A stretch of 42,500 nt of DNA. Source: a bacterium. Its GTDB lineage: Bacteria > SZUA-79 > Acidulodesulfobacterales > Acidulodesulfobacteraceae. The stretch lies in NCBI GenBank assembly GCA_021789605.1, contig JAJYJI010000012.1, positions 1 to 42,500 on the forward strand. Reading direction: 5' to 3'. A program made the translations under genes and the position numbers. Below the pieces are notes generated by a model that worked only from the letters and a program-made list of their open reading frames with translations, did not search any database and was not told the origin of the DNA. This document shows positions 1 to 42,500 of the stretch, one piece after another; the stretch's first letter is position 1; every line of letters begins with the position of its first letter.

Positions 1-846
1 GCCGAAGGGCGGGTATCGGAGTTCGGCGAAGACGGATATGATTTGGACGGCGACGTTTCCCTCATACGGGACGGCGGCGATTTTACTTTGATAAATCCGG
101 GTTTTTCGCAGACGTTTTTATACAAGCCCTTATTGGAAGAAATCGTTAAAAATGTTGACGGCATTTCTTTGAAAATGACTATTGCCGGCGAACAGGCGGA
201 AAGAAAAGGAAGGGAATTTTTAAGGATAAGCGCCGTCATTCAGTTTATTTACGAAGAAATCTCCATGGAAGAGTTTCTTGAAACCAAAGCGGGATATATT
301 TCAAGACCTTCCTTTACCACCTCCGTTTACGGGATATACAATATCGCTTCCCCTAAAATTTATCAGCCGGCTTCAGGCGACGGCGACGCGGATTCCCCCA
401 TTAATCCCCGCATGGAAAATCTTCTTATCGCCATAAACAGCAAGCTGGACGTTATCCTTTCGCTGCTTAATCCGGAAACTTCCATATTTGCGGACGTTAA
501 AGAAAAACCGGTATTTATAAGCGGTTCGGGAATTATGTGGACAGAATCCCCTTCGGAACGCCCATCCGGAACAGCCGGCGGAACCGTAGATAAAACGCCC
601 GAGCTTAGGCTGGGCAGCATTATAAAAATTACGATGCTCTTTTCTTCGGTTCCTCAGTTCGTAATAAAAGCCCTTGCGCAGGTCGTTAAAATTATCGATG
701 CGGACGACGGACTAAAAGACGAAGATAAAAAGGGCAAAATATCCGTCGCATGCAAGTTTATAGCCATAAACGAATCGGACAGGGACGAAATAATAAAATT
801 TACCCTTGAAAAACAAAGACAGCAGATTAAAAGAACCTCGTTCTGA
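1..846 (+). CDS. PilZ-domain protein, 5' end outside window
   Basis: The reading frame is open from base 1, so the true start lies upstream; the first internal start is a TTG at 43. The N-terminal half carries a REFLRISAVIQF segment. A helical NPRMENLLIAINSKLDVIL stretch follows at about residue 130. The C-terminal half starts with the PilZ-like VFISGSGIMW and ends with VACKFIAINESDRDEII, typical of PilZ domains of flagellar and c-di-GMP effector proteins. PilZ domains usually bind cyclic di-GMP, but the classical RxxxR motif is not clear here, so binding is uncertain. The gene converges on motB-motA, which is consistent with a role in motility control (inference). Only ten bases separate its stop from the end of motB. 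Confidence 0.72.
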   Translation, partial: AEGRVSEFGEDGYDLDGDVSLIRDGGDFTLINPGFSQTFLYKPLLEEIVKNVDGISLKMTIAGEQAERKGREFLRISAVIQFIYEEISMEEFLETKAGYISRPSFTTSVYGIYNIASPKIYQPASGDGDADSPINPRMENLLIAINSKLDVILSLLNPETSIFADVKEKPVFISGSGIMWTESPSERPSGTAGGTVDKTPELRLGSIIKITMLFSSVPQFVIKALAQVVKIIDADDGLKDEDKKGKISVACKFIAINESDRDEIIKFTLEKQRQQIKRTSF

Positions 847-855
847 AAAAAAATC

Positions 856-1647
856 TTAAGATTTCGGCAGCTGATTGTTCAAAAAAGTGGAAAGAACCAC
901 GATATTAACGCGCCTGTTCAATGCGCGTCCAGCCGCGGTTTCGTTGCTTGCGACTGGCTTATAGCGGCCGTAGCCGGAAGCCGAAAGCCTTGCCGGCGGA
1001 AAATTCACGCTTTTTATGAAAAATCTTAAAACGCTAACGGCTCTGGCCGTGGAAAGGAACCAGTTATCGGGGTATTTTAAGGTGTGGATAGGCGTAGAAT
1101 CTGTATATCCCTCGATTACGATGTTGTTTTTTTCCTTAAGCAATTCGGATGCTATATATTTGAGGAGCGGACGGTATTTTTTAACTATCCTTGAACTGCC
1201 GGATGCGAAAAAGCTTGAACCTTTTAGGGATATGACAAGCCCCCTAGTGGATTTAAAAATACGGAGCGAAGACTTGTAAGAGCTGTTGCCGGCTTTAAAC
1301 GTTTTTATGTTTTGTTCTAAACCGCTGAAAACATTACTCTCGTGTATTTCTTCCTTAATAAGCTTTTTGTTGGATTTGGAAACCTTGAACTCGGAAGGGG
1401 CAACCTTGCTGACTATTAATTTGGGAGTCGAAGCTACGTTTGGCTTAGAGGAAGAAACCGTAATAAATTTATTTGCCCCGAAAGCCTGCTGAATCGATTC
1501 GGAAAGTTCCCTGAGCCTGACGTTGTTAACCTTGGATATGGCAAACATTACTATAAAAAAAGAAAGAAGCGTCGTTAAAAAATCTCCGTAGCTTATCATC
1601 CATCTTTCGGAATTGGAATGTTCGGGACACTTCTTTTTTCTTCCCAT
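856..1647 (-). CDS. motB: Flagellar motor stator protein MotB
   Basis: A 263-residue MotB. A short basic N-terminus is followed by one membrane segment beginning SYGDFLTTLLSFFIVMFAIS. Asp22 is the expected ion-carrying residue. After a linker of about 90 residues comes a C-terminal OmpA-like peptidoglycan-binding domain with VIEGYTDSTPI, LSTARAVSVLRFF and GRALNRRVNIVVL. Together with MotA it forms the stator that couples ion flow to rotation. Whether the ion is H+ or Na+ cannot be read safely from the sequence. It starts two bases after the motA stop, so the two are co-transcribed. A palindrome AAATCTTAAGATTT at 851-864 overlaps its stop and is followed on the minus strand by a T-run, making a weak possible terminator. 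Confidence 0.93.
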   Translation of the reverse strand: MGRKKKCPEHSNSERWMISYGDFLTTLLSFFIVMFAISKVNNVRLRELSESIQQAFGANKFITVSSSKPNVASTPKLIVSKVAPSEFKVSKSNKKLIKEEIHESNVFSGLEQNIKTFKAGNSSYKSSLRIFKSTRGLVISLKGSSFFASGSSRIVKKYRPLLKYIASELLKEKNNIVIEGYTDSTPIHTLKYPDNWFLSTARAVSVLRFFIKSVNFPPARLSASGYGRYKPVASNETAAGRALNRRVNIVVLSTFLNNQLPKS

Positions 1648-1649
1648 TT

Positions 1650-2432
1650 TTATTCCTCCTTATTTTTTATTTCGTATATTCTTTTCTGTTCGGCGTTTAA
1701 AAAAGATTTTAGCTTTTCTTCTATGAGCCGCGGATTTTCGCCGTTCTGAATGGAGCGTATTCCCATAAGAATGAGTTCGTATCTTAGAACTTTTACTTTA
1801 AGATTCATCTTAAGTTTGCTCGATATGGGGAATAAAACGGTATTTGCGAATGCAAGTCCGTACAAAGTCGCGGTAAAGGCGACGGCTATGCCGGCCCCGA
1901 GCCTGTTCGGCTCGTCTAAATGCTGCATGACGTGGATAAGTCCCAGCACCGCGCCTATTATGCCGAGGGTAGGGGAGTATCCTCCAGCCTGCTCGAAAAT
2001 TTTAACGCTTTCTTCCCCAAACTCTTCTATGTTCGAAAGCTCCGTTTCCATAATCTCCATTACCACCTGCGGGTCTATTCCGTCCACTACCAGCAGAAGC
2101 GCTTTTTTTATAAAAGGGTCGGGGGTAGCTTCGATATCGGATTCTAATGCGAGCACGCCGTTTTTCCTGGCTTTGGTGGCATAATTAAGCAGGTCGGATA
2201 TGGTATTTTCGTAATCTACTTTTTCCGATAAAACGACTTCTTTAACGGAGCCGATAGCTTTTTTGAGGTTGTCCATCCGGTTTCCGGCAATGGTGGCGCC
2301 GGCGGTTCCTACTATGACGATAGTAAAACCTATGGGGTCTATAAGCTGCATTAGATTTGAGCCCTGCAGGAAATTTCCGAATATTATTCCGCCGACCCCG
2401 AGAATAAAACCTATTATAGTCGCTAAATCCAT
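1650..2432 (-). CDS. motA: Flagellar motor stator protein MotA
   Basis: A 260-residue MotA/PomA-type protein, the usual length for the short MotA class. It starts MDLATIIGFILGVGGIIFGNF and has four hydrophobic segments, two near the N-terminus and two after residue 145. The conserved GGYSPTLGIIGAVLGLIHVM stretch contains the functional proline at the third membrane segment. The cytoplasmic loop between segments 2 and 3 carries the acidic and basic residues that contact the FliG rotor in this family. It is the first gene of a motA-motB operon read leftward. The 160-base divergent spacer to the flgJ-like gene is very AT-rich and must hold promoters for both directions. Confidence 0.94.
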   Translation of the reverse strand: MDLATIIGFILGVGGIIFGNFLQGSNLMQLIDPIGFTIVIVGTAGATIAGNRMDNLKKAIGSVKEVVLSEKVDYENTISDLLNYATKARKNGVLALESDIEATPDPFIKKALLLVVDGIDPQVVMEIMETELSNIEEFGEESVKIFEQAGGYSPTLGIIGAVLGLIHVMQHLDEPNRLGAGIAVAFTATLYGLAFANTVLFPISSKLKMNLKVKVLRYELILMGIRSIQNGENPRLIEEKLKSFLNAEQKRIYEIKNKEE

Positions 2433-2548
2433 ATCTTTGGCATATTTAAGATTTCTTTAATTTTCATTATTATATTACATATAATATATTTTTTAAATAA
2501 TTTCTTCATATTTTTTCAATACATATTTTTTAAATGAACATATTATGA

Positions 2549-2554
2549 TACAAT
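2549..2554 (+). promoter_or_regulatory. Possible extended -10 promoter of the flgJ-like gene
   Basis: TACAAT preceded by TG one base upstream (TGATACAAT) forms an extended -10 element about 40 bases before the first start codon of the rod-protein gene. No good -35 is seen. It lies in the AT-rich divergent region shared with motA. Sequence-only call. Confidence 0.35.
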
Positions 2555-2594
2555 ATTACAATGAAACGTCGCGAAAATATGCCTCTAAATATAA

Positions 2595-3575
2595 TTGCGG
2601 CTTATGCCCCGTTTAATTAAACTTTTAATTAACATTGCCGACTTTATGGATATAACGGACGCTTTAAAACCTTCGTCTTTGCCACCTTTAAACTCGGATA
2701 ACGGAATTGAGCAGAAAAACGGGGTTTCCCGGAACGGGGTTCCGCAGGACGCAATTTCGCCCGAAGAGCTTAAGGAAATTAAGGCCGTCGCTTCCAAGTT
2801 CGAAGGCCTTTTTTTAAATATGATTTTTGATTCTATGGCGAAAGAAGTACAGAAAGGCTCTTTTATAGACCGCGGAACCGGTTATAAAATTTTTAATTCG
2901 CTTTTTTACGAAGCGGTCGCGAACAATGAAAGTTACGGCAAGGGCATCGGCATCGCAAGGATGATAGTAGATTATTTTAAGGAGCATCCTTCCCTCATCG
3001 CAAAGGACGGGCTTAAAGGGCTCGATTCTTCCGCGTCCAAACTTTTTGCGTCCAACAATCTGTTTCAGGCTTACAATTTATCTTCCAGATACGGCGGCGG
3101 AAGCGGCGGGCAAAATCTGACGGGGAGGGGCGAAAGCGAAAGCGGAAGCGCGGTTTTAAACGAAGATTACGTTACCGCGGACGGTTTGGCGAAAAAAGCC
3201 TCCGAAATTTACGGAGTTCCTTACAATTTAATTAAAGCGGTAATAAAAATGGAATCCGGATTTAATCCTTACGCCGTTTCCGTCAAGGGAGCCGTGGGGC
3301 TTATGCAGCTTATGCCGGAAACCGCCCAGGAACTCGGCGTAAATCCTTACGACCCCGAAGGAAATGTTTTCGGAGGAACTATGTATCTTAAAAAACTTTT
3401 GGACGCTTATAACGGAAATACCGGGCTTGCGCTTGCGGCATATAACGCCGGAACGGGAAACGTAGAAAAATACGGCGGCATACCTCCGTTTGAAGAAACA
3501 GAAGATTACGTTAAGACCGTTCTGTCGTATTACCGCGGATATAATTCCGATTCCGGTTCGCAATCCGATACTTAA
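2595..3575 (+). CDS. flgJ: FlgJ-type rod-binding protein fused to lytic transglycosylase
   Basis: Up to 326 residues with two domains. Residues about 60-135 match the FlgJ N-terminal rod-binding domain ([42 protein letters not shown]). Residues about 200-320 are a soluble lytic transglycosylase domain with catalytic Glu in [11 protein letters not shown], then [13 protein letters not shown] and [13 protein letters not shown]. Classical FlgJ of gamma-proteobacteria carries a glucosaminidase at this place; here a lytic transglycosylase does the wall-cutting. It would open peptidoglycan while the rod is assembled. The start is uncertain: TTG 2595, ATG 2604 and ATG 2646 (MDITDALK) are in frame and none has a clear ribosome binding site. 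A Gly/Ser-rich linker joins the domains. Confidence 0.88.
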
Positions 3576-3730
3576 CGCGCATAAAATATAATTAAAATTT
3601 AAAAAATTAAATACAATCAAATTAATGTCCGGAATTTATTTTCAAGGCGCCCTATGCGCCCTATAAACCAAGCATTATCCGGGCATATTATGTATAAATT
3701 TGCAAAACTGGTAAAACAGGCGGCGGCAAT

Positions 3731-5053
3731 ATGGGACGGCTTCTCGATTTAAAAGAATACTGCGATTCCTTGGAAGGCGCGGCGCCTTTCTTAATCAAGG
3801 GGAAACTTACCAAAGCCGTGGGGCTTGTTCTCGAAACAAGATACCCCGGACTTTCCATCGGAAAAATATGCCGCATAGAAAATGAAAAATCCGGCGCTTC
3901 GGATTGCATCAAAGCCGAGGTCATAGGCTTCAATAACGATAAATCCATACTTATGCCGTACGGCGATACCTCCGGCATCAGTTTGGACAGCAACGTCCTT
4001 CTGCTTGACGAAGAAGAAAAATTTCCGGCGGGGGAAGGGCTTAAGGGGAGGGTTTTAGATTCGTTCGGCAATCCTTTAGACGATAAAGGAAAAATTTCCT
4101 GCTGCGATTACGCAAAAATCGTTAACGAACCCCCTTCGCCCCTTTCAAGAAAAAGGATTCAGGAGATTATGGACGTAGGAGTCAGGACGATAAATTCCCT
4201 GCTTACCATCGGCAAGGGACAAAGGATAGGTATCTTTGCCGGTTCGGGGGTAGGCAAAAGCACTCTTCTCGGCATGATTACCAAATATTCCAAATCTGAC
4301 GTAAACGTTATTGCCCTTATCGGAGAAAGGGGACGCGAAGTCAAAGAGTTTATCGAAAAAAATCTCGGAGAAGAAGGTTTAAAAAAATCCGTCGTTATAG
4401 TCGCTACATCCGATAAATCCCCGCTCGTGAGGCTGCGGGGCGCGTTCGCCGCAACCGCCGTCGCCGAATATTTCAGGGATAAGGGGAATGACGTTTTATT
4501 TCTAATGGATTCCATAACCAGGTTCGCAATGGCTTCGCGCGAAATAGGCTTATCCGCGGGAGAGCCTCCCACGGCAAGGGGCTATACCCCGTCCGTATTC
4601 AGCGTCCTGCCGAAACTCTTGGAAAGAGCCGCTATTTCCGATAAGGGAAGCATTACCGGAATATATACCGTTTTAGTGGAAGGGGACGACATGAACGAGC
4701 CCGTTTCCGACACGGTAAGGTCGATATTGGACGGGCATATAGTTCTTTCGAGAAAAATTGCCGAAAACGGCATTTTCCCGGCGGTAGACGTTTTAAACAG
4801 CCTGTCGAGGGTTATGCCGGACATCGTTTCCGGCGACCATATGCTTAAAGCAAGGGATATCCTTAAAGTCGTTTCGGAATACCGAATCAACGAAGACCTT
4901 ATAAATATAGGCGCATATTCCAAGGGCTCCAACGATAAGATAGACTTTGCCATAGACCATATTTCCGGAATAGACGATTTTATTAGGCAGACGCCTGACG
5001 AGCGGTATTCGTTCGATGAAAGTTTAAACGGGTTAAAGGCATTGCTCGGCTAA
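3731..5053 (+). CDS. fliI: Flagellar export ATPase FliI
   Basis: A 440-residue F1-beta-like ATPase of normal FliI length. The Walker A motif GSGVGKST is at residues 171-178, preceded by GRVLDSFGNPLD. The family stretch VVIVATSDKSPLVRLRGAFA and the Walker B strand VLFLMDSITRFAMASREIGL are present, as is GEPPTARGYTPSVFS. FliI powers and orders export of flagellar subunits through the flagellar type III apparatus, normally with FliH and FliJ. Neither of those is next to it here; it stands between the flgJ-like gene and mqnC. The chosen ATG has only a weak upstream purine stretch. A non-flagellar type III (SctN) role is unlikely because all neighbours are flagellar. Confidence 0.92.
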   Translation: MGRLLDLKEYCDSLEGAAPFLIKGKLTKAVGLVLETRYPGLSIGKICRIENEKSGASDCIKAEVIGFNNDKSILMPYGDTSGISLDSNVLLLDEEEKFPAGEGLKGRVLDSFGNPLDDKGKISCCDYAKIVNEPPSPLSRKRIQEIMDVGVRTINSLLTIGKGQRIGIFAGSGVGKSTLLGMITKYSKSDVNVIALIGERGREVKEFIEKNLGEEGLKKSVVIVATSDKSPLVRLRGAFAATAVAEYFRDKGNDVLFLMDSITRFAMASREIGLSAGEPPTARGYTPSVFSVLPKLLERAAISDKGSITGIYTVLVEGDDMNEPVSDTVRSILDGHIVLSRKIAENGIFPAVDVLNSLSRVMPDIVSGDHMLKARDILKVVSEYRINEDLINIGAYSKGSNDKIDFAIDHISGIDDFIRQTPDERYSFDESLNGLKALLG

Positions 5054-5079
5054 TTTTTACGAAAAATTTATTTAATATC

Positions 5080-6162
5080 ATGGCGGATAAAAAGAATACT
5101 TTAAGCGGCGGCGATGAAATAAAACTTAAAAGCCGCATAAATAAAGAGGAGGCGCTGTCCATGCTTAAAAGCGAAAGCCTTTTAGGCATTGGAAGAATCG
5201 CCGACGGCGTCAGAAAATCCAAACATTCCGAAAATACGGTTACTTTTATTATAGACAGAAACATTAATTACACCAACGTTTGCGTTTCGGAGTGCAGATT
5301 CTGCGCATTTTACAAAAAAAAAGGAGCCGCCGGCGCTTACATACTGTCAAAAAAAGAAATATTCGATAAAATAAAAGAAACCAAAGACCTTTCGGGAACG
5401 CAGATTCTTCTTCAGGGAGGTTTAAATCCGGATATAGGCATAGGTTATTATTTAGACCTTTTGAGTGAAATAAAGGAGAAATTCGATATCCATATCCATG
5501 CCTTTTCGCCGCCCGAGATAATTTATATGGCGGATGCTAACGGCATTACCGTAAAAGAAACCGTGCGCCTTTTAAAAGAAGCGGGTCTTGGCTCCGTACC
5601 GGGCGGCGGGGCGGAAATATTAGTTGACAGGGTCAGAAAAAAAATCAGCCCCAATAAAATCGACAGCGAAAAATGGCTCGGCGTGATGGAAGAAGTTCAC
5701 AGGGCCGGATTAAATTCTTCGGCGACTATGATGTTCGGAACGGTGGAAACGGACGAAGACATCATTGACCATCTCGTCAAACTGCGCCGCCTGCAGGACA
5801 GAACCGGCGGGTTTAAAGCTTTTATTCCGTGGAGTTTTCAAAGCAAAAATACCGCCCTTAATCCTCGCGGAGTTTACGGGCATTATTATTTAAAGGTTCT
5901 CGCGATTTCGAGGATTGTTTTGGATAATTTCGACAACATTCAGGCTTCGTGGGTTACTCAGGGGGCAAAAATGGGACAGGTCGCTTTAAGTTTCGGCGCA
6001 AACGATATGGGTTCCACCATGCTCGAAGAAAACGTCGTCAAAGCCGCCGGAACTTCCAATAACGCGGTCGATGAAAAAACGATGGTAAAACTTATTAAAG
6101 ACGCGGGATTTATTCCGGCGCAAAGAGCCAATAATTATGAAATAATAAAATTTTATAAATAA
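5080..6162 (+). CDS. mqnC: Cyclic dehypoxanthinyl futalosine synthase MqnC (radical SAM)
   Basis: A 360-residue radical SAM enzyme. The iron-sulfur ligands are Cys68, Cys72 and Cys75 in CVSECRFC, preceded by DRNINYTNV. MqnC hallmarks follow: LQGGLNPDIGIGYYLDLL, HIHAFSPPEI, SVPGGGAEILVDRVRKKISP, FKAFIPWSFQ, NIQASWVTQGAKMGQ and GANDMGSTMLEENVV. MqnC cyclises dehypoxanthinyl futalosine in the futalosine route to menaquinone. The other mqn genes are not in the window. It begins 27 bases after fliI, so it may be read with it. It is a distant paralogue of the CofH-like protein at 25568, which provides a useful internal comparison. Confidence 0.92.
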   Translation: MADKKNTLSGGDEIKLKSRINKEEALSMLKSESLLGIGRIADGVRKSKHSENTVTFIIDRNINYTNVCVSECRFCAFYKKKGAAGAYILSKKEIFDKIKETKDLSGTQILLQGGLNPDIGIGYYLDLLSEIKEKFDIHIHAFSPPEIIYMADANGITVKETVRLLKEAGLGSVPGGGAEILVDRVRKKISPNKIDSEKWLGVMEEVHRAGLNSSATMMFGTVETDEDIIDHLVKLRRLQDRTGGFKAFIPWSFQSKNTALNPRGVYGHYYLKVLAISRIVLDNFDNIQASWVTQGAKMGQVALSFGANDMGSTMLEENVVKAAGTSNNAVDEKTMVKLIKDAGFIPAQRANNYEIIKFYK

Positions 6163-6210
6163 TTATCTTGAAATTATTTTATAATTGCATTAAATTAAAG
6201 ATATATATAC

Positions 6211-6240
6211 TTGACGGTAAAAATCCATAGGGTTTTAAAT
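6211..6240 (+). promoter_or_regulatory. Probable sigma70-type promoter of dksA
   Basis: TTGACG at 6211-6216 and TTAAAT at 6235-6240, separated by 18 bases. The elements lie 33 bases before the GTG start of the dksA-like gene, leaving room for a short leader with its ribosome binding site. Confidence 0.5.
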
Positions 6241-6272
6241 CTAAATTAATTAAAGAAGAAGGAAACAGTTTA

Positions 6273-6635
6273 GTGGATGAAGAAAAGCTTTTGCGCTTTA
6301 AAAACATACTGAACAAAAAAATGGAATCCCTGCTCAGCGAAGCATTGAAAACCGTAGATACCATGATTAAGGAGGACGACAATTTTCCCGACCCCTCCGA
6401 CAGGGCGACGTTAGAATCCGACAGAAACTTTGAGCTTAGGATAAGAGACAGGGAGAGGAAGCTTATTCCTAAAATAAAAGAAGCGTTGGAGCGGATAGAA
6501 AACGGAACTTACGGCATATGCGAAGAATGCGGCGGGGAAATATCCGAAAAAAGATTGGAATCTAGGCCGGAGGCTACTATGTGTATCGTCTGCAAGACTA
6601 AAGAGGAAGAGTTAGAAAAAAAATCCAACATATAA
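6273..6635 (+). CDS. DksA/TraR family zinc-finger regulator
   Basis: 120 residues with the DksA layout. Two N-terminal helices carry DPSDRATLESDRNFELRIRD and are followed by a C4 zinc finger, CEECGGEISEKRLESRPEA then CIVCK (CxxC-x17-CxxC). DksA-type proteins enter the RNA polymerase secondary channel and tune transcription with ppGpp. The DPSD part of the coiled-coil tip is comparable to the acidic tip residues of DksA, so a regulatory role is likely. The start is GTG 6273, supported by GAAGAAGG at 6254-6261. The stop codon lies inside a TATAAC tandem repeat (6631-6653). It may be the true DksA or one of several short paralogues. Confidence 0.85.
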   Translation: MDEEKLLRFKNILNKKMESLLSEALKTVDTMIKEDDNFPDPSDRATLESDRNFELRIRDRERKLIPKIKEALERIENGTYGICEECGGEISEKRLESRPEATMCIVCKTKEEELEKKSNI

Positions 6636-6653
6636 CTATAACTATAACTATAA
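6631..6653 (+). repeat. Hexanucleotide tandem repeat TATAAC over the dksA stop codon
   Basis: TATAAC occurs three times in a row, followed by a partial fourth copy. The TAA stop of the dksA-like gene (6633-6635) is in the first unit. Slippage here would not alter the protein except at the very end, because each unit carries TAA in the same frame. Confidence 0.8.
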
Positions 6654-6701
6654 TAACGCAAATATATAATATTAAAATTAAAGTAAAATTTTAAAAATAT
6701 C

Positions 6702-7100
6702 ATGATAAGTTCATTTTCAAAAATTTGCCGTCCGCGCAAAAGGATACTTGTCGCGGAAGACAATAAAATGCATTCTGAACTTTTAAAGATAATCATACAG
6801 TCTTCTTTCGACGCGGACGTCGTTATCGCGGAGAACGGCAGGGAAGCGTTGGATAAAATTGAGGAAGACGGCCTTTTCGACCTGATAATAATCGATATAA
6901 TGATTCCAGAGGTTAACGGACTCGACATCCTTAAAACTTTCAGGAAGGCTTACGATAAAGTCCCCGTTTTAATGCTGAGCGCTTTAAGCGACAAAGACAC
7001 CGTAGCAAAAAGCTTTGGCCTTGGCGCGACGGACTATATATCTAAGCCCATTATAAAAGACTTATTAAAAGAAAGGATAGGCCGTCTGCTTAAAAATTGA
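6702..7100 (+). CDS. Single-domain response regulator (CheY-like)
   Basis: 132 residues forming one receiver domain after a short basic lead. The acidic pair is in ILVAEDNKMH, the phospho-acceptor is Asp65 in LIIIDIMIPEVNG, the switch Ser/Thr is in VPVLMLSALS and the conserved Lys is in ISKPI. No output domain is present, so it would act by protein contact or phosphorelay. It lies about 80 bases before the large hybrid kinase, its most likely partner (inference from position). The start ATG is at 6702. Confidence 0.88.
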   Translation: MISSFSKICRPRKRILVAEDNKMHSELLKIIIQSSFDADVVIAENGREALDKIEEDGLFDLIIIDIMIPEVNGLDILKTFRKAYDKVPVLMLSALSDKDTVAKSFGLGATDYISKPIIKDLLKERIGRLLKN

Positions 7101-7183
7101 CGGTAAAAAAACCGCAAGAATTACGAAACGGAAACCGGCAAAAGACAAAAAAAAATAAAAAATAAAGGAGAATACGCGCTTTT

Positions 7184-10153
7184 TTGAAGAAAAAAAATAA
7201 TAATAATTTTATAAAAGACGCCATGGGTAAAATTTTGATATACGGCGGGGGAAATGCCGCAAAAACGCTTATTGAAATGTTTCAAGGCGACCAAAACGCA
7301 GAAATAGCCGCTTTAGTAGCCAGAAATCTGGAAAAAGAAGGCGTCCTTAAAGCCAAGGAATCCAATATCGCATGTTTTTCATCCGTCAAGGAAGTTATAG
7401 ACGGCGGCATAAATTTCAACATAGTTTTTAATTTAACGGGCAAAACAGAATCCGAACTGCCGGAGCTTGCGGCCATCAAAGGCGCAGGGGCGGAAATAAT
7501 AAACTCGGCCAGTTCGAAGCTTATATACGAACTTCTTTACGACAGGCAAAAAGGGCATACTGACAAAGAAAGCATTATAAAGCAGTTAAGGGAACAGAAA
7601 GCTTATTTTAAGAATATCTTAGACGATTCTTTCGATATGATTATGGTTACCGACCGCCGCGGAGCCATTGCCGAATTTAACAAAGGCGGCGAAAATATGC
7701 TCGGCTATTCCCGCAATGAAATTACAGGCAGACGCGCCTCCGAATTTTACCTGAATCCCCGGGAAAGAGACGAGATTTTAGAAAAACTCAAGAAAGACAA
7801 ATTTGTCGCAAATTATGAAACCGTCCTTAAAAAAAAGGACGGTAAACCCATAGATATATCGCTTACCGTATCCCGCATTATGGATAAAAACGGCGAAATA
7901 ATCGGCACCATAGGCATCTCCAAAGATATTACGGAAAAAAAATTCAACGAAAAAAAACTCAAGGAGCTTAACGAAAATTTAGAAAATAAAGTCATAGAAA
8001 GAACGAAACAGCTTAAAGAAAGCAATAAAGAACTTTTGAGAGCGAACGAGCTTAAATCAAAATTTATAGCAAATATGTCCCATGAGCTGAGGACGCCGCT
8101 TAACGCCATAATAGGCTATTCCGACCTTTTGACGGATTCGCCGGATTTAAGCGAAAAACATAAGAAATACGTCGGCAATATATTGGTTTCCGGCAAGCAT
8201 CTTCTTCAGCTGATAAACAATATACTCGATATCTCCAAAATAGAAGCCGGAATGTTCGCATTGGAATATTGCGTATTTCCCCTTAAGGAAGCGGTAGACG
8301 AAACGATATCCGTTTTAAAATCTCTCGCCGCCAAAAAAAACGTTTCTATTTCTATAGAATATAAATGCGGCGAAGAATACAAATTATATTCCGACAGAAT
8401 CAAATTTAAACAGATAATATATAATCTTTTAAGCAACGCCATTAAATTTTCCTTCGAAAATAGCGAGATAAAAGTCTTATGCGATAATATCCCCACGTCT
8501 TTTGACATTAAGGCCGCATCAAACTTTGCGCCGAAAATGCACAATAAATCCGAAGGCAAAAAAATGTTCGAGTATATTCAGATAGACGTCGTAAATCGCG
8601 GCATCGGCATCGACGACAGTTTTAAAAATAAAATATTCGAAGAATTTACCCAGGCCGACAACAATTACTCCAGGCAATACGAAGGAACCGGACTAGGCCT
8701 TGCCCTTACTAAAAAAATCATCGAACTTCACGGCGGACATATAAATTTCGAATCGGTTAAAAACGAAGTTACCGATTTTACTTTTTTTCTTCCTAACCCG
8801 CTTGAAACCGAAATAAAACCCGTAGAAGCCGAATCATCCGAAAAGACTTTGCTGACCGCGGACCCGAAAGCGTTTTTCAGGGACAATAATATAAAAAGAA
8901 ACAAACCTTTGGTATTGGTGGTCGAAGACGACAGGCCCACTTCGGAGCTTTTCACTATTAACTTAATAAATTCGGGATATTCCGTCGCGCATGCTTACGA
9001 CGGGCTCGAAGCGGTCGAAAAAGCAAACAGCTTAAAGCCTTTTGCCATTCTTTTAGACGTAATGATTCCTAAAAAAGACGGCTGGGACGTTTTAAGCGAA
9101 TTAAAGTCCGGCAAAGAAACAAAAAATATACCGGTAATCATTACGAGCATCATAGACAATAAAGACCTCGGATTTGCGCTTGGCGCGACGGACTACCTCA
9201 TTAAGCCTATCGAAAGGGAAACGTTGATTTACACCCTTTCTCAGTTTACGCTCACTTCAAAAAGAAAAAAAAGGCAGGTAAATATCTTGGTGGTTGACGA
9301 CGACCCGGTCGTCCATAAAATGATAGAAAAATTGCTGAAATCGGAAGGCTTTAACGTTCTTCACGCATATAACGGAGAGGAAGGAATTAAAACGGCCATA
9401 GAGCTTAAACCGGATTTAATTTTATTGGATTTGATTATGCCGGATATAGACGGTTTCGAGGTTGCCGAAAATATTAAAAAGCATCCCGTATCCGCCCAAA
9501 TCCCGATATTCATCATTACGTCTAAGGACCTTTCCGTTCAGGAAAGATTAAGGCTTTCTGGCAATATAGAAAGAATAATGGGTAAAAAAGCGTTTTCCGC
9601 GGAAGAGCTCAGCCGGTCTATCCGCGAACTTGAACTTATATATCCCCAGAAAGCCGGACTGTTCGACCAGATTACGGGGCTTTTAGACCACAACTATTTC
9701 AATATCAGGCTTGCGCAGGAAATTAACAGGGCCAACAGATACAGTATAATTTTCGGTATTATTTTCTTGGATATAGATAATTTCAAAGAATATTGCGATA
9801 TAGTGGGTAATTTTCATGCCGATATGGCTCTTAAGAAAATCTCGGAAATATTAAAAAAATATCTCAGGGGTTCCGACGTAATAGTCAGGTTCGGTTACGA
9901 CGAATTTGCGATTATACTCAACAACACCTTGAAAGAGCCGGCGTCTTTCGTGGCAAACAGGTTCTGTTCCGTTATCAGGGATTACCCGTTCTATAAAGAA
10001 GAAGAATTAAAATCTAAAAAATTAACCGCATCTTTCGTCGTTTCTTCTTTTCCCGCGGACGGAGCAACTCCCGAAGAACTTATTTCCAGAATTTATAACA
10101 AATTGTGCAGCGTTAAAAGCGCCGGCGGCAATACCGTAGTCGAGGTAGATTGA
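7184..10153 (+). CDS. Hybrid sensor histidine kinase: Rossmann-PAS-HisKA-HATPase-REC-REC-degenerate GGDEF
   Basis: 989 residues with no membrane segment. Residues about 14-115 look like a NAD(P)-type Rossmann fold (KILIYGGGNAAKTL, VFNLTGKTE). PAS spans about 130-250 and is followed by a coiled coil. HisKA carries His300 in MSHELRTPLNAIIGY. The ATPase domain has NLLSNAIKFS and the G boxes GIGID and GTGLGLALTKK. Two receiver domains follow with Asp625 (LLDVMIPKKDG) and Asp749 (LLDLIMPDIDG). The C-terminal domain is GGDEF-like, but the signature is GYDEF (904-908) and the ND..GH motif is lost, while the RxxD inhibitory-site motif RGSD is kept. It therefore may bind rather than make c-di-GMP. The start is TTG 7184, with AAGGAG 13 bases upstream; ATG 7223 is an alternative. 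Confidence 0.88.
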   Translation: MKKKNNNNFIKDAMGKILIYGGGNAAKTLIEMFQGDQNAEIAALVARNLEKEGVLKAKESNIACFSSVKEVIDGGINFNIVFNLTGKTESELPELAAIKGAGAEIINSASSKLIYELLYDRQKGHTDKESIIKQLREQKAYFKNILDDSFDMIMVTDRRGAIAEFNKGGENMLGYSRNEITGRRASEFYLNPRERDEILEKLKKDKFVANYETVLKKKDGKPIDISLTVSRIMDKNGEIIGTIGISKDITEKKFNEKKLKELNENLENKVIERTKQLKESNKELLRANELKSKFIANMSHELRTPLNAIIGYSDLLTDSPDLSEKHKKYVGNILVSGKHLLQLINNILDISKIEAGMFALEYCVFPLKEAVDETISVLKSLAAKKNVSISIEYKCGEEYKLYSDRIKFKQIIYNLLSNAIKFSFENSEIKVLCDNIPTSFDIKAASNFAPKMHNKSEGKKMFEYIQIDVVNRGIGIDDSFKNKIFEEFTQADNNYSRQYEGTGLGLALTKKIIELHGGHINFESVKNEVTDFTFFLPNPLETEIKPVEAESSEKTLLTADPKAFFRDNNIKRNKPLVLVVEDDRPTSELFTINLINSGYSVAHAYDGLEAVEKANSLKPFAILLDVMIPKKDGWDVLSELKSGKETKNIPVIITSIIDNKDLGFALGATDYLIKPIERETLIYTLSQFTLTSKRKKRQVNILVVDDDPVVHKMIEKLLKSEGFNVLHAYNGEEGIKTAIELKPDLILLDLIMPDIDGFEVAENIKKHPVSAQIPIFIITSKDLSVQERLRLSGNIERIMGKKAFSAEELSRSIRELELIYPQKAGLFDQITGLLDHNYFNIRLAQEINRANRYSIIFGIIFLDIDNFKEYCDIVGNFHADMALKKISEILKKYLRGSDVIVRFGYDEFAIILNNTLKEPASFVANRFCSVIRDYPFYKEEELKSKKLTASFVVSSFPADGATPEELISRIYNKLCSVKSAGGNTVVEVD

Positions 10154-10154
10154 T

Positions 10155-10535
10155 ATGCGCGGACTTAAGGTCCTCATAGTCGAAGACAACGTTATTAATA
10201 TGGACTTGGCGATAGCTCTCCTCGAACCGTTCGACTTCGATATAATTGCGGCATACGACGGCTACGAGGCCATAAAAAAGGCGGAAGAAAATCCGGATAT
10301 TTCTTTAATACTACTAGATATAGGACTGCCGGGAATAGACGGCATAGAGGTTTTTAAGAGGCTTAAGTCCATGAACGCGGCGGGAAGCATTCCCGTCGTA
10401 GCGGTTACCGCCCACGCCATGGCCGGCAACAAAGAACACCTGATATCCTTAGGTTTTGACGATTTTGTCGCAAAACCCATAGACAAAAACATTCTTTACG
10501 AAAAAATAAGGAAATATATAAAACTTGACCGTTAA
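10155..10535 (+). CDS. Single-domain response regulator (DivK-like)
   Basis: 126 residues, one receiver domain: VLIVEDNVINMDLA acidic pocket, Asp55 in LILLDIGLPGIDG, Thr in VVAVTAHAMAG and Lys in FVAKPID. The TAHAMAGNKE segment is typical of receivers that take phosphate from hybrid kinases. The ATG overlaps the end of the hybrid kinase by position (one base after its stop), so it is translated from the same message and is the likely phosphorelay partner. Its 3' end overlaps the thioesterase start. Confidence 0.88.
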   Translation: MRGLKVLIVEDNVINMDLAIALLEPFDFDIIAAYDGYEAIKKAEENPDISLILLDIGLPGIDGIEVFKRLKSMNAAGSIPVVAVTAHAMAGNKEHLISLGFDDFVAKPIDKNILYEKIRKYIKLDR

Positions 10536-10962
10536 CTTTAAATTCTATACCGAATTAAAGGTCAGATACGAAGAAACGGATGCCATGTCCGTAGTTTATT
10601 ACGGAAAATATTTCGTATTTTTCGAGGTGGCGAGGACGGAATATCTTAAAAATATCGGCTATAATTACGCGGATATCGAAAAAGACGGATTTTATTTCGT
10701 GGTCGCCGAATCCAACTGCAAATATTACAACCCCGCAAGATACGACGACTCGTTAAAAATATTTACCAAAATAGATTATATTAAAAATTCCAGTTTTAAT
10801 TTTCTTTATAAAACCGTTAAAAAAAACGAAAACCGAAACGAAGCAGATTTAAACATAGCCTCCGGCTCCACGGTTTTGGTCTGCGTGGATAATAAGGATT
10901 TTAGGCCCCGCCGAATACCCGAATATCTCAGAAAAGCTATAACCGATTTCGAAAATATCTAA
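10525..10962 (+). CDS. YbgC/4-hydroxybenzoyl-CoA-type acyl-CoA thioesterase
   Basis: 145 residues with a hot-dog fold signature. VRYEETDAMSVVYYGKYFVFFEVARTEYL contains the catalytic Asp region of the YbgC/4HBT family, usually written D..G.vy...Y...fe.aR. Such enzymes hydrolyse acyl-CoA thioesters; the substrate cannot be told from sequence. The usual Tol-Pal neighbours of ybgC are absent, so the symbol is not assigned. The start is TTG 10525, overlapping the upstream regulator by 11 bases. It ends the regulatory block; the next 483 bases have no gene. Confidence 0.82.
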   Translation: MTVNFKFYTELKVRYEETDAMSVVYYGKYFVFFEVARTEYLKNIGYNYADIEKDGFYFVVAESNCKYYNPARYDDSLKIFTKIDYIKNSSFNFLYKTVKKNENRNEADLNIASGSTVLVCVDNKDFRPRRIPEYLRKAITDFENI

Positions 10963-11445
10963 AATAAAAGACGCCTGTAAAAATCCTTATACTCTTTAAT
11001 AGCCGTAATGCCGCCGGATTTATTTTACCCTTCCGGCTGACGTAGTTCATAGATTATACGGGTTTGCCATACAATAAAAATATTTTTTTATCGCTTATTC
11101 CCCGATTGGCGGCATTTATAGATTATAAGGCCGTTTTTCTTTTATTCGCCCGACCGCATTTTCCTTCCAAACCCTTGCCGGGTAACGTTTTATAGAATAT
11201 TGTAATCAAAACGTAATATTAATTTAATGCTTTTTTAACAATTCCTTCATAATGCTGAAATATTAAAATGATATAAATATTTTTAAGGCAAATAAAAAGG
11301 CGGATAAGTTTCAAAGCAATTTGCCGGTTCCGTTAAATTTATTTTTAAGAATTATGCGGGGCTTAAACAGTCGGATAGAAAGCTAAAAAAACAATATAAA
11401 TAAATTATAAACATTAACTCGGCAAATTAAAACGCGGGAGGAAAA
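10963..11445. other. Gene-free stretch before the T4SS locus
   Basis: No convincing coding frame is visible. The decamer ATAGATTATA occurs twice, at 11049-11058 and 11118-11127. An inverted repeat ACGTTTT (11185-11191) / AAAACGT (11208-11214), 16 bases apart, looks like a regulator site. The last ~200 bases are very AT-rich and probably hold the promoter of the secretion locus, but no strong -35/-10 pair stands out. The first secretion gene has a good ribosome binding site, GGGAGG, just before ATG 11446. Confidence 0.5.
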
Positions 11446-11958
11446 ATGCCTGAAACAATAACGAAACGATTTATTAACCATTTCAATGCGGTTAACGATT
11501 TTTCCCTTAGGGTTGCTTCTAAAATTCAAACGGAAATTTACTGGAAAAGGTTGCCGGCGAAAAAATCCGGAATAAAATGGATAAAGATTTTTATGCCGGC
11601 TTTAGCGTTCGGCTCTGTTTTGTCATTGAATTCGCTCTCGTTCGCGGTTATTAATTTAAATCAGGGTTCGCTTGGAATCGGCGCCTCCGGCATTTTAAAC
11701 GAGGCCGCCACGTGGATTTGTTACCGGCTTGCCCCGGCAACGCTTACGCTCGGACTCGTCAAAGGATTTTACGACATAAAACAGCATAAACCCGATGCGG
11801 CAAGAAAAGCTTTTATAACTGCGGCCGCGGGAACGGGGGTTATGCTTGCGCCGACGATAACGGGGGCGATACTCGGCATCGTTCAGAGCGCCGGAGGCTC
11901 TACCGGCGGAATTAATATGGGAGGCGGAAACGGCGCGACCACGGTCGGACAGCCTTAA
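11446..11958 (+). CDS. VirB2/TrbC-like T4SS pilin candidate
   Basis: 170 residues. A basic N-terminal region of about 45 residues precedes a first hydrophobic segment (IFMPALAFGSVLSLNSLSFA) resembling a long signal sequence. Two more hydrophobic segments follow (about 78-100 and 125-150), and the tail is rich in Gly. A signal-like segment, two membrane helices and position just before a VirB3-like and a VirB4 gene are the pattern of VirB2/TrbC pilins. Similarity at residue level is weak, so the call rests mostly on topology and place in the operon. It is longer than usual pilins, mainly through the N-terminal extension. Confidence 0.6.
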   Translation: MPETITKRFINHFNAVNDFSLRVASKIQTEIYWKRLPAKKSGIKWIKIFMPALAFGSVLSLNSLSFAVINLNQGSLGIGASGILNEAATWICYRLAPATLTLGLVKGFYDIKQHKPDAARKAFITAAAGTGVMLAPTITGAILGIVQSAGGSTGGINMGGGNGATTVGQP

Positions 11959-12009
11959 TTAATTTTTATCTTGTAGGAATTAAACATCTTATTCGCAGGG
12001 GAGGGCTTT

Positions 12010-12327
12010 ATGAAAGACGTTCAGCGCAGATACGCCGAATTTAAAATTTACAGCGGAATACACGGCAAAGTAACGAGATTCGGCTTGGAAATTTACGACT
12101 GGGGACTGTTTATATTTATTACGATGCTTTCGATTCTTTTGTTAAAAAAGCTCATTGTTTTTGCAATATTAGCCGACGCGGCCGTTTTAATTTTTTTAAA
12201 AAAATATAAAAAAAACAAGCCGGATTTTTATACGAGTTCGCTGCTGTCGTATATATTTATTAAAAAAGAGCTTTTCGTTCTAGAGCCGGAAAAAGACGAG
12301 AGGGTAAATATCCGAAATGCTGTTTAA
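12010..12327 (+). CDS. VirB3/TraL-like T4SS membrane protein
   Basis: 105 residues with two adjacent hydrophobic segments (about 36-65, WGLFIFITMLSILLLKK then LIVFAILADAAVLIFL). A KKYKKNKPDF stretch follows, like the K.KK.KP region after the membrane pair of F-type TraL, and then a short cytoplasmic tail. It lies directly before virB4 and overlaps it by 11 bases, the standard virB3-virB4 arrangement. In these systems VirB3 anchors or works with the VirB4 ATPase at the inner membrane. The start ATG 12010 has GGGGAGGG upstream. Confidence 0.65.
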   Translation: MKDVQRRYAEFKIYSGIHGKVTRFGLEIYDWGLFIFITMLSILLLKKLIVFAILADAAVLIFLKKYKKNKPDFYTSSLLSYIFIKKELFVLEPEKDERVNIRNAV

Positions 12328-14959
12328 TCCGGTTTTAAAAAAAATAAATTTAAAGGAATCGTTTAACAATTACGTTAACCTTTTATGCATTAAGGACAAC
12401 ATAGTTATAGGAATCGACGGTTCTCACACCATAGGCTTCCGCGTAAAAGGCTTCGATTATTTTCTATCGGGAAACGAAGCGATTAACGATGCGGCATACG
12501 CAAACGACCTTCTTTTAAATCTTTTAGACGAAAACATAAGCCTTCAATGGATTTACAAAATAGAGGACAGGAACGAAGAATTTATATCTGATTACGTCCA
12601 ATCTTCCGTTCCTCCCGAGGATTTTGCCTATATAAAAGAAAAGAAAATTAAATATCTTAAAGGAAGGCCTATAAAAAAAATTAAAATTTATCTTTTCTGT
12701 TCCGTTAACGGGGTAAGGCCTTCTAACGGAAGCGGCGGAGGTTTTTTATCAAAGCTTCCAGATTATGCTTCGGATATCTTTAAAATGAAAATTTTCGGCG
12801 CGGTCAACTCTATTTCGAGAAAAAGCGCCGCGGAGGACATGGATTTTATCGAAAAAAAGTTTGTGAACATAGAAAATAACTTAAGTTTTATATCCTCTAG
12901 ATTAAATCTTGCGTTAAAAAGAATGAACAATCAGGAGCTTACCGAATATTTTTACCGCGAGTTAAATCCCGGGAGGTCGGCATCCGTCGGATGCCCCGCA
13001 TGGGAGAAAATGTCCGAAGAAGCGACTTTCAGGAGCCAGCTGATGTATTCTTGCGCCGAAATTAAAAGGGATTATTTTTATACGGACGGTTATTATTATA
13101 AATTTATAAATATGCATAGATTGCCCGCGCATACCGATTCGTTCGGCATAGCCGCGCTTCTGGATATTAAAGGCTGCGTTGCGGCGGACGCGGAAAAGAG
13201 CGGAAAATCCGGATATCCGGAAAATGACGGAAATTACGGCGGCTTTTCCTCCGGCGGCGGTTTTTTTCCTTACGATATTTCCGTTGCCTTCAATATTCCG
13301 GAACAGGATAAGACGATTGAAAAGATACAGACGGATAGGAATATAAAGGCAAGCCTGACCGAAGCGGTCGGCGGGGGTTACAGCGATTATAAAGGGATGA
13401 ATATAACTAAACAGTTAGACGATTTTTTGGAATCCGTTTCTAAAATGCAAAAAAAAATCGTCGAATTTTCTTTATGCGCAAGAATTAAATCCAAAAATCC
13501 CGAAGAATTAAACGTTCGAGCGGTAAAACTGCTCGAATCGTTTAAAAACTATAACGGAATGGAAGGAATCGTCGATAACATGGAGCATCATAATCTTTTC
13601 CTTTCGTTCCTTCCCGGGCAATCAGGTTTCAACAGAAGGTTTAAAACGTCTATTTCTTCTCCGGCGGCCGCTTTTTTCCCCCTGCACGAAGGTTTCGGAG
13701 GGACGGAAAAATGCGCCATACCTTTAATTAACGACAGGGGGGAAGCGGTAAAATTGGACCTTTATAATAACCGGCTTCCCTCGAAACACGGAATAGTTTT
13801 CGGCAAAACGAGAAGCGGAAAAGGATTTATGCTTAACGGCTTTCTGGCAAATTTCTATATTTCCGGAGGGAACTATCACATTATAGGGGTGGATATAGGC
13901 GGAACGTATAAAAAATTCTGTAAAATATTTAACGGGGATTATATAGAAATAGATTTGGAAGGAAGCTACTGCCTTAATCCCTTTCCTCCCAAAAAATATG
14001 CCGTAAAGACTATAAACGGAGAAGAAATATTCGACCCCGACATAATGGTATTTTTAACCGGAATAATAGGTTTGATGGCCGAACCGGAAAACAATCTGAG
14101 CCCTAACGATAAAACTATTATAATCCGTGCGATTCAGGCTTCGTACGACAGAATTTCGGACGGCGACGATATGCCTGTAATTTCGGACGTCAATAACGTT
14201 CTATTCGATTATAACGAAGCAAGGGATTCGGAGGATAAAAAAAGGGCGCTGGATTTGGGAAAGAATCTTTTCAGGTGGACGGACGTATCCTCTCCATACG
14301 AAATGCTGTTAAACAGAAAAAAAGGCATAGATATTAATAATAAAATAGCAATATTCGATTTGCAGAAGCTAAAGGGGCACGAAGAACTTCAAAAGGTTAT
14401 ATTTGCAATAATAAAAAATATTTCTTTCAAAAAAATGTACGATAAATCGGCTAAGGTTTTTTTCTTTTACGACGAATGCTGGGAGTTCATGAGCGACCCC
14501 AAGATTTCCGAACTGATTATGCATCTTTATAAAACTTCCGCCAAATGGGGCTCGATGGTCTGGAGCGTGACGCAGGAGCCCGGCGACCTCTTGAAAGCGG
14601 GAAACGCGGGCAGAAGCATCATTGAAAATTCTTCCGTAAAAATCTTCTGCCAATTAGACGGCGACGTTTCCGGAAACGATTTGTTGTCTTGCGGGCTTAA
14701 CGAAAAGCAGATAGACATAGTAAAAAATCTTAAAGTAGTAAAAGGGCATTACGCGGAATATTTTTTAAAATTCGGAAAAGATTCCTCGGTAATAAGAAAT
14801 TCACCCGACCCTTTTGAATACTGGCTTTGCTGTAAATCTTCGGAAGACGAAGAAATAGAGAAGCAGATAGAAGAAGCGTATCCGGAGAAATCTTTAAAGG
14901 AAAGGCTTTATATGCTTTCCGAAAAATATCCCAACGGGCCTTACGGAGTAGGAATATAA
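12317..14959 (+). CDS. virB4: T4SS ATPase VirB4/TrbE family
   Basis: 880 residues, the usual size of VirB4/TraC. The N-terminal half is the CagE/TrbE/VirB-type domain. The C-terminal half is the ATPase: Walker A GKTRSGKG at 496-503, then IIGVDIGGTYKKF, a Walker B strand KVFFFYDECWEF with Asp719 and Glu720, and a VWSVTQEPGDLL stretch typical of the family. VirB4 is the most conserved energiser of type IV secretion and is needed for pilus building and substrate transfer. It overlaps the VirB3-like gene, so they are translationally coupled. A 9-base tandem repeat follows its stop. Confidence 0.93.
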   Translation: MLFNPVLKKINLKESFNNYVNLLCIKDNIVIGIDGSHTIGFRVKGFDYFLSGNEAINDAAYANDLLLNLLDENISLQWIYKIEDRNEEFISDYVQSSVPPEDFAYIKEKKIKYLKGRPIKKIKIYLFCSVNGVRPSNGSGGGFLSKLPDYASDIFKMKIFGAVNSISRKSAAEDMDFIEKKFVNIENNLSFISSRLNLALKRMNNQELTEYFYRELNPGRSASVGCPAWEKMSEEATFRSQLMYSCAEIKRDYFYTDGYYYKFINMHRLPAHTDSFGIAALLDIKGCVAADAEKSGKSGYPENDGNYGGFSSGGGFFPYDISVAFNIPEQDKTIEKIQTDRNIKASLTEAVGGGYSDYKGMNITKQLDDFLESVSKMQKKIVEFSLCARIKSKNPEELNVRAVKLLESFKNYNGMEGIVDNMEHHNLFLSFLPGQSGFNRRFKTSISSPAAAFFPLHEGFGGTEKCAIPLINDRGEAVKLDLYNNRLPSKHGIVFGKTRSGKGFMLNGFLANFYISGGNYHIIGVDIGGTYKKFCKIFNGDYIEIDLEGSYCLNPFPPKKYAVKTINGEEIFDPDIMVFLTGIIGLMAEPENNLSPNDKTIIIRAIQASYDRISDGDDMPVISDVNNVLFDYNEARDSEDKKRALDLGKNLFRWTDVSSPYEMLLNRKKGIDINNKIAIFDLQKLKGHEELQKVIFAIIKNISFKKMYDKSAKVFFFYDECWEFMSDPKISELIMHLYKTSAKWGSMVWSVTQEPGDLLKAGNAGRSIIENSSVKIFCQLDGDVSGNDLLSCGLNEKQIDIVKNLKVVKGHYAEYFLKFGKDSSVIRNSPDPFEYWLCCKSSEDEEIEKQIEEAYPEKSLKERLYMLSEKYPNGPYGVGI

Positions 14960-14965
14960 ATAAAA

Positions 14966-15000
14966 TAAGATAAATAAGATAAATAAGATAAATAAGATAA
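14966..15000 (+). repeat. 9-base tandem repeat between virB4 and virB5
   Basis: TAAGATAAA is repeated three times with a fourth copy missing only its last base. It lies 6 bases after the virB4 stop and before the virB5 ribosome binding site (AAAGGAGG). The unit has stop codons (TAA, and TGA-free) in more than one frame. It looks like slippage-prone spacer DNA and may vary in copy number. Confidence 0.85.
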
Positions 15001-15027
15001 CGGCATATTATAAAAGGAGGAAAAATT

Positions 15028-16134
15028 ATGAACAATTCAAAGAAAAAAAATGTTTTAACCGCGTTTATAATTATATCAGTCTTGTGCGCATATCTTACGG
15101 GAATTTCCTATGGAAGCGGCATTCCCATACCCGACATAGGAAGCGTATCGAATCAGATTCAGTCGGTGGAAACTGCTGCAAGCGGAGCCTTCTCGGCTTT
15201 GCAGGGGCTTGCGGGAACGCTCGGATATGCGCCCGGCGCTTCCGGCGGACCCCTTTTTAATCCCGGTCCGGGACTTTCCGAAGCAATGGCCACGGCGGAT
15301 AAGCTTGCCGCAGATGTTTCCAGAATGCAGGAATATTATCAAAATATCGTAATTAATTTCGATAAATTGACGCATCTCGTCGATTCCGCGGAAAATGCCG
15401 CCAACAGCATAAACACCCTGAATAATCGGCTCGGCGCCGCATTCGTCCAAATTCCTCAGGATTTAACCGCAAGCGACGTTCAGCCGTCGAGCCCTTCGGA
15501 TATACTTTCCGGCATTAATACCGAGGCCGCGGAATTTCAGAATCTCGGCTCCGCCGCCGGCGGGTTTGAACCGCAAAGTTTCGTTTCGGGCTATTCGCAG
15601 GCATCCGGCGCGGGGTTAAACAAAAATGTCATGGAAAACGGTTCCGGATTGTTTGCCGAAGGAGCTATTTTTAATTCCGACGGCAACTCTGGAGAGGCAA
15701 ATCAGAAAACAAACTGTTTTTCCTACGATAACGGCTATTACTTCGACGCTAGCGGAAATCCGGTAGGCGGATGCACCGATTTTGTCGGCGGATTCGGGGC
15801 GGACGTCGCGGCCTCCGGCCTTTACAGCGCCGGGATTTCAGCTGCGAGGGCGCACAAAGCCGAACTGGAAGGCGACGAATTTATGCGGGAAATTACCGGC
15901 GGCGCGCTAAAAAACAGCACAAATTATTATGCGTACCAGAGTTCCGTTCTAACCATAATGGCGGAGGAAAATGCGGCAAGCTTAAAGAATTTGGGGTATA
16001 TGGAGAGCCAGCTGAAGCAGATGGAGCTGTCGAAATCGGCGGAGGCAATAGAAAAAGAGCATATAGGCGCGGTAATTATGCCGCAGACCGATGCTTCGCC
16101 GGGTTTAAATTTTTACGATAAAACGACTATGTAA
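15028..16134 (+). CDS. VirB5/TrbJ-like T4SS protein, C-terminus possibly altered
   Basis: 368 residues with an N-terminal signal peptide (NVLTAFIIISVLCAYLTGISYG). The mature part is rich in Ala, Gly, Ser and Gln with predicted helices (LSEAMATADKLAADVSRMQEYYQNIV, VDSAENAANSINTLNNRLG). This is the pattern of VirB5/TrbJ minor pilin or periplasmic proteins. A Cys pair (TNCFSYDNG...GGCTDF) may form a disulfide. Position after virB4 and before virB6 supports the call. The ribosome binding site AAAGGAGG precedes ATG 15028. The frame ends at 16134, but the next frame continues with a helix-like Gln-rich tail to 16227, suggesting that a frameshift may have shortened the protein. Confidence 0.7.
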   Translation: MNNSKKKNVLTAFIIISVLCAYLTGISYGSGIPIPDIGSVSNQIQSVETAASGAFSALQGLAGTLGYAPGASGGPLFNPGPGLSEAMATADKLAADVSRMQEYYQNIVINFDKLTHLVDSAENAANSINTLNNRLGAAFVQIPQDLTASDVQPSSPSDILSGINTEAAEFQNLGSAAGGFEPQSFVSGYSQASGAGLNKNVMENGSGLFAEGAIFNSDGNSGEANQKTNCFSYDNGYYFDASGNPVGGCTDFVGGFGADVAASGLYSAGISAARAHKAELEGDEFMREITGGALKNSTNYYAYQSSVLTIMAEENAASLKNLGYMESQLKQMELSKSAEAIEKEHIGAVIMPQTDASPGLNFYDKTTM

Positions 16135-16335
16135 GGGATAACGCGGACTTAAGACAGATAAATCAGACGGGCAAGCAAAATAGCGAAGTTATGCGAGTTT
16201 ATGCTATGTCAATAATGCAGGTTTAAATAAAATTTAAAAAGCAAAGCTGTATCGGGCAAAACTAAATATAATACATGAAAAATAATATGCGCAATTTTAT
16301 ATAAATAATTAAAACATTAATTAATGTAATTAATT

Positions 16336-17463
16336 ATGAATATTTACTTAAAGTTTATTATAAAGTATTTCATAATACAGGCATGCATAGTTTTAGTATT
16401 TTATTTTATTCTACAAATGCCGGCTTACGCCGGCGCCTTAACAGGCGCCCCGGCTTCAGCCGCCGCCGGGCAGAATAATAGCTCCCTTAACGAATCGTCT
16501 ATTTCCATATCGAAATTAAGCAACGGGGAAGAGCTCGATATGCTTTCCATAGACTCTATCCCTTCGGCTCTTAACGGCGATTCCGCAATGAGCGTTTTTG
16601 TATCTTATATGTTTTATTTTTTGTTTTCTCTCGGAATCGTGCTGTCATTTTTTGAAGGATACTCTTCCGAATTGGCCGGCAGACCGTTTAGCTATTACGG
16701 ATTGTTTTTAAGAACTGCTTTAATAGCGACCGGCTTTCTTTCGTGGAAACAGACGGGCATGTCTAATTTTGCTCAGCTCATACTGACTTTTGCCGATAAA
16801 ATCCAGCTTTATCTGATAAATCAAAATGTTTGCGGTATAAGCGCGTCGGTATCCCAGATAGTTTCGTCGATATCGGGGAGCCTGCACTCCGTTACCATTC
16901 CGACGGTTTCGTCAAACGGAACCGCGTCGGTGCAAAAGGGCTGGAACCTTAATCCGGTTTCGTGGTTTGCGGGAGCGGTCCATGCTATAACCGGCGCGGT
17001 CTTAATGGGAATATTATGGTTTTTATTCAACGTCTTATATTTGGTAATCCAGCTTTTTATGGCAATAATCCAGCTTATATTTTTAGGATTGTTGTTCTCT
17101 TTGTGTCCGGTTATACTGGGATTGGAATCTATACCGTATGCAAGGGGAATATTCGGAAAATGGATGAAAATGTTTATAGAGATTTCATTCTGGGGGGTAA
17201 TGGCCGCCTTAGAACAGCTTATTTTTTTTACTATTCTTGGGAAAATGGTTTCGATTAATCTTGGAACGTCGGAAACAGGCGCGGGCAATATCATAGGAGC
17301 ATTTACCTTCGCCGAGGCCGTTACCGTTTTTATAATAATGATAGCCATTAACGTGTCGGTTCCTTTTATAGCTGGAAAATTATTGGACGGCATAAGCGGG
17401 GAAGCCCACGAAAAAATTAAGACGGTAAAGGTTAAAATGACGGGCGCGGTCAATATGCCATAA
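16336..17463 (+). CDS. VirB6/TrbL-like polytopic T4SS protein
   Basis: 375 residues. An N-terminal hydrophobic segment looks like a signal or anchor (FIIQACIVLVFYFILQMPAYA). About six to seven more hydrophobic segments follow, including VSYMFYFLFSLGIVLSFFEG, LMGILWFLFNVLYLVIQLFM, IIQLIFLGLLFSLCPVILGL and ISFWGVMAALEQLIFFTILG. The GLLFSLCPVILGLESIPYARGIFGKWMK region resembles the conserved core of VirB6/TrbL inner-membrane channel proteins. Its place between virB5 and virB8 agrees. It is preceded by about 200 bases with no intact gene. No close family signature beyond this can be stated from the sequence alone. Confidence 0.75.
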   Translation: MNIYLKFIIKYFIIQACIVLVFYFILQMPAYAGALTGAPASAAAGQNNSSLNESSISISKLSNGEELDMLSIDSIPSALNGDSAMSVFVSYMFYFLFSLGIVLSFFEGYSSELAGRPFSYYGLFLRTALIATGFLSWKQTGMSNFAQLILTFADKIQLYLINQNVCGISASVSQIVSSISGSLHSVTIPTVSSNGTASVQKGWNLNPVSWFAGAVHAITGAVLMGILWFLFNVLYLVIQLFMAIIQLIFLGLLFSLCPVILGLESIPYARGIFGKWMKMFIEISFWGVMAALEQLIFFTILGKMVSINLGTSETGAGNIIGAFTFAEAVTVFIIMIAINVSVPFIAGKLLDGISGEAHEKIKTVKVKMTGAVNMP

Positions 17464-17518
17464 ACATTCGACTTGGTAAATTAACGGCAGGGCAAAATAT
17501 AAAGGGATAAAATTACTT

Positions 17519-18184
17519 ATGGGCGGCCTTTTAAATTGCAAAGACGGCTACAAAAAAAGAAACGGCAGGCTTTTTTATGAAATATGGGGGGACTTGGAAG
17601 CCCAGAACGCGACCCTTAAAATCGTAATAATCCTGATGTCTATAATAACCGTTATATCGCTTTTTACGTCCTTTTATACTTATAAAGCAAATAGAATTCC
17701 CGTAGTCATAAGAGTCGACGATGCCGGAAAGGCGGAGGTTTTAAGGAACCTGCCTTTCGACAATAAAGTCGGAACCGGCGAAATAGCTTATTTCTCCAAG
17801 AGCTTCGTAAGGGAATTTACGGGTTTTAATTCGTTAATGATTAAAACCGAGCTTTCGAGGGCGCTAAATAAAATGTCGCCGGAATACGGAAAAAAAATGT
17901 TAATTGCAATAATAAGGGACAAGTTCGTCCAAAAAATGGAAAAAGCCGATATCACCTCAAAAATTAAATTTAAAAAAATAAAGTTGATAAGTCAGACCGT
18001 AAATCACGACGAATTAAAACTGTATGTTATCAGGACGGTTGTTTCGGATTCCGATTCGGCCGTTAAAAACAGCTCGGCTTACGAGGATAAGCTGATTTTA
18101 AAAAGAATAAAAAGAAGCATCCAGTATCCTTTCGGCCTCGAAGTAGTTTATTTCAGCAGTTTAAAGCTCGGAGGGGCGCAATGA
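17519..18184 (+). CDS. VirB8/TrbF-like T4SS protein
   Basis: 221 residues. A short cytoplasmic lead ending RLFYEIWGDLEAQNATLK is followed by a single membrane segment (IVIILMSIITVISLFTSFYTY). A periplasmic domain of about 165 residues begins RIPVVIRVDDAGKAEVL. This is the layout of VirB8/TrbF, an inner-membrane assembly factor that contacts VirB10 and VirB9. The stop overlaps the start of the VirB10 gene by four bases (ATGA), so the two are coupled. The ATG has AAAGGG upstream. Confidence 0.78.
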   Translation: MGGLLNCKDGYKKRNGRLFYEIWGDLEAQNATLKIVIILMSIITVISLFTSFYTYKANRIPVVIRVDDAGKAEVLRNLPFDNKVGTGEIAYFSKSFVREFTGFNSLMIKTELSRALNKMSPEYGKKMLIAIIRDKFVQKMEKADITSKIKFKKIKLISQTVNHDELKLYVIRTVVSDSDSAVKNSSAYEDKLILKRIKRSIQYPFGLEVVYFSSLKLGGAQ

Positions 18185-19419
18185 ATAGAGGTTTTTTGAA
18201 TAGCGGGCATATAATAAAGGAAGGGGGGGACGGAACTACTGCCGCCGCAAATTCTGAGCATAATAACGGCGATGCGGGTTTTAAGGAAGATATTTACAAT
18301 TCCGAAATGCCGGTAAAAAATAAAGTTTCGAATAAATATTTTTTTAGATTTTTCAGACTGCCTTTAATAATTGCCGTTATTTTAATAGCGGCGGCTTTGT
18401 CGTTAAAATTTATATTTTTTAATAGCCGAGGGCGCGTTCCCGAAAAAAAACATTTAAAAAAGAATGCGGATATATCCGATAAAAAAAGATTTTCTTCGTC
18501 AGTTTTTAATTACGCCGCTCTAAGAGGCGCAAACGTGGATAAAAAAAGGGCGGCGAAAGCGGAACCGGGCAAATTTAACGATAAGTTCGATAAAGAAACG
18601 AAAAGATTAAGAGACAATATAAAATTCGCCGGAGGCGGCAGAATTTTACCGATTAGGAATAGCCGTACGCATAACATATCAAAAAAAATGGTCGTCTTTA
18701 TAAAGGCAAGCTACGGCGAGAAAATTTTAAAAAAGGAAAGGGGCGACGGCGCGGATAATACTATGCAAAAACGGGTAGAAAAACTGAAAGAAACCTCCGC
18801 AGAATACAAAAGGACGAACGAAGATGGAGACGCCGTCATAATGCCTGAAGGAACCGTGCTTGACGCATATACTAAATATAAGATATTTTCGTACGACGCC
18901 GCCGTTCCCGTTATCGCAATCCTATCGGAGAACTGTTTTTACCGCGGAAGGGCAGTTTTAAAAAAAGGCGATAAATTTTTCGGAACCGTCAGCGTAAAGC
19001 ATTCTTTAAATAGGTTAAACATAAATTTCAATAAAATTATAGAAACTTCCGGAAAATCGGTCGATATAGACGCGATAGCGATGATGCCCGACGGTTCGGG
19101 AGGGGTCAAAGGCGACGTTCACCGCCATTACGCGGGAAGCATTCTTGCGTCCATAGCGGAGGGAGTTGTCGGGGCGGCGTCGATTTTTGCGGGCGGCGGC
19201 TCCGGCGTTAATTCTTCCGAACCATACACATTCCAGAATCAAGTAAGAGAAAACGTAGCGCAAAACGAACTTAACTCTGCCAGAAACGGTATAAACGGCT
19301 ATTCCGGCGCAAATTCCGGCGTAAGCATAACCCTGCCGGAAGATACCCCTATTAAGCTCATGCTGCTTAAACCTTTATATAGAAATCAAATCGAAAAAAA
19401 CCGGAATTTACGAAAATGA
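18181..19419 (+). CDS. VirB10/TrbI-like T4SS core protein
   Basis: 412 residues. A cytoplasmic N-terminus of about 55 residues and one membrane segment (PLIIAVILIAAALSLKFIFF) come first. A highly charged linker follows, and then the TrbI/VirB10 beta-barrel domain from about residue 220: VIMPEGTVLDAYTKYKIFSYDAAVPVIAI, LKKGDKFFGTVS, a hydrophobic SILASIAEGVVGAASIFAG antenna-like region and LPEDTPIKLML near the end. VirB10 spans from inner to outer membrane and senses ATP use by the secretion ATPases. The linker is lysine-rich rather than proline-rich, which differs from Agrobacterium VirB10. Confidence 0.85.
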   Translation: MNRGFLNSGHIIKEGGDGTTAAANSEHNNGDAGFKEDIYNSEMPVKNKVSNKYFFRFFRLPLIIAVILIAAALSLKFIFFNSRGRVPEKKHLKKNADISDKKRFSSSVFNYAALRGANVDKKRAAKAEPGKFNDKFDKETKRLRDNIKFAGGGRILPIRNSRTHNISKKMVVFIKASYGEKILKKERGDGADNTMQKRVEKLKETSAEYKRTNEDGDAVIMPEGTVLDAYTKYKIFSYDAAVPVIAILSENCFYRGRAVLKKGDKFFGTVSVKHSLNRLNINFNKIIETSGKSVDIDAIAMMPDGSGGVKGDVHRHYAGSILASIAEGVVGAASIFAGGGSGVNSSEPYTFQNQVRENVAQNELNSARNGINGYSGANSGVSITLPEDTPIKLMLLKPLYRNQIEKNRNLRK

Positions 19420-19473
19420 GGAATAAGCGGATAATTCAAACCATTACGCCGTTTTAAAACGCTTAGGGATATA

Positions 19474-20361
19474 TTGCAATATATGGCTGATTTAAAAATT
19501 AAATCCGTTCTCAATAAACTTGCCGATATTAAAAAAAGTTTATGCTCGGCTTTTTTGGAAAGAAACGATGCGATAGATATGATTATTCTTGCTGTTATTT
19601 CAAAAAAACACTCTATACTGATAGGCGAACCGGGGCTCGCCAAAACGGCTATGCTGAAGGCTTTCGTCGAACGCATAAACGGCCTTAAACTTTTTGACTT
19701 TCAAATGACGCCGGCTACCGATATAAAAGAGCTTATGTCTAAAAACATAAGGAATAAAATAGGCATAGACAATTGCGATTTGGCCCTGATAGACGAATTT
19801 TTTAAAGGCCCCCATGCTACGCTTAATTCTCTTCTGGCTATTATGAACGAAAGAATAGCGTATGTTCCGGAACCGCGCAAAATACCCCTGATAAGCCTTT
19901 TTGCCACCTCGAACGAAAGGCCGGATAAATCTTCGGACGCAAATCTTTTACCCCTTTACGACAGATTTTTATTCAGGAAAGAGATACTGCCGGTAAGAGA
20001 CGAACGAAATTTCAGAAAACTGCTGGAATTAAAAGATGGAACGGGGTTCGAGAAAACGTCTTTAAATAAAAACGATTTAGCTGATTTAATCTCCGCCGGC
20101 GAAACAACGGACATTCCGGACGAGATTTTTAATTCGATATATTCCGTAAGGGAAGAGTTAAGGAACAAGCAGGTAATCGTTTCGGACAGAAGGTGGAGGG
20201 AAACTATTAAAATACTTAAAGCGAACGCCATGTTAAACGGCAGGGATGCCGCCGGCAAAGAAGACATTAAAATTCTCGAATCGTCCTTATGGACGTACTA
20301 TTCCGACATAAGGGCAGTCAAAAATATCATAAGAAAGGAAACCGGGGGCTATGCCGGATAA
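19474..20361 (+). CDS. RavA/MoxR-type AAA+ ATPase inside the T4SS locus
   Basis: 295 residues, a single AAA+ module plus lid. Walker A is GEPGLAKT (51-58), Walker B is LALIDEFFKG with Asp107 and Glu108, and sensor 1 is LFATSNERP. The segments NSLLAIMNERI and LYDRFLFRKEI match the RavA branch of MoxR ATPases. RavA is about 500 residues and works with a VWA-domain protein (ViaA); neither its C-terminal part nor a VWA gene is present here. MoxR proteins act as chaperone-like remodelers. The gene lies between virB10 and virD4, where virB11 is found in Agrobacterium-type loci. It has none of the VirB11 sequence features. The start is TTG 19474 (AGGG at 19465) or ATG 19483. Confidence 0.85.
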   Translation: MQYMADLKIKSVLNKLADIKKSLCSAFLERNDAIDMIILAVISKKHSILIGEPGLAKTAMLKAFVERINGLKLFDFQMTPATDIKELMSKNIRNKIGIDNCDLALIDEFFKGPHATLNSLLAIMNERIAYVPEPRKIPLISLFATSNERPDKSSDANLLPLYDRFLFRKEILPVRDERNFRKLLELKDGTGFEKTSLNKNDLADLISAGETTDIPDEIFNSIYSVREELRNKQVIVSDRRWRETIKILKANAMLNGRDAAGKEDIKILESSLWTYYSDIRAVKNIIRKETGGYAG

Positions 20362-20375
20362 CCCGCCGCCGCAAC

Positions 20376-20423
20376 CTATGAACCTATAAAGCCCTGAATC
20401 TATGAATCTATGAACCTATGAAC
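20376..20423 (+). repeat. CTATGAAC/T octamer repeats at the virD4 start
   Basis: CTATGAAC at 20376-20383, CTATGAAT at 20400-20407, then CTATGAAC at 20408-20415 and 20416-20423. The last copy contains the virD4 ATG (20418). Each earlier copy opens a micro-frame ATG-AAY-CTA-stop: ATG 20378 ends in TAA, and ATG 20402 and 20410 end in TGA. The TGA of each late copy overlaps the next ATG. No Shine-Dalgarno sequence precedes virD4, so initiation may use re-starting from these frames (inference). Confidence 0.75.
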
Positions 20424-22244
20424 AGAATATTTATTTTTAAATTAACGGCATCGTTTTTATTGTTCGTTATCGAACTTTTTTACCTATTTTTTATTTCTGG
20501 GTTTTTTTTCGATAAAAGCGTGATATATTATTTCGGTTTTTTTGGCGGCGTAAAGCTTGCTTTTATATTACTCCCTTTGTCCACATGGCTTGTTTCCTCT
20601 TATGCGTTGTCCAGCATGCTTTATAATAAGTATCTTTATTTTAAACCGGAAGACGATAAAAGAAAGAAAATGAAAACGCCGGGCAGAACCGTATCGCAAA
20701 AAAGCGGTTTAATATGGCCGGAAAGCGGCGGCCTTCAGCTGGCGATAGGGGAGATTCACGAAAAAGACGGAACGGTAAAAGAAAAGCCTGAATGGCTTAT
20801 TATGGACAAATACGGCCTTTATACCGGACTGATTATTTTAGGCGCTACCGGAACCGGAAAAACAAGCGCCTGCGCTTACCCGTTTCTCGACCAGCTGGCA
20901 AGATATAAAAGAGACGAACCGGAAGAAAGAATAGGCGGTTTGATATTGGACGTAAAGGGAGATTTCTGGAATGAGGCTTCGCTGATATTGAAACGCAACG
21001 GAAGAGAATCCGACATAGTAATAATAGAGCCGGGTTCCGGCTATTATTTTAATCCGGTAAATTATCCGCATTTAGATTCTAAAATTATAGCCGAAAGATT
21101 ATATTCCGTCCTCGAAAATATGAATTCCAACGACGGAAGACAGGACAGTTTCTGGAAAGATAAATCCATAAACCTTTTATCCCATTCTATAAACCTTGTT
21201 AGGTCGTGTATGGGATACGCAACATTGAGCGACGTATATGAAATGATATCCGATGAAATAGAATTAAAAAATTTGTTAGGTTACGCGGAAAACCTGATAA
21301 AAACTTATTCCAAGACGGGCCGCGGCCGCGATAATCAAACTTCCGGACGGGATTTAAATTCAGATTTAAACGAAATAAAACTCTCGGCGGCATATTTCAA
21401 TGGAAGCGATTATGCCGGACTTGACGAAAGGACAAAGACTATTATAAAAAGCGAATCTTTAAGGGTATGTTCGGATTTTATCAAACCCGTCTTTAAAAAC
21501 GCTTTTTGCGCACCGGCGGAAAAAATTAATTTTACGGGATTTCAGGACGCAGTAAATAAAGGAAAAATCGTAATCCTAAATATGCCGGAATCAAAATACG
21601 GATTAACGGGAAAGATAATAGGCATTATGTTAAAACTCGATTATTTCAGGACGGTTTTAAACCGCGTTTATATGTCCTTAATAGATAAATCGGTCAACGT
21701 CGAGAGGCCTGTCCTATTTTTATGCGACGAATATCAAAATTACGTAACTTCCGGCGACATCGAATCGGACGCCGAATTCTTTGCGAGATGCAGGCAGTCT
21801 AAAGCGATTAACATCGTTCTTTCGCAGAGTTACAGTTCCTTAAAGCTAAAGCTCGGTTCCGAAGAAAAGCTTAATTCTTTGATAGGCAACATAAGGTCTT
21901 CCATATGGCTTTCCCTTAGCGACGACTATTCTAAAGAAAAGGCCTCCAAGATATGCGACAAGGAATATAAATTAAAAATAACCGAAAATATAACCGAGCA
22001 GGACGAAGGCGCTTCTTTCAATCCATACGTAGGCGGGCTTCTGTCGGACGACAATACTATATCTTCAGGAACTACAAAGACTTACGAAAAAATGCCCTCG
22101 TTCGATACCGACGATTTCGCAGGTTTAAAATTAAATCAGGCCGTTTACAGAATATATTCGGGAACGGAAGTCAAAGGGCCGGGAATAGTGTATCTTCATC
22201 CTATATACAGGCGGAAAACGAAAAGCTATTTCGATAAAGATTGA
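20418..22244 (+). CDS. virD4: T4SS coupling ATPase VirD4/TraG family
   Basis: 608 residues. Two N-terminal membrane segments (about 5-30 and 36-65) are followed by the coupling-protein ATPase: Walker A GATGTGKT at 142-149, GGLILDVKGDFWNEA, a Walker B strand VLFLCDEYQNY with Asp437 and Glu438, and RQSKAINIVLSQSYSSL. VirD4 proteins bring substrates (DNA-relaxase complexes or proteins) to the channel. Its presence shows the locus is a complete transport system rather than a pilus alone. A Gly/Thr-rich stretch before the C-terminus (TISSGTTKTYEKMPSFDTDDF) is as in TraG/VirD4. No relaxase gene is nearby. Confidence 0.92.
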   Translation: MNRIFIFKLTASFLLFVIELFYLFFISGFFFDKSVIYYFGFFGGVKLAFILLPLSTWLVSSYALSSMLYNKYLYFKPEDDKRKKMKTPGRTVSQKSGLIWPESGGLQLAIGEIHEKDGTVKEKPEWLIMDKYGLYTGLIILGATGTGKTSACAYPFLDQLARYKRDEPEERIGGLILDVKGDFWNEASLILKRNGRESDIVIIEPGSGYYFNPVNYPHLDSKIIAERLYSVLENMNSNDGRQDSFWKDKSINLLSHSINLVRSCMGYATLSDVYEMISDEIELKNLLGYAENLIKTYSKTGRGRDNQTSGRDLNSDLNEIKLSAAYFNGSDYAGLDERTKTIIKSESLRVCSDFIKPVFKNAFCAPAEKINFTGFQDAVNKGKIVILNMPESKYGLTGKIIGIMLKLDYFRTVLNRVYMSLIDKSVNVERPVLFLCDEYQNYVTSGDIESDAEFFARCRQSKAINIVLSQSYSSLKLKLGSEEKLNSLIGNIRSSIWLSLSDDYSKEKASKICDKEYKLKITENITEQDEGASFNPYVGGLLSDDNTISSGTTKTYEKMPSFDTDDFAGLKLNQAVYRIYSGTEVKGPGIVYLHPIYRRKTKSYFDKD

Positions 22245-22254
22245 AGGAATACAA

Positions 22255-22587
22255 ATGAAAAACGGATATGGAAACGGCGGCCCTGCCGGAGGGGGCTATG
22301 AACTGGATATTTTAGAAATCATGTTTCTCGTTTTTAGCGCGATATTCGCCCTTTTTTATTTTACGGAAGAAAAATTTAAATATGCGGTAAATTCTTTCTA
22401 TATATTTATGGCCTATTCTTTAAAGGTTTATACGCCCGCGATAACTCTTTACGCGGTTAATCTTTTCTTCTTTTTAGCCGGAGCGCACGGCATATACGTT
22501 AGAATCTTCGAAATAAGGATTACCGGCTCCAAGCTTAAAATGTACGATAAATTAAATGAATATAACGAAAAACGGAAGGGGGCTTAA
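22255..22587 (+). CDS. Small T4SS-locus membrane protein, unknown
   Basis: 110 residues with a Gly-rich N-terminus and two or three hydrophobic segments (ILEIMFLVFSAIFALFYF, FYIFMAYSLKVYTPAITLYAVNLFFFLAGA). A short basic C-terminal tail follows (KLKMYDKLNEYNEKRK). No family recognised. It starts 11 bases after the virD4 stop and ends 6 bases before the VirB9-like gene, so it is part of the same operon. It could be a partner of VirD4 in the inner membrane or a small accessory channel component; this is only inferred from position and topology. Confidence 0.65.
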   Translation: MKNGYGNGGPAGGGYELDILEIMFLVFSAIFALFYFTEEKFKYAVNSFYIFMAYSLKVYTPAITLYAVNLFFFLAGAHGIYVRIFEIRITGSKLKMYDKLNEYNEKRKGA

Positions 22588-22593
22588 AAACTA

Positions 22594-23580
22594 ATGCTAA
22601 GAATTAAAAATGAATTTATAATTTATCTGATTATATTTATATCCTTTAATTTTTATTTTGCCGGCTTTAATCTTACGCGATTTGCGAAGCCCGGCGGCGC
22701 GGACGCACTTAAGTATTCCAGCCTTGCCAAATACAGCTTTAAAAACAGGCTTTCCGTCCATAAATTATCGGTAAGAACGGGAATAATATATAAGCTTAAC
22801 GCCGCTACCGGCTATGTCAGCGTTATAACCCTCCCCGTTATACCTTTAGACGTTGCGCTTGGAAATACCGCCGCTTTTTCGGAAGAGACCGTAGGCAGGC
22901 AGATATTCGTAAAACCCCTTACTTACGATGCCGGCGCTTCAAGCAATCTCGAGATTTACACAAAATACGGACTTATCAACATCCTTCTGCGCCTAAGAGG
23001 ACCGAAATACGTAACATACAATTTAGATATCGCGGACACGCTTAAAAACGTTTTTGCGGACAATTACATAAAAAACAAAATAGATAAATTAAAAAGAGCG
23101 CTGTTCAAAAAATACTCTTCAGATATGAATTCCGTAAATAAAAAGAGGAAAAAGTTAAAAGAAGAAGAAAAATACGTTATGGGACTAATACTGCTGTTCA
23201 ACAGGCTCAAAATAGATAAGTCCGTTTCCAGAAACGGCGTAACCCTGACCGTAATTTCCATAAGCCGCATAAAAAACATATATTATCTGCGGTATCAACT
23301 TACTAATAACGCCGACAGGCCGTTTTTGGTCAGGAACGTATATTTATACGGCGAATACGGAGAAAATTTCTTAAACGGATATAATCCCGGTAAAATAAGG
23401 GAAATTCCTGCATTAAACGCGACGCCTCACAACGCGGAATATATGCCTTATAAAATCGTAAGAAGCGTTATAGTTTTCAAAAAACCCGGACTGCGTGCGG
23501 GGAGCGGCCTGAAACTTTCCTTTCATCTGCTTATAGGAAAAAAACCCGTTAAACTAAAAGTAAATTCAATTTTAAATTAG
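22594..23580 (+). CDS. VirB9/TrbG-like T4SS outer-core protein (tentative)
   Basis: 328 residues with an N-terminal signal-like segment (FIIYLIIFISFNFYFAGF). The first half has the pattern of the VirB9/TrbG N-domain: GIIYKLNAATGYVSVITLP, DVALGNTAAF, IFVKPLTYDAGASSNLEIYT and LINILLRLRG. A charged helical linker follows (KKRKKLKEEEKYVMG). The second half is beta-rich (TVISISRIKNIYYLRYQL, DRPFLVRNVYLYGEYG) and also recalls the TraN/DUF4138 type. VirB9 forms the outer-membrane ring with VirB10 and VirB7. It is displaced from its usual place between virB8 and virB10. No VirB7-like lipoprotein was seen. The family call is moderate. Confidence 0.55.
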   Translation: MLRIKNEFIIYLIIFISFNFYFAGFNLTRFAKPGGADALKYSSLAKYSFKNRLSVHKLSVRTGIIYKLNAATGYVSVITLPVIPLDVALGNTAAFSEETVGRQIFVKPLTYDAGASSNLEIYTKYGLINILLRLRGPKYVTYNLDIADTLKNVFADNYIKNKIDKLKRALFKKYSSDMNSVNKKRKKLKEEEKYVMGLILLFNRLKIDKSVSRNGVTLTVISISRIKNIYYLRYQLTNNADRPFLVRNVYLYGEYGENFLNGYNPGKIREIPALNATPHNAEYMPYKIVRSVIVFKKPGLRAGSGLKLSFHLLIGKKPVKLKVNSILN

Positions 23581-23692
23581 CATCTTCAATAAAATTAAAT
23601 TAATATATTTACATATTTAAAGCAACGAATTATATATATAAGGCGAAATACATTGCGAAAACTATAAAATAACCGATTAGCCGTCTAATTAT

Positions 23693-24226
23693 ATGTTTAT
23701 GAATTTCATGTTAAAAATTAAAATCGTTAATTTTATCTTTATGCTTTTCATAGCGGCATTAATATTTATATCTTCGAAGGCGGCCGCTTTTTCTTTCGGT
23801 ATGAATATTAAAGGAAACGAATTTGACAAAACGATAATATTCGCAAGCAAAAAATACGGCATACCGGTTCCTTTCCTTATCGCGGTAATGAGAGCGGAAA
23901 GCGGTTTCAATATTTACGCTGTAAGCCCCAAAGGCGCGGTCGGGCTAATGCAGCTTATGCCCGTCACTGGCGAAACGCTACGCAAAAATATCGACAACCC
24001 GCTGACGAATATAATAGCGGGGGCGCAATATCTGCATTACTGCCTCAAGAGATTCGGTTTCGACCCGGCTCCGGCTTTGGCGTGCTATAACGCCGGGCCG
24101 GCTTCCGTTAAAACCGAGTATGTAAAAAACCGCGTCAAATTTATAATCCCGCCTTACAGGCAGACGGAAATGTATATTATAAGGGTTTATAAATATTACG
24201 ATTATTACAGAAAATTATTAAAATGA
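23693..24226 (+). CDS. VirB1-like lytic transglycosylase
   Basis: 177 residues: a signal peptide (about residues 1-33, ending KAAAFS) and one SLT domain. The catalytic Glu is in [26 protein letters not shown]. The segments ALACYNAGPASVK and YIIRVYKYYDYY complete the fold. Such VirB1 proteins cut peptidoglycan to let the secretion channel cross the wall. It closes the T4SS locus. Its SLT domain resembles that of the FlgJ-type protein at 2595, but here there is no rod-binding part. ATG 23693 is followed by a second in-frame ATG (MFMNFM), so the start is slightly uncertain. Confidence 0.85.
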   Translation: MFMNFMLKIKIVNFIFMLFIAALIFISSKAAAFSFGMNIKGNEFDKTIIFASKKYGIPVPFLIAVMRAESGFNIYAVSPKGAVGLMQLMPVTGETLRKNIDNPLTNIIAGAQYLHYCLKRFGFDPAPALACYNAGPASVKTEYVKNRVKFIIPPYRQTEMYIIRVYKYYDYYRKLLK

Positions 24227-24265
24227 TAAACCCGCCGCGCATTATAATCTCCGATTTATTTTAAT

Positions 24266-24292
24266 AAAGGTGCCGTCGCCTTCGGGTCCTTT
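24266..24292 (+). terminator. Weak intrinsic terminator after the T4SS locus
   Basis: AAAGG...CCG and CGG...CCTTT can pair around a seven-base loop with a two-base internal mismatch, followed by TGCTTT. It is 40 bases after the VirB1-like gene. The T-tract is short, so termination would be partial. Confidence 0.4.
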
Positions 24293-24340
24293 TGCTTTAG
24301 CCGAAATACTTTTTTATTTAAGGTTTGAACAGTTCAAAAG

Positions 24341-24394
24341 CAAATCGATTATTTGGGACAACCGTTTCAAATCGCCGGCCGAATCATCGATTTG
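24341..24394. promoter_or_regulatory. Inverted repeat CAAATCGAT / ATCGATTTG, possible operator
   Basis: Perfect 9-base inverted repeat with arms 24341-24349 and 24386-24394, 36 bases apart. The right arm overlaps the -35 box of the promoter at 24392. A second dyad, TTTGAAC-A-GTTCAAA, lies just upstream (24324-24338). The arrangement suggests regulator binding or looping that controls the secreted-protein gene at 24462. Confidence 0.5.
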
Positions 24395-24420
24395 ACAAAT
24401 TCCGGTTATTTTATTAAAAT
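24392..24420 (+). promoter_or_regulatory. Strong sigma70-type promoter of the secreted-protein gene
   Basis: TTGACA (24392-24397), 17 bases, TAAAAT (24415-24420). It is one of the best matches in the window and lies 42 bases before ATG 24462, with AAGGGGGA as ribosome binding site. The gene is therefore likely expressed apart from the T4SS operon. Confidence 0.65.
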
Positions 24421-24461
24421 CTTTTAATAATAATTTAATCTATTTTATTAAGGGGGAATAT

Positions 24462-25232
24462 ATGGCCGTTAAGAAGAAATGCAATTTCGCGCCGTCCGTA
24501 CGTTTTTTATTTATAACGGCCATAGCAGCGGCAATATTTAATATTTTATTTTTTAATCCTATTTTTGGCGTATTTAACGAAAACGCTTTCGGAAGCCCTG
24601 ACGGGAACTGCCGCGGCGTTTACGCTTCAAAACCAATTATTTACGCGCTATATTTAAAAGTCCAAAACAGGCCGGTCGACGAAAACGATATCAAAACCTA
24701 TATAAAAATCGTCAGTCCTTCCCGATATATGCACGACAGATATAATCCCTTTTTATGGCATAAGCTTTATCTGAAAGACGAAGCAAAATTTAAAAAATTA
24801 ATGGATTTCGTAAATTCCGTTAAATATTTTAAAGAAAATATAAATGCTTACGTCGGCGGATATGACTTTAAAAAACAGGGATTTTATCTTATGTACGATA
24901 TGTCTGACGATATTATTCAAAACGGGATGAAAACCCGCAGGAACATAAATTTTATTAAATTCAGGCACGGGAATATCTATTATTTATTTTATAAATTAAC
25001 GATAATACACGAAAATGCCGGCGCCTTTAATTTTTTGAAAATACCTGAAAAAAATGCGGAAAATTTTCTTAACGAAAGAACCGGACTATTCGGACATATC
25101 GAGAAATCGGTATTTTTAGAATATTATTTTACCCCTTTAAAGGCAAAAAATAACGTTTTGACCGTAAAAGCCTTTTGCGTAAAGGTTTACGACAGTAAAA
25201 ACAATAATGTCTTGATTGGAACCATTAAATAG
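24462..25232 (+). CDS. Secreted protein of unknown function next to T4SS
   Basis: 256 residues. A basic N-terminus and hydrophobic segment (FLFITAIAAAIFNILFFNPIFG) form a signal peptide or anchor, so the protein is exported. The rest is rich in Tyr, Phe, Lys and Asn, with YLKVQNRPVDENDIKTYIKI, MHDRYNPFLWHKLYLKDEAKF and a C-terminal KAFCVKVYDSKNNNVLIGTI. Only two or three Cys. No family, repeat or catalytic motif was recognised. It lies between the T4SS locus and the thiamine operon, with its own strong promoter and a dyad that overlaps the -35 box. A role in secretion (substrate or accessory factor) is possible but unproven. Confidence 0.7.
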   Translation: MAVKKKCNFAPSVRFLFITAIAAAIFNILFFNPIFGVFNENAFGSPDGNCRGVYASKPIIYALYLKVQNRPVDENDIKTYIKIVSPSRYMHDRYNPFLWHKLYLKDEAKFKKLMDFVNSVKYFKENINAYVGGYDFKKQGFYLMYDMSDDIIQNGMKTRRNINFIKFRHGNIYYLFYKLTIIHENAGAFNFLKIPEKNAENFLNERTGLFGHIEKSVFLEYYFTPLKAKNNVLTVKAFCVKVYDSKNNNVLIGTIK

Positions 25233-25282
25233 TTTATAATAATTTTATTATATTTTATTATTTTATATTATTTTTTAAAACA

Positions 25283-25385
25283 GGGGTGCCTTTAAAAACA
25301 TGGCTGAGAGCCGAGTTTAAAAACTGGCAGGTTAAAAACTCGCAACCCTTAGAACCTGAATACGGATAATGCCGGCGCAGGGAGG
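25283..25385 (+). ncRNA. TPP riboswitch (THI element) aptamer
   Basis: All conserved blocks are present in order: GGGGTGCC near 25283, GGCTGAGAG at 25302, ACCCTTAGAACCTGA at 25345-25359, and GGATAATGCCGGCGCAGGGAGG at 25364-25385. The variable P3 helix (GAGTTTAAAAAC ... GTTAAAAACTC) is formed by bases 25313-25341. It senses thiamine pyrophosphate and lies upstream of the CofH-like-thiS-thiG operon. The intrinsic terminator at 25490 is its likely output, so transcription would stop when TPP is high. Confidence 0.95.
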
Positions 25386-25414
25386 CAGGAAATCTTCAAT
25401 ATAATATATCATAT

Positions 25415-25438
25415 ATCGTCGGCCCGTAAAGCGACGAT
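25415..25438 (+). promoter_or_regulatory. Putative antiterminator hairpin of the TPP riboswitch
   Basis: ATCGTCG (25415-25421) and CGACGAT (25432-25438) form a 7-pair stem. The 10-base loop contains CCCGTA (25423-25428), the same hexamer as in the 3' arm of the terminator (CCCCGTA). The loop could therefore pair with the terminator 5' arm TACGGGG and block its folding. This is inferred from complementarity only. Confidence 0.4.
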
Positions 25439-25489
25439 AAAAAGGCTTGTTTTTCTCCGTTTCCCCTCCTTTTTCCGCCCGTCCGCCTG

Positions 25490-25528
25490 TACGGGGACTA
25501 TTAACCTTGAACCCCGTATTTTTTTTTG
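25490..25528 (+). terminator. Riboswitch intrinsic terminator
   Basis: TACGGGG (25490-25496) and CCCCGTA (25512-25518) form a perfect stem followed by an unbroken run of about ten T. It lies between the TPP aptamer and the first gene, 40 bases before ATG 25568, as expected for a transcription-attenuating riboswitch. Confidence 0.88.
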
Positions 25529-25567
25529 CTTTAAATAAGATTTAATTAGCGAATATTTTCGATTTTT

Positions 25568-26668
25568 ATGGCAAATTTAGATTCAATACTTAAAAGAGCT
25601 TTGTCTTTCCAAAGATTGGACGACGGAGTTCTGCTTAATTTATTGGAAATTGGGGGAGACGAAGAAACGCGGAATATTATCGAGGCGGCCGATATTTATA
25701 ACCGGAAAATAAATTCAGATAAAGTATCGTACGTCGTCAACAGAAATATAAATTTTACCAATATTTGCGGTTTAAACTGCAAGTTTTGCGGTTATAAAAG
25801 AACTGAAAAATCCAAAGACTCGTTTTTATTGGATTACGACGCGATATTAGAAAAAATACGTGAGGGGAAAGACAAAATAGGCATCGACGAAATATGCGTA
25901 ACGGGAGGAATATATCCAGCCTTAAAACCAGATTATTATTTTAATTTGATTAAAACCGTCAGGGATAATTTCAGCGATTTGCATATCCATGCCTTTTCTC
26001 CGCAGGAAATTTACGAACTTTCGAAAGCTACGGAAAAATCTTACCGCGCCGTCATTTTAAAATTAATCGATATGGGGCTTGATTCCATGCCGGGAACCGC
26101 GGCGGAGATTTTAGCCGAAGATACGCGAAAAAAGATTTGTCCGGAAAAAATAAGCGCGCCTGTATGGGTAGAAATTATTAAAACAGCCCACAAAATAGGG
26201 CTCAAAACATCGGCTACGGTTCTTTTCGGCCATATAGAAACTAGCCTCGATTTAGTATCGCATTTAAGCCTGTTAAGGCAAATTCAGGATGAAACCCGGG
26301 GGTTCACCGAATTTATCGCCCTGCCTTTCGTTCCGTTCAAAACGTCTTTGGCAAAAAAAATAGATTTAATGCCCGCGCGGAACAGGATATTCAGGTTTTA
26401 TGCCGTTTCGAGGCTTTATCTGGATAATTTTAAAAATATTCAGACCAGCTGGCCCAAAATAGGAACCGATGCGGCCGTAAAATCTCTTTTCTGCGGCGTT
26501 AACGATTTCGGCGGAACTCTGATGGAAGAAAATATAACCAAAAGCGCCGGGGGGAAATTCGGAGAATATCTGTCGGAAACGCAAATAAAGGACTTTATAA
26601 GAAAAGCGGGGAAACTTGCGGTCAGAAGGGATACCCTGTATAACCCTGTTTATGAAAAAAAACTATGA
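25568..26668 (+). CDS. CofH-like radical SAM enzyme in thiamine operon
   Basis: 366 residues. The radical SAM cluster ligands are Cys67, Cys71 and Cys74 in CGLNCKFC, preceded by NRNINFTNI. CofH (FO synthase subunit 2) hallmarks are LHIHAFSPQEI, DSMPGTAAEIL, TSATVLFGHIET, GFTEFIALPFVPFKT, NIQTSWPKIG and GVNDFGGTLMEENITKSAG. CofH cleaves tyrosine and joins its hydroxybenzyl part to a flavin precursor in F420 synthesis. No other F420 gene is seen, and this gene sits behind a TPP riboswitch and four bases over thiS. ThiH, the usual anaerobic enzyme here, also cleaves tyrosine to the glycine imine needed by ThiG. The inferred role is a ThiH replacement. Some automatic pipelines may call it MqnE or MqnC. 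Confidence 0.85.
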   Translation: MANLDSILKRALSFQRLDDGVLLNLLEIGGDEETRNIIEAADIYNRKINSDKVSYVVNRNINFTNICGLNCKFCGYKRTEKSKDSFLLDYDAILEKIREGKDKIGIDEICVTGGIYPALKPDYYFNLIKTVRDNFSDLHIHAFSPQEIYELSKATEKSYRAVILKLIDMGLDSMPGTAAEILAEDTRKKICPEKISAPVWVEIIKTAHKIGLKTSATVLFGHIETSLDLVSHLSLLRQIQDETRGFTEFIALPFVPFKTSLAKKIDLMPARNRIFRFYAVSRLYLDNFKNIQTSWPKIGTDAAVKSLFCGVNDFGGTLMEENITKSAGGKFGEYLSETQIKDFIRKAGKLAVRRDTLYNPVYEKKL

Positions 26669-26865
26669 AAATAGAAATCAACGGCAAAGAATTAGATGTT
26701 TCAAGAGGCATAACGGTTCAAAATTTAATAGACGAACTTAAATTGAACGTTAAAAGCACCGCCGTGGCCGTTAACAGGTCTATAGTTTCTAAAAGCGCAT
26801 ATGCCGGCTTTCTTTTAAACGAAAACGACAAAATCGATTTGGTAAGTATTGCGCCGGGCGGCTGA
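26665..26865 (+). CDS. thiS: Sulfur carrier protein ThiS
   Basis: 66 residues with a ubiquitin-like fold: [12 protein letters not shown] at the start, a central [27 protein letters not shown] and the invariant C-terminal Gly-Gly (SIAPGG). The Gly-Gly end is adenylated and loaded with sulfur, then delivered to ThiG for thiazole formation. It overlaps the CofH-like gene by four bases (ATGA) and precedes thiG. No ThiF/MoeB-type activating enzyme is in the window; it must be encoded elsewhere. Confidence 0.93.
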
Positions 26866-26933
26866 TTTTTAATTTTTATTTATTGCTTAATTATGATAAT
26901 ATTGATAACTTTAATAATTGGGGGAATATGTTA

Positions 26934-27740
26934 ATGGAAATTACGGAAAACGCGGGTAAAGGTTTTGAGGGCGACATCCTTAAAATCGGCAGATATACTT
27001 TTAAATCCCGCCTGCTGATAGGGACGGGGAAATATCCCGATTTTCAAACTATGAAAGAGGCCGCTGACGCTTCCGGCGCCGAGATAATAACCGTTGCCGT
27101 AAGAAGAATAGATTTTAGCGCAAAAGAAAATATGCTGTCTTATATAGACCTAGACAAATATGTTCTTTTGCCGAATACCGCCGGATGCTATACGGCTGAA
27201 GACGCGGTGAATACGCTCTTGCTTGCCAGGGAGCTCGGCGTTTTTAAAACGGATTTAGTAAAACTAGAAGTTATAGGCGACCGGAAAACGCTTTATCCAG
27301 ACAACGAGGAGCTTATTAAGGCCGCAAAAATACTTGTAAAAGAGGGTTTTACCGTCATGCCTTACATGATGGACGACCCGGTTCTTGCTAAAAAGCTTGA
27401 AGATGCAGGTTGTCCCGTAGTTATGCCTCTTGCCTCGCCCATAGGCTCCGGCCTTGGAATCAGAAATCCTTATAATATCAAAATAATAAAAGAAACGGTG
27501 TCTGTTCCGGTCATAGTGGACGCCGGAGTTGGAACCGCTTCCGACGCCTGCAAAACTATGGAGCTCGGCGTGGACGGAATTCTTATAAATACGGCAATCG
27601 CGGGAGCCGATAATCCAGTTTGGATGGCGGCGGCGATGAAAAACGCCGTGGAAGCCGGCAGGCTCGCATATTTGTCCGGACGCATTCCCATGAGGCTTTA
27701 CGCTCAGGCTTCGACGCAAATGGAGGGGATAGTATTTTGA
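26934..27740 (+). CDS. thiG: Thiazole synthase ThiG
   Basis: 268 residues from the preferred start. A TIM-barrel with [21 protein letters not shown], the Schiff-base Lys110 in [27 protein letters not shown] and [31 protein letters not shown]. ThiG condenses 1-deoxy-xylulose 5-phosphate, the sulfur of ThiS thiocarboxylate and dehydroglycine to the thiazole carboxylate. The frame stays open up to TTG 26883, but ATG 26934 has GGGGA at 26921 at good spacing; ATG 26928 is also possible. Its stop overlaps the start of the next gene. Confidence 0.94.
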
Positions 27741-28462
27741 CGGTAAGATTAAATAAATTTTTGGCGGCAAATACCGGCGTTTCCAGAAGAAACGCCGATG
27801 AAATAATAAAAGAAAGCAGGGTCTCGATAAACGGCAAAAAAATCAGCAATCTCGCTACATTCGTAAACGAAGGAGACGAAGTAGCAGTTGACGGAAAAAA
27901 AATAAAATACCGTGAAGAGCCTAAAATCTATATTATCCTTAACAAGCCGCAGGGTTATATCACCGCCGTAAAATCGGAAGAAGGGTTCAAAACGGTAATG
28001 GAACTGATAAAAAAAGAAACGTTAAAATATAAGCATATATTTCCCGCCGGAAGGCTCGACTTTATGAGCGAAGGCCTGCTTATGCTTACAAACGACGGAG
28101 ATTTTGCTTATAAATTGACTCATCCCAAATTCGACGTGGTAAAAACATATATCATAGAGGCGAAAGGCGAGTTGACCCCCGGCCTTTTTAACAGGATTAA
28201 AAAGGGCGTCAAACTTGAAGGCGTCGGTCTTTTAAAACCGAAAGACGTAAAAATTATAAGAAAAGAACAGACAAAATTTATTCTGTCCATAGACTTAACC
28301 CATGGAAAAAACCGCGAAATCAGAAAACTTATGGAATTTTTTAACCTGAAAATTTTAATGCTGAAAAGGGTTAGAATAGGCGGACTTTATATGGAAAACC
28401 TGCCGTCCGGCGAGTACCGCGTATTAAACAAAAAAACGGCGGAATCGGCGCTAGGACAATAG
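27737..28462 (+). CDS. RsuA/RluB-family 23S rRNA pseudouridine synthase
   Basis: 241 residues. An N-terminal S4 RNA-binding domain ([21 protein letters not shown]) precedes the RsuA-type catalytic domain with Asp108 in [18 protein letters not shown]. Further motifs are [17 protein letters not shown] and [12 protein letters not shown]. These enzymes convert uridines in rRNA; RluB is the best match among RsuA, RluB, RluE and RluF, judged by the S4 domain and motif order. The frame extends upstream inside thiG, but TTG 27737 overlapping the thiG stop, with GGAGGGGA eight bases ahead, marks the real start. It is thus coupled to thiG and probably under the TPP riboswitch. Confidence 0.88.
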
Positions 28463-28544
28463 CATCCGGGCAATAAAATAATCTCTTGAATTAAATTGCG
28501 ATATTAAATTATAATTAAAAATATATTTTAAAGTTTTAATAGAG

Positions 28545-29227
28545 GTGGCTAAAAATTCGACGTCGTCGGCGGATAAAGCCCATGGAACCGAGCGCGTCGT
28601 CGAATTCGGAACAAAATCCGTCCACGGCGTTGCGGAAGAGATGAAAAATATAGAAAAGACCGTTTCGGCGGTTTCCGCCACCATAACGGAACTCGGTTCT
28701 TCTTCGGAAAAAATAGGGGAAATAACCGGCGTTATAAACGACATAGCCGACCAGACTAACCTTCTCGCCTTAAACGCCGCCATCGAAGCCGCCAGAGCCG
28801 GAGAACAGGGAAGGGGTTTGCGGTGGTTGCGGACGAAGTAAGAAAACTTGCCGAAAGGACTACCAAAGCGACCAAAGAAATAGAATTTATGATTCTTAGC
28901 ATACAGAAATCTACGGAAGATGCTGTAAAATCTATGCACGGGACGAAAGAAAACGTATCCAAAGGAACGGAAGTCGCGCAAAAGTCCGCCGACGCCATAT
29001 CCAATATAAATGCCCTTATGGGCAAACTGAAGGAAATGATAACCCAGATTGCCGCCGCTACCGAAGAGCAGTCGCAGACGAGCGAAGAGATATCGCGCTC
29101 GTCCGAAGAAATTATTAAATCTCAGGATAACGTTTCCAGCGCGGCGAAACAGGTTACGTCTTCTTCCGAAGAACTTTCTAATTTTGCGGCGGAATTGATA
29201 AAAACTGTGAATACATATAAGATTTAA
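28545..29227 (+). pseudogene. Broken methyl-accepting chemotaxis protein signalling domain
   Basis: Two frames together encode an MCP cytoplasmic domain. The first (28545-28841) has [18 protein letters not shown] and the tip [19 protein letters not shown]. The second (from about 28817) continues [16 protein letters not shown] to the end at 29227. At 28815-28820 the bases GGTTTG need one more T to keep [11 protein letters not shown] in frame, so one base is missing. The N-terminal sensor, membrane and HAMP parts are also missing; upstream of 28545 the frame is AT-rich and reaches a stop at 28512. The piece is most likely a decayed remnant. A sequencing error could explain the shift but not the missing front half. 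Confidence 0.8.
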
Positions 29228-29236
29228 GAACTTTTG

Positions 29237-30079
29237 TCAATTCATGCTCGCAATTTTTTCCGGATAAGTCGAAAGGCCGTTGCGGGTAGGATATATGAAT
29301 ATATCGCCGAAAGCCTGGAGCTGGTCAATGCTTATCAAGACTAATCTTGCCATTTCGAGAAGCGCCAAAAAATAGGTAAACAGTTCGTCTTTGCTAGAAC
29401 TGTTTACTGCTATCCGGCTAAAAGGAATATATTGAAAAGAATTAAACATTTCCATTATTTCTACTATTTTTTCTTTAACCGAAAATGTTTCTTTTTCTAT
29501 TTCATAAGAGCTTATCCTGTTTTGAGCCTCGTTCATTTTGTCGTAAAAACAGCGCGACAGTATGAAAATATTTGCATCGAAAACGGCATTTCCAAAGGCG
29601 TCGTTCGTGTTGCCGGATTGTTTTCTTATGAGGTTTTCGTCGTCTTTAAATATTTTTATCGCAAATACGTCCCGCCCGAGTATAGGCCTGTTATTTAAAA
29701 AGCCGGCGACTTCTTTAACCTTTTGATATTCTAAAAGCATATCCGCCAGTTCCGCCCGCGGGTCGCCGGCGCAGTCTTCGCCGCCCTCCGCTCCGGCATT
29801 TCCGGCGTTACATCCGGGCAGCAGCATAACGGATTTAATATATATAAGCTGGGCCGCCATGACTATAAAATCTCCTCCGGCATCTAGATTAAAAGCGCCG
29901 GAAGGCGGCACGCCGCCTTGTTCGTTAAGTCCCGCGGCTTCCAGATATTGGTCGGTTATCTGGGCAATAGGAATATCGTATATATTTATTTTATTTTTTT
30001 TTATAAGGGACAAAAGAAGGTCTAACGGGCCGTCGTACGATTGAAGGCATACTTTAGGGAAATAAGATATTGACTGCAT
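29237..30079 (-). CDS. scpA: Segregation and condensation protein A
   Basis: 280 residues, typical of ScpA. The N-terminal signature is YDGPLDLLLSLIKKNKINIYDIPIAQITDQYLE, followed by FIVMAAQLIYIKSVMLLP, a variable acidic middle and a C-terminal winged-helix region with FSVKEKIVEIMEMF and FTYFLALLEMARL. ScpA is the kleisin that bridges SMC dimers, with ScpB, in chromosome condensation. ScpB does not follow at once in the window. It is read in the same direction as the site-2 protease upstream, 39 bases apart, a pairing often seen in delta-proteobacterial genomes. Confidence 0.9.
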   Translation of the reverse strand: MQSISYFPKVCLQSYDGPLDLLLSLIKKNKINIYDIPIAQITDQYLEAAGLNEQGGVPPSGAFNLDAGGDFIVMAAQLIYIKSVMLLPGCNAGNAGAEGGEDCAGDPRAELADMLLEYQKVKEVAGFLNNRPILGRDVFAIKIFKDDENLIRKQSGNTNDAFGNAVFDANIFILSRCFYDKMNEAQNRISSYEIEKETFSVKEKIVEIMEMFNSFQYIPFSRIAVNSSSKDELFTYFLALLEMARLVLISIDQLQAFGDIFIYPTRNGLSTYPEKIASMN

Positions 30080-30118
30080 GACTATAGTATTTTTTATTAT
30101 GCCGCCGTATAAAATTTC

Positions 30119-30835
30119 TTATAAACTCAAATTTTTTAAAACTATGTCGTTGACGATATAATTAAATGAAACGTTCAGGAAATTCCCCGGGTCGGCGAAC
30201 AAGAGCAGAAGCAATAATATTATCCCGAACGGCTCCAGTTTGCTTAAATAGCCGGAAAAAGGCTCAGGCAAAAGGCTTACGGCAATCCTTCCTCCGTCCA
30301 AAGGAGGTATGGGTATTAAATTAAAAGTTCCAAGTATAAGATTTATCATTATACCTATGAAAAGCATAAAAGTTACGGGATAGATAAAAAATCTAAAAAA
30401 TAAACCGCCGGAAACGGTTTGGAACGAAAAATGGCTTATAAAATATGCAAGGTAAAGAGCCATCGCCGGAAAGTTTAACAGTATGATTTTCAGGAAAACG
30501 AAACATAAAAAAGCGAGAAGGAAATTGGTAACGGGACCTGCCGCCGCAACAAACCCCGTATCCTTCTTAGGATTTTTAAGACCTCTGAAATTAACCGGAA
30601 CCGGTTTTGCGTAGCCGAAAAGGAAAGGGGAGCCTAAAATAATTAAAAGCAGGGGAAGCAGAACCGTTCCGAAAGGGTCGATATGCTTTAATGGATTGAG
30701 CGTCAGCCTTCCGGCATTTTTTGCCGTATCGTCGCCGAAAATATAGGCGGCATAGCCGTGGGATACTTCATGCAAGATTATAGCGAATAAAACGGGTATT
30801 ATGGCTATTGCTATCAGCTGTATGGTATTATTCAT
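30119..30835 (-). CDS. Site-2 protease family (M50) membrane metalloprotease
   Basis: 238 residues with about six hydrophobic segments. The zinc motif HEVSH (HExxH) is in FAIILHEVSHGYAAYIFGDDTA, and the second zinc-ligand motif is in NLIPIPPLDGGRIAVSL. Also seen are AGRLTLNPLKHIDPFGT and a VAAAGPVTNFLLAFL stretch typical of the YwhC/S2P group. Such proteases cut within the membrane; the substrate is unknown. It starts the leftward scpA operon and faces the radical SAM gene across a spacer with three TTCGTTA-like repeats. Confidence 0.9.
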   Translation of the reverse strand: MNNTIQLIAIAIIPVLFAIILHEVSHGYAAYIFGDDTAKNAGRLTLNPLKHIDPFGTVLLPLLLIILGSPFLFGYAKPVPVNFRGLKNPKKDTGFVAAAGPVTNFLLAFLCFVFLKIILLNFPAMALYLAYFISHFSFQTVSGGLFFRFFIYPVTFMLFIGIMINLILGTFNLIPIPPLDGGRIAVSLLPEPFSGYLSKLEPFGIILLLLLLFADPGNFLNVSFNYIVNDIVLKNLSL

Positions 30836-30877
30836 ATGTATATCTTATTTTACAACATTTATATCTGATAAATCAAC

Positions 30878-30912
30878 TTCGTTAAAAAATTCGTTAGAAA
30901 TCGTTAGAATTT
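30878..30912. repeat. Three TTCGTTA-type direct repeats in a divergent promoter region
   Basis: TTCGTTAAAAAA, TTCGTTAGAAA and TCGTTAGAATTT follow one another; the CGTTA cores begin at 30880, 30892 and 30902. Spacing of about one helical turn suggests a regulator site between the protease gene and the radical SAM gene. Confidence 0.5.
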
Positions 30913-30956
30913 AACTGTAAGAAAATTATTTTTTTTGATAAAATAGCTATGTAAAT

Positions 30957-33377
30957 ATGAAGACGAATCAAGAGCTATACCGCAAATTAAACGAACGCGT
31001 TTTCCCATTCGTTCAGAAACCGGTCAGATACCTCGGATTAGAAATGGGGACCGTCGTTAAGGATATTAAAAATATTCCTTTAAAATTTGCGCTTGCTTTT
31101 CCAGATTTTTACGAATTAGGAATGAGCCATATAGGAATGGGGATAATATACGATATATTGAATTCCCGCGATTATATAGCATGCGAAAGGGTTTATCTGC
31201 CTTATCCCGACATGAATCTAAAACTTAAGGAAAATAGGATACCGCTTTTTTCTTTAGAATCGTTCGAAGAGATAAGAGCGTTCGACGTCGTCGGGTTTTC
31301 CCTTCAGTACGAGCTTTCTTACACCAATATATTGCTTATGCTCGAAATGTCCGATATACCTATATTTTCTAAAGACAGGACATACGACCGTCCTTTTATA
31401 GGGGCCGGCGGCCCCTGCGCGTTTAACCCGCTTCCTCTGAACGATTTTATGGATTTTTTTATTATAGGAGACGGAGAAATAACTGCAGCGGCTGTATGCG
31501 ATACCGTTTTAAAAGCTAAAAAAAGCCTTGAAGGCGGATTAATAAATAAAGCGAAATACAGGGAGTCTGTAAAATCGGAGCTTGCGAAAATAAGAGGGGT
31601 CTATGTTCCCGGGTATTCTAAAAGCGTTAAGAAATCTATAATACATGTTCTTAACGATTACGATTCATGCGGCGGCTGGGACTCCGGCAATAATAAAGAT
31701 AACCGTATTAAACGCGGTGCGAATTATGCCGGAAGCCATATGGTCCCGCTCGTAGAAACCGTCCATAACAGGTTTTCCATAGAGATAGCGCGGGGATGCT
31801 CTTCGGGATGCCGTTTCTGTCAGGCGGGCTATATTTACAGGCCGGTAAGGGAAAGAAAGAAGGAAACCATCGTTAAAGCGGTAAAAAACGGTTTGTTTGG
31901 CACCGGTCTGGAGGAAATATCCCTATCTTCGCTTTCGACCGGCGACTATTCCGAAATCGACGGCTTGTTATCCGAATTGGCCGTTCTGACGGCCGGAGAA
32001 AGGATTTCCATGTCTTTTCCGTCTATGAGGATAGGCTCTTTGAGCGAAAATATTTTAAAAAAAACCGCCGCCGTCAAGAAAACCAATTTTACACTTGCTC
32101 CGGAAGCGGGAACTCAAAGGCTAAGGGATATCATAAATAAAAACATATCGGAAGAAGACCTGCTCGAAGAAGCCGCCGGTATGTCCAAAAAAGGTTTTAA
32201 AAACCTTAAGCTGTATTTCATGCTCGGGCTTCCGTACGAAAGAATCGACGATTTGGACGGAATAGTCCGTTTGGCATCGAAAATTAAAAGGGCGGCAAAA
32301 GGTTTGCGTATAACCGTTAACGTCAATAATTTCGTTCCTAAACCTCATACGCCTTTTCAATGGCACCGTATGGAAAAAGAATCTGAACTTGATTTTAAGA
32401 TAAACCGCTTAAAAGAATCGTTAAGGCCTTTAAACGTAAACTTCAGATATCAGGACCCGAAGGTAAGTTTTATAGAGGGTCTTATATCGAGGGGGGATAA
32501 TTTTACTTCTAAAATTATATACAGAGCATATAAATTTGGCGCTATTTACGACAGCGAGCCAAAATTATTAAATTACGGCGCATGGCTCAAGGCGCTGGGA
32601 GCTGACGGCGGCGAATGCGGCAGGTTTAATTTTAACGAATTGACGGAAAAATATCTTTATGCGGCTCAAGACGTCAATAGTCCTCTGCCTTGGGATTTTA
32701 TAGATACACTCGTAGATAAGGAATACCTTAAAAGCGAATTTAAAAAATCGCATATGCAAAGTTTAAAACAGGTTTGCGGATATCTTGTCCCGCCGGCCGA
32801 TGTCCTCAATAATTCAGCGTATAACACGGGAGCGGAATTTTTGACGGAAAATTGCAGGAAAGTTTGCCATTTATGCGGAGTCTGCGATTTTAAAACGATA
32901 AGTCCCGTTTATTCATCCAATTCGGAAAATATAAAAATGCATAAAAAACGCGCTTCCGGCAAAAAAACTTCCGGCGCATCGGAAGACGCCGCAGACGCCG
33001 GAGAGAAACATAATACGGACATTCATGACCTTGCCGAACTTATATTTATATACTCCAAAAAGGAAGACATGAAATATCTCGGCCATTTGGAAACGGTGAA
33101 AATACTGCTGAGGGCTTTCAGGATAGCCAGGCTTCCCATCGCTTACGGGGAATCGAAATTCAGTCCAAAACCTAAAATCAGCTTTTCGAATCCCATACCG
33201 TTTATGTGCGAAAGCGACGATTTATATATTAAATTAAAAATTAAAAAGAACGGAACGGCAGATTTTCTGGACGGGCCGGAGGAACTGTCGGAACTAAAAA
33301 GCAAAATTAACGGATTATTGCCCTGCGGCATAAAAGTTTTAGACGTTAAAAAAACTGCAGGATATAATTTTAAATAA
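30957..33377 (+). CDS. TIGR03960-type radical SAM protein fused to DUF2344
   Basis: 806 residues. The N-terminal part has a B12-binding-like domain without a clear cobalamin His motif (LKFALAFPDFYELGMSHIGM). The radical SAM core has Cys281, Cys285 and Cys288 in RGCSSGCRFCQAGYIYRPVRERK. The C-terminal 200 residues are a DUF2344 domain (FIYSKKEDMKYLGHLETVKILLRAFR, GESKFSPKPKISF). This fusion is widespread in delta-proteobacteria and Firmicutes and often lies near the ribosomal L21/L27 genes, which are not here; its reaction is not known. A possible -10 (TAAAAT 30939) is so close to the ATG that the message may have almost no leader. Confidence 0.88.
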   Translation: MKTNQELYRKLNERVFPFVQKPVRYLGLEMGTVVKDIKNIPLKFALAFPDFYELGMSHIGMGIIYDILNSRDYIACERVYLPYPDMNLKLKENRIPLFSLESFEEIRAFDVVGFSLQYELSYTNILLMLEMSDIPIFSKDRTYDRPFIGAGGPCAFNPLPLNDFMDFFIIGDGEITAAAVCDTVLKAKKSLEGGLINKAKYRESVKSELAKIRGVYVPGYSKSVKKSIIHVLNDYDSCGGWDSGNNKDNRIKRGANYAGSHMVPLVETVHNRFSIEIARGCSSGCRFCQAGYIYRPVRERKKETIVKAVKNGLFGTGLEEISLSSLSTGDYSEIDGLLSELAVLTAGERISMSFPSMRIGSLSENILKKTAAVKKTNFTLAPEAGTQRLRDIINKNISEEDLLEEAAGMSKKGFKNLKLYFMLGLPYERIDDLDGIVRLASKIKRAAKGLRITVNVNNFVPKPHTPFQWHRMEKESELDFKINRLKESLRPLNVNFRYQDPKVSFIEGLISRGDNFTSKIIYRAYKFGAIYDSEPKLLNYGAWLKALGADGGECGRFNFNELTEKYLYAAQDVNSPLPWDFIDTLVDKEYLKSEFKKSHMQSLKQVCGYLVPPADVLNNSAYNTGAEFLTENCRKVCHLCGVCDFKTISPVYSSNSENIKMHKKRASGKKTSGASEDAADAGEKHNTDIHDLAELIFIYSKKEDMKYLGHLETVKILLRAFRIARLPIAYGESKFSPKPKISFSNPIPFMCESDDLYIKLKIKKNGTADFLDGPEELSELKSKINGLLPCGIKVLDVKKTAGYNFK

Positions 33378-33417
33378 AAAAATAAACAAATCAAAAAAAA
33401 AAATCAAAAAAAACGGC

Positions 33418-33445
33418 TTGACAAAATTTTTAATAGATATATTAT
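33418..33445 (+). promoter_or_regulatory. Promoter of the cytochrome lipoprotein gene
   Basis: TTGACA (33418-33423) and TATTAT (33440-33445) with 16 bases between. It lies about 90 bases before the TTG start of the cytochrome gene, and 40 bases after the radical SAM gene ends. The surrounding DNA is A-rich on the upstream side. Confidence 0.5.
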
Positions 33446-33533
33446 ATATAAGGTTAAGCTGTAAAATTTGCAGCAGCGAAAATTCGTTCAGGTATTAAAA
33501 CTTAATTTAATTTAATTTACGGAGGGTAAAAAA

Positions 33534-33998
33534 TTGAAAGCGCTAAAAAGCAAAAAAGGGTTATCCGTTTTATTAACGGCATTATTTTTATTAGTCGTAA
33601 GTTTCGGCCTTTACGGCTGCGCTAAAAAACCTGCGGCGCCCAAAGCCAAGGAACAATCCGCTCCTGCGGTCGCGGCTCCGGCTCCTGCGGCTCCGGCTCC
33701 TGCGGCTAACGCTTCAGGCAAAACATCGGCCAAACCCGCTTCTAATAAATTAGAAGCCGCGGCGATGAAAATTATCGATGCGCAGGGCTGTACCGGCTGC
33801 CATATTATAAACGGCAAAGGCGGTTCGATAGGGCCAAATCTTTCTAAAGAAGGCTCGAAAGGACATTCTATACACTGGCTTGAAGTCCAAATCAAAACTC
33901 CAAAGGTTCACAAGCCGACTTCTATGATGCCGGCAAACAGCAAAATGACTTCCGCCGAACTTAAAACCGTGGCCGAATATTTTGAATCTTTAAAATAA
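33534..33998 (+). CDS. Monohaem c-type cytochrome lipoprotein
   Basis: 154 residues. A lipoprotein signal peptide ends in the lipobox LYGC (Cys29). An Ala/Pro-rich linker of about 35 residues follows and is coded partly by a 15-base tandem repeat. The haem motif is CTGCH with Cys86, Cys89 and His90; a distal Met is likely in SMMPANS. The GGSIGPNLSKEG and MTSAELKTVAEYFESL stretches are typical of small class I cytochromes c. It would be tethered to the outside of a membrane and carry electrons between redox complexes. The start is TTG 33534 with ACGGAGGG upstream. It has its own promoter and terminator, so it is a single-gene unit. Confidence 0.88.
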   Translation: MKALKSKKGLSVLLTALFLLVVSFGLYGCAKKPAAPKAKEQSAPAVAAPAPAAPAPAANASGKTSAKPASNKLEAAAMKIIDAQGCTGCHIINGKGGSIGPNLSKEGSKGHSIHWLEVQIKTPKVHKPTSMMPANSKMTSAELKTVAEYFESLK

Positions 33999-34037
33999 AA
34001 AGCTATACGCATAAGAGGATAGCGTAAAATTAATCAG

Positions 34038-34069
34038 GGCATCTTTTTGAAGAAATTCAAAAGGATGCC
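34038..34069 (+). terminator. Intrinsic terminator of the cytochrome gene
   Basis: GGCATCTTTTTGAA (34038-34051) and TTCAAAAGGATGCC (34056-34069) pair over 14 positions with a single G-U, around a GAAA tetraloop. TGTTTTATATT follows. It lies 39 bases after the cytochrome stop. Confidence 0.85.
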
Positions 34070-34096
34070 TGTTTTATATTATTAAACTTTCGAATT

Positions 34097-35215
34097 ATGA
34101 AACCTAAAAACAATAAAGTCCTGACGATAATAATACTGTTTTTAATAATAATTTTTACAGCGGGAATTTTTTTATACAAAAACAGCGTAAAAGAAATTAA
34201 TATAAAGCAAAATATTCATAACATCCCGCCCGCTAAGGTTAACGCTTTAAAGTTAACAAAAAGGCAAAAATTTAAAAAATTCTGGCTCGGCATGTATAGC
34301 CGCCTGCGCAAAGAAAAACCCAGATATGCCTTAAAACCTCTTTATAACGACAAAATAAACAAAATAGAAACCTTCGATTTGACTTTAACCTCATACGACG
34401 GTTTAAAACTAAAAGGTTATTTTGCTATTCCTTACGGGATTAAGGGGAAAAAATATCCGGGGGTGCTTTTGCTGCATGGTTACGGCTCTTACGGAACTGC
34501 CGGTTGGGCGCACTTTTTCGCAAGAAGGGGTTACGGCGCGCTTTCAATCGATTTAAGGGGCCACGGCAGAAGCAGGGCGGTTTATAATCCGGGATTCCCG
34601 GGTCTTATGACGGACGGAATTTTACGCGTAAGAACTTTTTCCATGGTAAAAATAATTATGGATTCGCTTGCGTCTCTTGAGTTTTTACAGCATTATAAAT
34701 ATATAAACGGCAATTATATATTCGTTACAGGAGGGAGCATGGGGGGAGCCCTGCCCTTAATAGACGCCGCAATAGACGGCCATGTCGTTGCCGCCGCGGG
34801 CGACGTTCCCTTTTTAAGCGATATTCCGGTTCAGATGCCTTTGGCAAAAATGGGGCCTTATATGGAAGTCAAAGCATTTTTAAATAAACATCCCTCAGAT
34901 AAAGCCAAGGTTATGAGGTCCCTTTATTACGTGGATACGAAAAATTTTGCGGGCTGGATTAAATCGCCGGTTCTTATAGGAGTGGGGCTTAAAGACGAAG
35001 ACTGCCCTCCTAAAGGCACTTTTGCCGTTTATAAGCTTATTAAAGCTAAAAAACAATTGTTCGTCGCAAAAAACAGCGGACACGTCGTTTTACCGGGCTG
35101 GAATTTAGAAGTTTTTAAATTTTTTGCCCCCTATCTGCCGAATGCGGTAAAACCTATAAACAAAAAAATAAAAAATAAAAAAATAGATAAAAGAAACGAA
35201 AGGAATATTCTATGA
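34097..35215 (+). CDS. Membrane-anchored or exported alpha/beta hydrolase
   Basis: 372 residues. An N-terminal hydrophobic segment (ILFLIIIFTAGIFLY) suggests export or a membrane anchor. The hydrolase core has the oxyanion strand PGVLLLHGYGSYGT, the nucleophile Ser214 in GGSMGGALP, the acid in LKDEDCPP and His in NSGHVVLPG. SIDLRGHGRS is also present. The pattern is that of the acetyl xylan esterase/cephalosporin deacetylase and dienelactone hydrolase groups. The substrate cannot be named. The stop overlaps hemL by four bases, so the two are coupled, although no functional link is evident. Confidence 0.82.
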   Translation: MKPKNNKVLTIIILFLIIIFTAGIFLYKNSVKEINIKQNIHNIPPAKVNALKLTKRQKFKKFWLGMYSRLRKEKPRYALKPLYNDKINKIETFDLTLTSYDGLKLKGYFAIPYGIKGKKYPGVLLLHGYGSYGTAGWAHFFARRGYGALSIDLRGHGRSRAVYNPGFPGLMTDGILRVRTFSMVKIIMDSLASLEFLQHYKYINGNYIFVTGGSMGGALPLIDAAIDGHVVAAAGDVPFLSDIPVQMPLAKMGPYMEVKAFLNKHPSDKAKVMRSLYYVDTKNFAGWIKSPVLIGVGLKDEDCPPKGTFAVYKLIKAKKQLFVAKNSGHVVLPGWNLEVFKFFAPYLPNAVKPINKKIKNKKIDKRNERNIL

Positions 35216-36510
35216 GCCGCAGTTTTAATAAAAGCATCGAAAAAGCCAGACTTGCAGGAACCTTGATGCCGGGCGGCGTAAACAGCCCCGTCAGGGCTTT
35301 TAAATCTGTCGGTCTGCCTCCGCTCTTAATAAATAGGGCGCAGGGTAGTAAAATATACGATATAGACGGAAACGAATATATCGATTATGTTATGTCTTAC
35401 GGACCGATGCTCTTAGGCCATGCCGACGAACGGGTCGCAAAGGCAATTTCGGATGTTTCTTCCAGCGGTTTTAGTTTCGGCGCGACTACCGAAAGAGAAA
35501 TTGAACTGGCAGAGTTAATAAATAAAAATTTTCCGTCGATAGAAATGGTCAGACTCGTAAATTCCGGCACGGAAGCCGTGATGAGCGCGGTAAGGCTTGC
35601 AAGGGGTTTTACCGGAAGAAGCAAGATTATAAAATTTGAAGGGTGCTATCACGGCCATTCGGATTCGATGCTCGTTAAAGCCGGTTCCGGAGCATTGACC
35701 ACGTCGGTTCCTTCAAGCGCGGGTATTCCCGAAGGCCTCTCTAAAGATACTCTTGTCGCGGTTTATAATGACTTATCTTCGGTTAAAAATATATTTTCCG
35801 CAAATAAAAACCTGATAGCCGCAGTCATAATAGAGCCTGTTGCCGCAAATATGGGAGTGGTTCTGCCTGCGGAAGGCTTTTTAGAAAATTTGACGGTTTT
35901 AGCCCGCGAAAACGGCGCTCTCGTCATATTCGACGAAGTGATTACCGGATTCAGGCTGTCTTTGGGCGGCGCCCAGGGCTTATTTAAAATAAAACCCGAT
36001 ATTACTTGCCTCGGAAAAATTATAGGCGGCGGATTGCCCATAGGCGCTTTCGGCGGCAGAAAAGATATAATGGAATACCTTTCGCCGCTCGGACCCGTTT
36101 ATCAGGCGGGCACGCTTTCGGGAAATCCGGTATGCGTAGCCGCCGGTATCGCGACTATAAAAGCGATAGAAGAAGACGGCGCCGTGTCCAAGGCAAACGA
36201 AGCCTCGGACTACTTAGTAAAAAGCCTGAAGGGCGAACTTAAAAATTTTGACGATAAAATAACGATAAATTCTATTTCTTCCATACTGACGATTTTTTTT
36301 AAGGGCGGAAGCGTAAATAATTTTAACGACGTGATGAAATCGGACGCAAACCTGTTTAAGGAATTTTTCGCGTCGGCATTAAATGGAGGGATATTTATGG
36401 CTCCATCTCAGTATGAAGCGATGTTTTTAAGCTCAAAACATACTAAATCCGATATAGACAAAACCGTTTCGGTTTTAGCCGGGGCTATAAAAATTTATTC
36501 CCGGCATTAA
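35212..36510 (+). CDS. hemL: Glutamate-1-semialdehyde 2,1-aminomutase HemL
   Basis: 432 residues, normal HemL length. Motifs: LMPGGVNSPVRAFKSVG at the start, EMVRLVNSGTEAVMSAVRLARG, FEGCYHGHSDSMLVKAGSG, VIFDEVITGFRLS and the PLP-binding Lys269 in CLGKIIGGGLPIGAFGG. HemL makes 5-aminolevulinate from glutamate semialdehyde, the first committed step of tetrapyrrole synthesis by the C5 route, feeding haem (used by the cytochrome nearby) and cobamide (cbiB at 41203). It overlaps the hydrolase gene by four bases. Confidence 0.95.
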   Translation: MSRSFNKSIEKARLAGTLMPGGVNSPVRAFKSVGLPPLLINRAQGSKIYDIDGNEYIDYVMSYGPMLLGHADERVAKAISDVSSSGFSFGATTEREIELAELINKNFPSIEMVRLVNSGTEAVMSAVRLARGFTGRSKIIKFEGCYHGHSDSMLVKAGSGALTTSVPSSAGIPEGLSKDTLVAVYNDLSSVKNIFSANKNLIAAVIIEPVAANMGVVLPAEGFLENLTVLARENGALVIFDEVITGFRLSLGGAQGLFKIKPDITCLGKIIGGGLPIGAFGGRKDIMEYLSPLGPVYQAGTLSGNPVCVAAGIATIKAIEEDGAVSKANEASDYLVKSLKGELKNFDDKITINSISSILTIFFKGGSVNNFNDVMKSDANLFKEFFASALNGGIFMAPSQYEAMFLSSKHTKSDIDKTVSVLAGAIKIYSRH

Positions 36511-36558
36511 CCGGTACCGCATGAAAAAGGCTTTATTTATAAATTCATTTATAGCTTT

Positions 36559-36653
36559 TGGCGGAAGCGTACGGGAATCGAACCCGCCTTGCCCTTATGG
36601 GGGCAACAGTTGATTTGAAGTCAAAGAGAGGCACCAGCCTTCCGATCGCTTCC
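36559..36653 (-). tRNA. selC: tRNA-Sec (anticodon TCA)
   Basis: A 95-base tRNA on the minus strand with all tRNA-Sec hallmarks. It begins GGAAGCGA and ends ACGCTTCC-GCCA, with the CCA encoded. The anticodon loop CTTCAAA (anticodon TCA) is closed by TTGA/TCAA. The extra arm is long (TTGCCC-CCATAA-GGGCAA, six pairs), and the T loop is TTCGATT on a five-pair stem. The acceptor has seven clear pairs and an A-A at the eighth position. It reads UGA as selenocysteine, so the genome should also hold selA, selB and selD. A hairpin with a TATAAAT/ATTTATA stem and a T-run lies downstream at about 36518-36556. Confidence 0.93.
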
Positions 36654-36796
36654 GTTAGTTAATATGCCGCAGCAAAGGTTTATACTTTGAATTATATTAC
36701 ATAAACCCTTATTATTCAAGTCCGAACTCGCGCATAAGCCTTCCATAAAATTCCGCGCGTCAGTAAAATTTTTATTTTAAAATAAGTTTTTATATG

Positions 36797-36826
36797 ATAA
36801 AATTAGCGGTATCGCATATGCGATAC
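36797..36826 (+). promoter_or_regulatory. -10 element followed by an 18-base palindrome (operator candidate)
   Basis: TAAAAT (36798-36803) with TG just ahead (TGATAAAAT) is an extended -10. Five bases later the perfect palindrome GTATCGCATATGCGATAC covers 36809-36826, where transcription should start. This arrangement is typical of repressor control. The gene downstream starts at 36856. Confidence 0.55.
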
Positions 36827-36855
36827 AAAAATTTAAGGAAACGGAAAACGGTGGA

Positions 36856-37527
36856 ATGGACAACTGGAAATTAGGAGAAAACGGAGAAGACGAACTTTTC
36901 GGAGACGACGGCAAAAAAGGTTTTTCGATAGGAAACGGAAATATAGGCAAAAAAGAATCGCCGGATTCGTTTTTTGAAGAAAAAAAAACAGAAGGGCGGA
37001 TTCCCCCCAAAAAGAGGATAAATATAAAAGAAAATAAAGGCGCGGGCGGTCTTAAAAAGGTATTTTACGCCATACTTGCGATAGCGGCGCTGTTTTCGGC
37101 TTATTATCTTTTCAAGACGCTATCCGCGGCTCGCGGCACCGGCATAAAGCTTTTCGAACTGAAAACCGCGGTTTACAAATCTAAAGTTTTACCGGAAAAA
37201 AATTTATTAATTACGGGCTATCTGGTCAATAAAAATAAGTTTCCGGTAGGATACGTCAAACTGAATTGCAAACTTTACAGCTCAAAAAATATCGTTCTTT
37301 TGACTAAGCATGTTTACGCGGGAAATTTTATATCAGTAAAAAAACTTAAAGGCATGTCCAATGTTAAAATAGATATGCTCTTAAATAATAAAGAAGGCGA
37401 AAATATGTCGGATACGGAGATTTTACCTGACCGTCCCGTAAAATTTGAGGTGGTTTTTTTCGATATAAATTCAAATTCTAAGAATTATTCTGTTTCGGTG
37501 GAACATTATTATAGAATAAAAAAATAG
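36856..37527 (+). CDS. Membrane-anchored DUF3426/FxLYD-like protein
   Basis: 223 residues. The N-terminal 70 residues are charged and Gly-rich (LGENGEDELFGDDGKKG). One membrane segment follows (KVFYAILAIAALFSAYYLF). The outer part is a beta-rich domain with LLITGYLVNKNKFPVGYVKLNCKLYS and VKFEVVFFDINSNSK, resembling the DUF3426/FxLYD extracellular domains. No enzyme motif. Its function is unknown; DUF3426 proteins often lie in delta-proteobacterial genomes as membrane-anchored structural proteins. An N-terminal zinc-ribbon, common in DUF3426 proteins, is absent. It is transcribed alone behind a palindromic site. Confidence 0.65.
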   Translation: MDNWKLGENGEDELFGDDGKKGFSIGNGNIGKKESPDSFFEEKKTEGRIPPKKRINIKENKGAGGLKKVFYAILAIAALFSAYYLFKTLSAARGTGIKLFELKTAVYKSKVLPEKNLLITGYLVNKNKFPVGYVKLNCKLYSSKNIVLLTKHVYAGNFISVKKLKGMSNVKIDMLLNNKEGENMSDTEILPDRPVKFEVVFFDINSNSKNYSVSVEHYYRIKK

Positions 37528-37558
37528 CGCCGTTAAATTTTATATGTTAAATTTTATA

Positions 37559-37586
37559 TTGACAAAAAAATATGTTTTGATAAAAT
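37559..37586 (+). promoter_or_regulatory. Strong promoter ahead of a terminator hairpin (small RNA candidate)
   Basis: TTGACA (37559-37564), 16 bases, TAAAAT (37581-37586). The expected start near 37593 lies only ~22 bases before the perfect terminator at 37615-37643. The two would give a transcript of about 55 bases. No gene is encoded in it. Confidence 0.5.
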
Positions 37587-37614
37587 GTTTAAAGTAATCT
37601 TTTTCTTCATTTTT

Positions 37615-37648
37615 CCCCTGATATATACCGAATATATCAGGGGTTTTT
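37615..37648 (+). terminator. Strong intrinsic terminator
   Basis: CCCCTGATATAT (37615-37626) and ATATATCAGGGG (37632-37643) form a perfect 12-pair stem with a five-base loop, followed by TTTTTAGTTTTC. It may end the DUF3426-like gene or a short RNA started at the promoter at 37559. Confidence 0.9.
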
Positions 37649-37731
37649 AGTTTTCATGCGAACTAAATTAAGTAATCAAATAAAATTTATTAAATAAACT
37701 TCATAAATTTATATAATACAGCTTAAAACAA

Positions 37732-38232
37732 ATGCTTTCAGCCGGCTGTAAAACGGGAAAAATAGTAGGAATAAAAGAAATAAAAAAAGAAATATCCGCG
37801 CTAAGGAAAGAGTCTAAAAAAATCGTGTTTACCAACGGATGTTTCGATATTATACATGCCGGACACGTCGGGTACCTGAATAAGGCGAAAACTCTCGGCG
37901 ATATATTAATAGTAGGAATAAACAGCGATAAATCTGTCAGGAGGCTTAAAGGGCGGGGCAGACCGGTAATAAGCGAGGAAGACAGGGCATATGTTGCGGC
38001 AAATCTGAAGCCGGTAGATTACGTCGTAATATTCGACGAAGACACCCCTTATAACCTGATAAAAGAAATAATGCCGGATTTTTTGGTTAAAGGCGGGGAT
38101 TACGACGGAAAAACCGTCGCAGGCAAAGATATCGTCGAATCATCCGGCGGACGGGTGATTCTAATAGATTTTATCGGCGGAAAATCTACGAGCAATATTA
38201 TAAAGGCTATAAAGGAACCTTTTAAGGACTGA
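37732..38232 (+). CDS. rfaE2: Heptose 1-phosphate adenylyltransferase RfaE2/HldE C-domain
   Basis: 166 residues. A nucleotidyltransferase fold with [21 protein letters not shown] (HxGH motif), [25 protein letters not shown] and [19 protein letters not shown]. It adds AMP to D-glycero-beta-D-manno-heptose 1-phosphate in making ADP-heptose for the LPS inner core. It is the stand-alone adenylyltransferase half; the kinase half (RfaE1), fused in E. coli HldE, must be a separate gene. This supports a Gram-negative envelope. It sits 84 bases downstream of the strong terminator. Confidence 0.92.
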
Positions 38233-38295
38233 AAAATTTAACTTCATACCGGAACGGAGCCAAACCGGCAACGGTAAATCTTAAGGGATTAAGCT

Positions 38296-38550
38296 ATGTC
38301 GAACGACGGAGGCAAAAAACGCGCGGGCTATAAAAGATATCACCCGCTTACTTGGATAATTTTATCTATTCCAGTTTTAATACTCACATTAGGCATAGGA
38401 TTTTATAATACAAACAGGATAGCGTTCGGAATGAGCCTTATGGTATGGTTTTTTATAATAATGGATATAATTACCGTAATTCTAACATACATAGCCTATA
38501 GGATAGAAAAAAGGAATATAAGCATAATTAAAATGCAAAAACATCAGTAA
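38296..38550 (+). CDS. DUF3311-like small membrane subunit
   Basis: 84 residues with two hydrophobic helices (LTWIILSIPVLILTLGIGF, MSLMVWFFIIMDIITVILTYIAY) separated by NTNRIAFG, the NR...G pattern of DUF3311 proteins. These are nearly always encoded just before a sodium:solute symporter, as here. The role is thought to be as a partner subunit of the transporter. An ATG at 38296 follows AAGGGATTAAG. The symporter follows 180 bases later. Confidence 0.75.
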   Translation: MSNDGGKKRAGYKRYHPLTWIILSIPVLILTLGIGFYNTNRIAFGMSLMVWFFIIMDIITVILTYIAYRIEKRNISIIKMQKHQ

Positions 38551-38730
38551 AATAAGCACTATTTTTTATAAAACATTATGTAACGCTTAAACTAAATAAA
38601 TCTATAATATTATAAATCACGCTTTCCGTTCCGGAAAATATTTTTATATATTCCGTAGGCTAACTAAAAAAAAATCAAGAAATAAATTTTCCTGATTTCC
38701 AGAACGGCGAACATGCAAACGATATAAATT

Positions 38731-40185
38731 ATGCCGGTAGAAAATATACAAATAATCATAATTTTTTCATTTATAGTTTTAATAGCGCTTGCCGGTTTTC
38801 TTGCCAAAAGGTTCGAAGCGTCCAAAACCGACAGCCTTATGGAATGGTCTTTGGCCGGAAAGAGATTCGGCGCATTTATCATATGGTTTCTTCTTGGCGG
38901 GGATATTTATACGGCATATACGCTTTTAGCCGTTCCGGGACTTGCCTATAATTCGGGAGCTTTTGCGTTTTTTGCGGTTTCTTACTGTATAATTGAATAT
39001 CCTTTGCTTTTCCTCACGATTCCCAGACTTTGGAACGTTTCCAAAAAACATAATTTTATTACAGTGGGCGATTACTCGACCAAGGTCTTCGACAGTAAAT
39101 TCCTCGGCGCGCTTGTTGCCGGCATAGGAATATTCGCCGAACTTCCTTACATAGGACTGCAGATATTCGGAATGAGATACGTGCTTTCTATTTGCGGATT
39201 GGCTCCGGACATAGCGATAGCAGTGTCTCTTGCCGCAGTAATAGCGTTCACGGTTTTCAGCGGAATAAGGGCTGCGGCCATCACGTCTTTTTTTAAAGAT
39301 TTTTTTATATGGGCTATGGTTATAACGCTTGTTATCTTTATACCCATCCACTATTTTAACGGTTTCGGAAATATGTTCGAATGGCTAAATAAAACGTATC
39401 CGGCAAAATCCACCGTACCAAGCGCGGATTTCTTGTCCTTTGCGACTCTCGCGTTAGGTTCCGCGGTCGCGCTTTTTCTTTATCCCCATGCTATTAACGG
39501 GGCTTATACTTCAAAAAACGCCGATTCTATCAGAAAAAACGCCATATTTATGCCTTTATACAATATAATGCTTATATTTGTTACTTTACTTGGTTTTGCG
39601 GCTCTTTATATTGTTCCGGGACTTAAAAACCCTAATCTGGCTATACCTCTTATGCTTTATAAAACATTCGGACCATACCTTTCCGCGCTTTTCGGCGGAA
39701 TAATAATTCTCGGCAGCATGGTGCCGGCTTCTATTATGGCAATAGCCTCGGCGAATCTTTTTACCAAAAACATATACCAAAATCTTATCGACCCCGGCAT
39801 ATCCGATAAGTCGCAGGAGCTCATGAGCAAAGTTTCCGTAGCTTTCATTATAGCCCTGGCGCTTTTGTTAAGCGTTATAATAAACCCGATACTCATAATT
39901 AAATTGCAGCTCATAGGAGGCATTATAATATTGCAGCTTTTTCCGGTCGTATTTATGCCGCTTTTTACAAACCGCATATCCAAGATTCCCGCTTCGATAG
40001 CTTTGGCGGGAGGGCTTTTTACAATATTATATTTATTATACGTTACGCATTTAAATATTATTTACGATAAAATATATATAGGGCTGATAGGAGTAGCGGT
40101 AGAAATCATACTCGTGTTTTTGACCGCTTTTTTCTTCAAGCCTTCGAACAATATCTCTATGGATGATTATTTAGACGAATTTTAA
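38731..40185 (+). CDS. Sodium:solute symporter (SSS family)
   Basis: 484 residues with about 13 hydrophobic segments. SSS-type features: LMEWSLAGKRFGAFIIWFLLGGDIYTAYT near the N-terminus (the Na+ and substrate region of the first helices), FAELPYIGLQIFGMRYVL, and GGIIILGSMVPASIMAIASANLFTKNIY in the middle helices. The DUF3311 partner upstream points to the monocarboxylate permease (MctP)-like subgroup, so an organic acid such as acetate, pyruvate or lactate is a plausible substrate; this is inferred. The C-terminal region (FKPSNNISMDDYLDEF) is short. Confidence 0.85.
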   Translation: MPVENIQIIIIFSFIVLIALAGFLAKRFEASKTDSLMEWSLAGKRFGAFIIWFLLGGDIYTAYTLLAVPGLAYNSGAFAFFAVSYCIIEYPLLFLTIPRLWNVSKKHNFITVGDYSTKVFDSKFLGALVAGIGIFAELPYIGLQIFGMRYVLSICGLAPDIAIAVSLAAVIAFTVFSGIRAAAITSFFKDFFIWAMVITLVIFIPIHYFNGFGNMFEWLNKTYPAKSTVPSADFLSFATLALGSAVALFLYPHAINGAYTSKNADSIRKNAIFMPLYNIMLIFVTLLGFAALYIVPGLKNPNLAIPLMLYKTFGPYLSALFGGIIILGSMVPASIMAIASANLFTKNIYQNLIDPGISDKSQELMSKVSVAFIIALALLLSVIINPILIIKLQLIGGIIILQLFPVVFMPLFTNRISKIPASIALAGGLFTILYLLYVTHLNIIYDKIYIGLIGVAVEIILVFLTAFFFKPSNNISMDDYLDEF

Positions 40186-40253
40186 TTTTCCGTCTAAAAT
40201 GCGGCATCGCTAAAGATATAATAAAAATACATATTAAACCGAGGTGGATGGAT

Positions 40254-41108
40254 ATGTGCAGAATGATTGCCGTTATGTCGAAAAATAAGATGGATTACAA
40301 ATATATAATCGAAGACAGGGCGAACGGCGGAGCGTTCCACAGCCTTAAAGAGCAGTCTAAAAAAGCCTACGACGCGCCTCACAAAGACGGTTTCGGAATA
40401 TATGCCATGTCCTTTAGCGAAGAAATAAAAGGCGGCGGGCGCATCCCCGAAGACGAGCTTCTTTTTAAAAAAGGAAGCCCCGTCGCCGAAACGCCCGAAT
40501 TATCGCAAAGGCTTGAAGCCGTCAAAGGCAACCTCATGATATCCCACATAAGACTGGCGTCGAGCGGGAAAGGGGAAATAGACAACATTCATGCTCATCC
40601 GTATGCGGACGACGGGTTTATAAGCGCGAAAGGAATAAAAGACGTTACCGACTGGAAAAACGATAAAAGCCCTTATTCCGCATTCGTGCTTGCTCATAAC
40701 GGGACTATTTACGATTTAGGAGACGAATCCATGACTGATTCGCAGGCTCTTCTCAACCTTATAGCCTCCAGATTTAAAAACGGCGTCGATTTTGACGAAT
40801 TCAAGGCGTTCATAACCGACTTTGCCAGAAAACACCGATTTACCGCTATCAATATGCTTTTAAAAGAACCCGGCAACGACCTGTACGTCTTAAGGCTTGC
40901 CAAAGCCAAAAAGCCGGACGAAGACCCGGAAAAACAGCCAAGGCTGGCATATTACTCCATGTACTATATGAAAGACGAAAAGGAAGGAAAAGTAATAGCG
41001 GCTTCCGAACCAATAGACTCCGACAAAAGATGGAAATGCGTTAATAATTATACGATTCTAAAAATAGATAAAAACCTTAATGTCAGAATAGCGGAGATTG
41101 AAGATTAA
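40254..41108 (+). CDS. Class II glutamine amidotransferase
   Basis: 284 residues from the chosen start. It begins MCRMIAVMSK: removal of Met leaves Cys as the N-terminal nucleophile, the rule in type II amidotransferases. A later ISHIRLASSGKGEIDNIHAHPY and FVLAHNGTIYD match the glutamine site. No second catalytic domain is attached, so it acts alone, like EgtC-type or YafJ-type proteins. The 40248 ATG (MDMCR) would bury the Cys, while ATG 40254 has GAGGTGG at 40241 at correct spacing; 40254 is therefore preferred. The acceptor substrate is unknown. Confidence 0.88.
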   Translation: MCRMIAVMSKNKMDYKYIIEDRANGGAFHSLKEQSKKAYDAPHKDGFGIYAMSFSEEIKGGGRIPEDELLFKKGSPVAETPELSQRLEAVKGNLMISHIRLASSGKGEIDNIHAHPYADDGFISAKGIKDVTDWKNDKSPYSAFVLAHNGTIYDLGDESMTDSQALLNLIASRFKNGVDFDEFKAFITDFARKHRFTAINMLLKEPGNDLYVLRLAKAKKPDEDPEKQPRLAYYSMYYMKDEKEGKVIAASEPIDSDKRWKCVNNYTILKIDKNLNVRIAEIED

Positions 41109-41202
41109 AAATCTAAAGCCGCATAAATAATACGAACCAACTATAAGCATAATAATAATATAAAAATACCAAAATAAAGAAGCGGCCGTAGCCGGTCTTG
41201 GA

Positions 41203-42273
41203 TTAAAAGAAAACGAGGGCCGCAAATATTAAAGCGCAAAAGATGCATATTAGAGCGGATGCCAATTCCATAATTCTGACGGCATTTATAATATTTTCTT
41301 CATTTGCCCTGCCGTAATCTTGAAATCCTATAACCGGCCTTTCGCTTTTAACCCCGGCGTAATAGTTTATTCCGCCTAATTTTATATTCAAAGCCCCCGC
41401 CATTATCGATTCAAGCTGTCCGCCGTTAGGACTCGGATGATTTTTTCTAAATTTGCACCACGACTTAAAAGCGCCGCCGGCATGATAATAGTTATGATTT
41501 ATATCGCCGCCGGAATTTTCCGTTAAATCCAATATAAATACCGACAGGAACATGAAGCAGGCCGTTATTCTGAAAGGAATATAATTAAGCGCATCGTCTA
41601 TGCGGGCGGAAAATTTTCCGAATTTTTCATATTTTACGTTTCTATAGCCTACTAATGAATCCAAAAGATTTACGGTTTTATAAATAACAGCGAAAGCGCA
41701 GCAGGATATAACCGCAGACTGCATTTGATGCGGCTTATTTAAAAAACCGGCAAAAAATCCGATTATTAATCCTAAAGCGGAATAAAAAAATACCGAACCT
41801 ATGCCGTCGCCGGTATTTTCGGCGACGGATTCTATTACCGCCCTTGATATTTCTGACGGGCCGAGTTCTACGCTGTCTCTGCCGGCAAGAGAGGAAAGGT
41901 TTTTTCTGGCGCTTTCGATATCGCCGGTTTTTAAAAGCCTGTATATTTTTATGCTTTCATGCCTTAAGCCTCCGGCCGAAAGAAACGAGGAAAGGATATA
42001 AACGAATAGGGCATAAAAAACCGCGGGCGAAATATGAATCGCGGCGGAACTAATCGCGGCGAAAACCGTCGTTATTGCAAGAACGGTAAAAATATTGAAA
42101 AATATGCCGGAAACAATTCCATCGGATATGAAATAAAATAATTTTTCAAAATAAACCGCAACCCTTCCCATAAGGTTTAGCGGATGAAAACCGTATTTTA
42201 AAGCGCCTATAAAAAATTCGGTTAAGAAAGCTAAAGGAAAGAAAAGAACCAGAGCGCAACGAATAATAACCAT
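41203..42273 (-). CDS. cbiB: Adenosylcobinamide-phosphate synthase CbiB/CobD
   Basis: 356 residues, a membrane protein with about seven to eight hydrophobic segments. The family motif is RDSVELGPSEISRAVIESVAENTGDGIGSVFFY. Also seen are VNLLDSLVGYRNVKYEKFGKFSARIDDALNYIPFR, SPNGGQLESIMAGALNIKLGG and the C-terminal RPVIGFQDYG. The enzyme joins aminopropanol phosphate (or a related amino alcohol) to the corrin ring in cobamide synthesis. It is slightly longer than the E. coli/Salmonella form. No cobalamin riboswitch was found in the ~225 bases upstream. It converges on the amidotransferase. Confidence 0.9.
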   Translation of the reverse strand: MVIIRCALVLFFPLAFLTEFFIGALKYGFHPLNLMGRVAVYFEKLFYFISDGIVSGIFFNIFTVLAITTVFAAISSAAIHISPAVFYALFVYILSSFLSAGGLRHESIKIYRLLKTGDIESARKNLSSLAGRDSVELGPSEISRAVIESVAENTGDGIGSVFFYSALGLIIGFFAGFLNKPHQMQSAVISCCAFAVIYKTVNLLDSLVGYRNVKYEKFGKFSARIDDALNYIPFRITACFMFLSVFILDLTENSGGDINHNYYHAGGAFKSWCKFRKNHPSPNGGQLESIMAGALNIKLGGINYYAGVKSERPVIGFQDYGRANEENIINAVRIMELASALICIFCALIFAALVFF

Positions 42274-42500
42274 GCAATCTTTAAGGATGAATAAAATAAA
42301 CGTTAGTATAAATCGATTTAATGAATTTTATTATACTATACTTGCCGCATACAGCAAAACAAAACTTATTATGAACCCCGTTATGAAGTCAGAATCCTAA
42401 ACAAAACGGACGATATAAACCGCTAAAAAATTTTAAGCCGCAAGGATAATTTATTAAAGAGGCCGGGGCGATTTTAAGCTATATCGGACAATATCGCCCT
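42274..42500. other. Gene-free end of window
   Basis: AT-rich and without a coding frame of note. It probably contains the cbiB promoter on the minus strand. GGGCGAT (42466-42472) and ATCGCCC (42493-42499) can pair, but the dyad is cut off by the window edge and no T-run is visible. Confidence 0.4.

Follow-up and report, generated by a model that had tools for sequence, protein, structure and literature searches.

Why should a gene related to CofH, a subunit of FO synthase, stand between a TPP riboswitch and the thiazole genes thiS and thiG? The question is raised by a stretch of 42,500 nucleotides (the window) from a genome of the Acidulodesulfobacteraceae that comprises 2.0 Mb in 87 contigs and is 99% complete with 5% contamination. 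ThiG is usually said to receive its glycine imine from one of two enzymes, ThiH or ThiO; the second, a glycine oxidase, is a flavoprotein of another fold that meets the same need in the pathway. CofH, too, releases 2-iminoacetate from tyrosine. ThiH converts tyrosine to p-cresol and dehydroglycine and hands the latter to ThiG, while HydG, also a radical SAM enzyme, cleaves tyrosine to dehydroglycine and makes the CO and CN ligands for hydrogenase (PMC9046217). FO synthase uses tyrosine (PMC12855090) and two SAM (PMC8571402). The THI4 thiazole synthase also proceeds via glycine imine, which is bound in its structure (PMC8454699); THI4, however, replaces ThiG itself, whereas ThiG is present here. 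From the sequences analysed we conclude that a CofH paralogue has probably been co-opted in this family as a tyrosine-cleaving enzyme that supplies ThiG with 2-iminoacetate.

The main text of a paper on Candidatus Acidulodesulfobacterales names thiM and iscS as thiamine genes and does not contain the words thiH, menaquinone or F420 (PMC6776010). The earlier note on this DNA knew of no description of such a route, and the literature that we searched, which lay mostly outside the subscription journals, showed none in which a homologue of CofH takes part in making thiamin. The enzyme family and the pathway are both known, and it is their pairing that is new.

The TPP riboswitch operon and its surroundings

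The elements of the operon, together with a second CofH-family gene that lies in the window outside it, are as follows.

5080 to 6162, plus strand: mqnC, the second CofH-family gene (489.6 bits against a cut-off of 428.1)
25272 to 25400, plus strand: TPP riboswitch aptamer (RF00059, 53.4 bits, E 7.5e-10)
25490 to 25527, plus strand: terminator-like hairpin, seen by eye, with a 7-bp stem and a 15-nt loop, then nine T
25568 to 26668, plus strand: gene for a CofH-family radical SAM enzyme of 366 residues, the thi-linked CofH (assigned from profile matches, residues and tree)
26665 to 26865, plus strand: thiS, sulfur carrier with a Gly-Gly end (TIGR01683, 59.1 bits against a cut-off of 37.45)
26928 to 27740, plus strand: thiG, thiazole synthase (PF05690, 365.6 bits)

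This order, proposed in the earlier note from the letters of the DNA, is confirmed and recurs in relatives beyond the window; that a CofH-family gene overlaps thiS and is followed by thiG is borne out by the profile matches and by an overlap of four bases. The start of thiG, an ATG after GGGGG, was picked by eye, and the protein-family searches used 26937-27740. The gene after thiG is, from its by-eye label, pseudouridine-synthase-like. The proposal that the window holds no other F420 gene stands in that there is neither a CofG over the cut-off nor a CofD; there is, however, a further CofH-family gene, which is mqnC.

The aptamer of the window scores slightly below the RF00059 gathering score of 54.3 and was missed by a default scan, a shortfall that we infer to be due to its long P3 arm. 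Relatives were sampled as 30 genomes of the family, the present one included, all of them drafts of 59-100% completeness. In 22 of the others a copy above the gathering score stands at the corresponding operon (before thiS-thiG in genome G020), and the match in the window is therefore not a chance one; the aptamer recognized upstream of the operon in the first reading is upheld. In total, 27 TPP riboswitch matches occur in 26 of the 30 genomes, 22 of which have one above the gathering score. Twenty-five of the matches precede this operon, and the remaining two, both in G020, precede thiS-thiG and thiE-thiC. The four genomes with no match are three that also lack thiG and G018, in which the match to the CofH-family gene begins at position 225 of the contig. 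The hairpin with its run of T is likely to be the expression platform of the riboswitch. As a terminator it was recognized by eye, from its stem and nine T; a pattern scan that allowed loops of 3-8 nucleotides, shorter than the loop drawn by eye, returned none, and the leader folded no better than shuffled sequences (z -0.45; 60 of 200 shuffles as good).

Three other features of the window may be recorded. Positions 11446-22244 hold a block that resembles a conjugative type IV secretion module, in which by-eye labels from the translations include a VirB4-like ATPase, VirB6-, VirB8- and VirB9-10-like proteins, a VirD4/TraG-like coupling protein and a MoxR-like ATPase. A selenocysteine tRNA scoring above the Rfam gathering score lies on the minus strand at 36563-36653, and the organism therefore probably makes selenoproteins. 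At 28545-29227 the signalling part of a methyl-accepting chemotaxis protein, recognized by eye, is divided between two reading frames and lacks an N-terminal part; this split gene is a remnant or an assembly error.

Identity and descent of the thi-linked protein

The thi-linked protein scores 393.3 bits against the TIGR03551 profile of CofH, above the cut-off of 374.1, and 406.3 bits against PRK07360, also a CofH profile, below the cut-off of 426. It occupies the position of ThiH beside thiG and thiS, and the substrate and product proposed for it would equal those of ThiH. Unlike ThiH, however, it reaches only 22.2 bits against TIGR02351, for which the cut-off is 380, and its C-terminal domain is CofH_C, not BATS; indeed the sole match to BATS (PF06968) in its genome is BioB, so the thi-linked protein has no such domain. 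A profile of 21 CofH-family rows, 16 of them thi-linked, gave 41.5 bits with HydG, 25.9 with ThiH and 362.7 with MqnE.

In a search of its own genome with TIGR00423 three proteins were recovered, namely the thi-linked protein, the MqnC of the window and, on contig 8, MqnE (466.7 bits against a cut-off of 434.55). The organism has two enzymes of the futalosine route to menaquinone, MqnC and MqnE. Their presence, and membership of the same superfamily, might suggest that the thi-linked protein is a third enzyme of that pathway. Both enzymes, however, are already there above their own cut-offs, whereas the thi-linked protein falls below both (354 bits with TIGR03699 for MqnC, cut-off 428.1, and 321.7 bits with TIGR03700 for MqnE), lies outside the clades of both in the tree and has residues of the CofH type. 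We regard a futalosine enzyme as exceedingly improbable and reject it on these profile scores, the tree and the residues. In another locus of the collection (L004) an MqnE gene stands in tandem with a gene for a UbiX-family prenyltransferase.

The residues were compared in 23 thi-linked, 22 CofH, 13 MqnE and 10 MqnC rows. Eight sites set CofH apart from both MqnE and MqnC (F63, C110, T177, A178, E248, K297, L318 and G332), and all 23 thi-linked rows carry the CofH letter at every one of them. At eleven other sites a letter conserved in CofH (at least 80% of rows) is replaced by a different one in the thi-linked rows (at least 90%). These changes include F76Y, just past the cluster-binding cysteines, and Q112T, ahead of the GG motif, Q112 being present in 21 of the 22 CofH rows and in all ten of MqnC. 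We infer from this pattern that the handling of tyrosine has probably been retained in the thi-linked protein and that the site of the second substrate has been altered. A further change, V296P, was rejected as a marker of thiamin-linked CofH, as the CofG-linked CofH of locus L135 also carries it.

Descent was examined with a carefully built tree, its 60 proteins drawn from the 74 rows of a first tree, from which 13 relatives of retained rows and one long-branched CofG outgroup row had been dropped. The 16 thi-linked rows form a single clade with support of 100/100, a grouping that the earlier note had asked to have checked for sequences linked to the TPP riboswitch, with the CofH proteins of G215 and G070 as sister group (support 96/87). 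MqnC and MqnE form separate clades. The deep forks among CofH are poorly supported (38/3 to 90/91), and forcing the 21 other CofH rows into one clade costs 25 units of likelihood, a weak rejection (p 0.029). The idea that the sister proteins of G215 and G070 are orphans, suggested by the lack of a CofG nearby, was dropped on finding an unlinked CofG in both genomes; the two are treated as having FO enzymes, although a CofD match is absent in G215. The protein of locus L078, which a partial CofG precedes, belongs to the F420-type CofH. On this evidence the thi-linked enzyme is most likely CofH by descent. The earlier note had named three findings that together would speak against its reading, one of them a position of the protein inside genuine CofH; it indeed falls among the F420-type CofH, yet in a clade of its own. 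Because of this grouping, 'co-opted CofH paralogue' is the right wording, and not a new enzyme family.

Linkage to thiG and the genes not found in the family

thiG and the thi-linked CofH gene are both present in 27 of the 30 family genomes and both absent from the other three (G008, G015 and G024, which are 85-86% complete); the single match of the CofH family listed for G008 is MqnE, and the single one listed for G015 is MqnC. In 26 of the 27 the two genes lie less than 500 bases apart on one strand, as cofH-thiS-thiG in 19 genomes and with thiG before cofH in seven, and from these two orders it follows that the neighbourhood has been rearranged yet kept. In the exception, G020, the cofH gene is about 36 kb from thiS-thiG on the same contig and adjoins neither of the two riboswitches. 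A scan of named genomes gave 41 loci: in every one of the 21 at 62% identity or more, thiS and thiG adjoin the gene; the remaining 20 are one CofG-linked CofH and 19 MqnE or MqnC. Relatives of the protein in these genomes include those of isolate SZUA-79 (71% identity) and of Candidatus Acididesulfobacter diazotrophicus (65%), which is listed under Candidatus Acidulodesulfobacteriota; the genome of the window appears to be a member of that group as well. Outside the family, ThiG occurs with a CofH-family match in at least 43 genomes (among the matches listed, which extend down to 326 bits, and read by eye), of which only G085 has thiG and a CofH-family gene close together on one strand; in G101 some 3 kb separate thiG from the mqn genes, which are on the opposite strand. 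Second copies of thiS-thiG, on contigs of about 6.2 kb that start at thiS, were seen in two assemblies (L129, contig 11 of G004; L130, contig 34 of G010) and are perhaps strain variants.

Linkage and riboswitch indicate thiamin, but not which step of its synthesis, and as the clade has residues of its own it could be argued that the enzyme plays some other part, such as cleaving a different amino acid or catalysing a step elsewhere in the thiazole or pyrimidine branch. This is quite unlikely, as the gene stands at a gap in the ThiG pathway, the chemistry of CofH fits that gap and the CofH-specific residues have been retained.

That the operon lacks thiH and thiO had been noted at the outset, and the lack extends to the genome and to the 29 others of the family, in none of which was there a ThiH at 1e-20 or a ThiO over the profile cut-off. 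The ThiO profile gives partial matches in five of the 30 (72.7 bits at most), and a divergent ThiO or an as yet unrecognized enzyme may be the source of glycine imine in the family. Taken alone this absence is weak, since 33 of 80 ThiG genomes outside the family also have neither gene (see below), and for that reason it is linkage, co-presence and the riboswitch that carry the case.

The F420 pathway was searched for in the family by means of CofG and CofD. No CofG over the cut-off (best match 63 bits against 213) and no CofD was found in any of the 30 genomes. As controls, the CofG search exceeded the cut-off in all seven comparison genomes, and the CofD search, which gave no match in G215, gave one in G085 and in 10 of the 14 named genomes. 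A complete F420 pathway, to which the earlier note had looked for evidence against its proposal, was thus not found. The thi-linked protein resembles the CofH subunit of FO synthase in passing the TIGR03551 cut-off, in its place in the tree and in all eight CofH-specific sites, and the first two of these points would suit a genuine CofH that serves F420 or FO and merely neighbours thiS-thiG. It differs from that subunit, however, in belonging to a genome with no CofG over the cut-off and no CofD, in sharing a TPP riboswitch operon with thiS and thiG, and in the residues of its own. Moreover, chance neighbourhood would sit poorly with adjacency in 26 of 27 genomes, in two orders, and with the absence of the gene along with thiG from three. 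A genuine F420 enzyme is very improbable, and was set aside because the family has neither CofG over the cut-off nor CofD.

Proposed reaction and the sources of glycine imine

The operon would make the thiazole half of thiamin and would be switched off by TPP, with the CofH paralogue in the place usually taken by ThiH or ThiO. The enzyme is proposed to cleave tyrosine, and the resulting 2-iminoacetate would pass to ThiG. It may now be a plain lyase that releases p-cresol, and no longer a transferase that acts on diaminouracil, a suggestion based on the missing CofG and on residue changes such as Q112T. The central proposal of the earlier note, that a CofH paralogue feeds dehydroglycine to ThiG, is supported by linkage across the family, co-presence with thiG, the TPP riboswitch and the enzyme's own residues, from which the reaction itself is predicted. 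It could be argued instead that the full CofH reaction has been kept, the hydroxybenzyl group from tyrosine being placed on diaminouracil, a precursor of riboflavin, and 2-iminoacetate feeding ThiG as the by-product, with the adduct wasted or otherwise used. Retention of all eight CofH-specific sites and passage of the TIGR03551 cut-off would agree with this, as would the CofH that stands beside thiG-thiE in G085, which retains Q112. Against it, however, no CofG over the cut-off and no CofD that could take up the adduct was found in any of the 30 family genomes, each thiazole made would cost a riboflavin precursor that ended as waste, and Q112T, F76Y and others are near-fixed at sites conserved in CofH. 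We therefore consider a complete CofH reaction unlikely.

ThiG genomes beyond the family were represented by 80 of 117, of which the last eight were picked deliberately, six because they have CofH. Over the cut-offs, ThiH was found in 28 of the 80, ThiO in 20 and neither in 33. Twenty-two of these 33 also lack an F420-type CofH, and in at least three (G043, G120 and G167) a ThiH/HydG-like gene of 288-322 bits adjoins thiG; other sources of glycine imine may exist. ThiH over the cut-off was found in none of the 16 genomes with CofH as against 28 of the 64 others (p 0.0007, uncorrected for kinship), and in the first 72, without the eight chosen ones, in none of 10 as against 28 of 62 (p 0.005, likewise uncorrected for kinship).

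A comparable arrangement is that of G085, a genome of an unrelated lineage, in which contig 328 (locus L124) reads thiG-thiE-cofH and in which no ThiH was found at 1e-40 and no ThiO at 1e-25. A single clade of this CofH with those of the family was rejected (p 5e-7), the G085 protein lying elsewhere in the tree, which indicates that its cluster arose separately. G085 is the only genome of its taxonomic order in the sample, and its TPP riboswitch stands before thiC, not before the cluster. We treat G085 as no more than a lead: the contig with the cluster measures 4.2 kb, the assembly is broken into some 650 contigs, and elsewhere the genome encodes a fused CofGH, another CofG and a CofD. Cleavage of tyrosine of the CofH type could be a general third route to the glycine imine that ThiG uses, comprising the family paralogue, G085 and possibly the by-product of ordinary CofH in bacteria that make F420. 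Such a by-product might feed ThiG and would then explain why the sampled CofH genomes have no ThiH; so broad a role nevertheless seems doubtful.

As 33 of the 80 sampled genomes with ThiG lack both ThiH and ThiO at the cut-offs used, part of the pathway is unaccounted for. Should the co-option of a CofH paralogue be correct, a family that consistently uses this enzyme would add a third branch to the routes to glycine imine. It would also suggest how radical SAM enzymes take on new tasks, retaining the half of a reaction that breaks the bond and giving up the transfer, and it would serve as a warning that a standard family model, TIGR03551, labels this gene an F420 enzyme in organisms that lack CofG and CofD.
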